Shown in pieces: positions 1 through 52,317 of a stretch of DNA of 52,317 nucleotides (the first letter of the stretch is position 1; each line of letters starts with the position of its first letter). A program made the translations under genes and the position numbers. Below the pieces are notes generated by a model. The model was given only the letters and a program-made list of their open reading frames with translations. It made no database searches and was not told the origin of the DNA. The DNA is from a virus, in IMG/VR virus record IMGVR_UViG_3300036828_000027, positions 1-52,317 of that record; one strand, given 5' to 3'.

Positions 1-2373
1 CGTTGTTATTTCCTTTGGCCATTTGTACTGTACTCCGGCACGACGGGCCAGGAGGATATCTTTAGCCTTGCTGAGTCCGATACCTTTAATATTAGTAAGC
101 CCACCAAGGAACGCCCCGTCTGCATAACTCCAAGTAACACCACTCTTGTCTAAATCATATGGAGTAAATGGATAACCTGCCCTATCAAGTTCTCTCAAGT
201 AACGTTTGATAGGTTCCTCAAATGATAAGTTTCTAATATTAGCTAGAGCAAACTCAATAGGATAATGAGCCTTCAATACGCAGCAGAAATAAGACAACAT
301 ACCATAGGCTACTGCATGAGATTTATTGAATGCCCATGACCCCATCTTGTTAACACTATCCCATATCCTCCTGGCCGTGGTCTCATCTATGCCTTGTGAC
401 ATAGCACCTTCACGAAACCTCTGCCAGAAACGATCAAAGTATTCAATACCGAAAGACTTAGACATAGCCTTGCGTAATGTTGATGTATCCTCCCAAGATA
501 GTAGGCCAATCTCACGAACACAATTCATTACTTGTTCTTGATATACTATAACACCATATGTATCTTTGGTATAACGTTCCATAGATGGATGGACATATTG
601 CGCCTCTTGTTTACCCATACGTCTCTGAACCCACTCGTTACTGGCGCCAGAAGCGAATGGCCCTGGTCGAGCAAGAGCAGTAAGACAAGCTATATCATCG
701 AAACGATCTACAACTAGTCTCCTGGCGAGAGTTTGTAATGCTTGACCTTCAAACTGGAATATACCACAGAACTGAAACTTGCGCAATACTTCAAAAGCTT
801 TGTCATCATTTAGAGGATGCTTCAACAGATCACTATACTTCCAACCTATTGCCTCTAAACAATCAGCAATAATGGTTAGTGTCTTGAGACCTAATGCATC
901 TATCTTCATTAGATTGATTAGTTCGGCATCGTATTTATCAATATGAACTGTATTGGTTCTTACATCCTTAGCTACATAATTGATGAGAGGTTCATTGGTT
1001 ATAATGACACCAGCTGCATGCTTACCAGTAGTGTGTGCGTGGTTCTCTAGTTCTCCTGCAATAACCATAGCGGGATACTGTTCAATAAACCTTTGTCCTA
1101 TTTCTAGTTCTTTGAACGTATCAAGAATACATAGTCCTGCTCGTGAGTCTCCACTGCTCCTTTTGAGCATTGAGTCCTTTAGAGCAATAGTATCAGCATC
1201 AGGTATTCTTAATGCTTTGGCAGCCTCTCCAATAGCAGACTTGGGCTTATATCTTAGTATGGTCCCCAATCGCGCAACATTCTCACGACCATATTTATTT
1301 TGGATATAGTCAAATACCATTTCTCTTTTATTGTCTTGGAAATCAATGTCAATATCAGGCAAGTCATACCGAGTGATATCAATAAACCTCTCAAAAATAA
1401 GCCCATGAGGTAGAGGATCAATGTCAGTAATACCAAGCAAATAGCAGACAAGAGAACCGCAGGAAGAACCGCGAGCAGGGCCAACCACCATATTCTCTTT
1501 TGCATATCGCACCATATCTGTTATAACATAGAAGTAATCCTCATAGCCTTTGTCATTGATAAGTTTCAATTCATAGTCTAATCTGTCTTTGTATACTTGA
1601 TTGAGTTCTAATCCTCTACTCCTGGCGCCCACAAGACACATATCCAGTAATGTTGTTCCTGAACTATACTTGATGTTAGTTGCTGTTTGTATAGTAGCAT
1701 CACATTCTTCTGCGAGCCGGTCCGCCAGGAGGAAGGCTTCATCACTAATGTTCATTTCATTACGCAATCCCCACTCATCCATAATATACATAGGTGATGG
1801 TCGGTCGTTGCGAAACTTCCTGGCTAGTATTTGATATATTGAACGATCCTCAGCATTGATCATATAGTTATCAGATACAGCAACAACCTTTCCATCTCTT
1901 AGTAGCATACCTCGCGTAGAACTGTGCCCCTCCCGTAATACGCGCTGCCCGAGCTTAGGTCCATCTCCTAGTCCTGAACTTCCGCTGAGTATAATAACAT
2001 CTTTACTGAAATCATTTAATTTCAAGAATGGTAGACGCGGAACAAAATAAAAATTGCGAGTTGCTTCCTCCATAGCAGAATAGATTTCACGTAATCCAGA
2101 ATTGGTCTTTGCTATGATTGGTAACCAAAATATGTTTTGTCTCTTTTCACGAACATTGACATCTCTAACAAAAGCAAATTCACACCCAAACAATGGTTTA
2201 ATACCTGCATCTTTACAATACTTATTCCAAATAACATGGCCAAATGTTGAGTTGCGATCTGTTATTCCTGCGGATTGACATCCTAATTCTTTGAGTCTAT
2301 TCACCACCTTTTGAATAGGCCCATAAGCCCATCCGAAACTGTATTCGGTTCTTATTTTGAGTTGGGTATGCAT
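1..2373 (-). CDS. dnaE: DNA polymerase III alpha-like subunit, N-terminal and catalytic part (runs off left edge)
   Basis: Replicative C-family polymerase. The 791 codons seen include a PHP-like N-terminus, then PDIDIDF at residues 339-345 and KIDALGLKTLT near 490-500, which supply the three catalytic aspartates (D342, D344, D492). Helix-hairpin-helix sequence (NIKGIGLSKAKDILLARR) lies near the edge. In the PHP start the usual HxRVH is QLKIR, so metal ligands are missing and proofreading probably rests on the DnaQ-like exonuclease encoded upstream. The ATG at 2373 follows AGGAAGG and overlaps the HNH gene by 22 bases. The frame is open to base 1 and continues in frame at the right edge (51886-52317), giving about 931 residues if the map is circular, shorter than bacterial DnaE (about 1160) and ending after the OB-fold. 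Confidence 0.93.
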   Translation of the reverse strand, partial: MHTQLKIRTEYSFGWAYGPIQKVVNRLKELGCQSAGITDRNSTFGHVIWNKYCKDAGIKPLFGCEFAFVRDVNVREKRQNIFWLPIIAKTNSGLREIYSAMEEATRNFYFVPRLPFLKLNDFSKDVIILSGSSGLGDGPKLGQRVLREGHSSTRGMLLRDGKVVAVSDNYMINAEDRSIYQILARKFRNDRPSPMYIMDEWGLRNEMNISDEAFLLADRLAEECDATIQTATNIKYSSGTTLLDMCLVGARSRGLELNQVYKDRLDYELKLINDKGYEDYFYVITDMVRYAKENMVVGPARGSSCGSLVCYLLGITDIDPLPHGLIFERFIDITRYDLPDIDIDFQDNKREMVFDYIQNKYGRENVARLGTILRYKPKSAIGEAAKALRIPDADTIALKDSMLKRSSGDSRAGLCILDTFKELEIGQRFIEQYPAMVIAGELENHAHTTGKHAAGVIITNEPLINYVAKDVRTNTVHIDKYDAELINLMKIDALGLKTLTIIADCLEAIGWKYSDLLKHPLNDDKAFEVLRKFQFCGIFQFEGQALQTLARRLVVDRFDDIACLTALARPGPFASGASNEWVQRRMGKQEAQYVHPSMERYTKDTYGVIVYQEQVMNCVREIGLLSWEDTSTLRKAMSKSFGIEYFDRFWQRFREGAMSQGIDETTARRIWDSVNKMGSWAFNKSHAVAYGMLSYFCCVLKAHYPIEFALANIRNLSFEEPIKRYLRELDRAGYPFTPYDLDKSGVTWSYADGAFLGGLTNIKGIGLSKAKDILLARRAGVQYKWPKEITT

Positions 2374-2648
2374 TGTGGTGCCCTTCCTCTTATTATTGCA
2401 TCTTGTAGGTTATCTTTTGGAGTGCCCAAATAGAGATGGTCTAAGTTTACACATCTATTATTATCACAATGATGAAGAACCCATAATCCTTTGGGTATTG
2501 CACCTTTGTGTTTTAACCACATTTTCCTAGCCTTTGGTGCTTTGTTTGTTTCCCAGCAACCAGTTATTGGATTAATGGTATATGTTATCCTTACATCAGT
2601 ATCGGGTATCCTGCCGTATCTATTCTTTCTGGGACCCCAAGTTCGCAC
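2352..2648 (-). CDS. HNH endonuclease (free-standing homing type, HNH_3-like)
   Basis: A 98-residue protein with the HNH_3-type core LHHCDNNRCVNLDHLYLGT at residues 58-76 followed by PKDN (77-80): paired histidines at 59-60, cysteines at 61 and 66, histidine 71 and asparagine 80. The N-terminal half (TYTINPITGCWETNKAPKAR) matches the region that precedes this core in phage HNH proteins. It is wedged between an upstream gene, overlapped by 29 bases, and dnaE, overlapped by 22 bases, as expected for a mobile intron-less endonuclease inserted next to a conserved replication gene. DNA nicking or cleavage is known for the family. The target here is not known. Confidence 0.88.
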   Translation of the reverse strand: MRTWGPRKNRYGRIPDTDVRITYTINPITGCWETNKAPKARKMWLKHKGAIPKGLWVLHHCDNNRCVNLDHLYLGTPKDNLQDAIIRGRAPQCIPNSK

Positions 2649-2934
2649 GATACATCTCCAGTTCTTTATTTGTTGGTATCATAGTAGCATAGATGTTTGC
2701 CATCACTGCAAGTTTTTTCTCAAGATTTATTATATCAATTAGTGAAGTTGATGCATGTTCTTGAATGGCTTTCCATTTTTGTACATCCATTAATCCTTGA
2801 TCATCTATCTCCCATAACTTGTGATTGGAATATGTTACTACGTTTTTGAGTCCTTGTATAGTTTGATCTATTGCCATACCTAATATTCTTGCACGTCTAC
2901 GTTTCTCATAATCCTCCTGGCGCATGTCACTCAT
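2620..2934 (-). CDS. Small conserved-looking phage protein, function unknown
   Basis: About 104 residues, highly charged at the N-terminus (QEDYEKRRRARILG) and helical throughout. I do not recognise a family. The frame opens at 2952, but the ATG at 2934 is preferred: it has GGAG eight bases upstream and overlaps the stop of the exonuclease gene as ATGA, typical of translational coupling. A GCCAGGAG copy (2914-2921) lies inside the first codons. It sits between the exonuclease and polymerase genes, so a replication role is possible but not shown. Confidence 0.7.
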   Translation of the reverse strand: MSDMRQEDYEKRRRARILGMAIDQTIQGLKNVVTYSNHKLWEIDDQGLMDVQKWKAIQEHASTSLIDIINLEKKLAVMANIYATMIPTNKELEMYRANLGSQKE

Positions 2935-3482
2935 GTTGGCATCTCCGCCCATTGCCGATTAATCATTTCTTTGTAGACGCGAACTAATGCTTTTGTATCT
3001 GCTTCCGCTCTATGAGCCTCTTCAAATGTTTCACCAAATAGTTCAAAGTATAGATTGCCAAGAGACATACGATATCCTTTGATCTTCATTACTTCTTCAA
3101 CAGTACATACATTCTTGGGAGGCCACGGGAAATTTGTTACTTTGTTTATACGTCTAAGTTCATATTCAAGTACATGTTTATCAAATTGTAGATTGTGGCC
3201 AACTAGTATAGATACATCAAGAAAGTAATTGGCTAGTTGTTTATAGTGCCCTGCAAAGGGCTTCTGGCCCGAAACCTCTTCATCTGTAATGCCATGTATG
3301 TTGACAACTTCAAGAGGTATTCGTATTGGAGGTTTGACTAATGTAGTGAGTATTGCTATAATGTCAAGATCATAATTAGTCTTTACACAAGAGATTTCTA
3401 CCATATGAGGTTGATGCGCTAGGTCTGCAGCCTCTACGGCCAGGAGCGCAGTTGTTTCTGTATCCATAAATACTATTGTCAT
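2931..3482 (-). CDS. DnaQ-like 3'-5' exonuclease (DEDDh)
   Basis: A 183-residue exonuclease of the DNA polymerase III epsilon type, likely the proofreader for the polymerase encoded downstream. ExoI is MDTETTALL (D7, E9), ExoII is GHNLQFD (D101), and ExoIII is EAHRAEADTKAL (H157, D162), so the DEDDh set is complete. The ATG at 3482 follows GAGGAAA. It overlaps its upstream neighbour by four bases and the next gene by an ATGA, so it belongs to a tightly packed operon. Its length fits a stand-alone exonuclease domain without a C-terminal polymerase-binding extension. Confidence 0.93.
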   Translation of the reverse strand: MTIVFMDTETTALLAVEAADLAHQPHMVEISCVKTNYDLDIIAILTTLVKPPIRIPLEVVNIHGITDEEVSGQKPFAGHYKQLANYFLDVSILVGHNLQFDKHVLEYELRRINKVTNFPWPPKNVCTVEEVMKIKGYRMSLGNLYFELFGETFEEAHRAEADTKALVRVYKEMINRQWAEMPT

Positions 3483-3769
3483 GGTCGTTTTTCCTCATCT
3501 AGTTCAAGTAATATTGTTGCATATACTGCCATATCTTTGAGATGATCAGAATTTTCTGGTGTATAGAAATTGTTACAGTATCGCATTAACTTTGTTATGA
3601 TATGAACTATAATACAGAACCTATTGAAATTCAATGGCGTATCTAATTCAACTCCTTTAGTAAACAATGCTTCTAATACTGGCCCTGCTTCTTTATAATT
3701 GGGTCCATATTCTTGGTTTCTTTTGTCATATAAGTTTGCTAGTTCTACTAATTGATCTGATGGTGTCAT
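3479..3769 (-). CDS. DUF6378-like small protein (nucleotide pyrophosphohydrolase-like fold)
   Basis: A 96-residue protein. DKRNQEYGPNYKEAGPVLEA near the N-terminus and IVHIITKLMRYCNN...DHLKDMAVYATILLEL at the C-terminus match the pattern of phage DUF6378 proteins (R-x-x-x-Y-G, then K-x-x-R and D-x-A-x-Y). I think this family is related to MazG-like all-helical NTP hydrolases, but its substrate is not established. It starts at an ATG overlapping the stop of the MazG-like gene (TAATG), so the two are probably co-translated. Confidence 0.7.
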   Translation of the reverse strand: MTPSDQLVELANLYDKRNQEYGPNYKEAGPVLEALFTKGVELDTPLNFNRFCIIVHIITKLMRYCNNFYTPENSDHLKDMAVYATILLELDEEKRP

Positions 3770-4167
3770 TAGAACTTTTTACCTCCTGGCAGCATACGTG
3801 CTTCTAGTTTGTGATCTTCTCTCATTTGATTATAACAGAACTTCTCAGCAAAGCAAGTTCCCAAGTTTAGTCGCAAACCTCCTGCCAAATCAAATATTCG
3901 TATTAGAGCATCTGCCAATTCTACTGTTATTGATGCTTGCTGAGTTATGTGCTCATCCTTAGCATCTTTGCGATAGCCTTCCAATGCTTCACTGATCTCA
4001 CTGTGTATTAGGCATAGTAATTCTCCTACATTACGTTCCTTATCCCACCAATGATTAGCTCTTGATGCTCCATGGCATTGTGCCATTAAGTTCTCTATCA
4101 TGAGACCCATTTTGTAGTATGTATCTACAGAAACGATGAAGCCATTGGTATCTGTGTCTTTGATCAT
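3769..4167 (-). CDS. MazG-like nucleotide pyrophosphohydrolase
   Basis: A 132-residue protein with the MazG-type metal-binding helices: ELLCLIHSEISEALEGYRKD (E-x-x-E type) and VELADALIRIFDLAGG (E-x-x-D). Family members hydrolyse NTPs or dNTPs to monophosphates, and phage versions are thought to adjust nucleotide or (p)ppGpp pools. It lies in an operon with ThyX and the DUF6378-like protein, which fits nucleotide metabolism. The start overlaps the preceding gene as ATGA, with AGGAGTAATGAT upstream. The exact substrate cannot be read from the sequence. Confidence 0.82.
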   Translation of the reverse strand: MIKDTDTNGFIVSVDTYYKMGLMIENLMAQCHGASRANHWWDKERNVGELLCLIHSEISEALEGYRKDAKDEHITQQASITVELADALIRIFDLAGGLRLNLGTCFAEKFCYNQMREDHKLEARMLPGGKKF

Positions 4168-4358
4168 ATCATTACTCCTAATGTATTAGCTATCTTTGAC
4201 ACTGCTTCAAATTCCATTCTTCGTAAATCAAATATTGATAGTGGCGATCGCTGTGAGCAAGCTTGTTCAATTCTAGCACATTCACTAGAGAATATTGTTC
4301 TTGCTTTAGCTAACGGAGTATCAGATTTCATCATTTCTAGCACTTCAGTATCGGTCAT
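4164..4358 (-). CDS. Small protein, function unknown
   Basis: A 64-residue, mostly helical protein (TDTEVLEMMKSDTPLAKART...FDLRRMEFEAVSKIANTLGVMI). No family recognised. It resembles short proteins seen beside MazG-like genes in phage genomes. Its ribosome-binding site is supplied by a GCCAGGAG copy (4366-4373 on the complementary strand) seven bases before the ATG, one of the few places where this dispersed octamer has an obvious role. Confidence 0.65.
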   Translation of the reverse strand: MTDTEVLEMMKSDTPLAKARTIFSSECARIEQACSQRSPLSIFDLRRMEFEAVSKIANTLGVMI

Positions 4359-4362
4359 ATCA

Positions 4363-5109
4363 TTACTCCTGGCGCAGTATGTCGAGATGTTTCATTGCTA
4401 TCCAAGCTTGGGTTTCGTTTTGAGACTTGCCTGTTTCTTTGATCTCCTTGTCTAGTTGCTCTTTAAGATAAGATGCTAGTTCTTTGTGGGCATCAGCATT
4501 GCGAGGCATAATAAACAATAGAGACCAAGGCCATACCTCTAATACACTTGTGACCATTTGCTTTAATACTTCAGCATATTCGTCCTGAACTCTTGGAGTC
4601 ATACGCTTCTTGACTAGATCAGCAAAGTTGCGCAAGTTAATCTTCATACAAATATTGGTGAGTATATCTGTTGGCAATACTCCACGAGCATCCTCAGGCT
4701 TTGCTCCCAAATCAATTAGTGTTCGATATGTATTGCTAATAGTAGACATAGTAACAGCATATAAATTTTGAATAGTTTCATTGTCCTTTATTGACGGCCC
4801 AGTATGATATTCAAACCCAGTCATATCAACTATACGCATAGCTTGTTGAGCATAGCTTGCAGTCCTAGTCCTAACAAGTTGGTGAGTAAATGCCCTTGAT
4901 ACTCCTTCAATAACAAACATGAGGTCTACAAACTCCCATGAACTTGGGATCGTTGTAGACATATACTTCAATTCTGCCATCTTCTTCTCACGCGGCCAGG
5001 AGCGGATTTCATCCATTCCTTCTGGGCCCATCTTCAATCTTGTGTTCTTAGTAAAGATGAGCAACTCTATTGCTTCTGGCGTCGCATATAGTAATGTTAC
5101 CTTAGGCAT
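4363..5109 (-). CDS. thyX: Flavin-dependent thymidylate synthase
   Basis: A 248-residue ThyX, which makes dTMP from dUMP using FAD, NADPH and methylene-tetrahydrofolate. The region SRAFTHQLVRTRTASYAQQ followed by AMR (residues 71-92) is the phage form of the ThyX signature: the usual RHR is RTR, as in many phage homologues. Later segments (ARGVLPTDILTNICMKINLR and LRNFADLVKKR) are typical of the dUMP-binding and C-terminal regions. ATG at 5109 with AGGAGAG upstream. The gene for an FAD oxidoreductase-like protein lies immediately upstream in the same operon. Confidence 0.93.
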   Translation of the reverse strand: MPKVTLLYATPEAIELLIFTKNTRLKMGPEGMDEIRSWPREKKMAELKYMSTTIPSSWEFVDLMFVIEGVSRAFTHQLVRTRTASYAQQAMRIVDMTGFEYHTGPSIKDNETIQNLYAVTMSTISNTYRTLIDLGAKPEDARGVLPTDILTNICMKINLRNFADLVKKRMTPRVQDEYAEVLKQMVTSVLEVWPWSLLFIMPRNADAHKELASYLKEQLDKEIKETGKSQNETQAWIAMKHLDILRQE

Positions 5110-5118
5110 TGTTCTCTC

Positions 5119-6051
5119 CTATGTTGGGAAGTATCCGTAGTGTCCTGATCTTATCTGTCTTTGTGATATAAACCGGCTGATTACATCAATGTCTCCCATT
5201 ACATCATCGAGTAGTATCTGTCTCCAAGTAGCGTATCGTCCTAATGAATAGATATTGAATTTGTCAGTAGCCCACAGTATAAACTTCTGTCTTTCATAAT
5301 CATTTATTGGAACTATCTTGCCGTATTGCTGTTCCTTTTCAATGACATTAGTTATATCAATATGATTGATATCAAACATGAGACCAAGATATTTCTTAAT
5401 GTGATCGTCAATAATATCTGAGCAGTCAGGTTTATGCGCAAACTCCATTGTCATTCTATTGCCAGTAATGCTGACTCTATAAGGTTCATATTCTCCATAT
5501 GGAACATATAGAGTTTGGTATACATCTACACCTAATAGATCGCAATTAATAGTCCATATCTTTTTGGTTTCAAATTTAGGTTGTCTTGGATAGTCAAGTA
5601 TACGCATTAAATCCGGCATCGGAATTGTAGAAATAATTGGTTGTTCGATTTTGGTGCCTCTAAGTAAACTCTCAGCATTATGTTCGTATTTGATATCGGC
5701 TCCAATGCTACATGTCTTGACCAAGTCGTATGGCGCAATGTAGCGTGAAACATTTGCAATATTGGTAATAGATCGGTTGTAGGCTCCACCGGTTGATTTG
5801 ATAGAATAAGCATTATATTCTCTGATGGTTGGAGAATTTGTAATCGTTTCATCATCAAGAAGCACTCCTTTGTAGACAGTTACTTCTTTGAATGGAACGC
5901 CTATAGCATCTCCAACTATAGAGGATCGAAACCTCAGTAATGCACTATGATTATTTGGCAATTCTTTTTGCTGTTCATAAATGATAGGGTCCCAATGAAT
6001 TAATCTCCTGGCGGCCAGGAGGCCTGCCAATCCTGCGCCTAGGATAATCAT
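5119..6051 (-). CDS. FAD/NAD(P)-binding oxidoreductase-like protein
   Basis: A 310-residue protein beginning MIILGAGLAGLLAARRL, a GxGxxG Rossmann motif for FAD or NAD at the extreme N-terminus, followed by YEQQ, where an acidic residue for the ribose would sit. HSALLRFRSS and the C-terminal NIYSLGRYATWRQILLDDV resemble amine-oxidase or UDP-galactopyranose-mutase-like flavoproteins, where the last motif helps bind FAD. The substrate is unknown. It overlaps the upstream gene by ATGA and ends nine bases before thyX. One inference is that it supports flavin or folate chemistry, or modifies a nucleotide. The pair of GCCAGGAG copies at 6005-6021 encodes part of the first helix. Confidence 0.75.
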   Translation of the reverse strand: MIILGAGLAGLLAARRLIHWDPIIYEQQKELPNNHSALLRFRSSIVGDAIGVPFKEVTVYKGVLLDDETITNSPTIREYNAYSIKSTGGAYNRSITNIANVSRYIAPYDLVKTCSIGADIKYEHNAESLLRGTKIEQPIISTIPMPDLMRILDYPRQPKFETKKIWTINCDLLGVDVYQTLYVPYGEYEPYRVSITGNRMTMEFAHKPDCSDIIDDHIKKYLGLMFDINHIDITNVIEKEQQYGKIVPINDYERQKFILWATDKFNIYSLGRYATWRQILLDDVMGDIDVISRFISQRQIRSGHYGYFPT

Positions 6052-6539
6052 GGCGACAATTCACTTCCATCTGCATTGAAGAATACCCACTCTGGTTGAT
6101 AGCCTTCAAGCTTGTACATATAACCTTGCTTATACTTGAAAGGCCATATCCTCCCAAATAGCTTTTGGTGTATAGTCTTCAACACGCTGAGATGTTTACT
6201 TGATAGTCTAATGTCGTCAAAGTTCTTGTCGGCAATGTCAAGTAAATCGCGCTCAAGTTGATTTAGTTGACCACCATTCTTTTTGGACTCATACAAGAAC
6301 TCTTTGAACTTTACTACTTCTACAGGATCATTGATTAGGTTATATGGCACTTTCTGTCCATATTGTTTGATCCTTTCCTCCATTGAAATTTCTTCGTCTG
6401 GAACATTGTGCATTGGTGGTAGTTCATCATCATTGTATATGGCAGCTATTTGTCGCGCCATTATTGCTTGGGTTGTTTTTATCTCTTTGAGTTCTTCAAA
6501 GATAGACTTGAGAAAGTCAGTGTAAGTTCCAGGTGTCAT
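6048..6539 (-). CDS. Hypothetical protein
   Basis: A 163-residue protein with a helical N-terminus (TDFLKSIFEELKEIKTTQAI), an acidic proline-rich linker near residues 38-50, and a longer helical C-terminal half containing QLERDLLDIADKNFDD and SVLKTIHQKLFGRIW. No family recognised. The ATG at 6539 has AGGAGAG at the right spacing. It overlaps the flavoprotein gene by four bases, so the two are probably made together. Confidence 0.65.
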   Translation of the reverse strand: MTPGTYTDFLKSIFEELKEIKTTQAIMARQIAAIYNDDELPPMHNVPDEEISMEERIKQYGQKVPYNLINDPVEVVKFKEFLYESKKNGGQLNQLERDLLDIADKNFDDIRLSSKHLSVLKTIHQKLFGRIWPFKYKQGYMYKLEGYQPEWVFFNADGSELSP

Positions 6540-6541
6540 TT

Positions 6542-6625
6542 TTACTCTCCTATGTTAAGTGGGCAATGGGAGGAACATCCCCATTCCTTGTATAGTTTTG
6601 CCCAATTCTCTATACCGCCGACCAA
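6542..6625 (-). CDS. Possible 27-residue peptide with TTG start
   Basis: A short frame, NWAKLYKEWGCSSHCPLNIGE at its end, stops two bases before the ATG of the next gene (TAAaaATG), and its final codons contain that gene's Shine-Dalgarno sequence. A TTG at 6625 with AGCAGG upstream could start it. The CxxxC pair and tryptophans look protein-like, but the length is marginal. It could also be the tail of a decayed gene, because the same frame meets a TGA just upstream. Confidence 0.28.
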   Translation of the reverse strand: MVGGIENWAKLYKEWGCSSHCPLNIGE

Positions 6626-6775
6626 TCTTGCCTGCTTATCTTTTACCCAGGCTCAGGTTTACTCAAAGCAATAATAGGTGAGAAACATGTGAGGTTCTAT
6701 TATTGCCAGAGAGAAAGGTCATGTCGCCATGTGCGCCCGGTCATGTGGAGGTGCGCCTGGAACCTCTAGTTCATA
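6626..6775. other. Non-coding gap with inverted repeat
   Basis: No convincing gene here. GAGGTTC near 6690 and GAACCTC near 6760 form an inverted repeat about 60 bases apart, enclosing two copies of a CATGT-containing segment (GGTCATGT). It may be a folded 5' leader for the downstream operon or a weak terminator for the SSB-like gene. No T-tract was found. Confidence 0.35.
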
Positions 6776-7627
6776 TCAGAATGCTGGGATTTTATCACCA
6801 CCAAGATCATCTTGAGGCTGTTCCCAGTCAGTCTGCTGTTGAATATCTCCTTCCAAGAAATGTTCTTGTAGGAGAATAGCTTGCTTAAATATCTCTTCAC
6901 CATTCGGTAAATCTTGTGTTCTTACGTGCATATTCTTTTCATTTACATTCTTTACAATCTTTGGAGACCACCAAGATTGACCTTGAGTATTACGCAACAA
7001 GTCTAATGTCATCTTGTATGTGAAGTAATAGAATGGCGGAGTAATCGTCTGCCCATTACCCAACTTAATACGAGTTTGAGTAAGCATAGTTGACAAGAGA
7101 TTGGCGACGCGATTACCAGTGCTTCTCAAATTGAAGAAGCTAGGATCAGTCTCACCAGTCTTAGTGTTAACATCCAAGATAAGAAATGATCTCTGCTTAT
7201 CTATATAGTTGCCGTCTCTGGTAATTGGATTGAGAGCTTCACGTTGGGCAGGCTCACACAAAGCCTTCCAACCTTCATCAGTCCCCCAAATCTTTACCAT
7301 TCCGCTGCCAGGATTATTAGACACCCACTGTATAGTTTGTTTCTGGTGCCCAATAACGCATAGTATCAGTCCCTCCTGGCCAGGAGTCAATTTGTTACTG
7401 GAAGTATTGTAGAACATTCCCGCTTTGGCATTAGGAACATATTGCGGCCCACCTTCCTGGACCTCAGGGTTTAATTGTTGTAATACTTTGAGGCGAGGAA
7501 CAACGAGTTCATTGCGTTCAAACTTAGTATTCTTTTCGGCCAGCTTGGCCAGCATTTCTTCTTCTTGAGTAAGAGTTGTTGGAACTTGCTCAGAGGCGCT
7601 GTCTTGACGAACTACACGCTTTGCCAT
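6776..7627 (-). CDS. Probable single-stranded DNA-binding-like replication protein
   Basis: A 283-residue protein. The body (VVPRLKVLQQLNPEVQEG, KAGMFYNTSSNKLTPGQEG) is a type common in phage replication clusters and usually left unnamed. The C-terminus is acidic and ends DDLGGDKIPAF, resembling the acidic tail ending in phenylalanine of SSB and T7 gp2.5, which recruits partner proteins. Assignment as an SSB analogue is an inference from that tail, the length and the position with polymerase and exonuclease genes. ATG at 7627 with AAAGGAGAG. Confidence 0.5.
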   Translation of the reverse strand: MAKRVVRQDSASEQVPTTLTQEEEMLAKLAEKNTKFERNELVVPRLKVLQQLNPEVQEGGPQYVPNAKAGMFYNTSSNKLTPGQEGLILCVIGHQKQTIQWVSNNPGSGMVKIWGTDEGWKALCEPAQREALNPITRDGNYIDKQRSFLILDVNTKTGETDPSFFNLRSTGNRVANLLSTMLTQTRIKLGNGQTITPPFYYFTYKMTLDLLRNTQGQSWWSPKIVKNVNEKNMHVRTQDLPNGEEIFKQAILLQEHFLEGDIQQQTDWEQPQDDLGGDKIPAF

Positions 7628-7638
7628 TTTGCTCTCCT

Positions 7639-8139
7639 TTACTCAATTACTGTTATGTTGTAGCGGTTAACATAGAAGATGTCTTCAGGTATCACCATGT
7701 TGTTACCTTCCATTTCTCTACCCCAAGCATTGAGTGTCTGCCAGTTAATGTCTTTCTTTACAAGGTATTGTACATGTAATTTGTCTAGTGTTGCTTTGAT
7801 CTCTGGTAGACGTTGATTTCCTTTGCCTAATGAAATATCAATCATAGTCTTAACCATACCGGCATGACCATGTTTCGTTAGCCATTCGTCAGCTAACTCC
7901 ATACGATCTTGTGGTGGTCGTTGTACTTGCATAACAGGCTTGACTGCAATAGTAAAGCCATTAGATAGTGCAAATTTATTGAGACCGATACCAGTCATCA
8001 ATACTGGAAGATCAATAGAGGATATTTGCTTGAATTGATCTTCCTTGACTTTTAGTTCTGTTCTTAGTGCTTCTATTGTTCTTTCAATCTTGACCATTTC
8101 TTCTGCAAGTTTTACTATGTTTTGTATAGTATCTGACAT
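7639..8139 (-). CDS. Hypothetical protein with N-terminal coiled coil
   Basis: A 166-residue protein. Residues 1-40 form a likely coiled coil (LAEEMVKIERTIEALRTELK), followed by a globular part with QRPPQDRMELADEWLTKHG, a pattern I associate with phage proteins encoded beside SSB-like genes. Function unknown; a partner of the downstream SSB-like protein is a guess. Strong AAGGAG before the ATG at 8139. It is the first gene after the sigma-70-like promoter at 8248-8275. Confidence 0.62.
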   Translation of the reverse strand: MSDTIQNIVKLAEEMVKIERTIEALRTELKVKEDQFKQISSIDLPVLMTGIGLNKFALSNGFTIAVKPVMQVQRPPQDRMELADEWLTKHGHAGMVKTMIDISLGKGNQRLPEIKATLDKLHVQYLVKKDINWQTLNAWGREMEGNNMVIPEDIFYVNRYNITVIE

Positions 8140-8223
8140 TATAACTCCTTACTGATTGAACATCTCCAAGTTACGGGAGACAGCCCCTGCCAGGACTGCC
8201 TCCCAAGGAACATACACGAGCAC

Positions 8224-8275
8224 CGCTCGACCATCGAGCGAACCGCGATTATAGCGGCTCGCGCGGGAAAGTAAA
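8224..8275 (-). promoter_or_regulatory. Sigma-70-like promoter followed by a hairpin
   Basis: On the minus strand TTTACT (8275-8270), a 16-base spacer and a perfect TATAAT (8253-8248) lie in the gap between 8301 and 8139. About where transcription would start is a perfect 7-bp stem with a 3-base loop (CGCTCGA/TCGAGCG, 8224-8240), so the transcript would begin with a hairpin. A 24-codon frame starting GTG at 8223 and ending at 8149 could encode a leader peptide but has no clear ribosome-binding site. This promoter probably drives the coiled-coil and SSB-like genes and perhaps everything downstream. Confidence 0.62.
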
Positions 8276-8300
8276 GCGGTGTTCTTTTATTCCATTGCTC

Positions 8301-9314
8301 CTATTCTTTGGGCACTGTGTAACCAATTCTACTAGACTTGAATTGATCACGCATCTCTGGAGTAGCCTTCACCAAAGTATCATTGATGAAAGTTCGTTCT
8401 CCAGTCTTATAGTTACGCCAATGCCCCATTCTAATATGCGCAACAGGACTAGCGTGATGTCCACCTTGACTAGTCTGTTTTTCATGTATAGTGCGAAGAA
8501 ACGTTGTTACATATTCTTCACTGCGCACCTTAGTATAAGGCGGTATCAGCGGTTTCTTATTCTTGATACGAGCACTATTAAGTTTGTCGGATGCTCGCAC
8601 TGTTTCTTTTGGAATGCCCCTAGTATTGAGCATCAATAGAGCAACCATTATTGGCTCCATTACATTTGATGCCGCTGATTCTAACGCAGCTTGTGGCCCT
8701 TTTGGAAGCCCAGTTTCTTCAGCATAACGATCCCAGAAACTTTGCGGGAAACGAAACTGAACTGGCACTACCTGGCAAGCAAACGCTCTATTTGGCTCCA
8801 ATTCTTCTTTAGATAAAAGCCTTGCTCTATCTCCTACACCTAGCATATTGATATCTTTTACTTTGAAAGGTTCAATAGATGAAATCTCAAAGTCACAACC
8901 AATAGCCTTACCGTCTACTGGATATGGATTAACCAAATATACAGAACAAGAATCAGCTTCACAACCGAACTTCTCGCTCAGTACTTGGTCGCTCCAAGTA
9001 TGATAGAATATCCAAGGTGTAGTAAACGGATGACCTAGTGCATTTTCAAGATATAGTTTAATTGCTCTAGTACTTTGTTTCTTGATAAATTCATTAGGCC
9101 AGTAACCAAAGTCAAAGAACTTACCTGCCTTTACTGCTTCTTTAAGCATATCCACAATAGTGTCTAACTCTTCTGGAGAGGGCATGAAGTCCGTTTCAAG
9201 TCCTGGCCCTGAACTTAGCATACCAGCCAATACTAGATCACGAAACCTAGCTGGAGTAATACCGGTGATTTTTATGTCATCAGTATTAGTCTCAAATATT
9301 CTATTCTTGTCCAT
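8301..9314 (-). CDS. Phage protein of unknown function
   Basis: About 337 residues. The frame opens at 9341 (MLGLERNGMM...), but those codons are the shared leader and ribosome-binding site of this gene cluster. Alignment with the sister leaders puts the start at the ATG at 9314 (MDKNRIFETNT). The C-terminus HHASPVAHIRMGHWRNYKTG followed by ERTFINDTLV matches a motif common in proteins of phages and other mobile elements (RGHWR...G...W/F...LV), whose role is unknown. First gene under the fourfold CGTATATACG cluster at 9351-9407. Confidence 0.72.
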   Translation of the reverse strand: MDKNRIFETNTDDIKITGITPARFRDLVLAGMLSSGPGLETDFMPSPEELDTIVDMLKEAVKAGKFFDFGYWPNEFIKKQSTRAIKLYLENALGHPFTTPWIFYHTWSDQVLSEKFGCEADSCSVYLVNPYPVDGKAIGCDFEISSIEPFKVKDINMLGVGDRARLLSKEELEPNRAFACQVVPVQFRFPQSFWDRYAEETGLPKGPQAALESAASNVMEPIMVALLMLNTRGIPKETVRASDKLNSARIKNKKPLIPPYTKVRSEEYVTTFLRTIHEKQTSQGGHHASPVAHIRMGHWRNYKTGERTFINDTLVKATPEMRDQFKSSRIGYTVPKE

Positions 9315-9416
9315 CATTCCATTCCTTTCTAGACCCAGCAACAGTGCTGGTGGAATATACGAACGTATATACGTCGCGTATATACGTATATACGAACGTA
9401 TATTCCATCAATACTG
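9315..9416 (-). promoter_or_regulatory. Early-gene leader with nested CGTATATACG palindromes
   Basis: Between two minus-strand genes. From 9351 to 9407 there is a near-perfect inverted repeat, TGGAATATACG ... CGTATATTCCA, built from overlapping 10-bp palindromes CGTATATACG. It is followed (reading on the minus strand) by the hairpin CCAGCACTGTTGCTGG and the shared block GTCTAGAAAGGAATGG next to the start codon. Probably a transcript leader carrying operator sites for the 8301-9314 gene. No T-tract terminator. Confidence 0.65.
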
Positions 9417-9725
9417 CTAATCCATTCTGGATACCTCCCAAGTTCCATCTTTTTGTTTTATCATTACCCAATCATGTTCATATAATGTTATTTCTTCATC
9501 ACGCAAATATGTTCTAAATATAGGTAGCATTGGTGGATCGCCTGGATACTTTAATCTGTCTCCTGCTATTAATTTATGACCTTGAAATGGACTCCAGCCG
9601 CCAAATATATAATTTTGTTGAAATTGTTCTTTGGCCGGCCTAGGATCATCTTCAGATATAAATTGTGGTATATACCCAAGCATCTCAGGTCTAGCTTGTG
9701 GATGCAAAGCAACCCAGATCATCAT
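9417..9725 (-). CDS. Conserved small phage protein, function unknown
   Basis: A 102-residue protein: VALHPQARPEMLGYIPQF, then DDPRPAKEQ, and near the end YEHDWVMIKQKDGTWEVSRMD. This pattern (HPQARPEMLG...DPRPAxEQ...YPGDPP...YEHxWV) is one I recognise from phage and prophage early regions of proteobacteria, always unnamed. CAGGAG precedes a double ATG (9725 and 9722), and either could start. It directly follows the stop of the previous gene. Confidence 0.72.
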   Translation of the reverse strand: MMIWVALHPQARPEMLGYIPQFISEDDPRPAKEQFQQNYIFGGWSPFQGHKLIAGDRLKYPGDPPMLPIFRTYLRDEEITLYEHDWVMIKQKDGTWEVSRMD

Positions 9726-9914
9726 TCACTCCTGAACGTTATAGGTCAATTTGGCAGTATAGTTTGTCACCACCCAACCTCTTACTTGAGTATAACAATA
9801 CTTGCCACACTCAGGGCAATAATTGGGCATCCTAGGATTAACCCAACAAAGCAATGTCCCGCAACACCCAGTATGTATCAAACGAAACGGAACATATTGT
9901 GTTTCTTTAGGCAT
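9726..9914 (-). CDS. Small zinc-ribbon-like protein
   Basis: About 62 residues from the ATG at 9914 (MPKETQYVPFRLIHTG), overlapping the stop of the upstream gene by eight bases. CCGTLLCWVNPRMPNYCPEC supplies two CxxC-like knuckles that could bind zinc. A longer frame starts at 10010 with a hydrophobic stretch, but that segment is the out-of-frame shadow of the neighbouring gene. Nucleic acid or protein binding is possible; no family name can be given. Confidence 0.55.
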   Translation of the reverse strand: MPKETQYVPFRLIHTGCCGTLLCWVNPRMPNYCPECGKYCYTQVRGWVVTNYTAKLTYNVQE

Positions 9915-10149
9915 CTTTGTACCCCAGTCTACCGCCAACAAGATGAGCAATATCAGCGATTTTGTAACGCCAACGCTCGCCAGTAGAAGTATACTTGCCA
10001 ACTTTGACAAGCATTAATCCACCAGGCATTACAACAATATCTGGAGGTGAATCTTTACGCCAAACTAGACCATTCAACTCTAGATCATGTATTGGGAATG
10101 TGCCTTGTGACATAGTTCCCTCAACTATGAGAGTGAACTTCTCTTCCAT
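9907..10149 (-). CDS. Small protein of the early cluster, function unknown
   Basis: An 80-residue protein (MEEKFTLIVEGTMSQGTFPI...). The frame is open further upstream, but the start at 10149 is set by the shared leader: CTAGAAAGGA, then GGAACAATG. The middle (GLVWRKDSPPDIVVMPGGLM) is beta-rich. No family recognised. It overlaps the downstream zinc-ribbon gene. Confidence 0.6.
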   Translation of the reverse strand: MEEKFTLIVEGTMSQGTFPIHDLELNGLVWRKDSPPDIVVMPGGLMLVKVGKYTSTGERWRYKIADIAHLVGGRLGYKDA

Positions 10150-10191
10150 TGTTCCTGTCCTTTCTAGACTACACCCATAATCGGGCAAAGC

Positions 10192-10213
10192 GCGGCCAGG
10201 AGTTACTGGCCGC
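10192..10213 (-). promoter_or_regulatory. Intergenic hairpin built on GCCAGGAG
   Basis: GCGGCCAG (10192-10199), a 6-base loop and CTGGCCGC (10206-10213) make a perfect 8-bp stem in the gap between the 80-residue gene and the small coiled-coil gene. A GCCAGGAG octamer (10195-10202) covers one arm and the loop. It may be a terminator-like or RNA-processing hairpin. No T-tract follows on either strand. Confidence 0.5.
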
Positions 10214-10221
10214 AAATGCTT

Positions 10222-10392
10222 CTATAGTGAAGGTCTGTGTAGTTGATCGTTTATAACTGTAATTTCATCCAAGTCTAATTTCGTGATCTTGTGTTCTAAT
10301 TCCTTGACTCGTTTCTCTAGCTCCTTGAGTCTTTGTTCCGCTTTCTTCAACTTATCTGTTAGAGTTGGCGGTTTCCTTGGTGGTTTCTTCAT
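10222..10392 (-). CDS. 56-residue coiled-coil protein
   Basis: A short frame: MKKPPRKPPTLTDKLKKAEQ, then RLKELEKRVKELEHKITKLD and a C-terminal DEITVINDQLHRPSL. Leucines and isoleucines at heptad spacing over residues 12-42 predict a parallel coiled coil after a basic, proline-rich start. AGGAAG precedes the ATG at 10392, and the gap to the upstream gene is 12 bases, so it fits the operon. No function assigned. Confidence 0.6.
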   Translation of the reverse strand: MKKPPRKPPTLTDKLKKAEQRLKELEKRVKELEHKITKLDLDEITVINDQLHRPSL

Positions 10393-10404
10393 TCTTAATG
10401 CTTC

Positions 10405-10602
10405 CTATCTTAGTTGATCACTATGAGAAACGACCCAATCACATAGCTCTCTTATACTGAGAAAGCTAGGGGATATACTCAATTTACCTTTCTTGGCGGC
10501 ATATTGAGTAGTTCCACTCGCCAGGAACGATTGTATTCTACAATCATTCTCTCTCAATATTCGTTCTGCTAAGTCAATAGGGTTTACTTCATTACTATCC
10601 AT
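10405..10602 (-). CDS. Small protein of the early cluster, function unknown
   Basis: A 65-residue protein (MDSNEVNPIDLAERILREND...SFLSIRELCDWVVSHSDQLR). The start at 10602 is fixed by the shared leader block; the upstream in-frame LGLERNGT codons are leader sequence and not protein. It may be a small helical protein. No family recognised. Confidence 0.6.
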   Translation of the reverse strand: MDSNEVNPIDLAERILRENDCRIQSFLASGTTQYAAKKGKLSISPSFLSIRELCDWVVSHSDQLR

Positions 10603-10688
10603 TGTTCCATTCCTTTCTAGACCCAGCAACAGTGCTGGCGGAATAGGCTACCAGGTTGTTACTCCTGGCGCCCATTCCGTAAGAACTG
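10603..10688 (-). promoter_or_regulatory. Modular leader: long hairpin with GCCAGGAG core plus CCAGC/GCTGG hairpin
   Basis: GGAATAGGC (10640-10648) and GCCCATTCC (10670-10678) form an outer stem with one mismatch. Inside it CCAGG and CCTGG pair, the latter part of a GCCAGGAG octamer (10662-10669). Next, on the minus strand, comes CCAGCACTGTTGCTGG and then the common GTCTAGAAAGGAATGG and GGAACAATG start block. The same outer stem at 12084-12121 encloses CGTATATA palindromes instead. Confidence 0.62.
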
Positions 10689-11114
10689 CTACGTTACATT
10701 ATAGTCAAGTAACAATCGCATTAGCGACTTAGCCTGTTCAATAGGTAGCGTTGCATTGAATTGAATTTGAGCAGTATTGTTATTCAGTATCTTGAAGAAC
10801 AGAGGATCAGATTTGACTTGCATTGGTTTAGTCTTACTTGGACTATACTTGACAATTGCTGTTTTTGGATTACGAGGCAACGTTGTCGCTTCCTTTGGCA
10901 TCCACGCTTCTTCAGTAGTGCCAAAGACTTGGGATAGTTTCTTGCGATACTGTTCTGTTGGTACTCCAGTAGCCTTCAACCAAGGATATGCAGTGGTTCT
11001 ATTCCTTGGTATTCCTAGCAATTCATTCAAATCACTCATACCAATTTGGCGTTCGCTCATTTTACTTCGCAGTAATGAAGCAATATGAGCATTCTCTGGT
11101 TTTACTTTTGCCAT
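10689..11114 (-). CDS. Helix-turn-helix DNA-binding protein (XRE/Cro-like)
   Basis: A 141-residue protein. Residues about 9-70 (NAHIASLLRSKMSERQIGMS, DLNELLGIPRNRTTAYPWLK, then the segment from EQYRKKLSQVFG to TTEEAW) have the pattern of a Cro/CI-type helix-turn-helix domain with its fourth and fifth helices, ending in the typical LSQVFGxxEEAW. The C-terminal half, after a basic proline-rich linker, is unassigned and could dimerise. It lies in the cluster whose leaders carry the CGTATATACG palindromes, so it is the best candidate here for the protein that binds them. That is an inference. It follows the stop of the upstream gene by one base. Confidence 0.72.
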   Translation of the reverse strand: MAKVKPENAHIASLLRSKMSERQIGMSDLNELLGIPRNRTTAYPWLKATGVPTEQYRKKLSQVFGTTEEAWMPKEATTLPRNPKTAIVKYSPSKTKPMQVKSDPLFFKILNNNTAQIQFNATLPIEQAKSLMRLLLDYNVT

Positions 11115-11115
11115 A

Positions 11116-11391
11116 TCAAGCTACCTTGCCTTTGACAAGTCTGAAGCGACTCACCACAGGAGTTTCACTCTTTTGTACAAGAGTATACCAAGCATCGCGA
11201 TAGGCAACAGTTATAGTTTTGAAACCATAACTATGTTGATCACCACGTTTACTTGTCCAGCACCAACCAGTCAGCATACGCAACTCACCTTTACCTCGAT
11301 GATCATTCCATCGTTTTGTTTCTGCTACGTTGATGTAGTAGATACGTGCAACTGCATCTACTTCAGCAACTATATTTGCAGGTAACCACAT
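11116..11391 (-). CDS. Small protein of the early cluster, function unknown
   Basis: A 91-residue basic protein (MWLPANIVAEVDAVARIYYI...). The frame extends upstream, but those codons are leader (LGLERN). The ATG at 11391 follows CTAGAAAGGA and AAAAGGAGCA. GKGELRMLTGWCWTSKRG and QHSYGFKTITVAYRDAWYTL are beta-rich; no family recognised. It is immediately upstream of the helix-turn-helix gene and probably co-expressed with it. Confidence 0.6.
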   Translation of the reverse strand: MWLPANIVAEVDAVARIYYINVAETKRWNDHRGKGELRMLTGWCWTSKRGDQHSYGFKTITVAYRDAWYTLVQKSETPVVSRFRLVKGKVA

Positions 11392-11475
11392 TCCATTGCT
11401 CCTTTTATTCCTTTCTAGACCCAGCACATCGCTGGCGGATAGGCGGCCAGAAGTATACCTCCTGGCGCCCATCCG
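11392..11475 (-). promoter_or_regulatory. Modular leader: hairpin with GCCAG/CTGGC core
   Basis: GGATAGGCgGCCAG (from 11437) pairs with CTGGCgCCCATCC (to 11474), again including a GCCAGGAG octamer (11459-11466) in the loop-side arm. It is followed on the minus strand by CCAGCGATGTGCTGG, a perfect 5-bp stem, and the GTCTAGAAAGGAAT block of the 11116-11391 gene. Confidence 0.6.
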
Positions 11476-11544
11476 TCAACCTTGCCTCCAGACTAGCCAC
11501 AGTATTATTAAAGCAATTCCTAGTAGAGCGACCCAGTTTATCAC
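11476..11544 (-). CDS. Possible 22-residue single-span membrane peptide
   Basis: From a GTG at 11544 that overlaps the upstream stop as GTGA, the frame reads MINWVALLGIALIILWLVW and ends RQG. A short hydrophobic helix with a positively charged end is typical of tiny phage membrane peptides, and the four-base overlap suggests translational coupling. There is no strong ribosome-binding site and the length is minimal. Confidence 0.4.
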   Translation of the reverse strand: MINWVALLGIALIILWLVWRQG

Positions 11545-11759
11545 AGTTCATTCTCGTCAGCAATTGTATAAGCATCAGGGTGTATAGCGAAAGGTTCCAA
11601 ACCTTGAGACTCTCGGTTTAGATTGATGATGGTCATACAATTCTCGCACACTGGTTCTTTTTGGCCAGTAACGACTGTTGTTGACGGAACGTGTACTGGA
11701 TTAAAAGCAAACCGCTGATTACAGCAGATGCAGTAACCCATACAGAACACATAACCCAT
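11541..11759 (-). CDS. Small zinc-finger-like conserved phage protein
   Basis: A 72-residue protein (MGYVFCMGYCICCNQRFAFN...). CxxxCxxC near the start and VCENCMTIIN later give two candidate zinc knuckles. The segments NPVHVPS, EPVCENC and GLEPFAIHPDAY belong to a type I recognise from many phages (NPxxVPS...EPVCExC...LEPxxxHPDAY), unnamed. The start at 11759, with AGAAGGGA upstream, is preferred to an in-frame ATG at 11825 because a promoter lies between them. Confidence 0.72.
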   Translation of the reverse strand: MGYVFCMGYCICCNQRFAFNPVHVPSTTVVTGQKEPVCENCMTIINLNRESQGLEPFAIHPDAYTIADENEL

Positions 11760-11782
11760 TTTCGTTTCCCTTCTATACCGAT

Positions 11783-11811
11783 AGTATAACGCGATTATCG
11801 GTCGCAGTCTA
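11783..11811 (-). promoter_or_regulatory. Sigma-70-like promoter TAGACT-17-TATACT
   Basis: On the minus strand TAGACT (11811-11806), a 17-base spacer and TATACT (11788-11783), placing the transcript start near 11776 and giving a short leader for the zinc-finger gene at 11759. The -35 and the start of the spacer (TAGACTGCGA) resemble the promoter at 51777-51805 (TAGACGCGAG). CCGATA/TATCGG forms a short inverted repeat around the -10. CAGTATTATACTG at about 11828 is a second palindrome upstream. Confidence 0.5.
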
Positions 11812-11867
11812 GTTTGGTTATTCAAACAGTATTATACTGATCCCGGAACATTGTGTTCGTGATGTGA

Positions 11868-12047
11868 TTACTCATCATCATCTATCGGCTCATCATGCTC
11901 ATAGTTCGGATCAGTAAATATTTCTGGGCGATACCTGGCTTTCTTTGTATTCTCGCACTCAGGGCAAGAATAATATACAAAGATACCACGAGCGTCGTAA
12001 TGTGGCTGTTTATACAAACCAGAGCCACAATTACATTTACGTTCCAT
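11868..12047 (-). CDS. Small conserved CNCGSGL-type zinc-ribbon protein
   Basis: A 59-residue protein (MERKCNCGSGLYKQPHYDAR...CPECENTKKARYRPEIF, then the acidic end DEPIDDDE). The pattern CNCGSGL...DARGIF...C..CE...RYRPEI.TDPNY..DEPI is widespread in phages and mobile elements, always as a hypothetical protein. The four cysteines (CxC and CPEC) suggest one zinc site. The start at 12047 is set by the shared leader block. Confidence 0.78.
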   Translation of the reverse strand: MERKCNCGSGLYKQPHYDARGIFVYYSCPECENTKKARYRPEIFTDPNYEHDEPIDDDE

Positions 12048-12134
12048 TGTTCCATTCCTTTCTAAGTCCAGCACATCGCTGGCGGAATAGGCGTATATAC
12101 GTTTATATATACGCCCATTCCGTTAGCCTTGCTG
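12048..12134 (-). promoter_or_regulatory. Modular leader: hairpin with CGTATATA core
   Basis: GGAATAGGCGTATATA (12084-12099) pairs with TATATACGCCCATTCC (12106-12121) with one mismatch. The core is two CGTATATACG-type palindromes at 12-bp pitch. Reading on, the minus strand has CCAGCGATGTGCTGG and the TTAGAAAGGAATGG block. The outer GGAATAGGC stem is the same as at 10640-10678, but the core is different. Confidence 0.65.
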
Positions 12135-12410
12135 TTAGGCATCCTGTATATCAGTAGAGTTGGCCAGATAGTTAGCCACTCTTGTGGCAACATCACCGCG
12201 ATGTTCAACACCGCCATGGATAAGATACTCCACAGCATCGTCCTCATTTTCTTCCATGATGATGATGTAGTAAAGCTTGTTGTTCTTGTTAGGTGACAAA
12301 TCAAACGTCATCCTAGCAAGAGATATGGCATCATCCAGTGATCCGGTCCAGCCCCAATTATCTTGGTCCTCTGGCGGATAGTCACTGATGAATTCAGTGA
12401 TCCTGTACAT
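12135..12410 (-). CDS. Small protein of the early cluster, function unknown
   Basis: A 91-residue acidic protein (MYRITEFISDYPPEDQDNWG...). The start at 12410 follows CTAGAAAGGATGGAACA; codons upstream are leader. The fold looks alpha/beta (GSLDDAISLARMTFDLSPNK, LYYIIIMEENEDDAVEYLI), as in small host-takeover proteins, but no family is recognised. Confidence 0.6.
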   Translation of the reverse strand: MYRITEFISDYPPEDQDNWGWTGSLDDAISLARMTFDLSPNKNNKLYYIIIMEENEDDAVEYLIHGGVEHRGDVATRVANYLANSTDIQDA

Positions 12411-12546
12411 TGTTCCATCCTTTCTAGATCGTGCTTCCCTCTGCATTAGGGGCTGGGAACCCGGTATATACTTGCGTATATACGCTGCATTAAAGCACGG
12501 CACGCCAGAAGGTTATTGTTCTCCTGGCGCGCTATGCGTAGGCAAG
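12411..12546 (-). promoter_or_regulatory. Early leader with paired CGTATATAC palindromes
   Basis: GGTATATAC (12463-12471) and GCGTATATACGC (12474-12485) form a pair at 12-bp pitch. The pair is enclosed by the inverted repeat CGTGCTT/AAGCACG and flanked by GCTGCATTAAA, which recurs beside the pair at 13101-13122. A GCCAGGAG copy (12521-12528) lies between the pair and the upstream gene. Confidence 0.6.
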
Positions 12547-13041
12547 TTAGACAGTAGCTGTAGTAGCAGTTGCCTCTGTGGAAACAGAGGCCACCTTAGC
12601 CTCACGTGCCTTCGCACGTTTGGCCTTCGCTTTCGCGGCAACTTCCTCTTCTGAGAGCCAACGAAAGTCAGTCACAGGCATCCGCTTGGTTGGCCGGTTC
12701 CAGTTGAGGTTAGTCTCAGGCTTATTCTGAGCCTGCTTCTCAACCAGTATCTTTTTGGCCAAGTTAGCCTCACGCCGCGTCTTGTGAGCGGAATGAAGGC
12801 TAATCGAATGGCCATCAGAACCATACTTGCGGATGGACTCCAAAATTGGCGAATTGTAGGCACCAAAATTGACATCCTTTGCGCAAGCGAGTAGGCCAGT
12901 CGCGAAAGCCTTGGGCGACACGCTCCTCACCGAAACAAACCTGCCGCCTGTCTTCAGGCAGCGAACGATGAGGATGCAGTAATCGAGGCCATCATCGAAA
13001 GCCTTGATAGCTGCGGTGTTCGTGTTGTCGAGGTTTTGCAT
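12547..13041 (-). CDS. Hypothetical basic protein, first gene of the leftward block
   Basis: A 164-residue protein. The N-terminal half looks globular (FDDGLDYCILIVRCLKTGGR, VSPKAFATGLLACAKDVNFG). The C-terminal third is rich in alanine and lysine (AAKAKAKRAKAREAK), then threonine and alanine, as in flexible nucleic-acid-binding tails. It is noticeably more GC-rich than neighbouring genes. GGAAGG precedes the ATG at 13041. It is the first gene leftward of the divergent control region, so probably early and abundant. No family recognised. Confidence 0.65.
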   Translation of the reverse strand: MQNLDNTNTAAIKAFDDGLDYCILIVRCLKTGGRFVSVRSVSPKAFATGLLACAKDVNFGAYNSPILESIRKYGSDGHSISLHSAHKTRREANLAKKILVEKQAQNKPETNLNWNRPTKRMPVTDFRWLSEEEVAAKAKAKRAKAREAKVASVSTEATATTATV

Positions 13042-13100
13042 TGTAAGTCACCTTCCTAGGTTTGGGTCTGCATTTTGGTTCTCTGGGCTTCCCACCAGCG

Positions 13101-13122
13101 CGTATATACGAATGCATATACG
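13101..13122. repeat. CGTATATACG pair upstream of the first leftward gene
   Basis: CGTATATACG (13101-13110), a 2-base spacer and TGCATATACG (13113-13122), followed by GCTGCATTAAA. The same arrangement lies upstream of the gene at 12135-12410. Probable operator. Confidence 0.6.
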
Positions 13123-13224
13123 TGGCTGCATTAAACAGGCTGCGTAATCCCGCCGAATGGCTACGCGCAGCGCTGCCCCTAGAAAGGAACAACGGACATA
13201 TCCTCCCCGTTTGCTGTTTTGCCA

Positions 13225-13248
13225 GCGTATATACGATCGTATATACGC
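13225..13248. repeat. Perfect 24-bp palindrome of two CGTATATACG units
   Basis: GCGTATATACGA followed by its exact reverse complement. Two 10-bp palindromes are separated by AT, a 12-bp pitch. It is the most symmetric copy of the motif in the window and sits about 180 bp before the first leftward gene, as expected of a high-affinity operator. Confidence 0.72.
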
Positions 13249-13868
13249 CAGGTATTCAGACTTGGGAGGATTAGACCTGATTAACTATATATCCTACTGA
13301 CGTAGACGCGTGCGCGTCCTGGGGCTGTAGCCGCGTATTCCCGCTCTAATGAGCTATGCGCGGCCGTGCGAGCCACTCCAGGGGCTTCGTCTATGCTTTC
13401 GTATATACCGCTTCAAAGAGAGCGGAAAATGGGACAAATCGGCCTGACGCGACCTAACTAGCTGGTCTGAGCTGGCGGGTAACTCCATTCTGTTGTCGTA
13501 ACAACATACTATTCCCGCGCCAGGCAACCTTGATGGTCGCCTGCCCTTATCGCTTCCCTGACTACCCCGGCGGAACCGCTAGAAAGCGGTCCCTATGGGC
13601 GCCTAGGCTCTAGCGCCTAGCCTAGTGGCCTCCCCTACGGGGAGGTGTCCTAGGCGACGCTAGGGACGCGCTAGACGTGGCCTAGATGGCCCGTCCGAGC
13701 GTCCGAGGTGTCCTTATTCTCCTGTCAAACAGCGCGGGGAAATTCGTTTCGGCTCCGATCGGGTTCCCCTCTAGACCACCGATCTAGGTCTAGTCTAGCC
13801 TATCCTGGCACGGAAGTAAAGCCCAGCCGGGAACCAACAGTCTTATTTTTTAGACGGCCCAGGCAAAG

Positions 13869-13884
13869 CTCCTGGCGCCAGGAG
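13869..13884. repeat. Head-to-head GCCAGGAG palindrome
   Basis: CTCCTGGCGCCAGGAG, a perfect 16-bp palindrome formed by two copies of the dispersed octamer with no spacer, in the middle of the gene-free region. Confidence 0.75.
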
Positions 13885-14138
13885 CGGATTAGACCTGCCC
13901 CTAGAATGGCCTAGGATGCATCCTAGGGTGGCCGCTAGTCCTGGACGCTCCTACCCTAGCGCCCAAAACCACGTTCGCGTTTGTTCCCTTCTTGTTCCCG
14001 CAACGTTCTCATCAATGATTTCAATGACTTACGGGGCATGAACGGTTAAAATCTGTTAATATGTTTCGTTGGTTACTGGTCGGTAGTTCTGGTTATGTTC
14101 TGGTCACCTAGCCAAAATGGATTTGATCGGAGCCTGGA

Positions 14139-14190
14139 AAGCAATCAAATACGATCGTATATACGAGCGTATATACGCTGATGATTGCTT
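14139..14190. promoter_or_regulatory. Stem-loop enclosing a CGTATATACG pair
   Basis: AAGCAATCA (14139-14147) and TGATTGCTT (14182-14190) are perfect inverted arms. Between them lie CGTATATACG (14156-14165) and CGTATATACG (14168-14177), 12-bp pitch. A second inverted repeat, ACAATTC/GAATTGT (14214-14249), encloses a half-site. This is about 190 bp upstream of the first rightward gene and probably controls it. Confidence 0.6.
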
Positions 14191-14312
14191 GATATATACG
14201 TCAGTCAGTCCTGACAATTCAATAGATAGACGTATATACCAGAATTGTTCCGATTGCATATCTTCTTGAAATGCCAACTAGACGCGGGCACGGATCTAGG
14301 CTAGGCTAACGG

Positions 14313-14340
14313 TGAGATCGGAACTGCCAATACGATCTCA
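14313..14340 (+). promoter_or_regulatory. Leader hairpin of the first rightward gene
   Basis: TGAGATCG (14313-14320) and CGATCTCA (14333-14340) form a perfect 8-bp stem with a 12-base loop, 24 bases before the ribosome-binding site AAGGAA. Just upstream, TAGACG at 14279 is followed after 17 bases by TAGGCT, a weak promoter candidate with the same -35 as the promoter at 51777-51805. Confidence 0.45.
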
Positions 14341-14375
14341 TAACGTTCATTGAATCGGTGTATAAGGAACATAAG

Positions 14376-15317
14376 ATGTCACGAGCAAGTAAACGTGTGG
14401 GTAGGAGTAACCCAAAAGTGAGTGAACATAATGTGCAATCTGTGCCGTTCAATGCGCACCTTCCTCCTGGCTCCCCGGATGCCTCTGCGAAATCTGAACA
14501 TACTGCAGAGGGCACCAATGAAGACTATGCTGTCAAAATTGGTGACGAGGAACCCAAGGAGGGGGCAGAGTATCCAGAGTCCAAAGTAATGGATGAGGAA
14601 ACTCACAAAGCCCAAGAGGAAGCAGCGGCAGAGGCGCGAGTAAAGCGCGCACAGAGCGTGTCCAGCCCGCGTCGTCTGTCTGAACGGGAGAAGCAAACTG
14701 TCAATATCCTGCTTGGACTGACTATTGTAAAGGATGCTGATAGCGTTACTGATGTTGTTATTCCAATGGAGGATGTGCCTGAAGAGATCAGAGCATCGTT
14801 CAATGAAGTTGGAACAGAACGCAATATCTTTCAACGCAATATTGCTACTCCAGTATACGGTGGTGAGCCCAAGGCATTGATTGGGCTTAAGTTGACCGAA
14901 ATTGGCCTTCACCTTTACAGTGTAAAGACTGCAAAAGGTGATCCCAAGGTAAAAGGGCAAAAGGCAACTAAGCTCGATGGGGAGTCCAAGACTGTCGGGC
15001 GCAGATCCACCAAGTATCACGACGGATTGAAGCTCAAGAAGATTGCTGAGAACCCGCGTCCTGAAGGGACAATGGGATACTATTCTTGGCAACTATACCG
15101 TGATGGTATGACCTATCACGAGTATATGTCTATCAAGGATTTTGGTGAACATTACTCCTTGAGGACTGGTGAGAAGTTTCGTGGTCCTGGTCTTAACCAT
15201 TGGACATGGGACCTAGAACACGGTTTTACTGGTCTATACAAGGAAGGTGAGCCGGAAACCTTGGAAGATGGTAGCCCCAATCCTAACTATTGGTCTGTAA
15301 ATAATAATCCCAAGTAA
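14376..15317 (+). CDS. First rightward gene, acidic/basic phage protein of unknown function
   Basis: About 313 residues. An in-frame GTG at 14358 exists, but the ATG at 14376 with AAGGAA six bases upstream is the better start (MSRASKRVGRSNPKVSEH). Residues 1-110 are low-complexity and charged, probably disordered; the middle (QTVNILLGLTIVKDADSVTD) and the C-terminal part (MGYYSWQLYRDGMTYHEYMS, GPGLNHWTWDLEHGFTGLY) look folded. No family recognised. As the first gene after the divergent region, followed by a hairpin, it may be a separately regulated host-interaction or virion-associated protein. Confidence 0.65.
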   Translation: MSRASKRVGRSNPKVSEHNVQSVPFNAHLPPGSPDASAKSEHTAEGTNEDYAVKIGDEEPKEGAEYPESKVMDEETHKAQEEAAAEARVKRAQSVSSPRRLSEREKQTVNILLGLTIVKDADSVTDVVIPMEDVPEEIRASFNEVGTERNIFQRNIATPVYGGEPKALIGLKLTEIGLHLYSVKTAKGDPKVKGQKATKLDGESKTVGRRSTKYHDGLKLKKIAENPRPEGTMGYYSWQLYRDGMTYHEYMSIKDFGEHYSLRTGEKFRGPGLNHWTWDLEHGFTGLYKEGEPETLEDGSPNPNYWSVNNNPK

Positions 15318-15324
15318 TACTGAT

Positions 15325-15360
15325 ATACTCCTGGCGCTAGTTGTGAGGCGCCAGGAGTAT
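15325..15360 (+). terminator. Terminator-like hairpin made of two inverted GCCAGGAG copies
   Basis: ATACTCCTGGCGC (15325-15337), a 10-base loop and its exact complement (15348-15360), a 13-bp perfect stem eight bases after the stop at 15317. There is no long T-tract (TCTCATATC follows), so it is either a weak intrinsic terminator or an RNA-processing site. The arrangement recalls how DNA uptake sequences sit as inverted pairs at terminators in Neisseria. Confidence 0.6.
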
Positions 15361-15380
15361 TCTCATATCTGGAGAGGAAC

Positions 15381-15980
15381 ATGAGACCAGATAGGTTGTT
15401 TGGAAATCTGCCACCAAAACGACCATTGATAAGTCTAGATGCCATTGTTGAAGATTGGCAAATGAGATTCATTAATGGTGATGCCAAGAAGTATCGCGAT
15501 ACTGTAGTTGATTACTGTATGAAAGCTAGTTCATTTGAAGAGGCAGTGCAACGCGCCTGTAGTTGTAGAAACGAACTAGGCAAAAAGCACAATCACCAAT
15601 CTAAGGTTCAAGACCATGTATTAAATACCTGGTCAAGTGTAATCATATTGAAAACATATCCAGAGCATCTTCAGAATTTTGATGAACTATTCGATCATTT
15701 AGAGGAAGTGCGTATTCGTGGTATTGGCCCTGTAACTCATTATGATGTGGCTACAAGAATTGGAGCTTACCTCAAACTAGAACCAGAACAACTATACTTA
15801 CACGCTGGAGTATTGGACGGCTGGAAGCTATTGCAGAAGTATAATATCAAATGGCCAATTAGAGTTCCACGTTCCTCCTGGCCCGCAGAATTACGTTGTC
15901 TACCTGCAGACCAGGTTGAAGACTTACTGTGTGCCTATCGAACATTTCTTAATCCTACAATGGGAGAGTATCATGGTTGA
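15381..15980 (+). CDS. Hypothetical protein with helix-hairpin-helix-like segment
   Basis: A 199-residue protein. VRIRGIGPVTHYDVATRIGA, followed by KLEPEQLYLHAGVLDGWKLL, resembles a helix-hairpin-helix motif of DNA-binding or glycosylase-type proteins, and this combination occurs in unnamed bacterial and phage proteins. The N-terminal half is helical with a cysteine pair (ACSC). GGAGAGG precedes the ATG. It overlaps the next gene by eight bases. DNA binding is inferred only from the motif. Confidence 0.6.
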   Translation: MRPDRLFGNLPPKRPLISLDAIVEDWQMRFINGDAKKYRDTVVDYCMKASSFEEAVQRACSCRNELGKKHNHQSKVQDHVLNTWSSVIILKTYPEHLQNFDELFDHLEEVRIRGIGPVTHYDVATRIGAYLKLEPEQLYLHAGVLDGWKLLQKYNIKWPIRVPRSSWPAELRCLPADQVEDLLCAYRTFLNPTMGEYHG

Positions 15981-17343
15981 TGTACCAACAACTGAACAGT
16001 TCAATTCTTTGGAGTCCAGAGTAACAACTCTAGAGAATGCCAATAATACTCCAATTAGTCCACCTGATAGTGGTGGCAATCCAAATCCAGGCACCGGCAC
16101 ACAAGCAAAACGTATCGTCGATCTGTTCAAATTTGGCGTCAATACATTTTCATCAATGGACACTAATAATGTATGGGGATCGTGGCCGGCAGACTACAGA
16201 CCTGATACAGTCATCGCAGCAATCAAGTTTATTGTACAGGATACTGGACATACGATATCAATACGCGAGTATCATTATGCTGGAAGAGAAAGTTGGCAGC
16301 AGCCCTGGCTCCAACAAATACATGCTCAGTTTCCTGAACAAGAAAACATCATGTGTGTTGGGGCCAATGGTTCCGTTAATGATGTAGCAAGTATGATTGC
16401 ATTACAGAAGGATGCAAGTACTGGTGTAAAGTATATTGAAGGTTTGAATGAACCAAATACCAACTTTGGAAGTGGAGAAGTGCCATACAATGTAACACAA
16501 GAAATTCAAGACGCAGTATTTAATGGCAATAAGGGATATTTACTTGGACCAAGCATAGTCGCAGGAACACCTCATCCAGAGGGATGGATTACTGGATACT
16601 GTGGAACACCAGAAAATCTAGCTGCGCTCAATAGTAAATTTGATATTGGCAACGGACATTACTATCCACCAGGGAGTCCAGATGTTGCCGACACAGGATA
16701 TAGTGTAGACAACTATATTGAAGGACTATGGATAGCATACGCCCATAAGCAAGCAGAGTTGACAGAGTTTCATCCTACATTGTATAATTCACAAGGCTTC
16801 AAACCCGGACAGGCAGATTGGAGCGATACACGAGATGCATACTATACTTTGACTACACTATTCCGTGTTGCTCAGAATGGAACTCGTTTCTTGTGGTGGT
16901 ATGCTCTGTTCGATTATGGCACTACATATCAATGTGGCCTATTCCCAACTAATCAAGACAATCCTCGTAGTGATGCTTATGGGTTGAGAGCATTGTGCAG
17001 TATCTGTTCGGATACTACTGGCGCCAGGAGAACATTTGATCCAGGTAAACTTGATTATGCTGTTTCACCCACTGATGACAATATCTCTCATGATCTCTAT
17101 CAGTCATCTGATGGTATATTCTATATTGCGTTGTGGCGTTCATCTGAACAACCTGGTGGTTCGGCAACTAATGTAGTTATTGATTTTGCTGACCCGCCAA
17201 AATTGGTGGAGGAATTCAACATCAGCGATATTGCTGCTAAGAAACAATTAACTGGATATCGACCTGTTCAATCAGTAGAGAACCAAACGCATTTTGTATC
17301 TATGCTTGATGCGTCGGCTCGTATTGTCAAAGTGACATATTAA
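15973..17343 (+). CDS. GH-A-like glycoside hydrolase with N-terminal coiled coil
   Basis: A 456-residue protein. Residues 6-25 (TTEQFNSLESRVTTLENANN) form a short coiled coil and 26-44 a proline/glycine linker. The rest resembles a clan GH-A (beta/alpha)8 hydrolase: KYIEGLNEPNTNF has the acid/base glutamate in the NEP motif (E160), AELTEFHPTLY carries a candidate nucleophile (E265), and a beta-rich domain ends the protein. Likely a polysaccharide-degrading enzyme; the substrate is unknown. The trimer-like N-terminus suggests attachment to the particle, yet it lies outside the structural block. ATG at 15973 with GGGAGAG; an earlier in-frame ATG is inside the previous gene. Confidence 0.72.
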   Translation: MVDVPTTEQFNSLESRVTTLENANNTPISPPDSGGNPNPGTGTQAKRIVDLFKFGVNTFSSMDTNNVWGSWPADYRPDTVIAAIKFIVQDTGHTISIREYHYAGRESWQQPWLQQIHAQFPEQENIMCVGANGSVNDVASMIALQKDASTGVKYIEGLNEPNTNFGSGEVPYNVTQEIQDAVFNGNKGYLLGPSIVAGTPHPEGWITGYCGTPENLAALNSKFDIGNGHYYPPGSPDVADTGYSVDNYIEGLWIAYAHKQAELTEFHPTLYNSQGFKPGQADWSDTRDAYYTLTTLFRVAQNGTRFLWWYALFDYGTTYQCGLFPTNQDNPRSDAYGLRALCSICSDTTGARRTFDPGKLDYAVSPTDDNISHDLYQSSDGIFYIALWRSSEQPGGSATNVVIDFADPPKLVEEFNISDIAAKKQLTGYRPVQSVENQTHFVSMLDASARIVKVTY

Positions 17344-17370
17344 CCTTGTGAAACTCAAAGGAGAGTAACC

Positions 17371-17562
17371 ATGGAACTAACGTCAAAGATGATTGAACAA
17401 CTGCTCAAATTAGTTTGCGATACTGTTAGTGCTAATGGCAACTGGCTAGACAAGAAACAAAAGATACTAGCAGAAGCTAGTGAAAGTGATGTTGTTTGGT
17501 TGGAAGAGTTTGTTGGATGGTTTTCTGAAGAAGAGCATTCCAAGGAGAACAATGATGAGTAA
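17371..17562 (+). CDS. Small acidic protein, function unknown
   Basis: A 63-residue helical, acidic protein (MELTSKMIEQLLKLVCDTVS...WLEEFVGWFSEEE). Strong AAAGGAGAG before the ATG. No family recognised. It overlaps the next gene by 11 bases. Confidence 0.62.
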   Translation: MELTSKMIEQLLKLVCDTVSANGNWLDKKQKILAEASESDVVWLEEFVGWFSEEEHSKENNDE

Positions 17563-17755
17563 TTATACTGTGGTTGTCAATGGAACGTTTAATGCTATTG
17601 TTGAAGTTTCTATTGATGATGACACTCCAGAAGATAATGTGGAGGAGATTGTATTTGGCCTTGCTGAGAAACAATTAAATGATATGGTTGCCAAGAAGGA
17701 TTACAGCCTACTGGACGATATTGAATTTGAATGTATCGATTACAATGAAGCCTAA
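17552..17755 (+). CDS. Small acidic protein, function unknown
   Basis: A 67-residue protein from the double ATG at 17552/17555 (MMSNYTVVVNGTFNAIVEVS...), with AAGGAG upstream inside the preceding gene. An alternating beta start is followed by an acidic helix (DDDTPEDNVEEIVFGLAEKQ). Its stop overlaps the end of the reverse gene at 17752. No family recognised. Confidence 0.62.
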   Translation: MMSNYTVVVNGTFNAIVEVSIDDDTPEDNVEEIVFGLAEKQLNDMVAKKDYSLLDDIEFECIDYNEA

Positions 17756-18030
17756 ATATTGAATATGCGTTCGTGATGCCGGCGCCAGGAGTTAACTATT
17801 CTTTGCCCTTTGGGTGTGAGGACAGTTCCTCCTGGCGTCAAGTCATTAAATTCAATAGCAATTTCACGATAGAAGTTGAAACGTTTCTTTACATCTTCCC
17901 CAAATATTCTGTCTAAATTGTTATTGGACAGTATCTGATTGTTCTCATGCATCCATTCAATCGTGCACAATACCCACAAGTATATTGCGCGGTCAAGTGC
18001 TGTTATGTTTGGGCTCAGCGATCTTAACAT
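17752..18030 (-). CDS. Lone reverse-strand protein, possible winged helix
   Basis: A 92-residue protein on the minus strand inside the rightward block, in a stretch with no credible plus-strand gene. The C-terminal DLTPGGTVLTPKGQRIVNSW resembles the wing and last helix of winged helix-turn-helix proteins, where LTPKG is typical. A small regulator is therefore possible. No ribosome-binding site is clear before the ATG at 18030, which lowers confidence. Two GCCAGGAG copies (17784 and 17829) face each other within the gene. Confidence 0.5.
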   Translation of the reverse strand: MLRSLSPNITALDRAIYLWVLCTIEWMHENNQILSNNNLDRIFGEDVKKRFNFYREIAIEFNDLTPGGTVLTPKGQRIVNSWRRHHERIFNI

Positions 18031-18183
18031 GATTAAGAATAGAGCTTTACGAGCTACCCGATCGGAGCTAGTATTACCGGCTCGTTACTGGCAAAAAGAA
18101 ACGCTGCCTGATAGCGCAATACTTTCGCGAGTATTGAGATACTACCAGGCAGCGGACATCAATCCTGTTGGGGAGGAAATCCG
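18031..18183 (+). promoter_or_regulatory. Nested hairpin upstream of the primase gene
   Basis: CGCTGCCTG (18102-18110) and CAGGCAGCG (18146-18154) form a perfect 9-bp outer stem, and inside it CAATAC/GTATTG (18117-18136) forms a second stem around TTTCGCGA. GGGGAGGAAATCCG follows, with the ATG at 18184. It could be an attenuator, an RNA element, or a structured origin recognised by the primase. No T-tract and no recognisable promoter pair. Confidence 0.5.
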
Positions 18184-19185
18184 ATGTCCAGTAGTATATA
18201 TAGTAACTCCGACGATAACACTAGTAAAATAGTAGCGAATAATATTACTGTAGCTAAAGCTTACAGTAATAGACTGATACTTGCCAAAACAGTATATCCA
18301 GATCGTGAAGTAGCTTACGACAATGTAAGATACTACACATTCTTCAATCGTCCTGTTCAACATCTCCAAGAACTCTTTGAACTAGTCAAGTATCTCCTGG
18401 CGCGCCCACAATGCTGTGTCATTCGTGGTGTATGTATTGATGATGCTAAGCCAAAGCAACGACGATTATTGTATGATGATCGTGTGACTGGAGAACATGC
18501 TACTGTTATTGAACAAGATCAAAACTGGTTCGCATTAGATGTAGACGGATATGGTGAGTCGAGCGGTGATTTGAAATGCGATGCTAACAATGTACTCCTG
18601 GCGCTCGGACTGTCTAATGTAGAAGCTTTTGCCATTCCTAGTGCTGGTTACTTGAGAAAGCCTGGTATTCATATCAGGCTGTTTTTGTGGAATAGTGTGC
18701 GTGTTACTTGTTTAGCACTAAAGAAACATTTCAAGAGTTGTGGTAGTGTAGTAGATACAGCGCTATTTGGTGTCGTCCAGCCTATCTATATAGCGCGACC
18801 TAGATTTATAGGGCTGAGAGATCCTTGTAATAGATGGTGGTCATGGATTGCTGGCGATAGACAATTTACTGATATACCCAAAATCTATGTTGATATTAGC
18901 AATAGACCTGAAGACAAATATACCAAACAGCAAGCTTCTCATTTCTTGAAACGTTATATTGAAGAAGTATTTGATGTAGACAAAGATAGACATAATTGGT
19001 TAATCAATAGATCAATAGCATTAGGCAAATGGATTTGGCAAGATATACTTGATGAAGAGGAAGTTGTTGAAGAGCTATACTTGGCAACAGCAGTATGGAG
19101 AGGTGATAGACGAAAGGATATGCAAACTATAGTTGATGGTATAAAGCGCGGCAAGCAGGCAATGGAGAACAGAAATGAGTTCTAA
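18184..19185 (+). CDS. Archaeo-eukaryotic-type DNA primase
   Basis: A 333-residue protein. NWFALDVDGYGESSGDL (DVD at 119-121) fits the metal-binding DxD of AEP/PrimPol primases, GYLRKPGIHIRLFLWN (GIH at 161-163) fits the sxH motif, and a later DIS near residue 239 could be the third acidic site. It should make primers on single-stranded DNA. It is followed at once by a VapE/SF3-like helicase gene, a common primase-helicase pairing in phages and plasmids. Strong GGGGAGGAA before the ATG. GCCAGGAG copies occur at 18394 and 18595. Confidence 0.75.
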   Translation: MSSSIYSNSDDNTSKIVANNITVAKAYSNRLILAKTVYPDREVAYDNVRYYTFFNRPVQHLQELFELVKYLLARPQCCVIRGVCIDDAKPKQRRLLYDDRVTGEHATVIEQDQNWFALDVDGYGESSGDLKCDANNVLLALGLSNVEAFAIPSAGYLRKPGIHIRLFLWNSVRVTCLALKKHFKSCGSVVDTALFGVVQPIYIARPRFIGLRDPCNRWWSWIAGDRQFTDIPKIYVDISNRPEDKYTKQQASHFLKRYIEEVFDVDKDRHNWLINRSIALGKWIWQDILDEEEVVEELYLATAVWRGDRRKDMQTIVDGIKRGKQAMENRNEF

Positions 19186-19396
19186 TTATCCAAACTACCA
19201 AAGAATGAGTGATTGGGAAGAGTATTTGAAAATTGTAGAACCTAAAGATTGGAAAATGGCAGTAATTCATGTAACTGATACTATACAAAATTGTATTCAA
19301 TTCTGGGAACGATATAGACCAGAAATGAAACCTACTCCTACTGATATAATAGAAATGGCCAAGATGATTATTGATATGAAAAGGGAAACAAAATAG
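19175..19396 (+). CDS. Small protein between primase and helicase
   Basis: A 73-residue protein (MSSNYPNYQRMSDWEEYLKI...TPTDIIEMAKMIIDMKRETK), helical, overlapping the primase stop by 11 bases and ending just before the helicase ATG. Possibly a replication accessory factor by position. No family recognised. Confidence 0.6.
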   Translation: MSSNYPNYQRMSDWEEYLKIVEPKDWKMAVIHVTDTIQNCIQFWERYRPEMKPTPTDIIEMAKMIIDMKRETK

Positions 19397-20986
19397 ATGA
19401 CAATAACAGAGATACTGTTTGAATTAAACTCATTCACAGATGCTGCGGCCAAAAGACTATACTTGGATGAACATTTAGCAGACATAATAGATGAACTCCT
19501 GGCGGCTGATGATTTTGATCGAGAAACATTGGTTGATAAGCTTACTAGTTCATTTGATGGAACTAAAATAAAGGGCACTATTAAAAAGGTTATTGAAGCT
19601 GCAATAGCAAATAAGACTAAACAAGAATCAAAGAAAAAAGTTGATGAATTCTCGGATGTTGATATTGAAAAGCTTGTAACTAAGAATGGCTCCATTATCG
19701 CCACTCCCAGTAATTATTATGAATTACTATTGGATCCAAAACCTATAGATTTATTGTATGACAATATGTCTGCTAGTTCATATTTTAGTAAGATATGTTG
19801 GAATGCTACTACACCACCATATACGATTGAATACTATGGAGGTATTATAAAGCATTATCATAAATATGAAGGTGGCAATGCAACTATGTTGCGTATTGTT
19901 TTGAATAAAGGACCATTTCCAACAGAGATTGACTTTCGCGGACTTGATAAAGTTGTAGAGGAAGTGTCGAAGGTTAAAACATTTGATGCTTATCAAGATT
20001 GGATGTCAAGTTATAAAGCAGCATTAGATAGTAATGATTATATAAATGGCCATGATGATAATTTTGCCGTCAAGTATTTGGGCGTTACTCCTGGCCAGTG
20101 GAGCGCCACTTGGTGTAGATTGATTATGCTTAATCTAGTAGCAAGATGTTATGAACCTGGATGTCTTACACGATATTACTTTGCTCTTGAAGGAGAACAA
20201 AATATTGGTAAGTCATCATGGTGTAGATTACTTGTTCCTTCACAATGGTTTGTTGCTACAGGACTAACTCAAGCACAAACAAACGAGGATAATTTCAATA
20301 GAAGTATTCATGATAAGGCTGTTGTTGAACTAGCAGAACGTGGTGGACTTCATAAAGCCGAAAGTAATCTTTCCAAGAAGATTGTTACAGATCCATTTTC
20401 TACATTTAGAAAGATGAGGGCAGACCCAGTAATAGGTTATCCAAAACGTTGTATTATGATATCAACGACTAACGACAATAAGTATTTGAATGATCCTACT
20501 GGCGAGACACGAGCTATGCCAATAAAATCAGAATTAGCATCTGGTCAATTTATAGACTTGGAAGGATTTGCCAAGGTATATCCTATGATACTTGCTCAAA
20601 CTATACAGATGTATGAGAATAACAAGAGCTTGAGGTTTCTTACTAGTGAAGAACAAACATTACAGAAGGCTCAAACCAATGAGCGTGATACTATTGATGA
20701 TACTTTTGAATATGAAAATACATTGAATTATATAGAAGAAAATCAAGAGCATTGTGAAGAGTTCGGCATTAGTATTCATGATGTTATGAAATATTGTAGT
20801 ATTAAACTTGATGCTCCTATACATACATTTGTGAGATATAGAAACGCTATTGGAGTGTCTATTAGAAAGCTTGGATATACAGAACAACACGTTGCAAAAG
20901 AGAAAGATATTGATGGGGTGTGGAGATCAATCAAGAGATGGAAGAAACCAGGTGCAAAAAGCTCACAATATAGTTGGAGAAAGTAG
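19397..20986 (+). CDS. VapE/VirE-family SF3-like helicase
   Basis: A 529-residue protein. The C-terminal two thirds match the virulence-associated protein E ATPase: Walker A in YFALEGEQNIGKSSWCR (GEQNIGKS at 266-273), Walker B in KAVVELAERGG, and sensor-like CIMISTTNDNKYLNDPTGE followed by TRAMP (about 352-374). Family members act as replicative helicases, often with an AEP primase such as the gene upstream. The N-terminal 100 residues are acidic and helical. The stop codon lies in the first repeat of the adjacent iteron-like array. Confidence 0.88.
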   Translation: MTITEILFELNSFTDAAAKRLYLDEHLADIIDELLAADDFDRETLVDKLTSSFDGTKIKGTIKKVIEAAIANKTKQESKKKVDEFSDVDIEKLVTKNGSIIATPSNYYELLLDPKPIDLLYDNMSASSYFSKICWNATTPPYTIEYYGGIIKHYHKYEGGNATMLRIVLNKGPFPTEIDFRGLDKVVEEVSKVKTFDAYQDWMSSYKAALDSNDYINGHDDNFAVKYLGVTPGQWSATWCRLIMLNLVARCYEPGCLTRYYFALEGEQNIGKSSWCRLLVPSQWFVATGLTQAQTNEDNFNRSIHDKAVVELAERGGLHKAESNLSKKIVTDPFSTFRKMRADPVIGYPKRCIMISTTNDNKYLNDPTGETRAMPIKSELASGQFIDLEGFAKVYPMILAQTIQMYENNKSLRFLTSEEQTLQKAQTNERDTIDDTFEYENTLNYIEENQEHCEEFGISIHDVMKYCSIKLDAPIHTFVRYRNAIGVSIRKLGYTEQHVAKEKDIDGVWRSIKRWKKPGAKSSQYSWRK

Positions 20987-21221
20987 AAATGAGTAGAATA
21001 GAGTAGAAATGATTGTTTTAACTAAGTCGCTGAAATCGCTTAGTAATACATATCTTTTCTACTTTTCTACTATTCTACTGTATATATAATAGGTAAAAGA
21101 AAGATATGTCATGTTTAAAACATTATATATTTTTCCCGTATAGTTATAGGGGAAACCTCCGGTAGAGCGGTAGAGCGGTAGAAGTGAGTGTTATTAAATA
21201 GGCGGCCAGGAGTATCCACTT
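20982..21221. repeat. Iteron-like GTAGA repeats with AT-rich core (candidate replication origin)
   Basis: Three tandem 10-base units AGTAGAAATG/AGTAGAATAG/AGTAGAAATG (20982-21011); a hairpin ACTAAGTCG/CGCTTAGT (21021-21044); inverted copies TTTTCTACTATTCTACTG (to 21080); an AT-rich stretch (about 21080-21135) containing ATGTTTAAAACAT; then three tandem 8-base CGGTAGAG units (21160-21183). There is no gene of size in the gap. Repeats on both sides of an easily melted segment, next to primase and helicase genes, are what an iteron-type origin looks like. Confidence 0.55.
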
Positions 21222-21677
21222 ATGTTTGAAAAGCAGTTAGCAAAAGACTTCAACGATATGTTTAAGGAGTATCAAGTATGGACACTCAGTAATCGCACGG
21301 CTGGCTGGCCAGATAAAGGAGTTCAAATCAACAATTCAAGAATGGTATGGTTTGAACTCAAAGTTATAGAGTATAGATTTGGAGCCACATTCTTCAAAGT
21401 AACAGAGCTAACGGCAGACCAAGCAGCATGGTTAGCTAAGTGGCAAAGATCAGGAGGCTTCTGTTTTCTGTTTCTTGGCTTTGTAGACTATAAGCACCAA
21501 CTAACAAAGTATGGAATATTGCGTTGTAGTAATTGGGATACATGGTTGAATGTACCCAAACACTCGATGAGAGTTGAGCAATTAGTGCAATTCACAGAGG
21601 ATAAGTATGAGATATACAAATGGTTTAGAGATTTGTTCATACCACAGGCCACTAGATCAAACAAAAAATCAGCGTAG
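21222..21677 (+). CDS. VRR-NUC-like nuclease
   Basis: A 151-residue protein with a PD-(D/E)xK core: NRTAGWPDKGVQINNSRMVW followed by FELKVI, giving the catalytic PD...ExK, then QAAWLAKWQRSGGFCFLFLG, the glutamine/tryptophan helix usual in VRR-NUC and Holliday-junction-resolvase-like nucleases. It probably resolves branched or flap DNA in replication and packaging. A GCCAGGAG copy (21205-21212) supplies the ribosome-binding AGGAG nine bases before the ATG. Confidence 0.8.
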   Translation: MFEKQLAKDFNDMFKEYQVWTLSNRTAGWPDKGVQINNSRMVWFELKVIEYRFGATFFKVTELTADQAAWLAKWQRSGGFCFLFLGFVDYKHQLTKYGILRCSNWDTWLNVPKHSMRVEQLVQFTEDKYEIYKWFRDLFIPQATRSNKKSA

Positions 21678-21684
21678 ATACTAG

Positions 21685-21807
21685 CGTATATACGATGATT
21701 AGTTTCGTTAGAAACGATACTAACAAAAGAGAACGACATAAGAACGATAACTTTATCGCGTGCCGAAACGATTACCTATTTACTTACGAAATGATTTGGT
21801 ATATACG
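21685..21807 (+). promoter_or_regulatory. Terminase leader with two CGTATATACG-type sites
   Basis: GCGTATATACGATGATTAG (from 21684) and GGTATATACGCGATGATGAG (from 21798) are near-repeats about 114 bp apart. Between them GTTTCgttaGAAAC forms a small hairpin. The frame is open across this stretch, but the sites and the poor codon content suggest it is the untranslated leader of the packaging operon, placed under the same regulator as the early genes. Confidence 0.5.
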
Positions 21808-21823
21808 CGATGATGAGACTAAA

Positions 21824-22141
21824 ATGCCCGATGGTTTTGACCCTCATACTGAGCTAGCCCGCATTTATACTTTGCGAGAGCTCATGACTGAATGTCGTCA
21901 GCGCACTCATGTAGTGCTTCAGAACGTTGACGAAATGTTTGCTGATCCGACCCTATCGCATGGCGATCGGATTAAGCTAATGGAATTTGTTACTAATCGT
22001 GCTTATGGTAAGCCGCGTCAGACAGTATACATTTCCGATGAGACTGGGCCGAACCAAAGTTCCAGTCGAGTCAAAGTATATTTACCAGACAATGGCCGCA
22101 TGAATACTCCTGTCAAAACTATTGATAGTGAGGCGGCATAA
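21824..22141 (+). CDS. Terminase small subunit-like protein
   Basis: About 105 residues from the ATG at 21824 (MPDGFDPHTELARIYTLREL). LSHGDRIKLMEFVTNRAYGK followed by PRQTVYI is the pattern of small terminase or terminase-associated DNA-binding proteins that precede the large subunit in this phage type. The TAATG overlap with the large terminase gene supports the role. The start is uncertain: an earlier ATG at 21695 is in frame but lies in the operator-containing leader. Confidence 0.65.
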   Translation: MPDGFDPHTELARIYTLRELMTECRQRTHVVLQNVDEMFADPTLSHGDRIKLMEFVTNRAYGKPRQTVYISDETGPNQSSSRVKVYLPDNGRMNTPVKTIDSEAA

Positions 22142-23532
22142 TGTATGATGGTTTTGATGACAATAATGATTTAGGACCGCAGCCTGGTCCGCAAGAACAA
22201 TTCTTGTCTACTCCTGCTGACATAGCAATATATGGAGGCGCTGCTGGCGGAGGCAAAACATACGCTTTATTGCTTGAGCCCTGTCGTCACATAGATAATC
22301 CTGACTTTGGAGCAGTCATATTCCGACGTGAGGCTGTACAAATAACCAGCGAAGGAGGTTTGTTCGACACTAGCTTCCAAATATACATGCGTATAGACGG
22401 CATACCTCGACAAGCCCCATATCGTATGTGGCATTTCCCTAGTGGTTCTACAATAACGTTCAGTCATCTTCATAACGAATATGATGTAAATGACTGGCAA
22501 GGATCGCAAATACCATTAATTGGTTACGATGAACTTACCCATTTTACAGAGAAACAATTTTGGTATATGCTATCGCGCAATAGATCGATGTGTGGAGTTA
22601 GGCCATACATTCGCGCAACTTGTAATCCTGATGCTGATAGTTGGGTTGCTGACTTGGTGGCTTGGTATATTGATCAAGACACTGGCTATCCTATATCAGA
22701 GCGCAGTGGCGTTATTCGTTACTTTGTCAGGGCTGATGACAAAATGATTTGGGGCGATACGCGCCAGGAGTTGATCAATAAATTCCCTGCGTCTTTGCCT
22801 AAGTCATTTACATTCATTCCAGCTACTCTTGAAGACAACGTTATTATGAATGCGCAAGATCCAGATTATAGAGCTAATTTGGAGATGCTCACTAGAGTTG
22901 AACGTGAACGTCTACTCCACGGTAATTGGAAGATCAAACCTACAGCTGGTTCTTACTTCCCACAAACGTCTATCAATATAATTACTGCTGAGCCTACTGA
23001 TGTAAAGATGTGGGTGCGTCGTTGGGATTTGGCCGCCACAGAACCCAGTGAACTTAATACTTCACCTAGTGCTACAGCATCAGTATTAATGGGACGCAGA
23101 GAGAATGGACGTTTTGTTATTGGTGATGGGATTAATATACGGCGCAATGCTTCTGTGGTGCGTGATATATTGTCTAACACTGCTTCACAGGATCGAAGCA
23201 AGTATAGGCGCGTTACAACAGTCGTGCCACAAGATCCAGGACAGGCTGGAAAAGATCAATCAGCATCTATCATCGCTCATCTCGCCGGCTTCAAGGTTAA
23301 GTCAGTAAGAGAAACAGGGCCCAAAGAAACTAGAGCAGAACCTTTGTCTGCTCAATGGCAAGCAGGGAATATTGACATAGTAGATGGTCCTTGGGTCCGT
23401 GATTACTTGAAGGAAATGGCTGCGTTTCCTGAAGGAGATCACGATGATTATGTTGATGCGAGTAGTGGCGCCTTTCTTGAGTGTGTATCTGGTGCTTCTG
23501 CTTATGAACGTTATTTGGCCTTATCGTCATGA
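22141..23532 (+). CDS. terL: Terminase large subunit
   Basis: A 463-residue packaging motor. Walker A YGGAAGGGKTYAL (about 31-43), Walker B LIGYDELTHF (about 127-136) and a C-terminal RNase H-like nuclease with RRWDLAATE, VPQDPGQAGKDQ and DHDDYVDASSGAF, which supply the acidic metal ligands. It cuts and pumps genomic DNA into the prohead. The start overlaps the upstream gene and the stop overlaps the portal start (ATGA). Confidence 0.95.
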   Translation: MYDGFDDNNDLGPQPGPQEQFLSTPADIAIYGGAAGGGKTYALLLEPCRHIDNPDFGAVIFRREAVQITSEGGLFDTSFQIYMRIDGIPRQAPYRMWHFPSGSTITFSHLHNEYDVNDWQGSQIPLIGYDELTHFTEKQFWYMLSRNRSMCGVRPYIRATCNPDADSWVADLVAWYIDQDTGYPISERSGVIRYFVRADDKMIWGDTRQELINKFPASLPKSFTFIPATLEDNVIMNAQDPDYRANLEMLTRVERERLLHGNWKIKPTAGSYFPQTSINIITAEPTDVKMWVRRWDLAATEPSELNTSPSATASVLMGRRENGRFVIGDGINIRRNASVVRDILSNTASQDRSKYRRVTTVVPQDPGQAGKDQSASIIAHLAGFKVKSVRETGPKETRAEPLSAQWQAGNIDIVDGPWVRDYLKEMAAFPEGDHDDYVDASSGAFLECVSGASAYERYLALSS

Positions 23533-24968
23533 ACATCTCTGTTAGACAAGATGGTTATGCCAATCTATTATCTGGACTAGGTATACCTGGTCGAGATAGA
23601 ACGTCTATGACGTTCCAAACTTCAGGTCTACATGGTCGTGGACTATCTAGATATTGGGCTTCTAGACAATCACTTTATGAACTAACAGATCTATACATTA
23701 CTAGTGGACTAGCACAAAAGATAGTAGACAAACCTGCTGATGACTCCTTCCAAAGAGGCATAGAAATAGAGCAAGATGAAGATGGATTGATGCTTGCTGA
23801 GTATGATCGTTTATCAGTATTGACTAGAATGGCCGATGCTGTTAGATGGTCGCGTCTATATGGTGGCGCTGCTCTTATACTCATAGCGCAAGATGGAGGT
23901 GAGCTTACTGATCCACTTAATTTAGACAATCTAGATATGATCACAGAAATCAAAGTATATGATATCAATAGTATAAGAGGAACTGACAGATACTATACAG
24001 ACAATAATGATCCTGATACATTTGGTAAGATGGAGTTCTATAACATCGCGCCGCCAGAAGGACAGGCTTTTGATATACATGAAACTAGACTAATACCTGT
24101 TCCTGGTGAGCCACTACCACCTCATATGGTATACTTCAATCGTATACATTGGGCTGGTAGATCAGCACTAGAGTCTTGCGCAAAGGATATAGGTCGATAT
24201 GATCGTGCGCTAGATTGGTCAGAAAGACTGCTTGAACGTAAGCAGCAAGCAGTATACAATATGTCTGGTCTTGGCGAGATGATGGCTAATGGAGATGAAA
24301 CATTAGTTGTTAAGCGTATCAATATGGTGGATCAAGTAAGGAGTAATCTGAACTCTGTTGTTGTAGATAAGGATGACGTATATACTGTATTGAGCCCAGG
24401 TATAGATGGCACTCAAGCAGTTCTTGAGGAGTTTAAGACAGCATTAGCGGCATCATCTGGGTTCCAAATAAACATGTTATTTGGCCAATCAACTAAAGGA
24501 CTAAATCAAACTAATGCGGGCGATCTTGAGTCCCATTATGTAATGGTCGCTCATATACAGGAAGTAATTGCTAGACCAGCATTGGAAAAGCTTACATCTA
24601 TACTGTGGCTACAGAAAGAATTGAAGAATAACATACCGGATGATTGGGAGATCAAGTTTAATTCTCTATGGGTGCCTACTGATAAAGAGAATGCTGACAA
24701 AGAACTAGTACAAGCACAAGCAGAGAATATGGAAGTAACGACATTGATGACTTTGGTTAACTCTCAGATTATGACTCCAGAAGAAGTGCGAGAGATTGTT
24801 ATTGAAGAGTATTATGCTGAGTTTGAATTCAGTACAGACTTGCCGACGTTCCCAGAAGAATTGAATTATAGTGCCAATGTAGATGTAACACAGATGGATG
24901 TGCCTATTGACAATGCTGGTGGCAACCCGCCAGGAGCTAATACCACTAATCTACAAACAGGCCAATAA
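23529..24968 (+). CDS. Portal protein (DUF1073 type)
   Basis: A 479-residue protein: GRGLSRYWASRQSLYELTDL, GLAQKIVDKPADDSFQRGIE, ARWSRLYGGAALILI-like text and MLFGQSTKGLNQTNAGDLES are typical of DUF1073 portals. It forms the dodecameric ring at the head-tail vertex. It starts within the terminase stop and is followed by the minor head genes, the usual order. Databases sometimes label this family Acb1-like because of a fused nuclease domain in relatives; I see no such extra domain here. Confidence 0.9.
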   Translation: MNISVRQDGYANLLSGLGIPGRDRTSMTFQTSGLHGRGLSRYWASRQSLYELTDLYITSGLAQKIVDKPADDSFQRGIEIEQDEDGLMLAEYDRLSVLTRMADAVRWSRLYGGAALILIAQDGGELTDPLNLDNLDMITEIKVYDINSIRGTDRYYTDNNDPDTFGKMEFYNIAPPEGQAFDIHETRLIPVPGEPLPPHMVYFNRIHWAGRSALESCAKDIGRYDRALDWSERLLERKQQAVYNMSGLGEMMANGDETLVVKRINMVDQVRSNLNSVVVDKDDVYTVLSPGIDGTQAVLEEFKTALAASSGFQINMLFGQSTKGLNQTNAGDLESHYVMVAHIQEVIARPALEKLTSILWLQKELKNNIPDDWEIKFNSLWVPTDKENADKELVQAQAENMEVTTLMTLVNSQIMTPEEVREIVIEEYYAEFEFSTDLPTFPEELNYSANVDVTQMDVPIDNAGGNPPGANTTNLQTGQ

Positions 24969-25219
24969 TGCCTCCAAGAGGTTTCACTAAACAAGAGTGG
25001 GAAGTTGTAGAAAGAATGGCAACTCCAGAACAAGAACCACTTTTGCAGTTCTTCGCCTATGACCATTTACGCGAAGATTTGAAAGCTATTAGTGCTCCAT
25101 TCGGTATACTTGCTAATGCATTGGTTGATACTTTGCCGCGTAATCCAGAACGCACTACTGCTTTGCGTAAGTTGCTTGAAGCTAAAGACTGTGCAGTAAG
25201 AGCAAAGCTATACGTATGA
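24968..25219 (+). CDS. Small helical-hairpin protein, possible Acb2/Tad1-hairpin relative
   Basis: An 83-residue protein: LLQFFAYDHLREDLKAISAP, then ILANALVDTLPRNPERTTAL and RKLLEAKDCAVRAKLYV. The layout (F-x-Y at the start, a first helix, LPxNPER, then a helix with ALRKLLEAKD) parallels the short phage proteins placed in the Acb2/Tad1-type hairpin group, some of which sequester cyclic nucleotide immune signals. The resemblance is from memory and at motif level only. TAATG coupling to the portal gene and overlap with the gpF-like gene show it is made with the head proteins. Confidence 0.45.
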   Translation: MPPRGFTKQEWEVVERMATPEQEPLLQFFAYDHLREDLKAISAPFGILANALVDTLPRNPERTTALRKLLEAKDCAVRAKLYV

Positions 25220-26076
25220 AACGACGCAAGAAGATTGTTCCGATGAAGTATCCTACTGGTATTGAGTATGAATACCGGCGGAATTTGCGTTGGCTAAATG
25301 CCCAAATGAGAAAGGCAGTCAAACATTACTTACATCCTATTGTAGACAAAGTAACTGCTGAAATTACTGATACGTCTCATCCTGCTGGTGGTCATATTAG
25401 ACAAGATGCTTGGCAAGATGATCTATACAAAGCTATGGATAATATAGCAAAGGATATGGTTAAGCCAACTACAGCAACTATTAAGAGATCATTGTCTGTT
25501 CCTCCTAAAGTGAATTCATACAATAAAGCAGAATGGAAGAAACTGATACGCTCGCAATATGGTGTAAATCCTACTGCTGAAGACCCTGATCTGTATAGAT
25601 CAGTAATGGAACACTGGGCTTTCGACAATGCCAAGTTGATTAAAGATATACCATTGAAGACTATGAAACAAATAAGTGATATGACTACTGAGGCTCTGAT
25701 AAGTGGGCAGACACAAGAGGACTTATCAGACGACATCTACAATATATTTGATGATCGTTTGGACGTTACTGATAGTCGTTGCGATCTTATTGCCAGAGAC
25801 CAAGTAGCAAAACTAAATGGACAATTCACTCGTGAGCGGCAACAAGATATAGGTGTGGACAGCTATACTTGGCGGACAGTAGGAGATGAAAGAGTAAGAG
25901 ACACTCATGCAGAAGTAGATGGGCAAACATTTAGTTGGGATAGCCCGCCAGGAGAAACTGATTTCAATCATCCAGGTGAAGATTATCAATGTCGTTGTTG
26001 GGCAGAACCAGTATTGCCTGAGGCTATGGATTTCCAAGCCTCATTACTAGGCGAAGAAGATATGGTGGATGCATAA
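25216..26076 (+). CDS. Minor head protein (SPP1 gp7 / Mu gpF-like)
   Basis: A 286-residue protein. The C-terminal domain YTWRTVGDERVRDTHAEVDG, followed by a proline-rich turn and HPGEDYQCRCWAEPVL, is the Mu gpF-type signature with its cysteine pair. The helical N-terminal part is typical of portal-associated head morphogenesis proteins. It sits directly after the portal cluster, as in related phages. Confidence 0.9.
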   Translation: MKRRKKIVPMKYPTGIEYEYRRNLRWLNAQMRKAVKHYLHPIVDKVTAEITDTSHPAGGHIRQDAWQDDLYKAMDNIAKDMVKPTTATIKRSLSVPPKVNSYNKAEWKKLIRSQYGVNPTAEDPDLYRSVMEHWAFDNAKLIKDIPLKTMKQISDMTTEALISGQTQEDLSDDIYNIFDDRLDVTDSRCDLIARDQVAKLNGQFTRERQQDIGVDSYTWRTVGDERVRDTHAEVDGQTFSWDSPPGETDFNHPGEDYQCRCWAEPVLPEAMDFQASLLGEEDMVDA

Positions 26077-27168
26077 ATGGTAACACGATATGATGTGATT
26101 GCGGTAAAGGCAGAAGTATCAAAAGAGGGATGGATTAGGGACAGACCTATTATAACAAGGTCTGGTATTTTCGAGTATCGCAGCGCTGACGGAACAATAA
26201 GAAAAGAGTACAGGCCCGACAGTGAAGTATTCTCGGAAGTCAGTCTTGCTACTGCTAATGGGATACCTGTTACTGATAGTCATCGTGGTTTGGTTGATAG
26301 TAAGAATGTTGATGGTATTATTGGAACTGTTACCAGCGCAGGTTCTAAGGAAGATACCAATGTAGTTGCGGACGTAATCATTCATAATCCTTCACGTCTG
26401 GGAGACAAAAGGGAACTGTCGCTTGGTTACGAATGCGATCTAGATGAGACGCCAGGGGAATATAACGGACAGCGATATGATTGTGTACAGAAAAACATAC
26501 AATATAATCATCTTGCTGCCGTAAAGAAAGGGCGTGCCGGTAATGCCAGATTAAGACTTGACTCTAACGATGCCATTATTGGCACCTTTGAAATGGAGAC
26601 ACTAATGACTGAGCCAACAACTAATCTTGTCGTTGTTCGACTGGATGGCATTGACTATAAGGCTTCGCCAGAGGTCAACAATGCTTATACTAAAGGTCAA
26701 GAAGCTCTCGCTGCTCTACAGAAGAGATTTGATACTGTAGAGGCAGAGCGTGACACTCTCAAGACTACCGCTGCAAACTTTGATAAGCTTATCAAAGAGG
26801 CCAAAGAGACTGGCAGGGCAGTAGTCAAAGTTAGACTTGACCTAGAAGATGTTGCTAGGCAGCACAAAGTTAAGTTTGATGATGATGATACTGACCAAGT
26901 AATCAAGGTTGCTGTTCTGACCAAGCTGCGGCCAGAGCTTAAGTTGGATGGTAAGTCTGAAGCATATATTGATTCTGCTTACGATCTAACTCTGGAAGCC
27001 AATAAAGATAAGACCAAGAAAGTAACAGATCAACTTTCTAGGTTTGACAGAGCGCCAGGAGGAAGTGATAACGTTGAGACGATTGGCGCTGCTAATTCTG
27101 CTAGGGCAAGATATATTGCTCGTTTGCGAGGCGAAAAGCCTGAAGATGGCGGCGGCAAAGCCGCATAA
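26077..27168 (+). CDS. DUF2213 prohead protease-like protein with scaffold-like C-terminus
   Basis: A 363-residue protein. Residues about 20-165 match DUF2213 (DGTIRKEYRPDSEVFSEVSL, GIPVTDSHRG, ELSLGYECDLDETPGEYNGQ, NHLAAVKKGRAGNARLRLD), thought to be a capsid maturation protease. From about 185 on there is an extended charged coiled coil (KGQEALAALQKRFDTVEAER), as in scaffolding proteins, and a flexible tail. The adjacent ATG directly follows the previous stop. Protease plus scaffold in one chain is common in this head type. Confidence 0.85.
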   Translation: MVTRYDVIAVKAEVSKEGWIRDRPIITRSGIFEYRSADGTIRKEYRPDSEVFSEVSLATANGIPVTDSHRGLVDSKNVDGIIGTVTSAGSKEDTNVVADVIIHNPSRLGDKRELSLGYECDLDETPGEYNGQRYDCVQKNIQYNHLAAVKKGRAGNARLRLDSNDAIIGTFEMETLMTEPTTNLVVVRLDGIDYKASPEVNNAYTKGQEALAALQKRFDTVEAERDTLKTTAANFDKLIKEAKETGRAVVKVRLDLEDVARQHKVKFDDDDTDQVIKVAVLTKLRPELKLDGKSEAYIDSAYDLTLEANKDKTKKVTDQLSRFDRAPGGSDNVETIGAANSARARYIARLRGEKPEDGGGKAA

Positions 27169-27198
27169 CTAAGTTATAGTTTGGAAAGGACTAAGCAA

Positions 27199-27729
27199 AT
27201 GAGCGATACTCGGCGTGATGATCGTGGCGTTGAGCAGCAAGTCTATCAGCCATATGACTCTGCTTTCTTCTTCTCTGTTGGCTTCCCTGGCATGAAATCT
27301 ACTGCCATGGACGACAATGTTGAAAGTTGGCCCGCAGGTGCGGATTGTGAATTTGGAACTATAGTTACAAAGACTGTTGGCCCAACTGGTTCTCTACTTG
27401 TAGAAAGTGGAGGTGCTGGGGATGTTGCTGGTGCTGCTGTACATGATCATATTGTTGCTACGTATGGTCATTATACTCAAGGAATGGCAGTATCAGTAAT
27501 GACTCGTGGCCGTCTTTGGATGGCAGTTGATGGAACTGGTGCTGGCATTACTTATGGTCTACCAGTTAGCTTCAATCCTGCTAATGGCAAGGTTGCTGCT
27601 ACTGGAACTGCAGTTCCAAACTCATCGTTCCGTGGAATGGTGAATGGGTTCTATAATATGATTGATGGCTCTACCATTAGTATTGCGGAAATCGAGCTAC
27701 ATTATCCCTTTGCTGTAGCTGGACCCTAA
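27199..27729 (+). CDS. Head decoration / capsid cement-like protein
   Basis: A 176-residue protein (MSDTRRDDRGVEQQVYQPYD...), beta-rich and glycine-rich (GTIVTKTVGPTGSLLVESGG, YTQGMAVSVMTRGRLWMAVD), like DUF2190-type cement proteins encoded just before the major capsid gene. GGAAAGGAC before the ATG at 27199; the in-frame TTG at 27181 contains that site and is not used. Confidence 0.7.
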   Translation: MSDTRRDDRGVEQQVYQPYDSAFFFSVGFPGMKSTAMDDNVESWPAGADCEFGTIVTKTVGPTGSLLVESGGAGDVAGAAVHDHIVATYGHYTQGMAVSVMTRGRLWMAVDGTGAGITYGLPVSFNPANGKVAATGTAVPNSSFRGMVNGFYNMIDGSTISIAEIELHYPFAVAGP

Positions 27730-27761
27730 TCCCATTCACTCAAGTCTAAAGGAATACTACA

Positions 27762-28748
27762 ATGCCAGAGCATCTCCACTACGATGAAGCTGATATGCCT
27801 CCTATCTTGGCATTCATCGAACGAAACTTCAGGGAGGATCAAGTAGAAGTTACTGTTGCTGGTATCTGGCTAGCACGACAGCTTGACTATATTAAATCGC
27901 GAACGTATGATCGTTTGCGTCCAGGAATGAATGCTGACAGACTAGTTCCTGACGATACTAGCACGCCAGAATGGGTCGAGACTATTACCATTCGTGCATT
28001 TGATATGGTTGGAATGGCCAAGGTTATATCCAACTATGCAGATGATCTCCCGCGCGCGGACGTGGCAGGCATTGCCAAGACTGTTCAAGTAAAGACACTT
28101 GGCGATAGCTATGGCTATAATGTAAACGAATTGCGCGCCAGTAGAGCCACTGGTATTGGTCTGGATACTCGCAAGGCGGATGCTGCAAGGCGAGCAATGG
28201 ATCTTAAGATTGCTAGTATTAAGTTGAAGGGCGACCCTGACTTTAACTTGTTTGGATTGTTTACTCATCCTAATATTCCTGAGTATGTCTTTCCGCATCC
28301 TGGAGATTGGACTGCGCTGACTGGTGATCAAATCTATGAGAACCTTGTTGGTCTAGTCTCTGCTTATTCTATGCAGAACCTGGGCATCCATATTGCTAAC
28401 TTCTTGGAATTGGCAACTAAAGCATACGTGGCTGCCACATCCAAATTCGTTACCGGGCCAGGAGGTTTGCCCATATCTGCTCTGAGTTTGTTTTCTGCTA
28501 ACTTCCCTGGTGTGACAGTAGAGCATATTTGGGAATGCACTAATGCAGGGCAAGACGTAAATGCTGGTAAAGATGTTGCTTTGCTCTATGAGCGCGACAT
28601 CGGTAATCTTGCACACGAGTTTGTAATGCCATTCTCGCAGTTGCCGCCTGATGCGCGCAATCTAGAAATCGTCACCGATTGCCTCGCGCGTAGTGGTGGT
28701 GTTCAGGTTTACTATCCTTTGGCTTTGCTGAAGGGCTATACAACCTAA
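27762..28748 (+). CDS. Major capsid protein (DUF2184 type)
   Basis: A 328-residue protein of the DUF2184 capsid family, presumably HK97-fold: VEVTVAGIWLARQLDYIKSR, TPEWVETITIRAFDMVGMAK, KADAARRAMDLKIASIKLKG, GLFTHPNIPEY and the C-terminal RSGGVQVYYPLALLKGYTT. Forms the shell. It has a leader gap of 32 bases after the cement gene. Confidence 0.9.
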   Translation: MPEHLHYDEADMPPILAFIERNFREDQVEVTVAGIWLARQLDYIKSRTYDRLRPGMNADRLVPDDTSTPEWVETITIRAFDMVGMAKVISNYADDLPRADVAGIAKTVQVKTLGDSYGYNVNELRASRATGIGLDTRKADAARRAMDLKIASIKLKGDPDFNLFGLFTHPNIPEYVFPHPGDWTALTGDQIYENLVGLVSAYSMQNLGIHIANFLELATKAYVAATSKFVTGPGGLPISALSLFSANFPGVTVEHIWECTNAGQDVNAGKDVALLYERDIGNLAHEFVMPFSQLPPDARNLEIVTDCLARSGGVQVYYPLALLKGYTT

Positions 28749-28960
28749 TGGCTGTTGTGGTAAACAACAGCGTTAGAGCAATAACTATAATTGATGTTCT
28801 ACTCACGCCTGGAATACAAACTGAAATAAAGGATGAATACCTAGATCATCCTGGCGTTCAGAAACTATTCAAGGAAGTGACTGAACACAATGTGCCTGTG
28901 CTAGTAATTGTTGAGGAGAAACAGCCACAAGAGCATGAGCTTTTGGCCAAAGCTCAATAG
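28748..28960 (+). CDS. Small protein following the capsid gene
   Basis: A 70-residue protein (MAVVVNNSVRAITIIDVLLT...), TAATG-coupled to the capsid gene. It may be a head-associated or connector accessory protein by position. No family recognised. Confidence 0.6.
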   Translation: MAVVVNNSVRAITIIDVLLTPGIQTEIKDEYLDHPGVQKLFKEVTEHNVPVLVIVEEKQPQEHELLAKAQ

Positions 28961-28992
28961 TAAATCCGTCATGATGGAAAGGACTAAGTGTA

Positions 28993-29538
28993 ATGCCGAC
29001 ATCTACACCTGCTTTGATTGTTACTGGTATTGGTAGTGGTGGACCTGACAATAGTTTGCCTGGAACTCCGCCTGGTATTTGGGGTGGTGGGTCGCCTCCT
29101 ATGATTGATAATACTTTGCCGCCACCTCCAGGCATTTGGCCGCCTCCAGTAGAGATTTGGCCGCCAGTTGCTTTGCCGCCGGATTATCCAATGCCACCTG
29201 GTAGCATTTGGCCTCCAGTAGTTGGTCATCCTTTGCCACCAGTTCCTGGTCGTCCAGATCAAGGTTTGCCACCCGCTCCTGGTCGTCCAGATCAGGGATT
29301 GCCGCCTGCTCCTGGTCGTCCAGGTCAGGGCTTGCCAAGTCAGAAATACTTGGTTGCCATTGTTGCGGCAAGTGCTGCTGGTGGACTTAAAGTAATTGGC
29401 TATACTGTAGTAGACCCAAGCCTTGATGTTGGGATGCCTTTGCCTCCTGGCGTTACTCATCCTATCGCTCCTGGCGGTGGTGGTTCTCCTACTCAGCCAA
29501 TTGATCCGGGCGGACAGCCTACGCCGACACGTCGCTAA
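28993..29538 (+). CDS. Proline-rich repeat protein
   Basis: A 181-residue protein. Residues 17-115 are proline/glycine repeats (PGIWPPP, then PGRPDQGLPPA three times), followed by a short folded segment (QKYLVAIVAASAAGGLKVIG, YTVVDPSLDVGMPLPPG). Such proteins occur after capsid genes in proteobacterial phages, and the final segment (KxxVxxxxxxGxxxxxYxVVDPSLDVGxPLPP) is the conserved part. Possibly a capsid-exposed or decoration fibre; function unproven. GGAAAGGACTAAG precedes the ATG, the same site as in the cement gene. Confidence 0.7.
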   Translation: MPTSTPALIVTGIGSGGPDNSLPGTPPGIWGGGSPPMIDNTLPPPPGIWPPPVEIWPPVALPPDYPMPPGSIWPPVVGHPLPPVPGRPDQGLPPAPGRPDQGLPPAPGRPGQGLPSQKYLVAIVAASAAGGLKVIGYTVVDPSLDVGMPLPPGVTHPIAPGGGGSPTQPIDPGGQPTPTRR

Positions 29539-29545
29539 TACAAAG

Positions 29546-29580
29546 CTATACGGTGGGTCTAGTATAGATCCACCGTATAG
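29546..29580 (+). promoter_or_regulatory. Strong hairpin before the PEP-CTERM gene
   Basis: CTATACGGTGG (29546-29556) and CCACCGTATAG (29570-29580), an 11-bp perfect stem with a 13-base loop, five bases after the preceding stop. TTATCC follows, so it is a poor intrinsic terminator. It may partly insulate the next gene or protect the capsid transcript end. Confidence 0.6.
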
Positions 29581-29607
29581 TTATCCGGCTGTAACCTGGA
29601 GGGAGAT

Positions 29608-30255
29608 ATGAAGAAGCTAGCAGCTATCATCGTCGCAGGAGCATTGTTCTTTCCTGCTGTTGCCTTTGCTATTCCTATCATTCAGTTTGCTCAGACCAGT
29701 AATAACAATACTATTACTGCAACAGCGAATGCTGGTGATACGGCAACTACAATTGCTGGAACCGATGTTGCAATAAATGTAGCACAAGATCTTGGAGGCA
29801 CTCTTGGTGCTGCATTCCTAGATTTGACTGCTACTAGTGTTGACAGTGCTGTAGCGGTTGGCACTGGTGCTGTCCAACACTATAATGGATCGTTCTCAGT
29901 CTTTACTGGTGCCGGTATGACTGGAGTTAATCTCCTGTCAGGAATGTTTACTGATGCCGCTCTTGGCGTTGGTGGTGCGCTTACTCTCGCTATTGGCGCG
30001 CCTCCTGATTTGCTTCACTTGACTTCTGCTCTAATTTCTGCGTCTCAATTGGTCAATCCTGATGCAGCTGCGTTTAGTTTGACCAATGTGCTGCCGCCGA
30101 TCTCTATTGTCGGATCAACTATTGATAGCTTCACAGCTACAGTATCCGGCAATGTATCGTCGTCAGTCGCTGCTGTTCCTGAGCCCGCTCCTATTGCTAT
30201 ACTTGGGATGGGGCTTATTGGTCTTGGAATGCTTCGTATCCGGCGCCAGGAGTAA
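29608..30255 (+). CDS. Secreted protein with PEP-CTERM sorting signal
   Basis: A 215-residue protein. It has an N-terminal signal peptide (MKKLAAIIVAGALFFPAVAF, then A), a threonine/serine/alanine-rich beta-type body, and a textbook C-terminus: VPEP at 193-196, the hydrophobic APIAILGMGLIGLGML, and basic RIRRQE at the end. PEP-CTERM tails are cut by exosortases during export to the surface of EPS-producing Gram-negative bacteria. The gene is on the phage strand between capsid and neck genes, has GGAGGG before the ATG, and ends in a GCCAGGAG octamer (30245-30252), so it is not an assembly error. Its role is unknown. Confidence 0.85.
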   Translation: MKKLAAIIVAGALFFPAVAFAIPIIQFAQTSNNNTITATANAGDTATTIAGTDVAINVAQDLGGTLGAAFLDLTATSVDSAVAVGTGAVQHYNGSFSVFTGAGMTGVNLLSGMFTDAALGVGGALTLAIGAPPDLLHLTSALISASQLVNPDAAAFSLTNVLPPISIVGSTIDSFTATVSGNVSSSVAAVPEPAPIAILGMGLIGLGMLRIRRQE

Positions 30256-30263
30256 CACTACCA

Positions 30264-30776
30264 GTGTCTGATGTAAAGACACTTCCGCAAGAACCTCCAC
30301 ATTGGACAAATGTGGAGGCACTCTTGCAATTATTCTATCCGCAATTCTTTGACGAAACTAATCCAGACTATGTTGATCCAACTATACTGTTACAGCTGGC
30401 GACATTGGCTGAAGAGTCACGACCGTGGTGTCTTCCTCCTGGCCAGCAAGACTTAGCACAAGCAGCATTTACTGCATATTTAGTCTCGTTGCGTAATGAA
30501 ACTAGTTCTGGTGTTACTCAAGTTCCAACGATAGGCCCAATATCATCTGAAAAGGAAGGTGATATTGCAGTAACATATGCTGCGACTACTACAAATACAC
30601 AATCCGGTATGTCACAAAGACCACCATCCGATGCTTGGGATACTTGGAATAGATTGTATATGCGTTGCGCTAAAGGTTCAATCCTAACTCGTTTTGGTGA
30701 TCCTTGCAGATCCTCGCAAGCATTAACTGATTACATTAATCCATTAGCAATGAATGTTTGGTATCCGATATGGTAG
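30264..30776 (+). CDS. Head-tail adaptor-like protein (DUF4054 type)
   Basis: A 170-residue protein with a GTG start; AGGAG of the GCCAGGAG octamer lies 11 bases upstream. LLQLFYPQFFDETNPDYVDP...CLPPGQQDLAQAAFTAYLVS and DAWDTWNRLYMRCA are typical of the DUF4054 adaptor proteins that bind below the portal. It overlaps the following gene by seven bases. Confidence 0.7.
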   Translation: MSDVKTLPQEPPHWTNVEALLQLFYPQFFDETNPDYVDPTILLQLATLAEESRPWCLPPGQQDLAQAAFTAYLVSLRNETSSGVTQVPTIGPISSEKEGDIAVTYAATTTNTQSGMSQRPPSDAWDTWNRLYMRCAKGSILTRFGDPCRSSQALTDYINPLAMNVWYPIW

Positions 30777-31216
30777 CATTTAAAGATAAAGATATGGGAT
30801 GGAAGAAGATAGAATTGAATATGAAACAATTGAAAGGACGCAGAGTCAAAGTTGGTATTATGGGTAACGAAAGTGTTGAAGGCACATCCGTTATTGACTA
30901 TGCTATTTATAATGAGTTTGGCACTCGCAGTATACCTAGTCGGCCTTTCATGGCTACAACTGCTGATAGATATAGAGATCAGACGGTTAAATTTGCTGAG
31001 AACGTGGTTGGAAATATAATTGATCTAAAGTATACTGTAGATATTGGATTGGCTAGACTTGGCGCGTTCTATCAATCTAAAGTTCAGCAAACAATACGAG
31101 ATGCTAAGGAATGGGCTGTCCCTAATGATCCCAAAACTATAGCTGCGAAAGGTTCTAGTTCTCCATTGATTGATACTGGTCGTATGGTTGGCTCAGTAAG
31201 GTATGAAGTAGAATGA
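30770..31216 (+). CDS. Neck / tail-completion-like protein
   Basis: A 148-residue protein (MVAFKDKDMGWKKIELNMKQ). VKVGIMG, SVIDYAIYNEFGTRSIPSRP and FMATT are the conserved elements of HK97 gp10-like or virion-morphogenesis tail-completion proteins (VGI...A...EFGT...IPxRPF). The start at 30770 overlaps the preceding stop. It connects head and tail. Confidence 0.75.
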   Translation: MVAFKDKDMGWKKIELNMKQLKGRRVKVGIMGNESVEGTSVIDYAIYNEFGTRSIPSRPFMATTADRYRDQTVKFAENVVGNIIDLKYTVDIGLARLGAFYQSKVQQTIRDAKEWAVPNDPKTIAAKGSSSPLIDTGRMVGSVRYEVE

Positions 31217-31455
31217 CACATGATCTTGTTGTTACTTATGAACCACCGAATTTGATTACTGCTGATTTGATTCCTAACAGCTCATTTAACTTTAATAACA
31301 AAAATGGTAAGCCTGTATTGATCTTAAATTTCAATACTGATCCTCCTAGTGTATGGATTGATCCTGATCTTAGTTGGGATATTGCATCTAAACATTTCTG
31401 GAATTCAGTCCATAGAATAGTGGGTAAGATGGCACCATTCCCAGAGATAGGTTAG
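31213..31455 (+). CDS. Small neck-region protein, function unknown
   Basis: An 80-residue protein (MTHDLVVTYEPPNLITADLI...), ATGA-coupled to the tail-completion gene and ending at the base before the next ATG. No family recognised; a structural role is inferred from position only. Confidence 0.6.
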   Translation: MTHDLVVTYEPPNLITADLIPNSSFNFNNKNGKPVLILNFNTDPPSVWIDPDLSWDIASKHFWNSVHRIVGKMAPFPEIG

Positions 31456-31869
31456 ATGACAACATCATTCCGCAAACCATTCAAAGTTCTACAACGTAAT
31501 ATTGGCTATTGGGAGAATGGTGTATATTATCCTTCAGATGATGCTGGCATAGAAACGACAGTAATGGCTACTGTACAAATGCCATCTTCTGGCGATATGA
31601 TGAAAATAGAAGTGATGCCTTGGGGTAAACGAGCAGGAAGATATATCAAGATATATACTGATTCTAGATTGCGTTGTGTAAATCAACGCATTGCCGGTCT
31701 GCGCCAGGAGTATCCAGGAGACATATTTTACTATGACAATTCTCAATATCTATTGTTTGGTGAAGCTGACTTTACTATGTTAAAACAGACTAGGAATACA
31801 CAAGTATCTCATTGGAGATACTATGCTTGCGAACTAATAGAGGGTTACACCATGGAGAATGTAGCTTGA
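31456..31869 (+). CDS. Head-closure / tail-completion-like protein
   Basis: A 137-residue protein. YPSDDAGIETTVMATVQMPS, IYTDSRLRCVNQRIAGLRQE and DNSQYLLFGEADF fit small beta-barrel proteins found before the neck terminator in this phage type. No precise family. A GCCAGGAG copy at 31703 encodes RQE. Confidence 0.6.
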   Translation: MTTSFRKPFKVLQRNIGYWENGVYYPSDDAGIETTVMATVQMPSSGDMMKIEVMPWGKRAGRYIKIYTDSRLRCVNQRIAGLRQEYPGDIFYYDNSQYLLFGEADFTMLKQTRNTQVSHWRYYACELIEGYTMENVA

Positions 31870-32504
31870 TACCTGGGCTGTGGGAGCTAACAGACTATAC
31901 AGTTAATACTGTAATGCTTGGCGATCCTATAAGGCCACCGCACGTAACGCATCCAATTCAATATAAAACAATTGATGTTATTTGGTCATTCCAGAATGCA
32001 GCTAGAATAGACAAGCCATATATCATTCTCAACTATACCAATGACGATATACCTGATCATGAATATTATGGAGATGTTGATGTCCCTGGATATCGCAAGC
32101 TATCATCTTGGAGAAAAGCTATTGTAGATATGCAGTTCTATTGTGGCCCTGACTCTATGAAGATAGCTAACCGAGTGGCTATGTTATTTGCTACAGAATT
32201 AGTATTGCAAAAAGAAACAGAATTGAATGTATCTATAGGTAGTCGTTTGTTCTTTTCCCGTATGCCTGCAATGATTAATACTTCGCAGTTTGAAGAAAGA
32301 GCAATATATCAATTTGAATTCTTGTATACAGAAGAGATAGAAGAATGGGTTAGTTGGATTGAAGCTGTTGAAATTCATGGAACATATTCAGGTTCTTTGA
32401 CTGAACTTACTTGTGATGAGATTGCTGATTTGAATATCATAACACAATGGGATGATTATACTACTCCTTGGGATAGAGGCAAAACAGTTTGGGATTATGA
32501 ATAA
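31866..32504 (+). CDS. Neck/tail terminator-like protein (LIC_12616 type)
   Basis: About 212 residues from the TTG at 31866 (MIPGLWELTDYTVNTVMLGD), with GGAG nine bases upstream and overlap with the preceding stop. TIDVIWSFQNAARIDKPYII, then PGYRKLSSWRKAIVDMQFYC and FEERAIYQFEFLYTEEIE resemble the LIC_12616 gp12-like neck terminator proteins. The family caps the tail tube. Confidence 0.7.
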   Translation: MIPGLWELTDYTVNTVMLGDPIRPPHVTHPIQYKTIDVIWSFQNAARIDKPYIILNYTNDDIPDHEYYGDVDVPGYRKLSSWRKAIVDMQFYCGPDSMKIANRVAMLFATELVLQKETELNVSIGSRLFFSRMPAMINTSQFEERAIYQFEFLYTEEIEEWVSWIEAVEIHGTYSGSLTELTCDEIADLNIITQWDDYTTPWDRGKTVWDYE

Positions 32505-33985
32505 TGACCAGCCTAGTTGACTTCTCCAAACCAGAAGAAGGTATGGCTTATACTGCTGATGTGCGCAGTAACTTTGAAATTATATTTAATGAAATTGGAG
32601 CACTTCAAGACTCATTGGCACTTATAGAACCTCCTGGTGAACAAATAGAATACTTGCCTTTGACTGGCGGCACATTGAGTGAGGCATTGACAATTGCCAG
32701 CGATACTGATCCAACGCTATACATTACTAGTCTGAGTCCCACAGTTTGGCCTGGTGTTATTATAGATGGTCCTGCCGCCTATATTCAGGGCATGGTAAAC
32801 GGTGTGCCGCGCTGGGAGATTGACCTGGGCGATGGATCACCAGAAACCGGTGGCAATACAGGATCGAATTTTGGTATATATCGTTACAATGATACTGGCG
32901 GCAGTATTGATCCTAATTATGTATTTCTCATCTCACGCGAAACAGGTATGGTGTCGCTGACCGGCAATCTGGAAATCAAAGCCGATGTGGCCGGTTATCT
33001 TGGGCTATATTCCACAAACACCAGCGCAGCTGATGGAGCCATCGCTGAATTAGGGGCCACGAATGACGTGCCGCATTACGCCTCATACGGCATCACCGGG
33101 TCTGGCTATGTGGGCTATGTGGATACTGCCTATCTTGAGACGAATGCTGCTGGCGGACTTCAGCTCATCACCGATGCAGCGGTGCCGATTTCCTTTTGGA
33201 TCGGCGGCATCCAGATCGCGGAAGTGAACGCTGCCGGGATAACCACTCAAACGCCGCCGATCACTACCGGCGTATGGAATGGTTATCAGGTTGGGCTGAA
33301 CATGTTGGGCAGCAGCGCTGAATATGGTTCGGCGATGGTCTTCGGTGGACCGGCAGCCGAGCCTTATGCCTTTGCCTTGCTGCGCTTCGCTGACGCGCTG
33401 TATATCTCGACCATGCCGGCGCTGGATGACACCAGCGGCACGTATGGCGAAAGCGACCTTGTGGCGTTCACGCGAACCAAGGTCCAGTTCATAACTGATA
33501 TCGCCGTCAATGGTGCGGCAATCCTTTCCAGCGACGTGACCGTTGGTCGCGGTTTGACCGTCATCGGACCCATAACTACTGCGGCGGATCCAGCTATTAC
33601 TGGTGTCTCTATGGACATCATTGCAACCGGCGATGTCAACACGGGCTGGGCGTATTTGTATACCGCCAATCAAACCGGCACGGCTGACGCGGGCGAGGCC
33701 GGCATCGGCACTGGTAGCACAGATGCCGGTAATGGTGGCACGCTTTATGTATATACCGGCAACTCCACTACTGGCAGCACCGGAAACGTATTCATCTATA
33801 CCGGTGGCACTGATGGCGCTGCCAGCAAGGTCGGTGACGTCAAAATCTGGACCGGCAGTGCAACAAACGGCGCGGCTCAAGGCAACCTGCTTCTACCAGG
33901 TCTCCCGACAGCTGATCCCCACCGTGCTGATGCAGTCTGGGCCGATGCCACAGCCGGATTTGTATTGAAGGTGTCGCAAGGCTGA
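32504..33985 (+). CDS. Tail fibre-like protein, GC-rich insert
   Basis: A 493-residue protein. The first 35 residues (TSLVDFSKPEEGMAYTADVR, SNFEIIFNEIGALQD) match the N-terminus of the fibre at 45437, so it probably attaches to the same site. YLPLTGGTLSEALTI and repetitive beta sequence follow, ending LLLPGLPTADPHRADAVWAD. From about 32760 to the stop the codons become strongly GC-biased, unlike the AT-rich genes on both sides, and the segment carries no GCCAGGAG copy. Its place between neck and sheath genes is unusual for a fibre. Likely a recently acquired receptor-binding segment behind a native anchor. Confidence 0.75.
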   Translation: MTSLVDFSKPEEGMAYTADVRSNFEIIFNEIGALQDSLALIEPPGEQIEYLPLTGGTLSEALTIASDTDPTLYITSLSPTVWPGVIIDGPAAYIQGMVNGVPRWEIDLGDGSPETGGNTGSNFGIYRYNDTGGSIDPNYVFLISRETGMVSLTGNLEIKADVAGYLGLYSTNTSAADGAIAELGATNDVPHYASYGITGSGYVGYVDTAYLETNAAGGLQLITDAAVPISFWIGGIQIAEVNAAGITTQTPPITTGVWNGYQVGLNMLGSSAEYGSAMVFGGPAAEPYAFALLRFADALYISTMPALDDTSGTYGESDLVAFTRTKVQFITDIAVNGAAILSSDVTVGRGLTVIGPITTAADPAITGVSMDIIATGDVNTGWAYLYTANQTGTADAGEAGIGTGSTDAGNGGTLYVYTGNSTTGSTGNVFIYTGGTDGAASKVGDVKIWTGSATNGAAQGNLLLPGLPTADPHRADAVWADATAGFVLKVSQG

Positions 33986-34008
33986 ACCAATAACCAAGGA
34001 GTTGTCTA

Positions 34009-35214
34009 ATGGCAAATATTGATCGCATCGTCCAAGTATCTATCTCTTTGCGGACTGCTGGTATTACTCAAGCAACATTTAGTGATCTACTTTTGTTTGG
34101 TGCATTTACTCCACCTGTTGAGGTTCCGCCTAATCCAAATCCTGGTGTTGTGTATATTATTACTGATCCAGATGAATTGCTAGATACTTATGGGTGTGCT
34201 GCCACTGATCCGATCTATGAAGCAGCATTGGTATTCTTTAGTCAGATACCGCATCCTCCTCAATTGTATATTGGTCTTGATGCTGCATCTCCTAATGTTG
34301 ATGATGACCTTCTGGCCATTAATGAAGAGAATAGTGATTGGTGGGCACTATGTGATGTTTCACATAATGAAAATAGAGCAGTCGATATTGGTAAATGGAT
34401 TGAGGGTCACGAGAAACTATTCATTACTTGCTTGAGTGATGCTGACAATACAACTGCCGCTGCTACTGATACTACCTCTGTAGCCTATTTGCTTCAGCAG
34501 CAACAACTATTCAGAACTGCTTGGTGGTTTGATCCTAACCCAGAGAACTTTCCTGATGTTGCTATTGCATCCAAGAGCTTCACAAAATATCCCGGCCAGG
34601 AGACTTGGGCTAATCAACGTTTGAGCAATGTAGCTTACAACTATATCTCTGAAACTATATTCAGTAATCTTTATGCTAAGAATGGTAATACATTTGAACC
34701 ATTCCGCAATATTGCCATTACTCAAAATGGTAAAGTTGCTGGGGGAGAATGGATTGACGTTATTAGGTTCCGTGATTGGTTGTGTGAAGAAATTAAAACA
34801 CGCATTTTCTTGCAACTTGTTGATAATCGTATTCCATATACTGATCCTGGAATTGCTATTATTAGGACTAGACTTCAGCAAGCTCTTGACTTTGGTGTAA
34901 CGCGAGGTGGTATTGCACCTCCAGAAGTTAATGTTGATGGTGATCTGGTTCCTAGCTATACCATTGATGTTCCACTCTCCCAGTCCGTTGCCATTAATGA
35001 CAAGGCTAATCGTATATTGCGGGATGTATACTTTACAGCACGATTGGCAGGAGCCATTCATGTAGTAGAGATACAAGGGGTATTGACTTATGAAGCTTTG
35101 CCTATCGCAACTCCTACTAGTGCAGTAAATGTTGCGATGGTAGCTGAACAGAATAGGCGTGCTTATGGTGCCGCTCGCACTGCTGCCTCTCGCACTAATG
35201 TTCGTCTGAATTAA
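34009..35214 (+). CDS. Tail sheath protein (DUF3383 type)
   Basis: A 401-residue protein: MANIDRIVQVSISLRTAGIT, FSDLLLFGAFT, DPIYEAALVFFSQIPHPPQL and the C-terminal VYFTARLAGAIHVVEIQGVL are characteristic of DUF3383 contractile sheath proteins. It shows the virion has a contractile tail. AAGGAG before the ATG. Confidence 0.92.
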   Translation: MANIDRIVQVSISLRTAGITQATFSDLLLFGAFTPPVEVPPNPNPGVVYIITDPDELLDTYGCAATDPIYEAALVFFSQIPHPPQLYIGLDAASPNVDDDLLAINEENSDWWALCDVSHNENRAVDIGKWIEGHEKLFITCLSDADNTTAAATDTTSVAYLLQQQQLFRTAWWFDPNPENFPDVAIASKSFTKYPGQETWANQRLSNVAYNYISETIFSNLYAKNGNTFEPFRNIAITQNGKVAGGEWIDVIRFRDWLCEEIKTRIFLQLVDNRIPYTDPGIAIIRTRLQQALDFGVTRGGIAPPEVNVDGDLVPSYTIDVPLSQSVAINDKANRILRDVYFTARLAGAIHVVEIQGVLTYEALPIATPTSAVNVAMVAEQNRRAYGAARTAASRTNVRLN

Positions 35215-35239
35215 TCTCTGTCTGAAAGGAGTAACATAG

Positions 35240-35680
35240 ATGACAATGCGGTCCTATAACTCTGCCAAAGTTGTAGTAATCTTCAATGGGTTTCAGCTTA
35301 CTGGTTTTGCTGATGGAACCTTTGTTGGTGTAGTAATGCAAAATGATGGCATTACTACACAGGTTGGCGCCGACGGTGAGATTGCTCGCGCTGTCAATAC
35401 TGATCGCCGTTGCACTGTTACTGTCACGCTTCAACAGACCTCCCCTGCTAATGATTTTCTTTCTACTATGTTCTCTACTGATGTTCTTACTTGTGGCGGC
35501 AGAGTTGGACCTATTCTAGTTCAAGACTTGTGTGGAACAACTCTATTTGCTGCATCAGAAGCTTGGATTGTTAAGCCTGCTGATGCCGAATTTGGTAAAG
35601 ACATTATGACTAGGGCATGGGCTATTCATACCGGCGCACCAGGAACATACAATATTGGTGGCAATGTTTTGAACTCATAG
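35240..35680 (+). CDS. Tail tube protein (DUF3277 type)
   Basis: A 146-residue protein (MTMRSYNSAKVVVIFNGFQL, FADGTFVGVVMQNDGITTQV, ARAVNTDRRCTVTVTLQQTS), a beta-barrel subunit that polymerises into the inner tube within the sheath. It directly follows the sheath gene, the usual order. GAAAGGAG before the ATG. Confidence 0.87.
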   Translation: MTMRSYNSAKVVVIFNGFQLTGFADGTFVGVVMQNDGITTQVGADGEIARAVNTDRRCTVTVTLQQTSPANDFLSTMFSTDVLTCGGRVGPILVQDLCGTTLFAASEAWIVKPADAEFGKDIMTRAWAIHTGAPGTYNIGGNVLNS

Positions 35681-35687
35681 GTGAATT

Positions 35688-36134
35688 ATGGCTGGTCCGA
35701 CTAGACACGAATTTGTATTGGACAATGGCAATAAGTTTTACATACGACGATATGATGCTTTTCTATCGCTGAAGATACTTGGAGATATACAAAAGAGATT
35801 TCTAGCTCCATTTGTTCAGATGATAGAAACAAGAGGTGAACAGAGTAATGGAGAGGACCATTTTGGTCAAGCAGTAGACAAACTATCACGTAATTTGGAA
35901 GGTGATGCTTTAATTGATTTGGTCAGGAAAGTATTACACCCAGACTATGTTACAGTAGTTATTGATGATGAAGAGCCTGAGAAGCTTGATGAAGGTTTAT
36001 TGAACCGATCTATTCATGATGTTTCTGATATAATTGCTTTAGTGGTGGAGGTTTTGAAGTATAACTACACTGAACTTTTTACGCGAGGCAGAACCCTTAT
36101 TGGACAGGCCCGCGAGAATATGGTAGTCCATTAG
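35688..36134 (+). CDS. Tail assembly chaperone, first product
   Basis: A 148-residue protein between tube and tape-measure genes, where the chaperones that coat the tape measure lie. RRYDAFLSLKILGDIQKRFL and DDEEPEKLDEGLLNRSIHDV are consistent with a helical chaperone of this type. The -1 frame is open from 36074 into the next small frame, so a frameshifted long form is possible, but I find no clean slippery heptamer. Confidence 0.72.
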   Translation: MAGPTRHEFVLDNGNKFYIRRYDAFLSLKILGDIQKRFLAPFVQMIETRGEQSNGEDHFGQAVDKLSRNLEGDALIDLVRKVLHPDYVTVVIDDEEPEKLDEGLLNRSIHDVSDIIALVVEVLKYNYTELFTRGRTLIGQARENMVVH

Positions 36135-36184
36135 GTATTCTGCGAGATGATTTTGCTGAAGAACTAGTAATATGGAGGCCAATA

Positions 36185-36319
36185 ATGGAGGGATTGGTAA
36201 CATTAGCAGAAGTAAAAGCAGGAGATGCTGATATAATAGACTTGTTAAAACTAAATGCATTGCTTGATATGAAAGCTGCACTAGAACAAAGAGCTAATGC
36301 TAATGCGCCAGGAGCATAA
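36185..36319 (+). CDS. Second tail assembly chaperone frame (44 residues)
   Basis: A small frame: MEGLVTLAEVKAGDADIIDL, LKLNALLDMKAALEQRANAN, APGA. GGAGG six bases before the ATG at 36185 supports independent translation. The same frame is -1 relative to the upstream chaperone and open back to 36074 (including PLGILRDDFAEELVIWRP before the ATG), so it may also be reached by frameshifting, as in many tailed phages. It ends in a GCCAGGAG copy that provides the next gene's ribosome-binding site. Confidence 0.6.
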   Translation: MEGLVTLAEVKAGDADIIDLLKLNALLDMKAALEQRANANAPGA

Positions 36320-36323
36320 GTAA

Positions 36324-38285
36324 TTGGCAATAGTCAGAGAACTTATAACAGTACTTGGAACTGAGTTTAGTGATAAGGGTCTCAGAGACTATGAACATGG
36401 TATTGAAAGAGTAAAGGAGATTGCATTAGGCGCTGCTAGCGCAATTGGTATTGCATTTTCAATAGACAAGATATCAGAATTTATTGATGGTCTAATCGAG
36501 AGTGGCCAAGAGGTCATGAAGATTAGAGCCCAGATAGCTAATATTGCCCGTCCTATGGACGATGTCAATGAAGCTATGTCTCGCACATTTGATATTGCAC
36601 AGAATATTGGTGCAACTTATACTGAAGTAGCAGATACATTTAGAGAATTTTTACAATCGTCAAAAGAAGCAAATGTATCGCAAGAAGAATTATTGGCTAC
36701 AACTGAAAATGTATACAAGGCATTAAAGGTTGATAGAGCATCATCTGAACAGCAGCAACATTTATTTGCTATTATAAATCGCATCGATGTAATTGGTAAA
36801 GCCAGTCCACGTATGATTGGTATGATAGCCAATACATCACGTTCTGCTTTAAATATGTTGGAAGGATACTTTAAGACCAATGAAGAAGGATTGCGAGCAT
36901 TAGCTAAGTCAGGCAAAATTACTTTTGAAGAATTAACAAAAGCATTAAGCAGAGTAAGTCCAGAACTTGAAGAAAAATTTGCTAAGGTTCCTTGGTCAAT
37001 AGGTCGCGCTTGGACTTATGCTCGCAATCAAATGGTATTGGGAGCAGCTGAGTTTCTTAAAGTAACAAGATTGTCTATATTACTTGGAACTGCTCTTAAA
37101 TGGTTGACTGATATAATTGTAAATATGTTTAGGTCATTCTTCAATGCTATTGGTGGATTGAAGAATGCTATTGAAGTATTAGGTATTGCAATGGCAGTTG
37201 TTCTCGGTCCGAGAATGCTGGCATATCTTATTGATATGGTCGCTTGGATGTGGAAGTTTACTGCAGCTAATTGGGCTGCTGTAGCTCCATGGGTCGCTAT
37301 GGCAGCAGCAGTAGCAGCTGTCGCTATTGCTATTCAAGACTTAGTATATTGGATACAAGGTAAGCCAAGTCTTATTGGAACTTGGGTTGGTTCGTTCAAA
37401 GACCTAAAATCTAACTTTGCCAATCTAGATATCTTTGCTGGGTTCCGAGTATTTGATGATTTGATGAAAGGTGAATGGAAGAAAGCAATAGAGGATTTGG
37501 GCATTGCTCTAACAGATACAAAAGCAATTGTATTAGAATTACTTGTTACAATAGGATTAGTAGGTGCAGCATTTACTGCTTGGAATTTGCTAAAGTTTAG
37601 TGGTATCATTAGTGCTGTTAGAGGACTCACTAATGTTATTCGTGGTGCTAAAACAGAAATTGAAGGTGTTGGAAAGGCTGCTGAAAGTGTAGGTAAAGGT
37701 GGTGCAGTTCCAGTTAAGACACCAGGGGCAGTGCCATTACTAGGTGGTCCAAGAGTAACAAAATTTGGTGGAGCAGCTGAAGGCGGATTAGGATTTGGTA
37801 TTGCCTTTGACTATGCTCAAAGAGAAGCAGCAAAGCGACCAGGCATAAAGGCAGCACAAGATAAACTAGCTGCTGATGTTGATGCATGGTTACTTGAACA
37901 TACTAGATATATGAAACCAGGACTTGGTAAACTTGGAGAATATATTTGGGGTCCAGATGCGCCAAAGACATCGCCTGCTTATGGTGGAGCATCAGTTGAT
38001 CCTAATACTGGATTGTTTGGAACTCCTGGCGGTGGTGGATTGGGTCGTCAACCTTATAATGTCCCGCCAGGAGCGATAGGACCAGGTGCAGTGCCAACAA
38101 CTAATAATGACAATAAACAAATAACGTTCAATCAATCTAACTCTGTGACTGTACAAGTGCAAGATGATACTGGACTTGCTAGTAGAATAGCAACCTCGAT
38201 AGGCAACTATGCTGGGGAGATGTTTAGTGGCATCGCAAGAGACTTGGGTAGGTCTAGTCCAAGAACAGAGGCAGCGACTCAGTAG
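36324..38285 (+). CDS. Tail tape measure protein
   Basis: A 653-residue protein with a TTG start nine bases after AGGAG. Long helical regions (GLRDYEHGIERVKEIALGAA), several hydrophobic segments in the middle (AMAVVLGPRMLAYLIDMVAW, WVAMAAAVAAVAIAIQD), and a glycine-rich C-terminus. Such proteins set tail length and may help DNA enter the cell. At the usual 0.15 nm per residue it predicts a tail of about 100 nm. Confidence 0.85.
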   Translation: MAIVRELITVLGTEFSDKGLRDYEHGIERVKEIALGAASAIGIAFSIDKISEFIDGLIESGQEVMKIRAQIANIARPMDDVNEAMSRTFDIAQNIGATYTEVADTFREFLQSSKEANVSQEELLATTENVYKALKVDRASSEQQQHLFAIINRIDVIGKASPRMIGMIANTSRSALNMLEGYFKTNEEGLRALAKSGKITFEELTKALSRVSPELEEKFAKVPWSIGRAWTYARNQMVLGAAEFLKVTRLSILLGTALKWLTDIIVNMFRSFFNAIGGLKNAIEVLGIAMAVVLGPRMLAYLIDMVAWMWKFTAANWAAVAPWVAMAAAVAAVAIAIQDLVYWIQGKPSLIGTWVGSFKDLKSNFANLDIFAGFRVFDDLMKGEWKKAIEDLGIALTDTKAIVLELLVTIGLVGAAFTAWNLLKFSGIISAVRGLTNVIRGAKTEIEGVGKAAESVGKGGAVPVKTPGAVPLLGGPRVTKFGGAAEGGLGFGIAFDYAQREAAKRPGIKAAQDKLAADVDAWLLEHTRYMKPGLGKLGEYIWGPDAPKTSPAYGGASVDPNTGLFGTPGGGGLGRQPYNVPPGAIGPGAVPTTNNDNKQITFNQSNSVTVQVQDDTGLASRIATSIGNYAGEMFSGIARDLGRSSPRTEAATQ

Positions 38286-38371
38286 GCATTGTATTAGACA
38301 TGGAACATATTACTATAGCACTAATTGCCCTGAATGTATTATCAGTAAAACTGTATTGTGTGAGTTTGTAG

Positions 38372-38992
38372 ATGGCTCTATATGGAGTGTTTCAACCCCA
38401 ACAGCAAAGTTCCCTCGCATATCTAGAACTAGACGTGCTCGTTACTGAGTCTGTTTCTTTACCTAGTGATGTAACCAAGTATCCCATTGAAGATGGCAGT
38501 GGAGATTTAACTGATCACATAACGGCTCATAATGAAGAACTTAAGATCAGCGGAGCAATATCATCAGCATCTAGTTTTGGTATAGAGTTCGGTCCACTTT
38601 GTTATTCTAAATTGATTGATGCTGTAGAACAACTAAGGAAGATGCACAAGGAAAGAAAAACAATAACAATTACGACTGGACTTGGCCAATATGAAGATAT
38701 GGCATTTACTGATCTAACTATTGAAAGATCAAACAATGCTACTACTGGCGGGCAATGGCTAACTATAAATGCTGGTCTGCGTAAGATAATCAAAGTAACA
38801 CTACAGACTGCCGATCTACCTCCAGAACAAAATGCTTCTGCTGATGCGAAAGGTAAGATGGGTAAGACGCAACAAAAGGTAAGCAAAGCTAGTAGTGATA
38901 CAACTCCTGGCGGTAGCTTGGCATTGAATGGCGCAGAAACCATAAGAGCGAAAGGTGGACCCAATATTATTGGTCCACAGGGTGGAACTTAG
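38372..38992 (+). CDS. Dit-like baseplate/tail protein
   Basis: A 206-residue protein beginning MALYGVFQPQQQSSLAYLEL, with beta-rich TIHITTG-like text (KTITITTGLGQYEDMAFTDL and IERS) that matches baseplate Dit-like N-terminal proteins. The C-terminal part is a flexible basic region. It probably joins the tube end to the baseplate. Between the tape-measure stop and this ATG are 86 bases with only very short frames. Confidence 0.65.
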   Translation: MALYGVFQPQQQSSLAYLELDVLVTESVSLPSDVTKYPIEDGSGDLTDHITAHNEELKISGAISSASSFGIEFGPLCYSKLIDAVEQLRKMHKERKTITITTGLGQYEDMAFTDLTIERSNNATTGGQWLTINAGLRKIIKVTLQTADLPPEQNASADAKGKMGKTQQKVSKASSDTTPGGSLALNGAETIRAKGGPNIIGPQGGT

Positions 38993-38993
38993 A

Positions 38994-39365
38994 ATGATTA
39001 TTATTCCAGTACAAGATTTGAATAGCCAAGCACTTGAAGTAGAGCTAGATGGCTTGGTATTCTATATTGTATTGAATTGGAATGATAGTGGACAATATTG
39101 GCATATGAGTATTCGTAATTCTGCCTACCAGCATTTGGTCGATGGTATATCAGTATCAGCTAACTATCCTTTGACTTGGCAATTCAGATATTCAGATATG
39201 CCGCCAGGAGAATTGCAAGTATTGACTCAATATTATAGAAGTGGTCCGGTCCCAAGAGATGGATTTAGTAGTGGCATTTATACATTAGTCTATCAAGAAT
39301 ATGCTGATTTAGTTGCTCTTGGTGTAATGCCAGAGTATGGGGAGACTTCTCCAATTGTTATATGA
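38994..39365 (+). CDS. Baseplate plug-like protein
   Basis: A 123-residue protein (MIIIPVQDLNSQALEVELDG, LVFYIVLNWNDSGQYWHMSI), of the small phage baseplate-plug family described in contractile cyanophages: beta-rich, with the Y-W-x-x-x-I motif and PLTWQFRYSDMPPGELQV. The start overlaps the preceding stop (TAGAATG); the in-frame ATG at 38955 is inside the previous gene. Confidence 0.72.
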   Translation: MIIIPVQDLNSQALEVELDGLVFYIVLNWNDSGQYWHMSIRNSAYQHLVDGISVSANYPLTWQFRYSDMPPGELQVLTQYYRSGPVPRDGFSSGIYTLVYQEYADLVALGVMPEYGETSPIVI

Positions 39366-40347
39366 TAGAACGTATAGGTTATTGGTGGGTAAGAAAGGTC
39401 AATCTCAAGGTGTAGAGATTACTGACTCTTTGCGTATTCAATTTGATATTGAAAAGACTGCCAAGAAAAATCCTAACAAGAGCACTATTAAAGTATACAA
39501 TTTGAGGAAAGAAACAAGAGCAGAGTTTGAAAAGCCTGATACTAGAGTTGTGTTATATGCTGGATACAAGGACGAAGCAGGAGCAATATTAATCTTTCAA
39601 GGTAGTGTAAGTTATGCGTGGTCAAGAAAAGATGGACCTGATCTTATTACGGAATTTGAACTTGGAGATGGTGCTACAGAAATACGTGATACGACAATAT
39701 CAGTTGGCTACGGTAAAGGTATTAAATCAACTCAAGTTCTCAATGATGTCTCCAAACAGATGGGGCTGCCGTTAACTTTGCCCAATAATGCTCCAACTAG
39801 AGTTTGGAATAATGGCCTGTCGTTTCATGGTCCTGCTAGAACATTATTAGATAAGGTTACTAAAGGAACCAATCTAGAATGGTCTATACAGAATGGAAAC
39901 TTACAGGTCATAGAGAATGGTATGGTAACAACTAGACAAGGGATATTGATATCACAGAGTAGTGGTATGATTGGTTCTCCTGAAAGAGAACGATTGGCCA
40001 AAGCGCATACGCATGCTAAAGATAAAGGCAAGACTGTCGGACAGCCAATCATAGAACCTGATTATGATGGCTGGAAAGTAAAGTCATTGCTTATGCCTAC
40101 ACTTAATCCTGGTGATAGAATTCAACTAGAGGCACTATTTGTAACTGGGATTTACAGAATAGAAGAAATCAAACACCAAGGAGATAGTGATGCCACTGGC
40201 GATTGGCAATCAGAATTGCGCGTTGTCGATCCTAGAAAGCCAATAAAGGATACTAAAGGTGCTACTCAAAAAGGAACAGTAAGTGATGATTCTATTACTG
40301 AGGATGATTTGATAGACGCTGGAGGAATGCTCTATGTTGCGGCTTAA
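39355..40347 (+). CDS. Baseplate hub protein
   Basis: About 330 residues. The TTG at 39355, with GGGGAG ten bases upstream, gives [20 protein letters not shown], the usual start of these hubs; an ATG at 39337 is also in frame. [20 protein letters not shown] and [28 protein letters not shown], then [13 protein letters not shown] are typical of gpD/gp44-like hubs, which form the ring beneath the tube and hold the spike. Confidence 0.82.
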
Positions 40348-42421
40348 TCTAACTGAACTAATTGAGCAGCAAATAGAGGTTCAACTTGGCAATACTTTGA
40401 ATACAAGTATGCCAGCCAAGATCATTAGTTATAATGCAGCAACTAATCGTGCTGTTGTAAAGCCTGTATTGCCTAAGAGACTAGCAAGTGAAGAGCCATT
40501 AGACTCACCTCAAATTGTAGAAGTTCCAGTTGTATTCCCTGCTTCTGGCGGTGGTAAAGCTAGTATGACTTTCCCGCTTAAGCCAGGTGATGGAGTTATG
40601 CTTGCTGTTCAACAAAGATCAATGGAAGGATGGCTGGATGGCAAAGAAACGATGCCGGATGATCCTCGGCAATTCGATCTTTCTGATAGTGTGGCCATTG
40701 CTGGCTGTCAGCCTTCTGGTATTGTTGGTGATCCCGACAATGTTGTTTTGAAGTTTGATAAATGCACTGTCACTCTAACAAAAGATAATAGTGTAGTAGT
40801 AGCAACAGAGAAAGCCAATATAGTTGTAGATAAAGATGGCAACATAAACCAAACAGCACAGCAATCATATGTCGTTACTGCGCCTGCAATAACCTTGGGA
40901 GGATCAGGTTTAGATCGCGCGCCTGGCAATATTCAAGTTAACTCGCATATGCATATTCTACCACCTGCTTCTGCTGATGAAGCTGCCAATAAAGAATATG
41001 TTGATAGTGTAGCTAGTAGTGGAGTTCAAGGCCCACCTGGACCGCAGGGACCAGAGGGACCACAAGGTGAAATAGGACCACCAGGACCACAAGGCCCAAC
41101 TGGCGCTGATTCTACTGTTCCAGGACCGCAAGGACCACAAGGTAATACTGGACCTGCTGGACCTAAAGGTGATACTGGTCAACAAGGCCCAACTGGTCCA
41201 CAAGGGCCACAAGGAGCAGACAGTACAGTTCCAGGGCCAGTAGGACCGCAAGGACCAATTGGAGATACTGGACCTCAAGGCCCACAAGGAGATACTGGAC
41301 CTCAAGGCCCACAAGGAGCTATACCTGAAGCTCCAAATGATATTTCTACTTATGGTAGATCAAGTAATGCTTGGGTGCCAATTCCTGAATTGAAATGGAT
41401 TGCTAATAATATTGGTTGGGACCCTGGTAATATTGATCCCAATAATCAAGGACATATTGGAACATGGATAGTTTCAAATCAAGATGATGCTGCTTTAGGA
41501 TGGCCTGCTAGTAATCCTGATAAAACTGCAATGATTTTACATGGCTATAATAGTAATGCTGGATGGCAAAACCAATTGATGATGGGTGGTCGTGAGCGAG
41601 GTGGCGGTCCAGCAATTTGGTATCGTAGCACTCAAGATGGCGATTGGGGACCATGGAGCCGTTTATTTAGTGATGCTGGTGGAACAATTAGTGGACCTGT
41701 AACTCTTAATGCTGCATTGATTACTAATGATATTGCAAGTCATAGATCAGGCATTGATTTTAACAGCGCTGTTGTATCTAGTCCAAATGATCTTTCAAAA
41801 CATATTAATATGTATGGCGGAATGTATGGTTTCAATATTACTGGTAGCACACTGAATTATAATAGTGGAGTTGTACATAATTGGTGGGTTGGTCTGACTA
41901 ATGTAATGATGCTTAACTCTAGTGGCTTAAGCATGTATGCCCCAATCATTCTGCCTAGTGAACCTATAGGTTTATGGGAAGCAGTTCCTAAAATTTATTC
42001 TGATCGCAACAAAACTCGTGGTCTTATAGATGTAACTTCTGGCGCAGTTACTGCGACTGATAGTGAAGTAGATTATGCTTATATTTACATCTATGGATCG
42101 CCTACTGCCCCAGCCACAGTTACAATGCCAGTGACAACTACCACTCGCATAATGTGGACGCTCAATAATACAACACAACAACCAGTTACATTCCAAGGAG
42201 TAAGTGGCGGCACTATTACTGTGCATTCTGGCGCTTCGCAAGGAGTATGGACCGATACTGGTGGCATTTATCCATTATATAATGCCGGTCAAACACGACC
42301 AGCTGGAGACAACTCGACGTTCTGGGCCACTACTGAATATGTAGACACACAAATAACTACCCTGTCAGCTAGACTTGCTACTCTTGAAGCTGCTAACTCG
42401 CAATGGGACGTAGGAGTGTAA
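40334..42421 (+). CDS. Baseplate spike (Gp138-N-like) fused to collagen-like repeats and a fibre
   Basis: A 695-residue protein in three parts. Residues 1-200 resemble the Gp138 N-terminal spike domain ([80 protein letters not shown]). Residues 230-329 are collagen-like Gly-x-y triplets rich in GPQGP. Residues 330-695 are a fibre-like region with WRLF-type text ([20 protein letters not shown]) and a C-terminal [20 protein letters not shown] coiled coil. Normally spike and fibres are separate; this would give a membrane-piercing tip with a trimeric collagen stalk and a terminal head. Confidence 0.8.
41021..41320 (+). repeat. Collagen-like triplet repeats
   Basis: One hundred codons of Gly-x-y triplets, interrupted twice by GADSTVPGP. 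At DNA level short tandem repeats are visible, for example two consecutive copies of a 24-base unit (GGACCTCAAGGCCCACAAGG plus GAGA) near 41273-41318. Such repeats can change length by recombination, altering stalk length. Confidence 0.9.
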
Positions 42422-42424
42422 TCA

Positions 42425-42748
42425 ATGTCCACAATTCAAATCTCTAATCAAACGCCATTCGGTGGTATGACTAATCGAATGGTTGCTAGTATCCTTAGCA
42501 ACAATACTTCTATGCTTAGACTCAAAGAAGCAATAGCTACTGCTAATGCTGGTTATGAAGGTGTAGCTGGCGTTCAATTTGAAGACCCTCAAGGTTTGTT
42601 CGGAGTAAAGGCTGACCCATCTGCGCCAGGAGTAAGAGGTTCAGACTATGCTTATGCTATGGATAGTTTGTCTGCAGTATGGGCAACATTCTGGGAGGCT
42701 GCTCAACCATATCTCAAACAGCTAGACAATGGCTCTATGTCAATGTGA
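42425..42748 (+). CDS. Small protein of the baseplate region, function unknown
   Basis: A 107-residue protein (MSTIQISNQTPFGGMTNRMV...). PQGLFGVKADPSAPGVRGSD and YAYAMDSLSAVWATFWEAAQ form a pattern I recognise from proteobacterial phages without a function. It starts three bases after the spike stop. A GCCAGGAG copy (42625) encodes APG. Confidence 0.65.
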   Translation: MSTIQISNQTPFGGMTNRMVASILSNNTSMLRLKEAIATANAGYEGVAGVQFEDPQGLFGVKADPSAPGVRGSDYAYAMDSLSAVWATFWEAAQPYLKQLDNGSMSM

Positions 42749-42756
42749 GGTGAACT

Positions 42757-42939
42757 ATGACACTACTATTGATAATACTCATATTGTTTCTTCTGTTTGG
42801 TGGAGGTTACTATTACAGATCAAGTCCTGTTCCATACAACGCATATAATCCCATTGGCATTATATTCATAATTATTATTGTATTACTATTGCTTGCTGTA
42901 TTTGGTGGACCTAGATTTGGTTGGTGGGGTTATTGGTAA
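42757..42939 (+). CDS. Small membrane protein, DUF3309-like
   Basis: A 60-residue protein with two hydrophobic segments (LLLIILILFLLFGGGYYY and IIFIIIIVLLLLAVFGG) around a polar loop. It resembles DUF3309 proteins, small membrane proteins common in rhizobia and their phages. It may act on the inner membrane, for example as a lysis or entry accessory. AGGTGA precedes the ATG, and its stop overlaps the next gene's ATG. Confidence 0.65.
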   Translation: MTLLLIILILFLLFGGGYYYRSSPVPYNAYNPIGIIFIIIIVLLLLAVFGGPRFGWWGYW

Positions 42940-43364
42940 TGGCGGCTGATCTAGCATTGAATAGAGTAGATCACGATTTGGTATGGCACCTTATAAATCC
43001 ACCACCAACATCTGAGCCTAAAACAGAACAAGTTCCAAAGTATGAGATTTGGTTAATAGATAGTGCAGATAAGGTAGCTCAGCAAATCAAAATCAATTTA
43101 CTATCGTTACTTGGGGAGTGGTTCTTAGATGATCGCTACGGAGTTCCATACCTGGAAGAAATACTCATTAAAAACCCTCGCATGTCAAGTGTTGAAACTA
43201 TACTTAGGAATCATATTTCTTCTGTGCCTAACGTGCTTCGCATCACTAGCTTTGGTCTTGGTTGGAACCGCCAGATGCGCACTCTTTCTGTGGAATTTGC
43301 CTGCGATACTGATTTGGGGCCAATCGAAGAAAGTGTAAAGTTGGAGGTGTTCCCTCGTGTCTGA
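42939..43364 (+). CDS. Baseplate wedge protein (gp25/GPW-like)
   Basis: A 141-residue protein (MAADLALNRVDHDLVWHL...). YEIWLIDSADKVAQQIKINL, LDDRYGVPYLEEILIKNPRM and ILRNHISSVPNVLRITSFGL are typical of gp25/W-type wedge proteins that start sheath assembly. The TAATG start at 42939 overlaps the previous stop; the upstream in-frame codons belong to that gene. Confidence 0.82.
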   Translation: MAADLALNRVDHDLVWHLINPPPTSEPKTEQVPKYEIWLIDSADKVAQQIKINLLSLLGEWFLDDRYGVPYLEEILIKNPRMSSVETILRNHISSVPNVLRITSFGLGWNRQMRTLSVEFACDTDLGPIEESVKLEVFPRV

Positions 43365-44823
43365 TACCATTAATGTTGGTGATTATGGTCTATTGGCTAC
43401 TGGATTTTCGCGTATGCGATTTCCAGAAATTAGACAACAAATCATAGACACATTACAACAAAAGACTGGAGTAACATTTGAGACCAGAACAGATTCAATT
43501 ACGGGTCAGTTCATTGATACGTTCGCTGAACGCGAAGCAACGTTATGGGAATTGGCTGAGGCTGTCTATCATGCTATGTATCCTAATTCTGCTACAGGTA
43601 TTAATCTTGATCACTCTGTTTCTTTTGCTGGAGTAAGGAGACTATTTGCAGAGCGATCATCCTCCTGGGGTGTTTGCTATGGAGTAGAAACTACAGTTGT
43701 TCCTGCTAGCAGCATAGTTCGCAATAACAATACACAAGATAATTTCTTGTTGGATAAAGATGTAACCATATCTAGACAAACAACTATTGATACTACTTTA
43801 CAAGTAATGGATGCCATTGTAGGTGGAGAATACTGGATACAAATCAATACTATAATGCATCTCTATATTTGTGTTGCGGGAGATACTCCTTTAACAATTG
43901 CAGATGCTCTATACACCCAACTATTAAATATGAATTTGGTAATTGAATTAGATGCTAATTATATTCGCATATATGGAATAGAATCAATCCCATTTGCTCT
44001 TCAACTATCCACCAACATAGGTATTTCAAAAATAGGATCGCCTGCTAATTTTACTGCTGAGAATTTCGGGCCAATAGATATTGCTGCTCATAGTCTAACT
44101 ATAATTGTTTCCACTATGACTGGCTGGACAGCAGTAGACAATATTGTTGCTGGTAGAATGGGTCGCAATCTAGAGACAGATGATGAACTTAGACTGCGAT
44201 ATGATCGAGGCGTATTTAGACTTGGCGCTACTACAATAGAAACAATACGCTCTAATCTGTTGCAAAATGTTCAAGGTATTCTTAATGTTCAAGTATATGA
44301 AAATACAGAAGATGTTGCTGATAGTGATGGTCGCCCACCCCATAGTATAGAAGTAATTGCACGTGGCGGTGACCCGCAAGATATAGCTGATCAAATATGG
44401 TTATTGAAAGCGGGTGGCATTGATACTTTTGGAGACACAACTGTTCAAGTAGTAGACAGTATTAATGTCACACACCAGATTAATTTCAGTAGAGCAATAC
44501 CAATTTATATTTGGGTGAATGTAGATATAACATTATACGATGAAGAAATATTCCCTGACAATGGTATCGAGCTTATTCAACAGATTGTTACTAACACAGG
44601 CAATACATTCGGAATTGGCAAAGACGTTATTATTCAACGTTTCTTTGGTCCGATCTATGCCACTGTATCTGGAATTGGCAAGATAGATATTACTGCTGTT
44701 GGTTTATCCGATCCTGCTGGCGTCCCGGCGCCAGGAGATTATGTGGCTGCCAATATACCTATATCACCAAGAGAACTATCAACATTCATTATAACTAACA
44801 TTACTGTGAAGACATCTACATGA
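43357..44823 (+). CDS. Baseplate wedge protein (gpJ-like)
   Basis: A 488-residue protein with a GTG start overlapping the previous gene by eight bases. FPEIRQQIIDTLQQKTGVTF, TLWELAEAVYHAMYPNSATG, the segment LDHSVSFAGVRR, MGRNLETDDELRLRYDRGVF and NVQGILNVQVYENTEDVADS are characteristic of baseplate J proteins, the large wedge component that forms the periphery of the baseplate. Confidence 0.9.
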   Translation: MSDTINVGDYGLLATGFSRMRFPEIRQQIIDTLQQKTGVTFETRTDSITGQFIDTFAEREATLWELAEAVYHAMYPNSATGINLDHSVSFAGVRRLFAERSSSWGVCYGVETTVVPASSIVRNNNTQDNFLLDKDVTISRQTTIDTTLQVMDAIVGGEYWIQINTIMHLYICVAGDTPLTIADALYTQLLNMNLVIELDANYIRIYGIESIPFALQLSTNIGISKIGSPANFTAENFGPIDIAAHSLTIIVSTMTGWTAVDNIVAGRMGRNLETDDELRLRYDRGVFRLGATTIETIRSNLLQNVQGILNVQVYENTEDVADSDGRPPHSIEVIARGGDPQDIADQIWLLKAGGIDTFGDTTVQVVDSINVTHQINFSRAIPIYIWVNVDITLYDEEIFPDNGIELIQQIVTNTGNTFGIGKDVIIQRFFGPIYATVSGIGKIDITAVGLSDPAGVPAPGDYVAANIPISPRELSTFIITNITVKTST

Positions 44824-45434
44824 GCGACACTCTAAACTTTCCCCACGATCATGGCGAGATCGCTTGGGGCCATATGCTTGCCCAACATTTCAATAAGGAG
44901 AATACTGAAGATTTTGTTAAGTCATTCTATCCTCCACTCAACGTCCTTGATAAAGCATTACAGGATTTGTATACTAGGAGATGGCTTGAAACAGCTGAAG
45001 GCGAACAGTTAGATGGCATTGGTTATATTGTAGGTATAGCGCGCGTCATTTCTGGTTCTATTTATGGTGAGTTCTTTGGATTTGTTACTCAGATAGCTGG
45101 TCGAGCATTTGGAGTAGCAAGAATGCGGCGCAAAGGTGAGCCTTGGTCATTTAGTTCTGTGCTAGGCGATACTGAATATAGAACATTGATCAAACTAAAG
45201 ATTGCTTTGAATAATGGGCATGGCACTGCTGAAGAAATAATGCAAGCTTATAACATGACATTAACTGTAACTGGAACTATAGTTAATGATACTGGCAATG
45301 CTACGGCTGATGTTGTGATCAATGATTATATACCTTCGAATGATCCTCGATCGCAACTATTCAATTACATGATACCCAAGTCTGCTGGTGTTAAACTTAA
45401 CATTGTAACTCTAGCTGCACCGCCAGGAGAATAG
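44820..45434 (+). CDS. Baseplate/tail protein (DUF2612 type)
   Basis: A 204-residue protein: ALQDLYTRRWLETAEGEQLD, GIGYIVGIAR, then YRTLIKLKIALNNGHGTAEE. This matches DUF2612, which replaces gpI-like wedge proteins next to gpJ in many phages. ATGA overlap with the gpJ gene. A GCCAGGAG copy (45422) at the stop encodes APPGE. Confidence 0.82.
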   Translation: MSDTLNFPHDHGEIAWGHMLAQHFNKENTEDFVKSFYPPLNVLDKALQDLYTRRWLETAEGEQLDGIGYIVGIARVISGSIYGEFFGFVTQIAGRAFGVARMRRKGEPWSFSSVLGDTEYRTLIKLKIALNNGHGTAEEIMQAYNMTLTVTGTIVNDTGNATADVVINDYIPSNDPRSQLFNYMIPKSAGVKLNIVTLAAPPGE

Positions 45435-45436
45435 GG

Positions 45437-46639
45437 ATGGTATCTCTAATTGATTTCACTAAACCTATATATGGCGAACCGACTACACAAAGCGTGAGAG
45501 ATAACTTTCAAATAGCAAATCAAGAAATAACTGATATACAGAACCTATTGACTGGTGACCTAGGTTTCATTTCTCAAGGTGATGCTGATCTACGTTACTT
45601 GCAACTAATTGGAGGTGTATTAACTGGTGATTTGAATGGCGCTGGTGTTTATGGAACTTCTGTTAGTTCATCAGGTAATGTAAATGCCACTGGCGTATTT
45701 ACTGGAGGTTCTGTAGACGTAACAGGTAATGTAAGATCAGGCAGCAGTCTAATGGTGGCCAGCGGCATTACTTTTGTCGCGGACAATTATGCTTATTATA
45801 GTGGTCGATCTAGTTCTGATGGCGTCTGGCGTTGGGTTCAGAATAACGCTGAGTTAATGTCTTTAGATACTGCTGGAAGTTTACATGCAATAGGTAATAT
45901 GTGGTGTAATGCTGGTCTATGGTGTTATGGAAGTCTGTTAGCATATAGTGGTCGTATTTTATCTCAGGCTGGAGCTAATAACGTTTCAGTAACTTGTTAT
46001 GATACATCACTGGGTTATGCTGCTGGCATGTGTGTTCAATCTGGCAATGCTGCAGGTCTATTTTTTGGCGCAATGGATGGTAATGGAAATGTAGCTGCTT
46101 GGTTAGGATATATTGCTGCTGGTTCTATTGGATGCAATAATGCCTCAGCTGCTTTCTGTAATTATAATGGCGCCTATTCTTTATTGTGGGGTGATCAGAC
46201 TGCTATGACTGTTCCTGGTGCGGCTTGGAAACCTGGAGGTGGATCATGGGCTGATAGTTCTGATTTAAGAATTAAGAACGTGATTGGCGATTATACTTCT
46301 GGCCTGGAGGCAATACTAGCACTCCGCCCCATTCGTTATAATCTCAAAGGCAATTGGAGTTATATTGAAGGTCGAAATGCCGAGGTATCACGCGACAAGA
46401 AACCAGCAATACAAGCGCCACATGATATTGCAGCTGAAGCAGGAACAGAATTTATTGGCTTTGTTGCTCAAGAGTTGGAAACTATAATGCCAGAAATGGT
46501 CAATAAAATACCTGCTAAGATTGATGGTAAACTAGTAGATGATCTACGGACTGTAGACATTACTGCTTTACCATTTGCATTGGTTAATGCTATTAAGGAG
46601 ATCAATGCTAGACTAACAGGACTAGAAGCCCGTGTTTGA
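45437..46639 (+). CDS. Tail fibre with C-terminal S74 chaperone
   Basis: A 400-residue protein. The N-terminal 35 residues (VSLIDFTKPIYGEPTTQSVR, DNFQIANQEITDIQ) are shared with the fibre at 32504 and probably anchor to the baseplate. The middle is repetitive beta (GNVNATGVFTGGSVDVTGNV). The C-terminus is an intramolecular chaperone of peptidase family S74: SSDLRIK with the S-x(4)-K spacing (S275, K280), ALRPIRYNL, FIGFVAQELETIMPE and ALPFALVNAIKEINARL. The chaperone trimerises the fibre and then cuts itself off. Confidence 0.88.
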   Translation: MVSLIDFTKPIYGEPTTQSVRDNFQIANQEITDIQNLLTGDLGFISQGDADLRYLQLIGGVLTGDLNGAGVYGTSVSSSGNVNATGVFTGGSVDVTGNVRSGSSLMVASGITFVADNYAYYSGRSSSDGVWRWVQNNAELMSLDTAGSLHAIGNMWCNAGLWCYGSLLAYSGRILSQAGANNVSVTCYDTSLGYAAGMCVQSGNAAGLFFGAMDGNGNVAAWLGYIAAGSIGCNNASAAFCNYNGAYSLLWGDQTAMTVPGAAWKPGGGSWADSSDLRIKNVIGDYTSGLEAILALRPIRYNLKGNWSYIEGRNAEVSRDKKPAIQAPHDIAAEAGTEFIGFVAQELETIMPEMVNKIPAKIDGKLVDDLRTVDITALPFALVNAIKEINARLTGLEARV

Positions 46640-46670
46640 CGGAACTGACTATAACCCAAGGAGAAAGCGA

Positions 46671-46871
46671 TTGGCTATACAAATTGAACTTCCACAGGAG
46701 GAATGGATTAAGATATTGGATATGCTCGCAGACTATCCATTCAGAAGAGTTGCTCCACTAATACAAACTTTACAACAGCAACTAATGCCACAAATGCAGC
46801 AACCGATGCCACAAATGCCACAAAGAAACAATGGTGAAGCTCGCACACCGCCGCCAGGAGGAAACAACTAA
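46671..46871 (+). CDS. Small protein between the two S74 fibres
   Basis: A 66-residue protein from the TTG at 46671 (MAIQIELPQEEWIKILDMLA...), with AAGGAG eight bases upstream. The C-terminal half is a methionine/glutamine/proline repeat (LMPQMQQPMPQMPQ), then PPPGGNN. The in-frame GTG at 46632 overlaps the fibre stop and is less likely. No family recognised. Confidence 0.62.
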   Translation: MAIQIELPQEEWIKILDMLADYPFRRVAPLIQTLQQQLMPQMQQPMPQMPQRNNGEARTPPPGGNN

Positions 46872-46872
46872 T

Positions 46873-48408
46873 ATGTCAACTTGGTGGGACCGTTTCAATC
46901 AAAGTTGGTCTACTATTGGTCCACTCGATGATCCGACACCAGCACAAGCAGATGCTGGATGGGAGTATATTGGACAGGCCCCACCAACAGTTGAACAATT
47001 TAATAGTGTGCATCAGTGGTGGGATAAGAAAGACAATTGGCTATTTAATCAAATCGCTACAGTAATTACTAAAGCCAATTTGGTTCCTGCTGAAGATGAT
47101 CCATTACTACTGTGGGAGTCAATCAAATTTATATTTGAAGCTCCCAATGATGCTTACATCTATGCTCGTGGGCAATTGGGGTGGCATAGTGGCGGCACAT
47201 TTAGTGGTGACTTTGCTGCTGGTGCTATTTCTGCTAGAGGCGCTATTAGTTCTGCTACAGCTGTAACTGCTGGTAGCAATATCAATGCTGGTGGCAATAT
47301 CAATGCTGGCACATATTTGTTATCTGGCTCTGATGTTTATGTTGGCACAAAACTTTGGATTGGTGGTGCTGCTTCCCCATTTACTATGTCAAGAGGTGGT
47401 GGTTATCAATATATAATACATTCTACTGAATGGTATGATAGATATAATGAAGCAAATGGTGATCGTCATTGGATAGGTAATCTTGGATCTGGCGCACAGA
47501 CATTAATGCAATTAGTTGCTGGCAGTTTATGGTGCGCTGTAGATGTTGCTGCCGCTAGAAATCTATCATCTGGTGGAACTATTTCTGGACAATATTTATA
47601 TTCTGCTGGCAATGTAAGTGCTGCTGGTGATTTAACTGGCGCTAATGTTCGTGTTACTAATGTATATGCTAGTGGAGGGACATTTGAAGTAGGACCAGGC
47701 TACTATATGCAAAGAGGCGGCGATGGAATGTGGAGGTGGGTGGAAGCTAGCGTCACTAAAATGCAGTTATCCTCTGTTGGATTTTTATGGATAGCTCAGA
47801 ATTTAAGTTGCAGTCAAGCAGTAGATTGGAGAGACAGTTCATTAGCAGGTTGCTTTGGAACCACCCCTGGTTCTGCATTTAGATTTTATTCTGACGGCAC
47901 AGGCGCTGCATTCCAGCAACTAGGCGTTCAAGGTTGGGGTAGTATTATGAGTTACAATACTCAGATATACCCCTATGGTGGTGGTGCTTGGAGTAGTGAT
48001 ATTTATGGTAATACTTCACAAAATGGACAATGTGCTGCAACATCATTCCCTGTTATATCGGATGCAACTGTTAAAACTAATGTTCGTCCTTGGTCTCCTG
48101 ACCTAGCTAAAATATTGGGTATTGAAACAGTATCATTTCAGTATCGTGATGCCATTATTAAAGACAAAGGCATTACTCATTATGGAGTAACTGCGCAACA
48201 AATTCAAACTGTATTGCCTGAAGCAATAGTTACTTTGAAGATAGACAACACTACCAAGATTATCACCGACCCGAATGATTCTGATAAGGCTGTGGACAAT
48301 GGCACTAATGCAATTGATGTATTGTCAGTTGACATGAATGTTATTCTATATGCTTGCGTTAATGCGATCAAACAACTATCGGCACGATTGGATGCTGCTA
48401 AGATATGA
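46873..48408 (+). CDS. Second tail fibre with S74-type chaperone
   Basis: A 511-residue protein from the ATG at 46873 (MSTWWDRFNQSWSTIGPLDD), with AGGAGGAAA provided by a GCCAGGAG copy. Text such as WEYIGQAPPTVEQFNSVHQW and WLFNQIATVITKA is a common tail-fibre anchor. The repetitive middle is followed by an S74-type end: ISDATVKTNVRPWSPDLAKI (S-x(4)-K kept), HYGVTAQQIQTVLPEA and LYACVNAIKQLSARL. It probably forms a second receptor-binding fibre with its own chaperone. Confidence 0.85.
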   Translation: MSTWWDRFNQSWSTIGPLDDPTPAQADAGWEYIGQAPPTVEQFNSVHQWWDKKDNWLFNQIATVITKANLVPAEDDPLLLWESIKFIFEAPNDAYIYARGQLGWHSGGTFSGDFAAGAISARGAISSATAVTAGSNINAGGNINAGTYLLSGSDVYVGTKLWIGGAASPFTMSRGGGYQYIIHSTEWYDRYNEANGDRHWIGNLGSGAQTLMQLVAGSLWCAVDVAAARNLSSGGTISGQYLYSAGNVSAAGDLTGANVRVTNVYASGGTFEVGPGYYMQRGGDGMWRWVEASVTKMQLSSVGFLWIAQNLSCSQAVDWRDSSLAGCFGTTPGSAFRFYSDGTGAAFQQLGVQGWGSIMSYNTQIYPYGGGAWSSDIYGNTSQNGQCAATSFPVISDATVKTNVRPWSPDLAKILGIETVSFQYRDAIIKDKGITHYGVTAQQIQTVLPEAIVTLKIDNTTKIITDPNDSDKAVDNGTNAIDVLSVDMNVILYACVNAIKQLSARLDAAKI

Positions 48409-48422
48409 TTTGACAATGTTAA

Positions 48423-48641
48423 ATGAAAGATCCATTCGACCCACTTAGAGGTGCATTCTTATTAATCGCAGGTTTAATATGTTTAATAGCACTAACAAAT
48501 TTACTAATCTTTACTGGTTGTATATTGAGAGTGGATACTTTGTGTACAAGACCAGTTAACATAGGTCAAGTAACTTTGGAACTCATTACTGCTATATCTG
48601 TACTGATCGCAGCGCGTAAGCCGCCAGGAGGTAACACATGA
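48423..48641 (+). CDS. Two-span membrane protein, holin candidate
   Basis: A 72-residue protein with two hydrophobic helices (GAFLLIAGLICLIALTNLLI and LELITAISVLIAA) and a basic tail (RKPPGGNT). Class II-type holins have this length and topology, and the next gene is a lysin candidate, so it is likely to time membrane permeabilisation. The ribosome-binding site is weak, as seen for some holins. Confidence 0.6.
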   Translation: MKDPFDPLRGAFLLIAGLICLIALTNLLIFTGCILRVDTLCTRPVNIGQVTLELITAISVLIAARKPPGGNT

Positions 48642-49000
48642 GCTATATAATTGAAGATGCTGGGCAACATGAAGACAAAGTTATAGACACTGGACATTGC
48701 GTTCGTTTCTTACAAGAAATAGGCAATCTACCACACACATCTCAATGGAAGCGAGGTATGAAAGCCAAGAGTGCAATTATACCTAATGGAACTTGTATAG
48801 CTACATTCTCTCCTGGCGGAGAATACGAGAACAATATTGACGGATCAAGTCATGCTGCAGTATATGTAGGTCAAACTCCTGAAGGTCTTATTGTATATGA
48901 TCAATGGCAAGGACATCCAGTATCAATAAGAACAATATGGTTTCGTAATGGCAAAGGTAAAGCTGTTAATGATGGTGATCAATACTATGTAATTGACTAG
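48638..49000 (+). CDS. BPSL0067/CHAP-like protein, endolysin candidate
   Basis: A 120-residue protein. DTGHCVRFLQEIGNLPHTSQ and WKRGMKAK, IIPNGTCIATF, then GSSHAAVYVGQTPEGLIVYD and QWQGHPVSIRTIWF match the BPSL0067 family, a papain-like NlpC/P60-CHAP relative. Cysteine in GHC, histidine in SSHAAVY and the aspartate in VYDQW would be the catalytic residues. ATGA-coupled to the holin candidate. Peptidoglycan hydrolysis is inferred, and an enzyme acting on other targets is possible. Confidence 0.68.
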   Translation: MSYIIEDAGQHEDKVIDTGHCVRFLQEIGNLPHTSQWKRGMKAKSAIIPNGTCIATFSPGGEYENNIDGSSHAAVYVGQTPEGLIVYDQWQGHPVSIRTIWFRNGKGKAVNDGDQYYVID

Positions 49001-50463
49001 ATTGGATCGGTCATAAACTTCTGTATTTCAGTTAGACTGCGGAACCACTGAGACTTGACTTGTTTCTTCTTCAATTCAGCTAACAATCTATGATCAATAG
49101 TCTTTGGAACTATAATATCATGATATGTTACTTTACTCTCCTGGCCGATGCGATGGTTGCGATCCTCAGCTTGTATTCGATCGGTAGATGACCAAGTGTT
49201 ACTATAGAATATTGTAGTTGAAGCTTCGTTCAATGTGAGTCCAGTCCCGCCAGAAGCAACAGTAATAACCAGGGCTTTATAGTCTTTCTCCTGGCGCCAT
49301 TTGTCTATATTCAGGAGCCTATTAGAGCCATCATCGCGAGACGATACGCCTATACCCCGGATGTGGTTACTAGCTAGCTCTGAAACTATTAGCTGTACAT
49401 CCATTATAAAGCGACAGAATATAATCACCTTACCAGAAGCATCTTCAACTAGTTCTGAAACAAAGTTAGCTCTATTTGACGGAATGATTTCTGTAGCCCT
49501 AGGATCATCAGATGTATTAATGTGACCACATAATACTTGCTGTAGTCGTATCATATTTGTTATTGCCATAGTCGCATCGACCAATTCGCCAGTCTTAAGT
49601 TCATACAATAATTGTTCTTGCAACTTACTATAAATGCGTTCTTGTTCTTTGGTCATACTTATTTCGTGAGTAACATATACCTTATCAGGTAAGTCTAGAC
49701 AATCCTTTTTGCGCTTCTGATAAGCAAATGGAGCGATCTTAGAAGCTAACATTTCCTCATTACGATAGCCAACTATTTGTCTAAATATTTGCCCACTCCT
49801 AATTTGTTTCTGATCCTCTATACAATACATATTCTTGAAGGCAGTATAAGAACGCAATCCAATAATGTTTTGATCAAGAAATTTGAATTGAGAGTATAGA
49901 CCCTCAATGCCTTCTTCAGCTTCAGTGCCTGTGGCTATGCGACGAAATTTAACATAGTTACTCAACTCTATTATTGCCTTTGTTCTTTGAGCTCCTTGAT
50001 TTTTGATCTTATGACTTTCGTCTACTGCCATGTATATGCCGCCTCTGAGTTTGGGCGCCAGGAGTATACGCTTCAAATAGTTCTTGCCTCCAACTGATGA
50101 CAAAGCTTCAATATTCATCAAGAATACAAGAACCTTATCTGACTCTAATATCCTAATGGTTTCTGCTTCTTTCTTTTCAAGTGCTATACCAGAGCGCCAT
50201 ATTTGTATCGTCCATTTGTCATAGTTAGGAGGCCCATGTTTGATAAGTTCTGACTCCCAGTTAATATGAACATTATTGGGCGCTACAATGACAGCACATT
50301 TGATTAGGTTCAATTCAATTAGATTGACTATCTCATCTACAATAATCTTACTCTTGCCTGTTCCCATCTCCAGGAAGTATGCAAACCCAGTCTTACTCCA
50401 TGCTTGTTGTAATGCTTCTATTTGATGCTGATAGGGTTCAGTTGTTATTATCATCATTCTCAT
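48997..50463 (-). CDS. SNF2-type DNA helicase/translocase
   Basis: A 488-residue helicase of superfamily 2: Walker A FLEMGTGKSKI, DESH at IYMAVDESHKIK, a motif III-like RRIATGTEAEEG, then SGGTGLTLNEASTTIFYSNT and EDRNHRIGQ at the C-terminal core. It remodels DNA or displaces proteins during replication or recombination. It is on the leftward strand and converges on the lysin gene with a 4-base overlap, so the two transcription blocks meet here. Confidence 0.9.
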   Translation of the reverse strand: MRMMIITTEPYQHQIEALQQAWSKTGFAYFLEMGTGKSKIIVDEIVNLIELNLIKCAVIVAPNNVHINWESELIKHGPPNYDKWTIQIWRSGIALEKKEAETIRILESDKVLVFLMNIEALSSVGGKNYLKRILLAPKLRGGIYMAVDESHKIKNQGAQRTKAIIELSNYVKFRRIATGTEAEEGIEGLYSQFKFLDQNIIGLRSYTAFKNMYCIEDQKQIRSGQIFRQIVGYRNEEMLASKIAPFAYQKRKKDCLDLPDKVYVTHEISMTKEQERIYSKLQEQLLYELKTGELVDATMAITNMIRLQQVLCGHINTSDDPRATEIIPSNRANFVSELVEDASGKVIIFCRFIMDVQLIVSELASNHIRGIGVSSRDDGSNRLLNIDKWRQEKDYKALVITVASGGTGLTLNEASTTIFYSNTWSSTDRIQAEDRNHRIGQESKVTYHDIIVPKTIDHRLLAELKKKQVKSQWFRSLTEIQKFMTDPI

Positions 50464-50632
50464 CCTTTACTATTTGGAAGTTGACTTTAGGAAACGACCA
50501 CCATCCAAATGCTTCCTCTAATGTTCTATCATCGAATTGAGCTAGATAGAATAGAGGATCAGGATGTTTTTGTATTAGTGCTGATTTCATATGCAGTCTA
50601 GTTGGTATTGGTGCTGTGTATATGCCTATCAT
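50438..50632 (-). CDS. Small protein, function unknown
   Basis: A 64-residue protein (MIGIYTAPIPTRLHMKSALI...LEEAFGWWSFPKVNFQIVKD, then an acidic tail DENDDNNN). It overlaps the SNF2 gene by 26 bases and starts at the stop of the upstream gene. No family recognised. Confidence 0.55.
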   Translation of the reverse strand: MIGIYTAPIPTRLHMKSALIQKHPDPLFYLAQFDDRTLEEAFGWWSFPKVNFQIVKDENDDNNN

Positions 50633-50991
50633 TATAGGTGCTCTCCTGTCATCTCAAAGTAATCCTCGATGTCTTTCATTAAGAAGCCCCAAGTCTTTTG
50701 TCCTTCCTCATCTAGTTGTCGGAACCATTTATTGTATACCCATCTTAGATAGCTTGGGTCTATATCATCAAACTGCATACCTCTATGTTTACCAAAAGGC
50801 ATAGTCTTAGGCTTTGGTTGTGGCTGTGGTCTCTGCTGTTGCTGCTGAGGTTTACCATTTAGAATGTCGAATGTTATACCACGCTTGCGCAATGAGGTGA
50901 AGAACATTACTGCTGCATTTTGTACTTCGCCAACCTGAGCTCCAGGATCAAGAGCTAGTCTCATCATCTTTGTTTCTGTTTCAGTTAACAT
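50632..50991 (-). CDS. DUF3820-like protein
   Basis: A 119-residue protein. After a glutamine/proline linker (residues 48-61), KTMPFGKHRGMQFDDIDPSY followed by LRWVYNKWF is the DUF3820 pattern (MPFGKHKG..l.dip..YL.W), often found with exonuclease or recombination proteins. The N-terminus (TETKMMRLALDPGAQVGEVQ) is a separate helical segment common in phage proteins. It lies in the SNF2 operon. Confidence 0.7.
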   Translation of the reverse strand: MLTETETKMMRLALDPGAQVGEVQNAAVMFFTSLRKRGITFDILNGKPQQQQQRPQPQPKPKTMPFGKHRGMQFDDIDPSYLRWVYNKWFRQLDEEGQKTWGFLMKDIEDYFEMTGEHL

Positions 50992-50997
50992 TTTATA

Positions 50998-51192
50998 TTA
51001 CTCTGCTGGATACATTAACCTGTGGATAGCGCGGATGGCGGCCAGATAACTCTGGGTCATTATAGTGCCGTGTTCGTCGTCACCCAACCCAGCGTCATTC
51101 AGATCCATTGCGAATGTAGCCAATGCCACACGCACAGTCATAGATTGTAATGTTGTCAACGGCACATCATTGATAGTGATACGTGCTTCCAC
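50998..51192 (-). CDS. Small conserved phage protein, function unknown
   Basis: A 64-residue protein: RITINDVPLTTLQSMTVRVA, then TFAMDLNDAGLGDDEHGTIM. The pattern ITINxxPLTxxQSMTVRVA...GLGDDEHG is one I recognise from many phage genomes without a function. Weak AAAGGAG upstream of the ATG. Confidence 0.7.
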   Translation of the reverse strand: MEARITINDVPLTTLQSMTVRVALATFAMDLNDAGLGDDEHGTIMTQSYLAAIRAIHRLMYPAE

Positions 51193-51204
51193 TTCATTTC
51201 TCCT

Positions 51205-51600
51205 TTATTTCCTACTCATATGAACATAATATTCATGGGTCTTTTTGCAACTATTTGAACAATACTTTTGATCGCTCCTAGTTGCCATATATGATACTCC
51301 ACAATGCATACAATATCTTGAAAGAGATTGCTTAAATAATGTATCAGGTTTCTTATATGGTTTACTTGGTCTTTCAAAGGGATTTACTCCAAGTCTATAA
51401 GGCCAAGATGAACATCTAACCTTATTACATTTTCTTATTGCTAGTTCAGTTATCTTACAATCAATACAACGTTCTCTAATTACATCAATTGTTTCTAATA
51501 CAGGTATTCCATATTTGACATAACTAGATTGACTTATTGTCTTTGGATCTCTGCCTACTTTCTCTCCTTTGTAGTCATATGTGAATATATTGTTATCCAT
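51205..51600 (-). CDS. Two-zinc-ribbon protein
   Basis: A 131-residue protein from the ATG at 51600 (MDNNIFTYDYKGEKVGRDPK). IRERCIDCKITELAIRKCNK followed by VRCSSWPYRLGVNPF matches a common phage motif (IRxxCxDC...RxCxxxxCxxWPxRxGxNPF), and the C-terminus RYCMHCGVSYMATRSDQKYC with SNSCKKTHEYY is a second zinc ribbon. Probably nucleic-acid binding. The earlier in-frame ATG at 51630 lies within the upstream gene. AGAAAGG upstream. Confidence 0.72.
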   Translation of the reverse strand: MDNNIFTYDYKGEKVGRDPKTISQSSYVKYGIPVLETIDVIRERCIDCKITELAIRKCNKVRCSSWPYRLGVNPFERPSKPYKKPDTLFKQSLSRYCMHCGVSYMATRSDQKYCSNSCKKTHEYYVHMSRK

Positions 51601-51742
51601 TTGCCTTTCTTTCATTGTTGTGCCAAGCACATTTACATTTATTATTACAGAATACTTTACGATTGTATCGTGTCCTTATTTCCTTGTTACAGTACTTACA
51701 ATTAATTGTTCTTGAAGCTTTTTGTTTCTTATACTTAATCAA
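51593..51742 (-). CDS. 49-residue zinc-ribbon protein with TTG start
   Basis: A short frame MIKYKKQKASRTINCKYCNK, then EIRTRYNRKVFCNNKCKCAW and HNNERKANG. CxxC and CxxxCxC form a zinc ribbon similar to the C-terminal ribbon of the next gene, so the two may be related copies. AAGGGAAA precedes the TTG at 51742, and the end overlaps the next ATG by eight bases. Confidence 0.6.
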   Translation of the reverse strand: MIKYKKQKASRTINCKYCNKEIRTRYNRKVFCNNKCKCAWHNNERKANG

Positions 51743-51765
51743 TTTCCCTTATCCTACAGTAGTTA

Positions 51766-51821
51766 TAAACGGTTTAATTATAGCGCTGGTTCTCGCTCGC
51801 GTCTACCCTCTAAACCGTTTA
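51766..51821 (-). promoter_or_regulatory. Promoter TAGACG-17-TATAAT flanked by TAAACSGTTTA operators
   Basis: On the minus strand TAGACG (51805-51800), a 17-base spacer and TATAAT (51782-51777). An 11-bp palindrome lies immediately on each side: TAAACCGTTTA (51811-51821) just upstream of the -35 and TAAACGGTTTA (51766-51776) over the start point. This should drive the zinc-ribbon, DUF3820 and SNF2 genes, with a dimeric repressor able to bind both sides. Read on the plus strand the same repeat is followed by a T-run, so a terminator is possible, but no plus-strand gene precedes it. From 51822 to 51885 I see nothing else. Confidence 0.65.
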
Positions 51822-51885
51822 TTTTTACTGTAGAATAGTCGCATAAGCCTTATGTTTCTATATAGGGGATCGGGCCAAAAAATCG

Positions 51886-52317
51886 TTACGAAGAAGTAGC
51901 GGCTCCGAGAAACCGGAACCGATCGACGTATACTCTTCTGCCTGCTCGTGCCATTCCACCAAATATAAACCACGAACCAATACTATAATCATTGATTAGT
52001 TGTAGTCCTAATGATGGATACTTGAACCTTGATATTGTTGCATAGGCAGTGGCAGTATCATCCTCAATCAGTAAGTTTAACCACTTGTCCATAGGAACCA
52101 TTACATTGTTACGTTGCACTAAGAACATAGTTTCATTGAGTGACCTTTCATTGCGGTGCACAATCTTTGCCATTAATGTGATTGGTCCCTCATAGTCATC
52201 AGCTAGATCAATTAAATCCTTTCTAGGTACATGAATGATATTGTACTTCTTTGGGTCAGAAATTACTTCAGAGAAACGTTTCCTGCCCTCAAATATGTTA
52301 TCGAATGGCGTTGTTAT
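51886..52317 (-). CDS. dnaE: DNA polymerase III alpha-like subunit, C-terminal part with OB-fold (enters from right edge)
   Basis: An open frame from the window end to the stop at 51886. It reads ITTPFDNIFEGRKRF, then an OB-fold-like stretch (EGPITLMAKIVHRNE, LLIEDDTATAYATISRF), and ends RFRFLGAATSS. Such an OB-fold follows the helix-hairpin-helix domain in DnaE. The first residues repeat the ITT with which the frame at base 1 ends, matching the shared 9-base ends. A shorter frame starts at the ATG at 52173, but similarity continues upstream of it, so I read this as the tail of the gene at 1-2373 and not a separate 95-residue protein. The inference rests on frame agreement and domain order. 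Confidence 0.85.
   Translation of the reverse strand: MTTPFDNIFEGRKRFSEVISDPKKYNIIHVPRKDLIDLADDYEGPITLMAKIVHRNERSLNETMFLVQRNNVMVPMDKWLNLLIEDDTATAYATISRFKYPSLGLQLINDYSIGSWFIFGGMARAGRRVYVDRFRFLGAATSS
52309..52317. repeat. 9-base end identity with window start (contig closure)
   Basis: Bases 52309-52317 (CGTTGTTAT) are identical to bases 1-9. Joining the ends through this overlap keeps the dnaE frame open and gives a circle of 52,308 bases. This is what a circularly permuted or circularised assembly leaves. It is probably an assembly overlap and not a biological terminal repeat. Confidence 0.7.

Follow-up and report, generated by a model that had tools for sequence, protein, structure and literature searches.

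What is a protein with a bacterial surface-sorting tag doing in the head operon of a phage? The exosortase/PEP-CTERM system is known from bacteria as a surface and matrix system, in which substrates are exported by Sec, tethered to the membrane by their tail, processed by exosortase, and delivered to the outer surface or matrix (PMC12188702). The window analyzed here, a stretch of 52,317 bases from an IMG/VR virus record, carries an open reading frame (ORF) that a preliminary description had recognized as a PEP-CTERM protein. Its features are as follows:

29598-29605, plus strand: strong Shine-Dalgarno sequence of the PEP-CTERM gene, GGAGGGAG, read from the sequence
29608-30255, plus strand: gene for a PEP-CTERM secreted protein of 215 aa, with ATG start and TAA stop; TIGR02595 above cut-off
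29608-29670, plus strand: predicted Sec signal peptide, residues 1 to 21, MKKLAAIIVAGALFFPAVAFA, without a lipobox Cys, read from the sequence
29671-30162, plus strand: all-beta body, residues 22 to 185, in an AlphaFold2 model; no known family or fold matched
30175-30186, plus strand: VPEP tag, residues 190 to 193
30187-30246, plus strand: hydrophobic helix, residues 194 to 209, and basic cluster RIRR, residues 210 to 213 (helix 194-214 in the model)
30175-30249, plus strand: TIGR02595 match in the genome search, 23 bits

Judged from its sequence, the identity of the product as a PEP-CTERM protein is solid. The TIGR02595 score was 18.9 bits for the window protein and, when the genome was searched, 23 bits, both over the curated cut-off of 16, while PF07589 gave 19.6 bits for the window protein against a gathering score of 20.7, and 26.6 bits for its highest-identity relative, L033 (numbers with L denote loci of other phages). 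The preliminary description had let its identification depend on the C terminus passing PEP-CTERM models, and it does: residues 190 to 213, VPEPAPIAILGMGLIGLGMLRIRR, comprise the VPEP motif, the helix, and the RIRR end. The termini of the protein read ...FFPAVAFA for the signal peptide and VPEPAPIAILGMGLIGLGMLRIRRQE; the signal peptide ends in an AFA site, of which A19 and A21 are, as read from the alignment, conserved in at least 90% of the family. No lipobox cysteine was found in the window protein or in the family consensus. The gene has, as had been noted, the phage's base composition, in that its GC content of 47.7% does not stand out from that of the capsid gene (46.8%; whole window, 41.6%).

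The location between capsid and neck genes was likewise confirmed. Upstream lie portal, Mu-F, protease, cement, and capsid genes, the cement gene being separate at 27181, and the immediate neighborhood is composed of the following:

27762-28748, plus strand: major capsid protein, upstream (PF09950, 1.4e-35; phrog_264, 5e-72)
28748-28960, plus strand: small conserved post-capsid ORF, followed directly by DUF4054 in L002
28993-29538, plus strand: proline-rich repeat protein, often adjoining the PEP-CTERM gene; no family match
30245-30252, plus strand: GCCAGGAG, Shine-Dalgarno sequence for DUF4054 downstream, lying across the final PEP-CTERM codons
30264-30776, plus strand: DUF4054/phrog_302 head protein, downstream, with a GTG start at 30264
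30758-31216, plus strand: Neck1/tail completion protein, downstream (phrog_222, 1.4e-41)

The octamer GCCAGGAG had been taken as a mark of fixation in the phage, and it ends the PEP-CTERM gene in the window, in L033, and, as AGCCAGGAG, in L057. However, it also stands just before DUF4054 in L002, whose slot lacks a PEP-CTERM gene. We therefore assign it as the ribosome-binding site of the next gene and reject it as a phage mark. The PEP-CTERM gene is co-oriented with the operon, no terminators were found, and a single promoter-like site was detected where 2.3 were expected; this operon position suggests that the gene is probably expressed late.

Several further observations concern this neighborhood. 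The proline-rich protein is built of DNSLP, GIWPPP, and HPIAP units and a short globular stretch, with homologues in L001, L005, L006, L009, L010, L033, L057, L099, L145, L155, and L164. In seven of these (L033, L057, L006, L009, L155, L099, and L145) the gene adjoins a PEP-CTERM gene, which it accompanies also at other positions and in other phage types. The two genes possibly form a linked two-gene cassette, and the homology needs care because the matches are of low complexity. Between the PEP-CTERM gene and DUF4054, L011 (5698-6045) and L015 (12079-12426) encode a protein of 115 aa that probably has two membrane segments. Where the slot between capsid and DUF4054 lacks a PEP-CTERM gene, L026 has a protein weakly matching Big_2 (bacterial Ig-like; 5092-5550) and L004 a similar-looking protein without a Pfam match (1483-2001), as if the slot took surface-type cargo in general. 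Elsewhere in the window, the product of 15970-17343, outside the tail module, matches a glycosyl-hydrolase catalytic core weakly (PF11790, 19.7 bits; cut-off, 21) and is possibly a depolymerase or lysis-related enzyme. Two tail fibers (45437-46639 and 46831-48408) have S74 chaperone ends, the former sharing only its N terminus with L011 and L015, and a spike-like protein (40334-42421) has a phage N-terminal domain followed by collagen repeats (PF01391).

A single match to a 24-residue tail is weak evidence, and relatives of the whole protein were therefore sought. As a lone query, the window protein retrieved no relatives from viral contigs or from cultured phages, a null result that was misleading, since relatives emerged only via capsid loci and a profile. 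A search with the capsid protein returned 55 related loci, in which the gap between capsid and DUF4054 holds homologous PEP-CTERM proteins in L033, L011 to L014/L049, L015, and L009; in L006, the same slot holds a PEP-CTERM protein with an unrelated body. In a blind regular-expression scan of the 55 related loci and the window for such tails, 10 of 11 matches were the gene in this one slot. A five-sequence profile retrieved 61 viral contigs, and a 45-sequence profile at least 112 IMG/VR contigs, which by a count of the listed contig names come from some 60 or more metagenomes. The carriers are tailed phages of several unrelated types, with GC contents of 39 to 66%.

Two pattern scans with profiles of 84,980 GTDB genomes returned no relatives, and tblastn of PLSDB plasmids and 50,697 phage records found none either. 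These scans rest on short conserved peptides and detect close bodies, so that remote bacterial bodies may escape them. Close bacterial relatives of the family body are, from these searches, unlikely to exist, and within the collections scanned the family is phage specific, with swapped alleles and several genomic positions. An orphan host gene was rejected as its identity on the strength of the two GTDB scans.

The tag is the signature of the family. E192-P193 is invariant in all 45 aligned members, and every one of them has at least three basic residues within its last 14, so that chance is excluded at the family level. PF07589 matches 42 of the 45 at an E value of at most 0.01, and TIGR02595 finds one or two copies above cut-off in each of 26 phage records out of 27; L057 fails this model altogether. 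Within the body, 16 residues between positions 75 and 151 are invariant. The QHYSG and FTDAA motifs were used in the search, and their constancy is partly a product of that selection, whereas the tag was not used. AlphaFold2, run with the family alignment, modeled the all-beta body and the C-terminal helix with a mean pLDDT of 84.8 and a pTM of 0.73. Foldseek against PDB and BFVD gave no match at an E value of 1e-3 or below, and a PDB sequence search gave no usable match. Apart from PEP-CTERM, the window protein matched nothing in PHROG and Pfam, and bodies stripped of the tail matched no Pfam or NCBIfam model and no PEP-CTERM family. Cysteines at positions 97 and 104 (window numbering) are both present in 28 members, both missing in 15, and present singly in 2; in the model, they lie on or beside one beta hairpin. 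Co-variation of a cysteine pair on one hairpin suggests a disulfide, formed in an oxidizing compartment, and hence a protein that would be extracytoplasmic.

We then considered whether the phage maintains the gene, as had been claimed in calling it fixed. Between the window and L033, the dN/dS ratio of the PEP-CTERM gene is 0.12, similar to those of neighboring head genes (capsid, 0.08; DUF4054, 0.11; Neck1, 0.13; most neighbors, 0.08 to 0.13), and purifying selection is clear. Prevalence was assessed in contigs found by their capsid (at least 60% identity) and not by PEP-CTERM, which avoids counting the search itself. The gene is present in 10 of 11 such contigs of at least 20 kb, or 7 of 8 distinct lineages, and in none of 17 remote capsid relatives (39 to 48% identity). 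The claim of fixation thus holds on these grounds. In related phages, the gene occupies five head-module positions: between capsid and DUF4054 in the window and its kin, upstream of terL (L018, L022, and L027), between terL and portal (L099 and L145), between portal and MuF (L097), and between protease and cement (L135). The slot of L002 has neither the proline-rich nor the PEP-CTERM gene; its head genes are otherwise collinear, and the post-capsid gene abuts DUF4054.

The family is also found in clearly different tailed phages (51 to 66% GC), where copies lie beside the portal gene of a phrog_156 phage (L066), close to a further phrog_264 capsid gene (L088), ahead of a phrog_9 terminase (L126) or a Terminase_6N gene (L152), or next to an Erf gene (L105) or tail proteins (L082 and L133). 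Seven loci have a second, tandem PEP-CTERM gene with another body: L071 (8003-8722), L089 (8474-9397), L094 (8522-9391), L102 (8523-9263), L103, L106 (4737-5516), and L108 (8601-9380). Tandem genes were also listed for L114 (649-1377 and 1439-2107). The tandem copy of L106 had no match in cultured phages. Since this tag is also borne by unrelated bodies, whether in an identical slot (L006) or as tandem copies, surface delivery itself seems to be under selection.

Two side observations were made at these loci. In some of the tandem bodies, the tag is immediately preceded by a Cys-x-x-Cys motif (SCPDCVINP). In several phages, a probable right-handed beta-helix protein recurs beside PEP-CTERM genes (L066, 6822-7931; L091, 6800-7963; L094, 6024-7196; L098, 6701-7834; L102, 6474-7496; L106, 5589-6584; L108, 5943-7208; L162, 8353-9429); it starts like TVxxGQSIQxAIxAAxxGDTIDV with no evident signal peptide, and the Pfam models NosD and Beta_helix match the copy in L066.

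The PEP-CTERM gene does not follow the history of the head genes around it. L011 and L015 are 99% identical in the tube, 91% in the capsid, and 90% in the sheath protein but only 49% in the PEP-CTERM protein; for L011 and the window, identity is 63% in the capsid and 69% in the PEP-CTERM protein. Of the genes common to the L011 and L015 structural modules, that for the PEP-CTERM protein has diverged furthest, beyond cement (70%) and two fiber-region proteins (56 and 63%). In a quick tree of the PEP-CTERM proteins, with the tested groups named from head genes, a clade of L011 and L015 was rejected (p-AU 0.0004), as was a single clade of all capsid-slot copies (p-AU 0.0007). These comparisons indicate that homologous or foreign alleles have taken the place of the gene, with the surrounding head left as it was. 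Exchange at conserved loci, faster than that of fibers, suggests a specificity that pays to change; it fits a surface-interaction protein and, in particular, adsorption blocking.

We propose, with moderate confidence, that the protein is a phage-specific exosortase substrate that coats or modifies infected cells or their debris and in this way probably blocks adsorption. T5 Llp, a lipoprotein, provides a precedent for receptor-blocking superinfection exclusion on the infected cell. In our model, the PEP-CTERM protein would be translated late, together with the head genes; Sec would export it and the signal peptide would be removed, with the C-terminal helix holding the protein in the inner membrane. 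A host exosortase would then cut at the PEP tag, releasing the beta-rich body to the outer surface or exopolysaccharide of the host, which it would reach while virions assemble. There, the displayed body would alter the surface of the dying cell and, in an Llp-like manner, keep phages, whether of its own kind or competitors, from adsorbing to the infected cell and to the debris left after lysis. Export and exosortase processing we infer from the known biology of the tag; late expression, adsorption blocking, and the coating role we infer more weakly. Many other late functions at the cell surface would leave the same picture, and the body has no recognizable binding fold. Exosortase mutants have a changed exoproteome and surface-polysaccharide adhesion (PMC12188702). 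For anchoring of progeny, another role raised by the preliminary description, we found no support.

The most important link in this chain is the putative host exosortase. None was found in 36 phage records tested, in a search whose control was positive, and a host enzyme is therefore needed. The 52,317-base window has no tRNA, and the best named terL relatives, at 51% identity, are those of Rhizobium phages, which does not fix the host.

The nearest rival to adsorption blocking is manipulation of the matrix: the processed protein would join host exopolysaccharide much as PepA does and alter the cohesion of flocs or biofilms, so that progeny are either released or kept near fresh hosts. In bacteria, PEP-CTERM proteins have roles in the matrix of flocs and biofilms (PMC9850573, PMC12188702), and overexpression of PepA shifts exopolysaccharide from soluble to cell bound (PMC9850573). 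Beta-helix proteins adjoin PEP-CTERM genes in several other phages, and five slot homologues match NF033554 (floc PepA) weakly, at 36 to 44 bits. However, the cut-off of that model is 80 bits and tail-less bodies do not match it, late expression would leave little time for rebuilding a matrix, and fast allele exchange suits specificity better than bulk cohesion. We consider a matrix role unlikely. Membership of PepA itself was rejected, since the window protein reaches 39 bits and tail-less bodies have no match.

It is conceivable that the tag matters more than the body and that the protein acts as a decoy, flooding the host exosortase so that, late in infection, the host's PEP-CTERM proteins are no longer displayed or its exopolysaccharide is no longer assembled. 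The tag is indeed the most constant part across unrelated bodies, and a strong ribosome site in a late operon would imply a high dose, but a decoy has no need for a body with 16 invariant residues and a dN/dS of 0.12, nor for tandem copies with different bodies, which makes this improbable. We judge quite improbable an envelope-disrupting lysis or u-spanin-like protein, whose signal peptide, beta-rich ectodomain, and C-terminal membrane helix would match in overall topology and which would also be expressed late. A u-spanin combines a lipobox with a C-terminal membrane segment; here, the segment is present and the lipobox absent, leaving no outer-membrane anchor, and on this basis a u-spanin or lipoprotein was rejected. 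Moreover, the gene lies in head modules, and what is conserved is the 24-residue PEP-CTERM profile, not just any helix.

A head decoration protein in the virion is suggested by the position among capsid genes, the slot adjoining the capsid gene and the ORF overlapping the ribosome site of the next gene. We find this very improbable, given the signal peptide, membrane tail, and co-varying cysteines, the five head-module positions and, in other phages, the locations next to an Erf gene or tail genes, the empty slot of L002 in an otherwise collinear head region, and the lack of a match to any decoration or cement family in a phage with a separate cement gene. Finally, recent chance pick-up of a host gene with no phage function, which the abundance of PEP-CTERM proteins in exosortase-bearing hosts might bring to mind, is scarcely credible, being contradicted by the selection data, the presence of the gene in 10 of 11 relatives, and the occurrence of relatives, by one and the same method, in at least 112 viral contigs against 0 of 84,980 GTDB genomes.

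Adsorption blocking by a displayed protein remains our preferred reading. Somewhat more tentatively, we suggest that tailed phages of several unrelated types own an exosortase-delivered surface family whose alleles are exchanged like exclusion or immunity specificities. If so, exosortase-bearing hosts would face phages that display phage-encoded proteins on infected cells via the host's sorting system, and a phage-only surface family suggests that phages change the infected-cell surface through the host's own export machinery. A phage-only substrate family in head operons makes phage use of the sorting pathway directly testable with one gene, one tag, and one host enzyme. The family would also mark phages of exosortase-bearing, floc- and biofilm-forming bacteria, and it offers natural display domains that exosortase hosts accept.

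Among known systems, T5 Llp is alike in proposed role only, that of a phage product exported onto the infected cell to keep phages from adsorbing; Llp uses a lipobox, whereas the window protein has none and its display would depend on a host exosortase. Aspects of T5 structure are treated in PMC9586334. Morons and other cargo genes of morphogenesis operons resemble our gene in presence or absence at a fixed slot, movement between slots, and exchange of alleles: the gene is missing from the L002 slot and lies elsewhere in L022, L027, L097, L099, L135, and L145. Unlike a classical moron, it showed no promoter or terminator of its own and no foreign composition, and it is translationally fitted to the next gene. 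TIGR03118 proteins, which have a putative exosortase-interaction tail, were listed as host-derived transfers in hot-spring viral contigs (PMC11003980). They share with our family the occurrence of exosortase-type tails in viral contigs, but they belong to a different family and, as far as stated, are not in a head operon. That list apart, a literature search with most subscription journals outside its scope found no paper on a phage PEP-CTERM family.

PepA (NF033554; Zoogloea and Aquincola) is likewise a secreted PEP-CTERM protein, and its profile bears a weak resemblance across the C-terminal two thirds, but the slot homologues reach only 36 to 44 of the 80 bits required, and the gene for PepA is a bacterial one under regulation rather than a late gene of a phage. 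With the exosortase PEP-CTERM proteins at large (TIGR02595/PF07589), the window protein shares a Sec signal peptide, variable body, PEP motif, membrane helix, and basic end. It differs from them in being phage encoded in a head operon, with no exosortase or PEP-CTERM partner genes nearby, and in a body family not found in the bacterial genomes scanned. PEP-CTERM tails are known; what is new is the body family and the viral home of a true PEP-CTERM protein.
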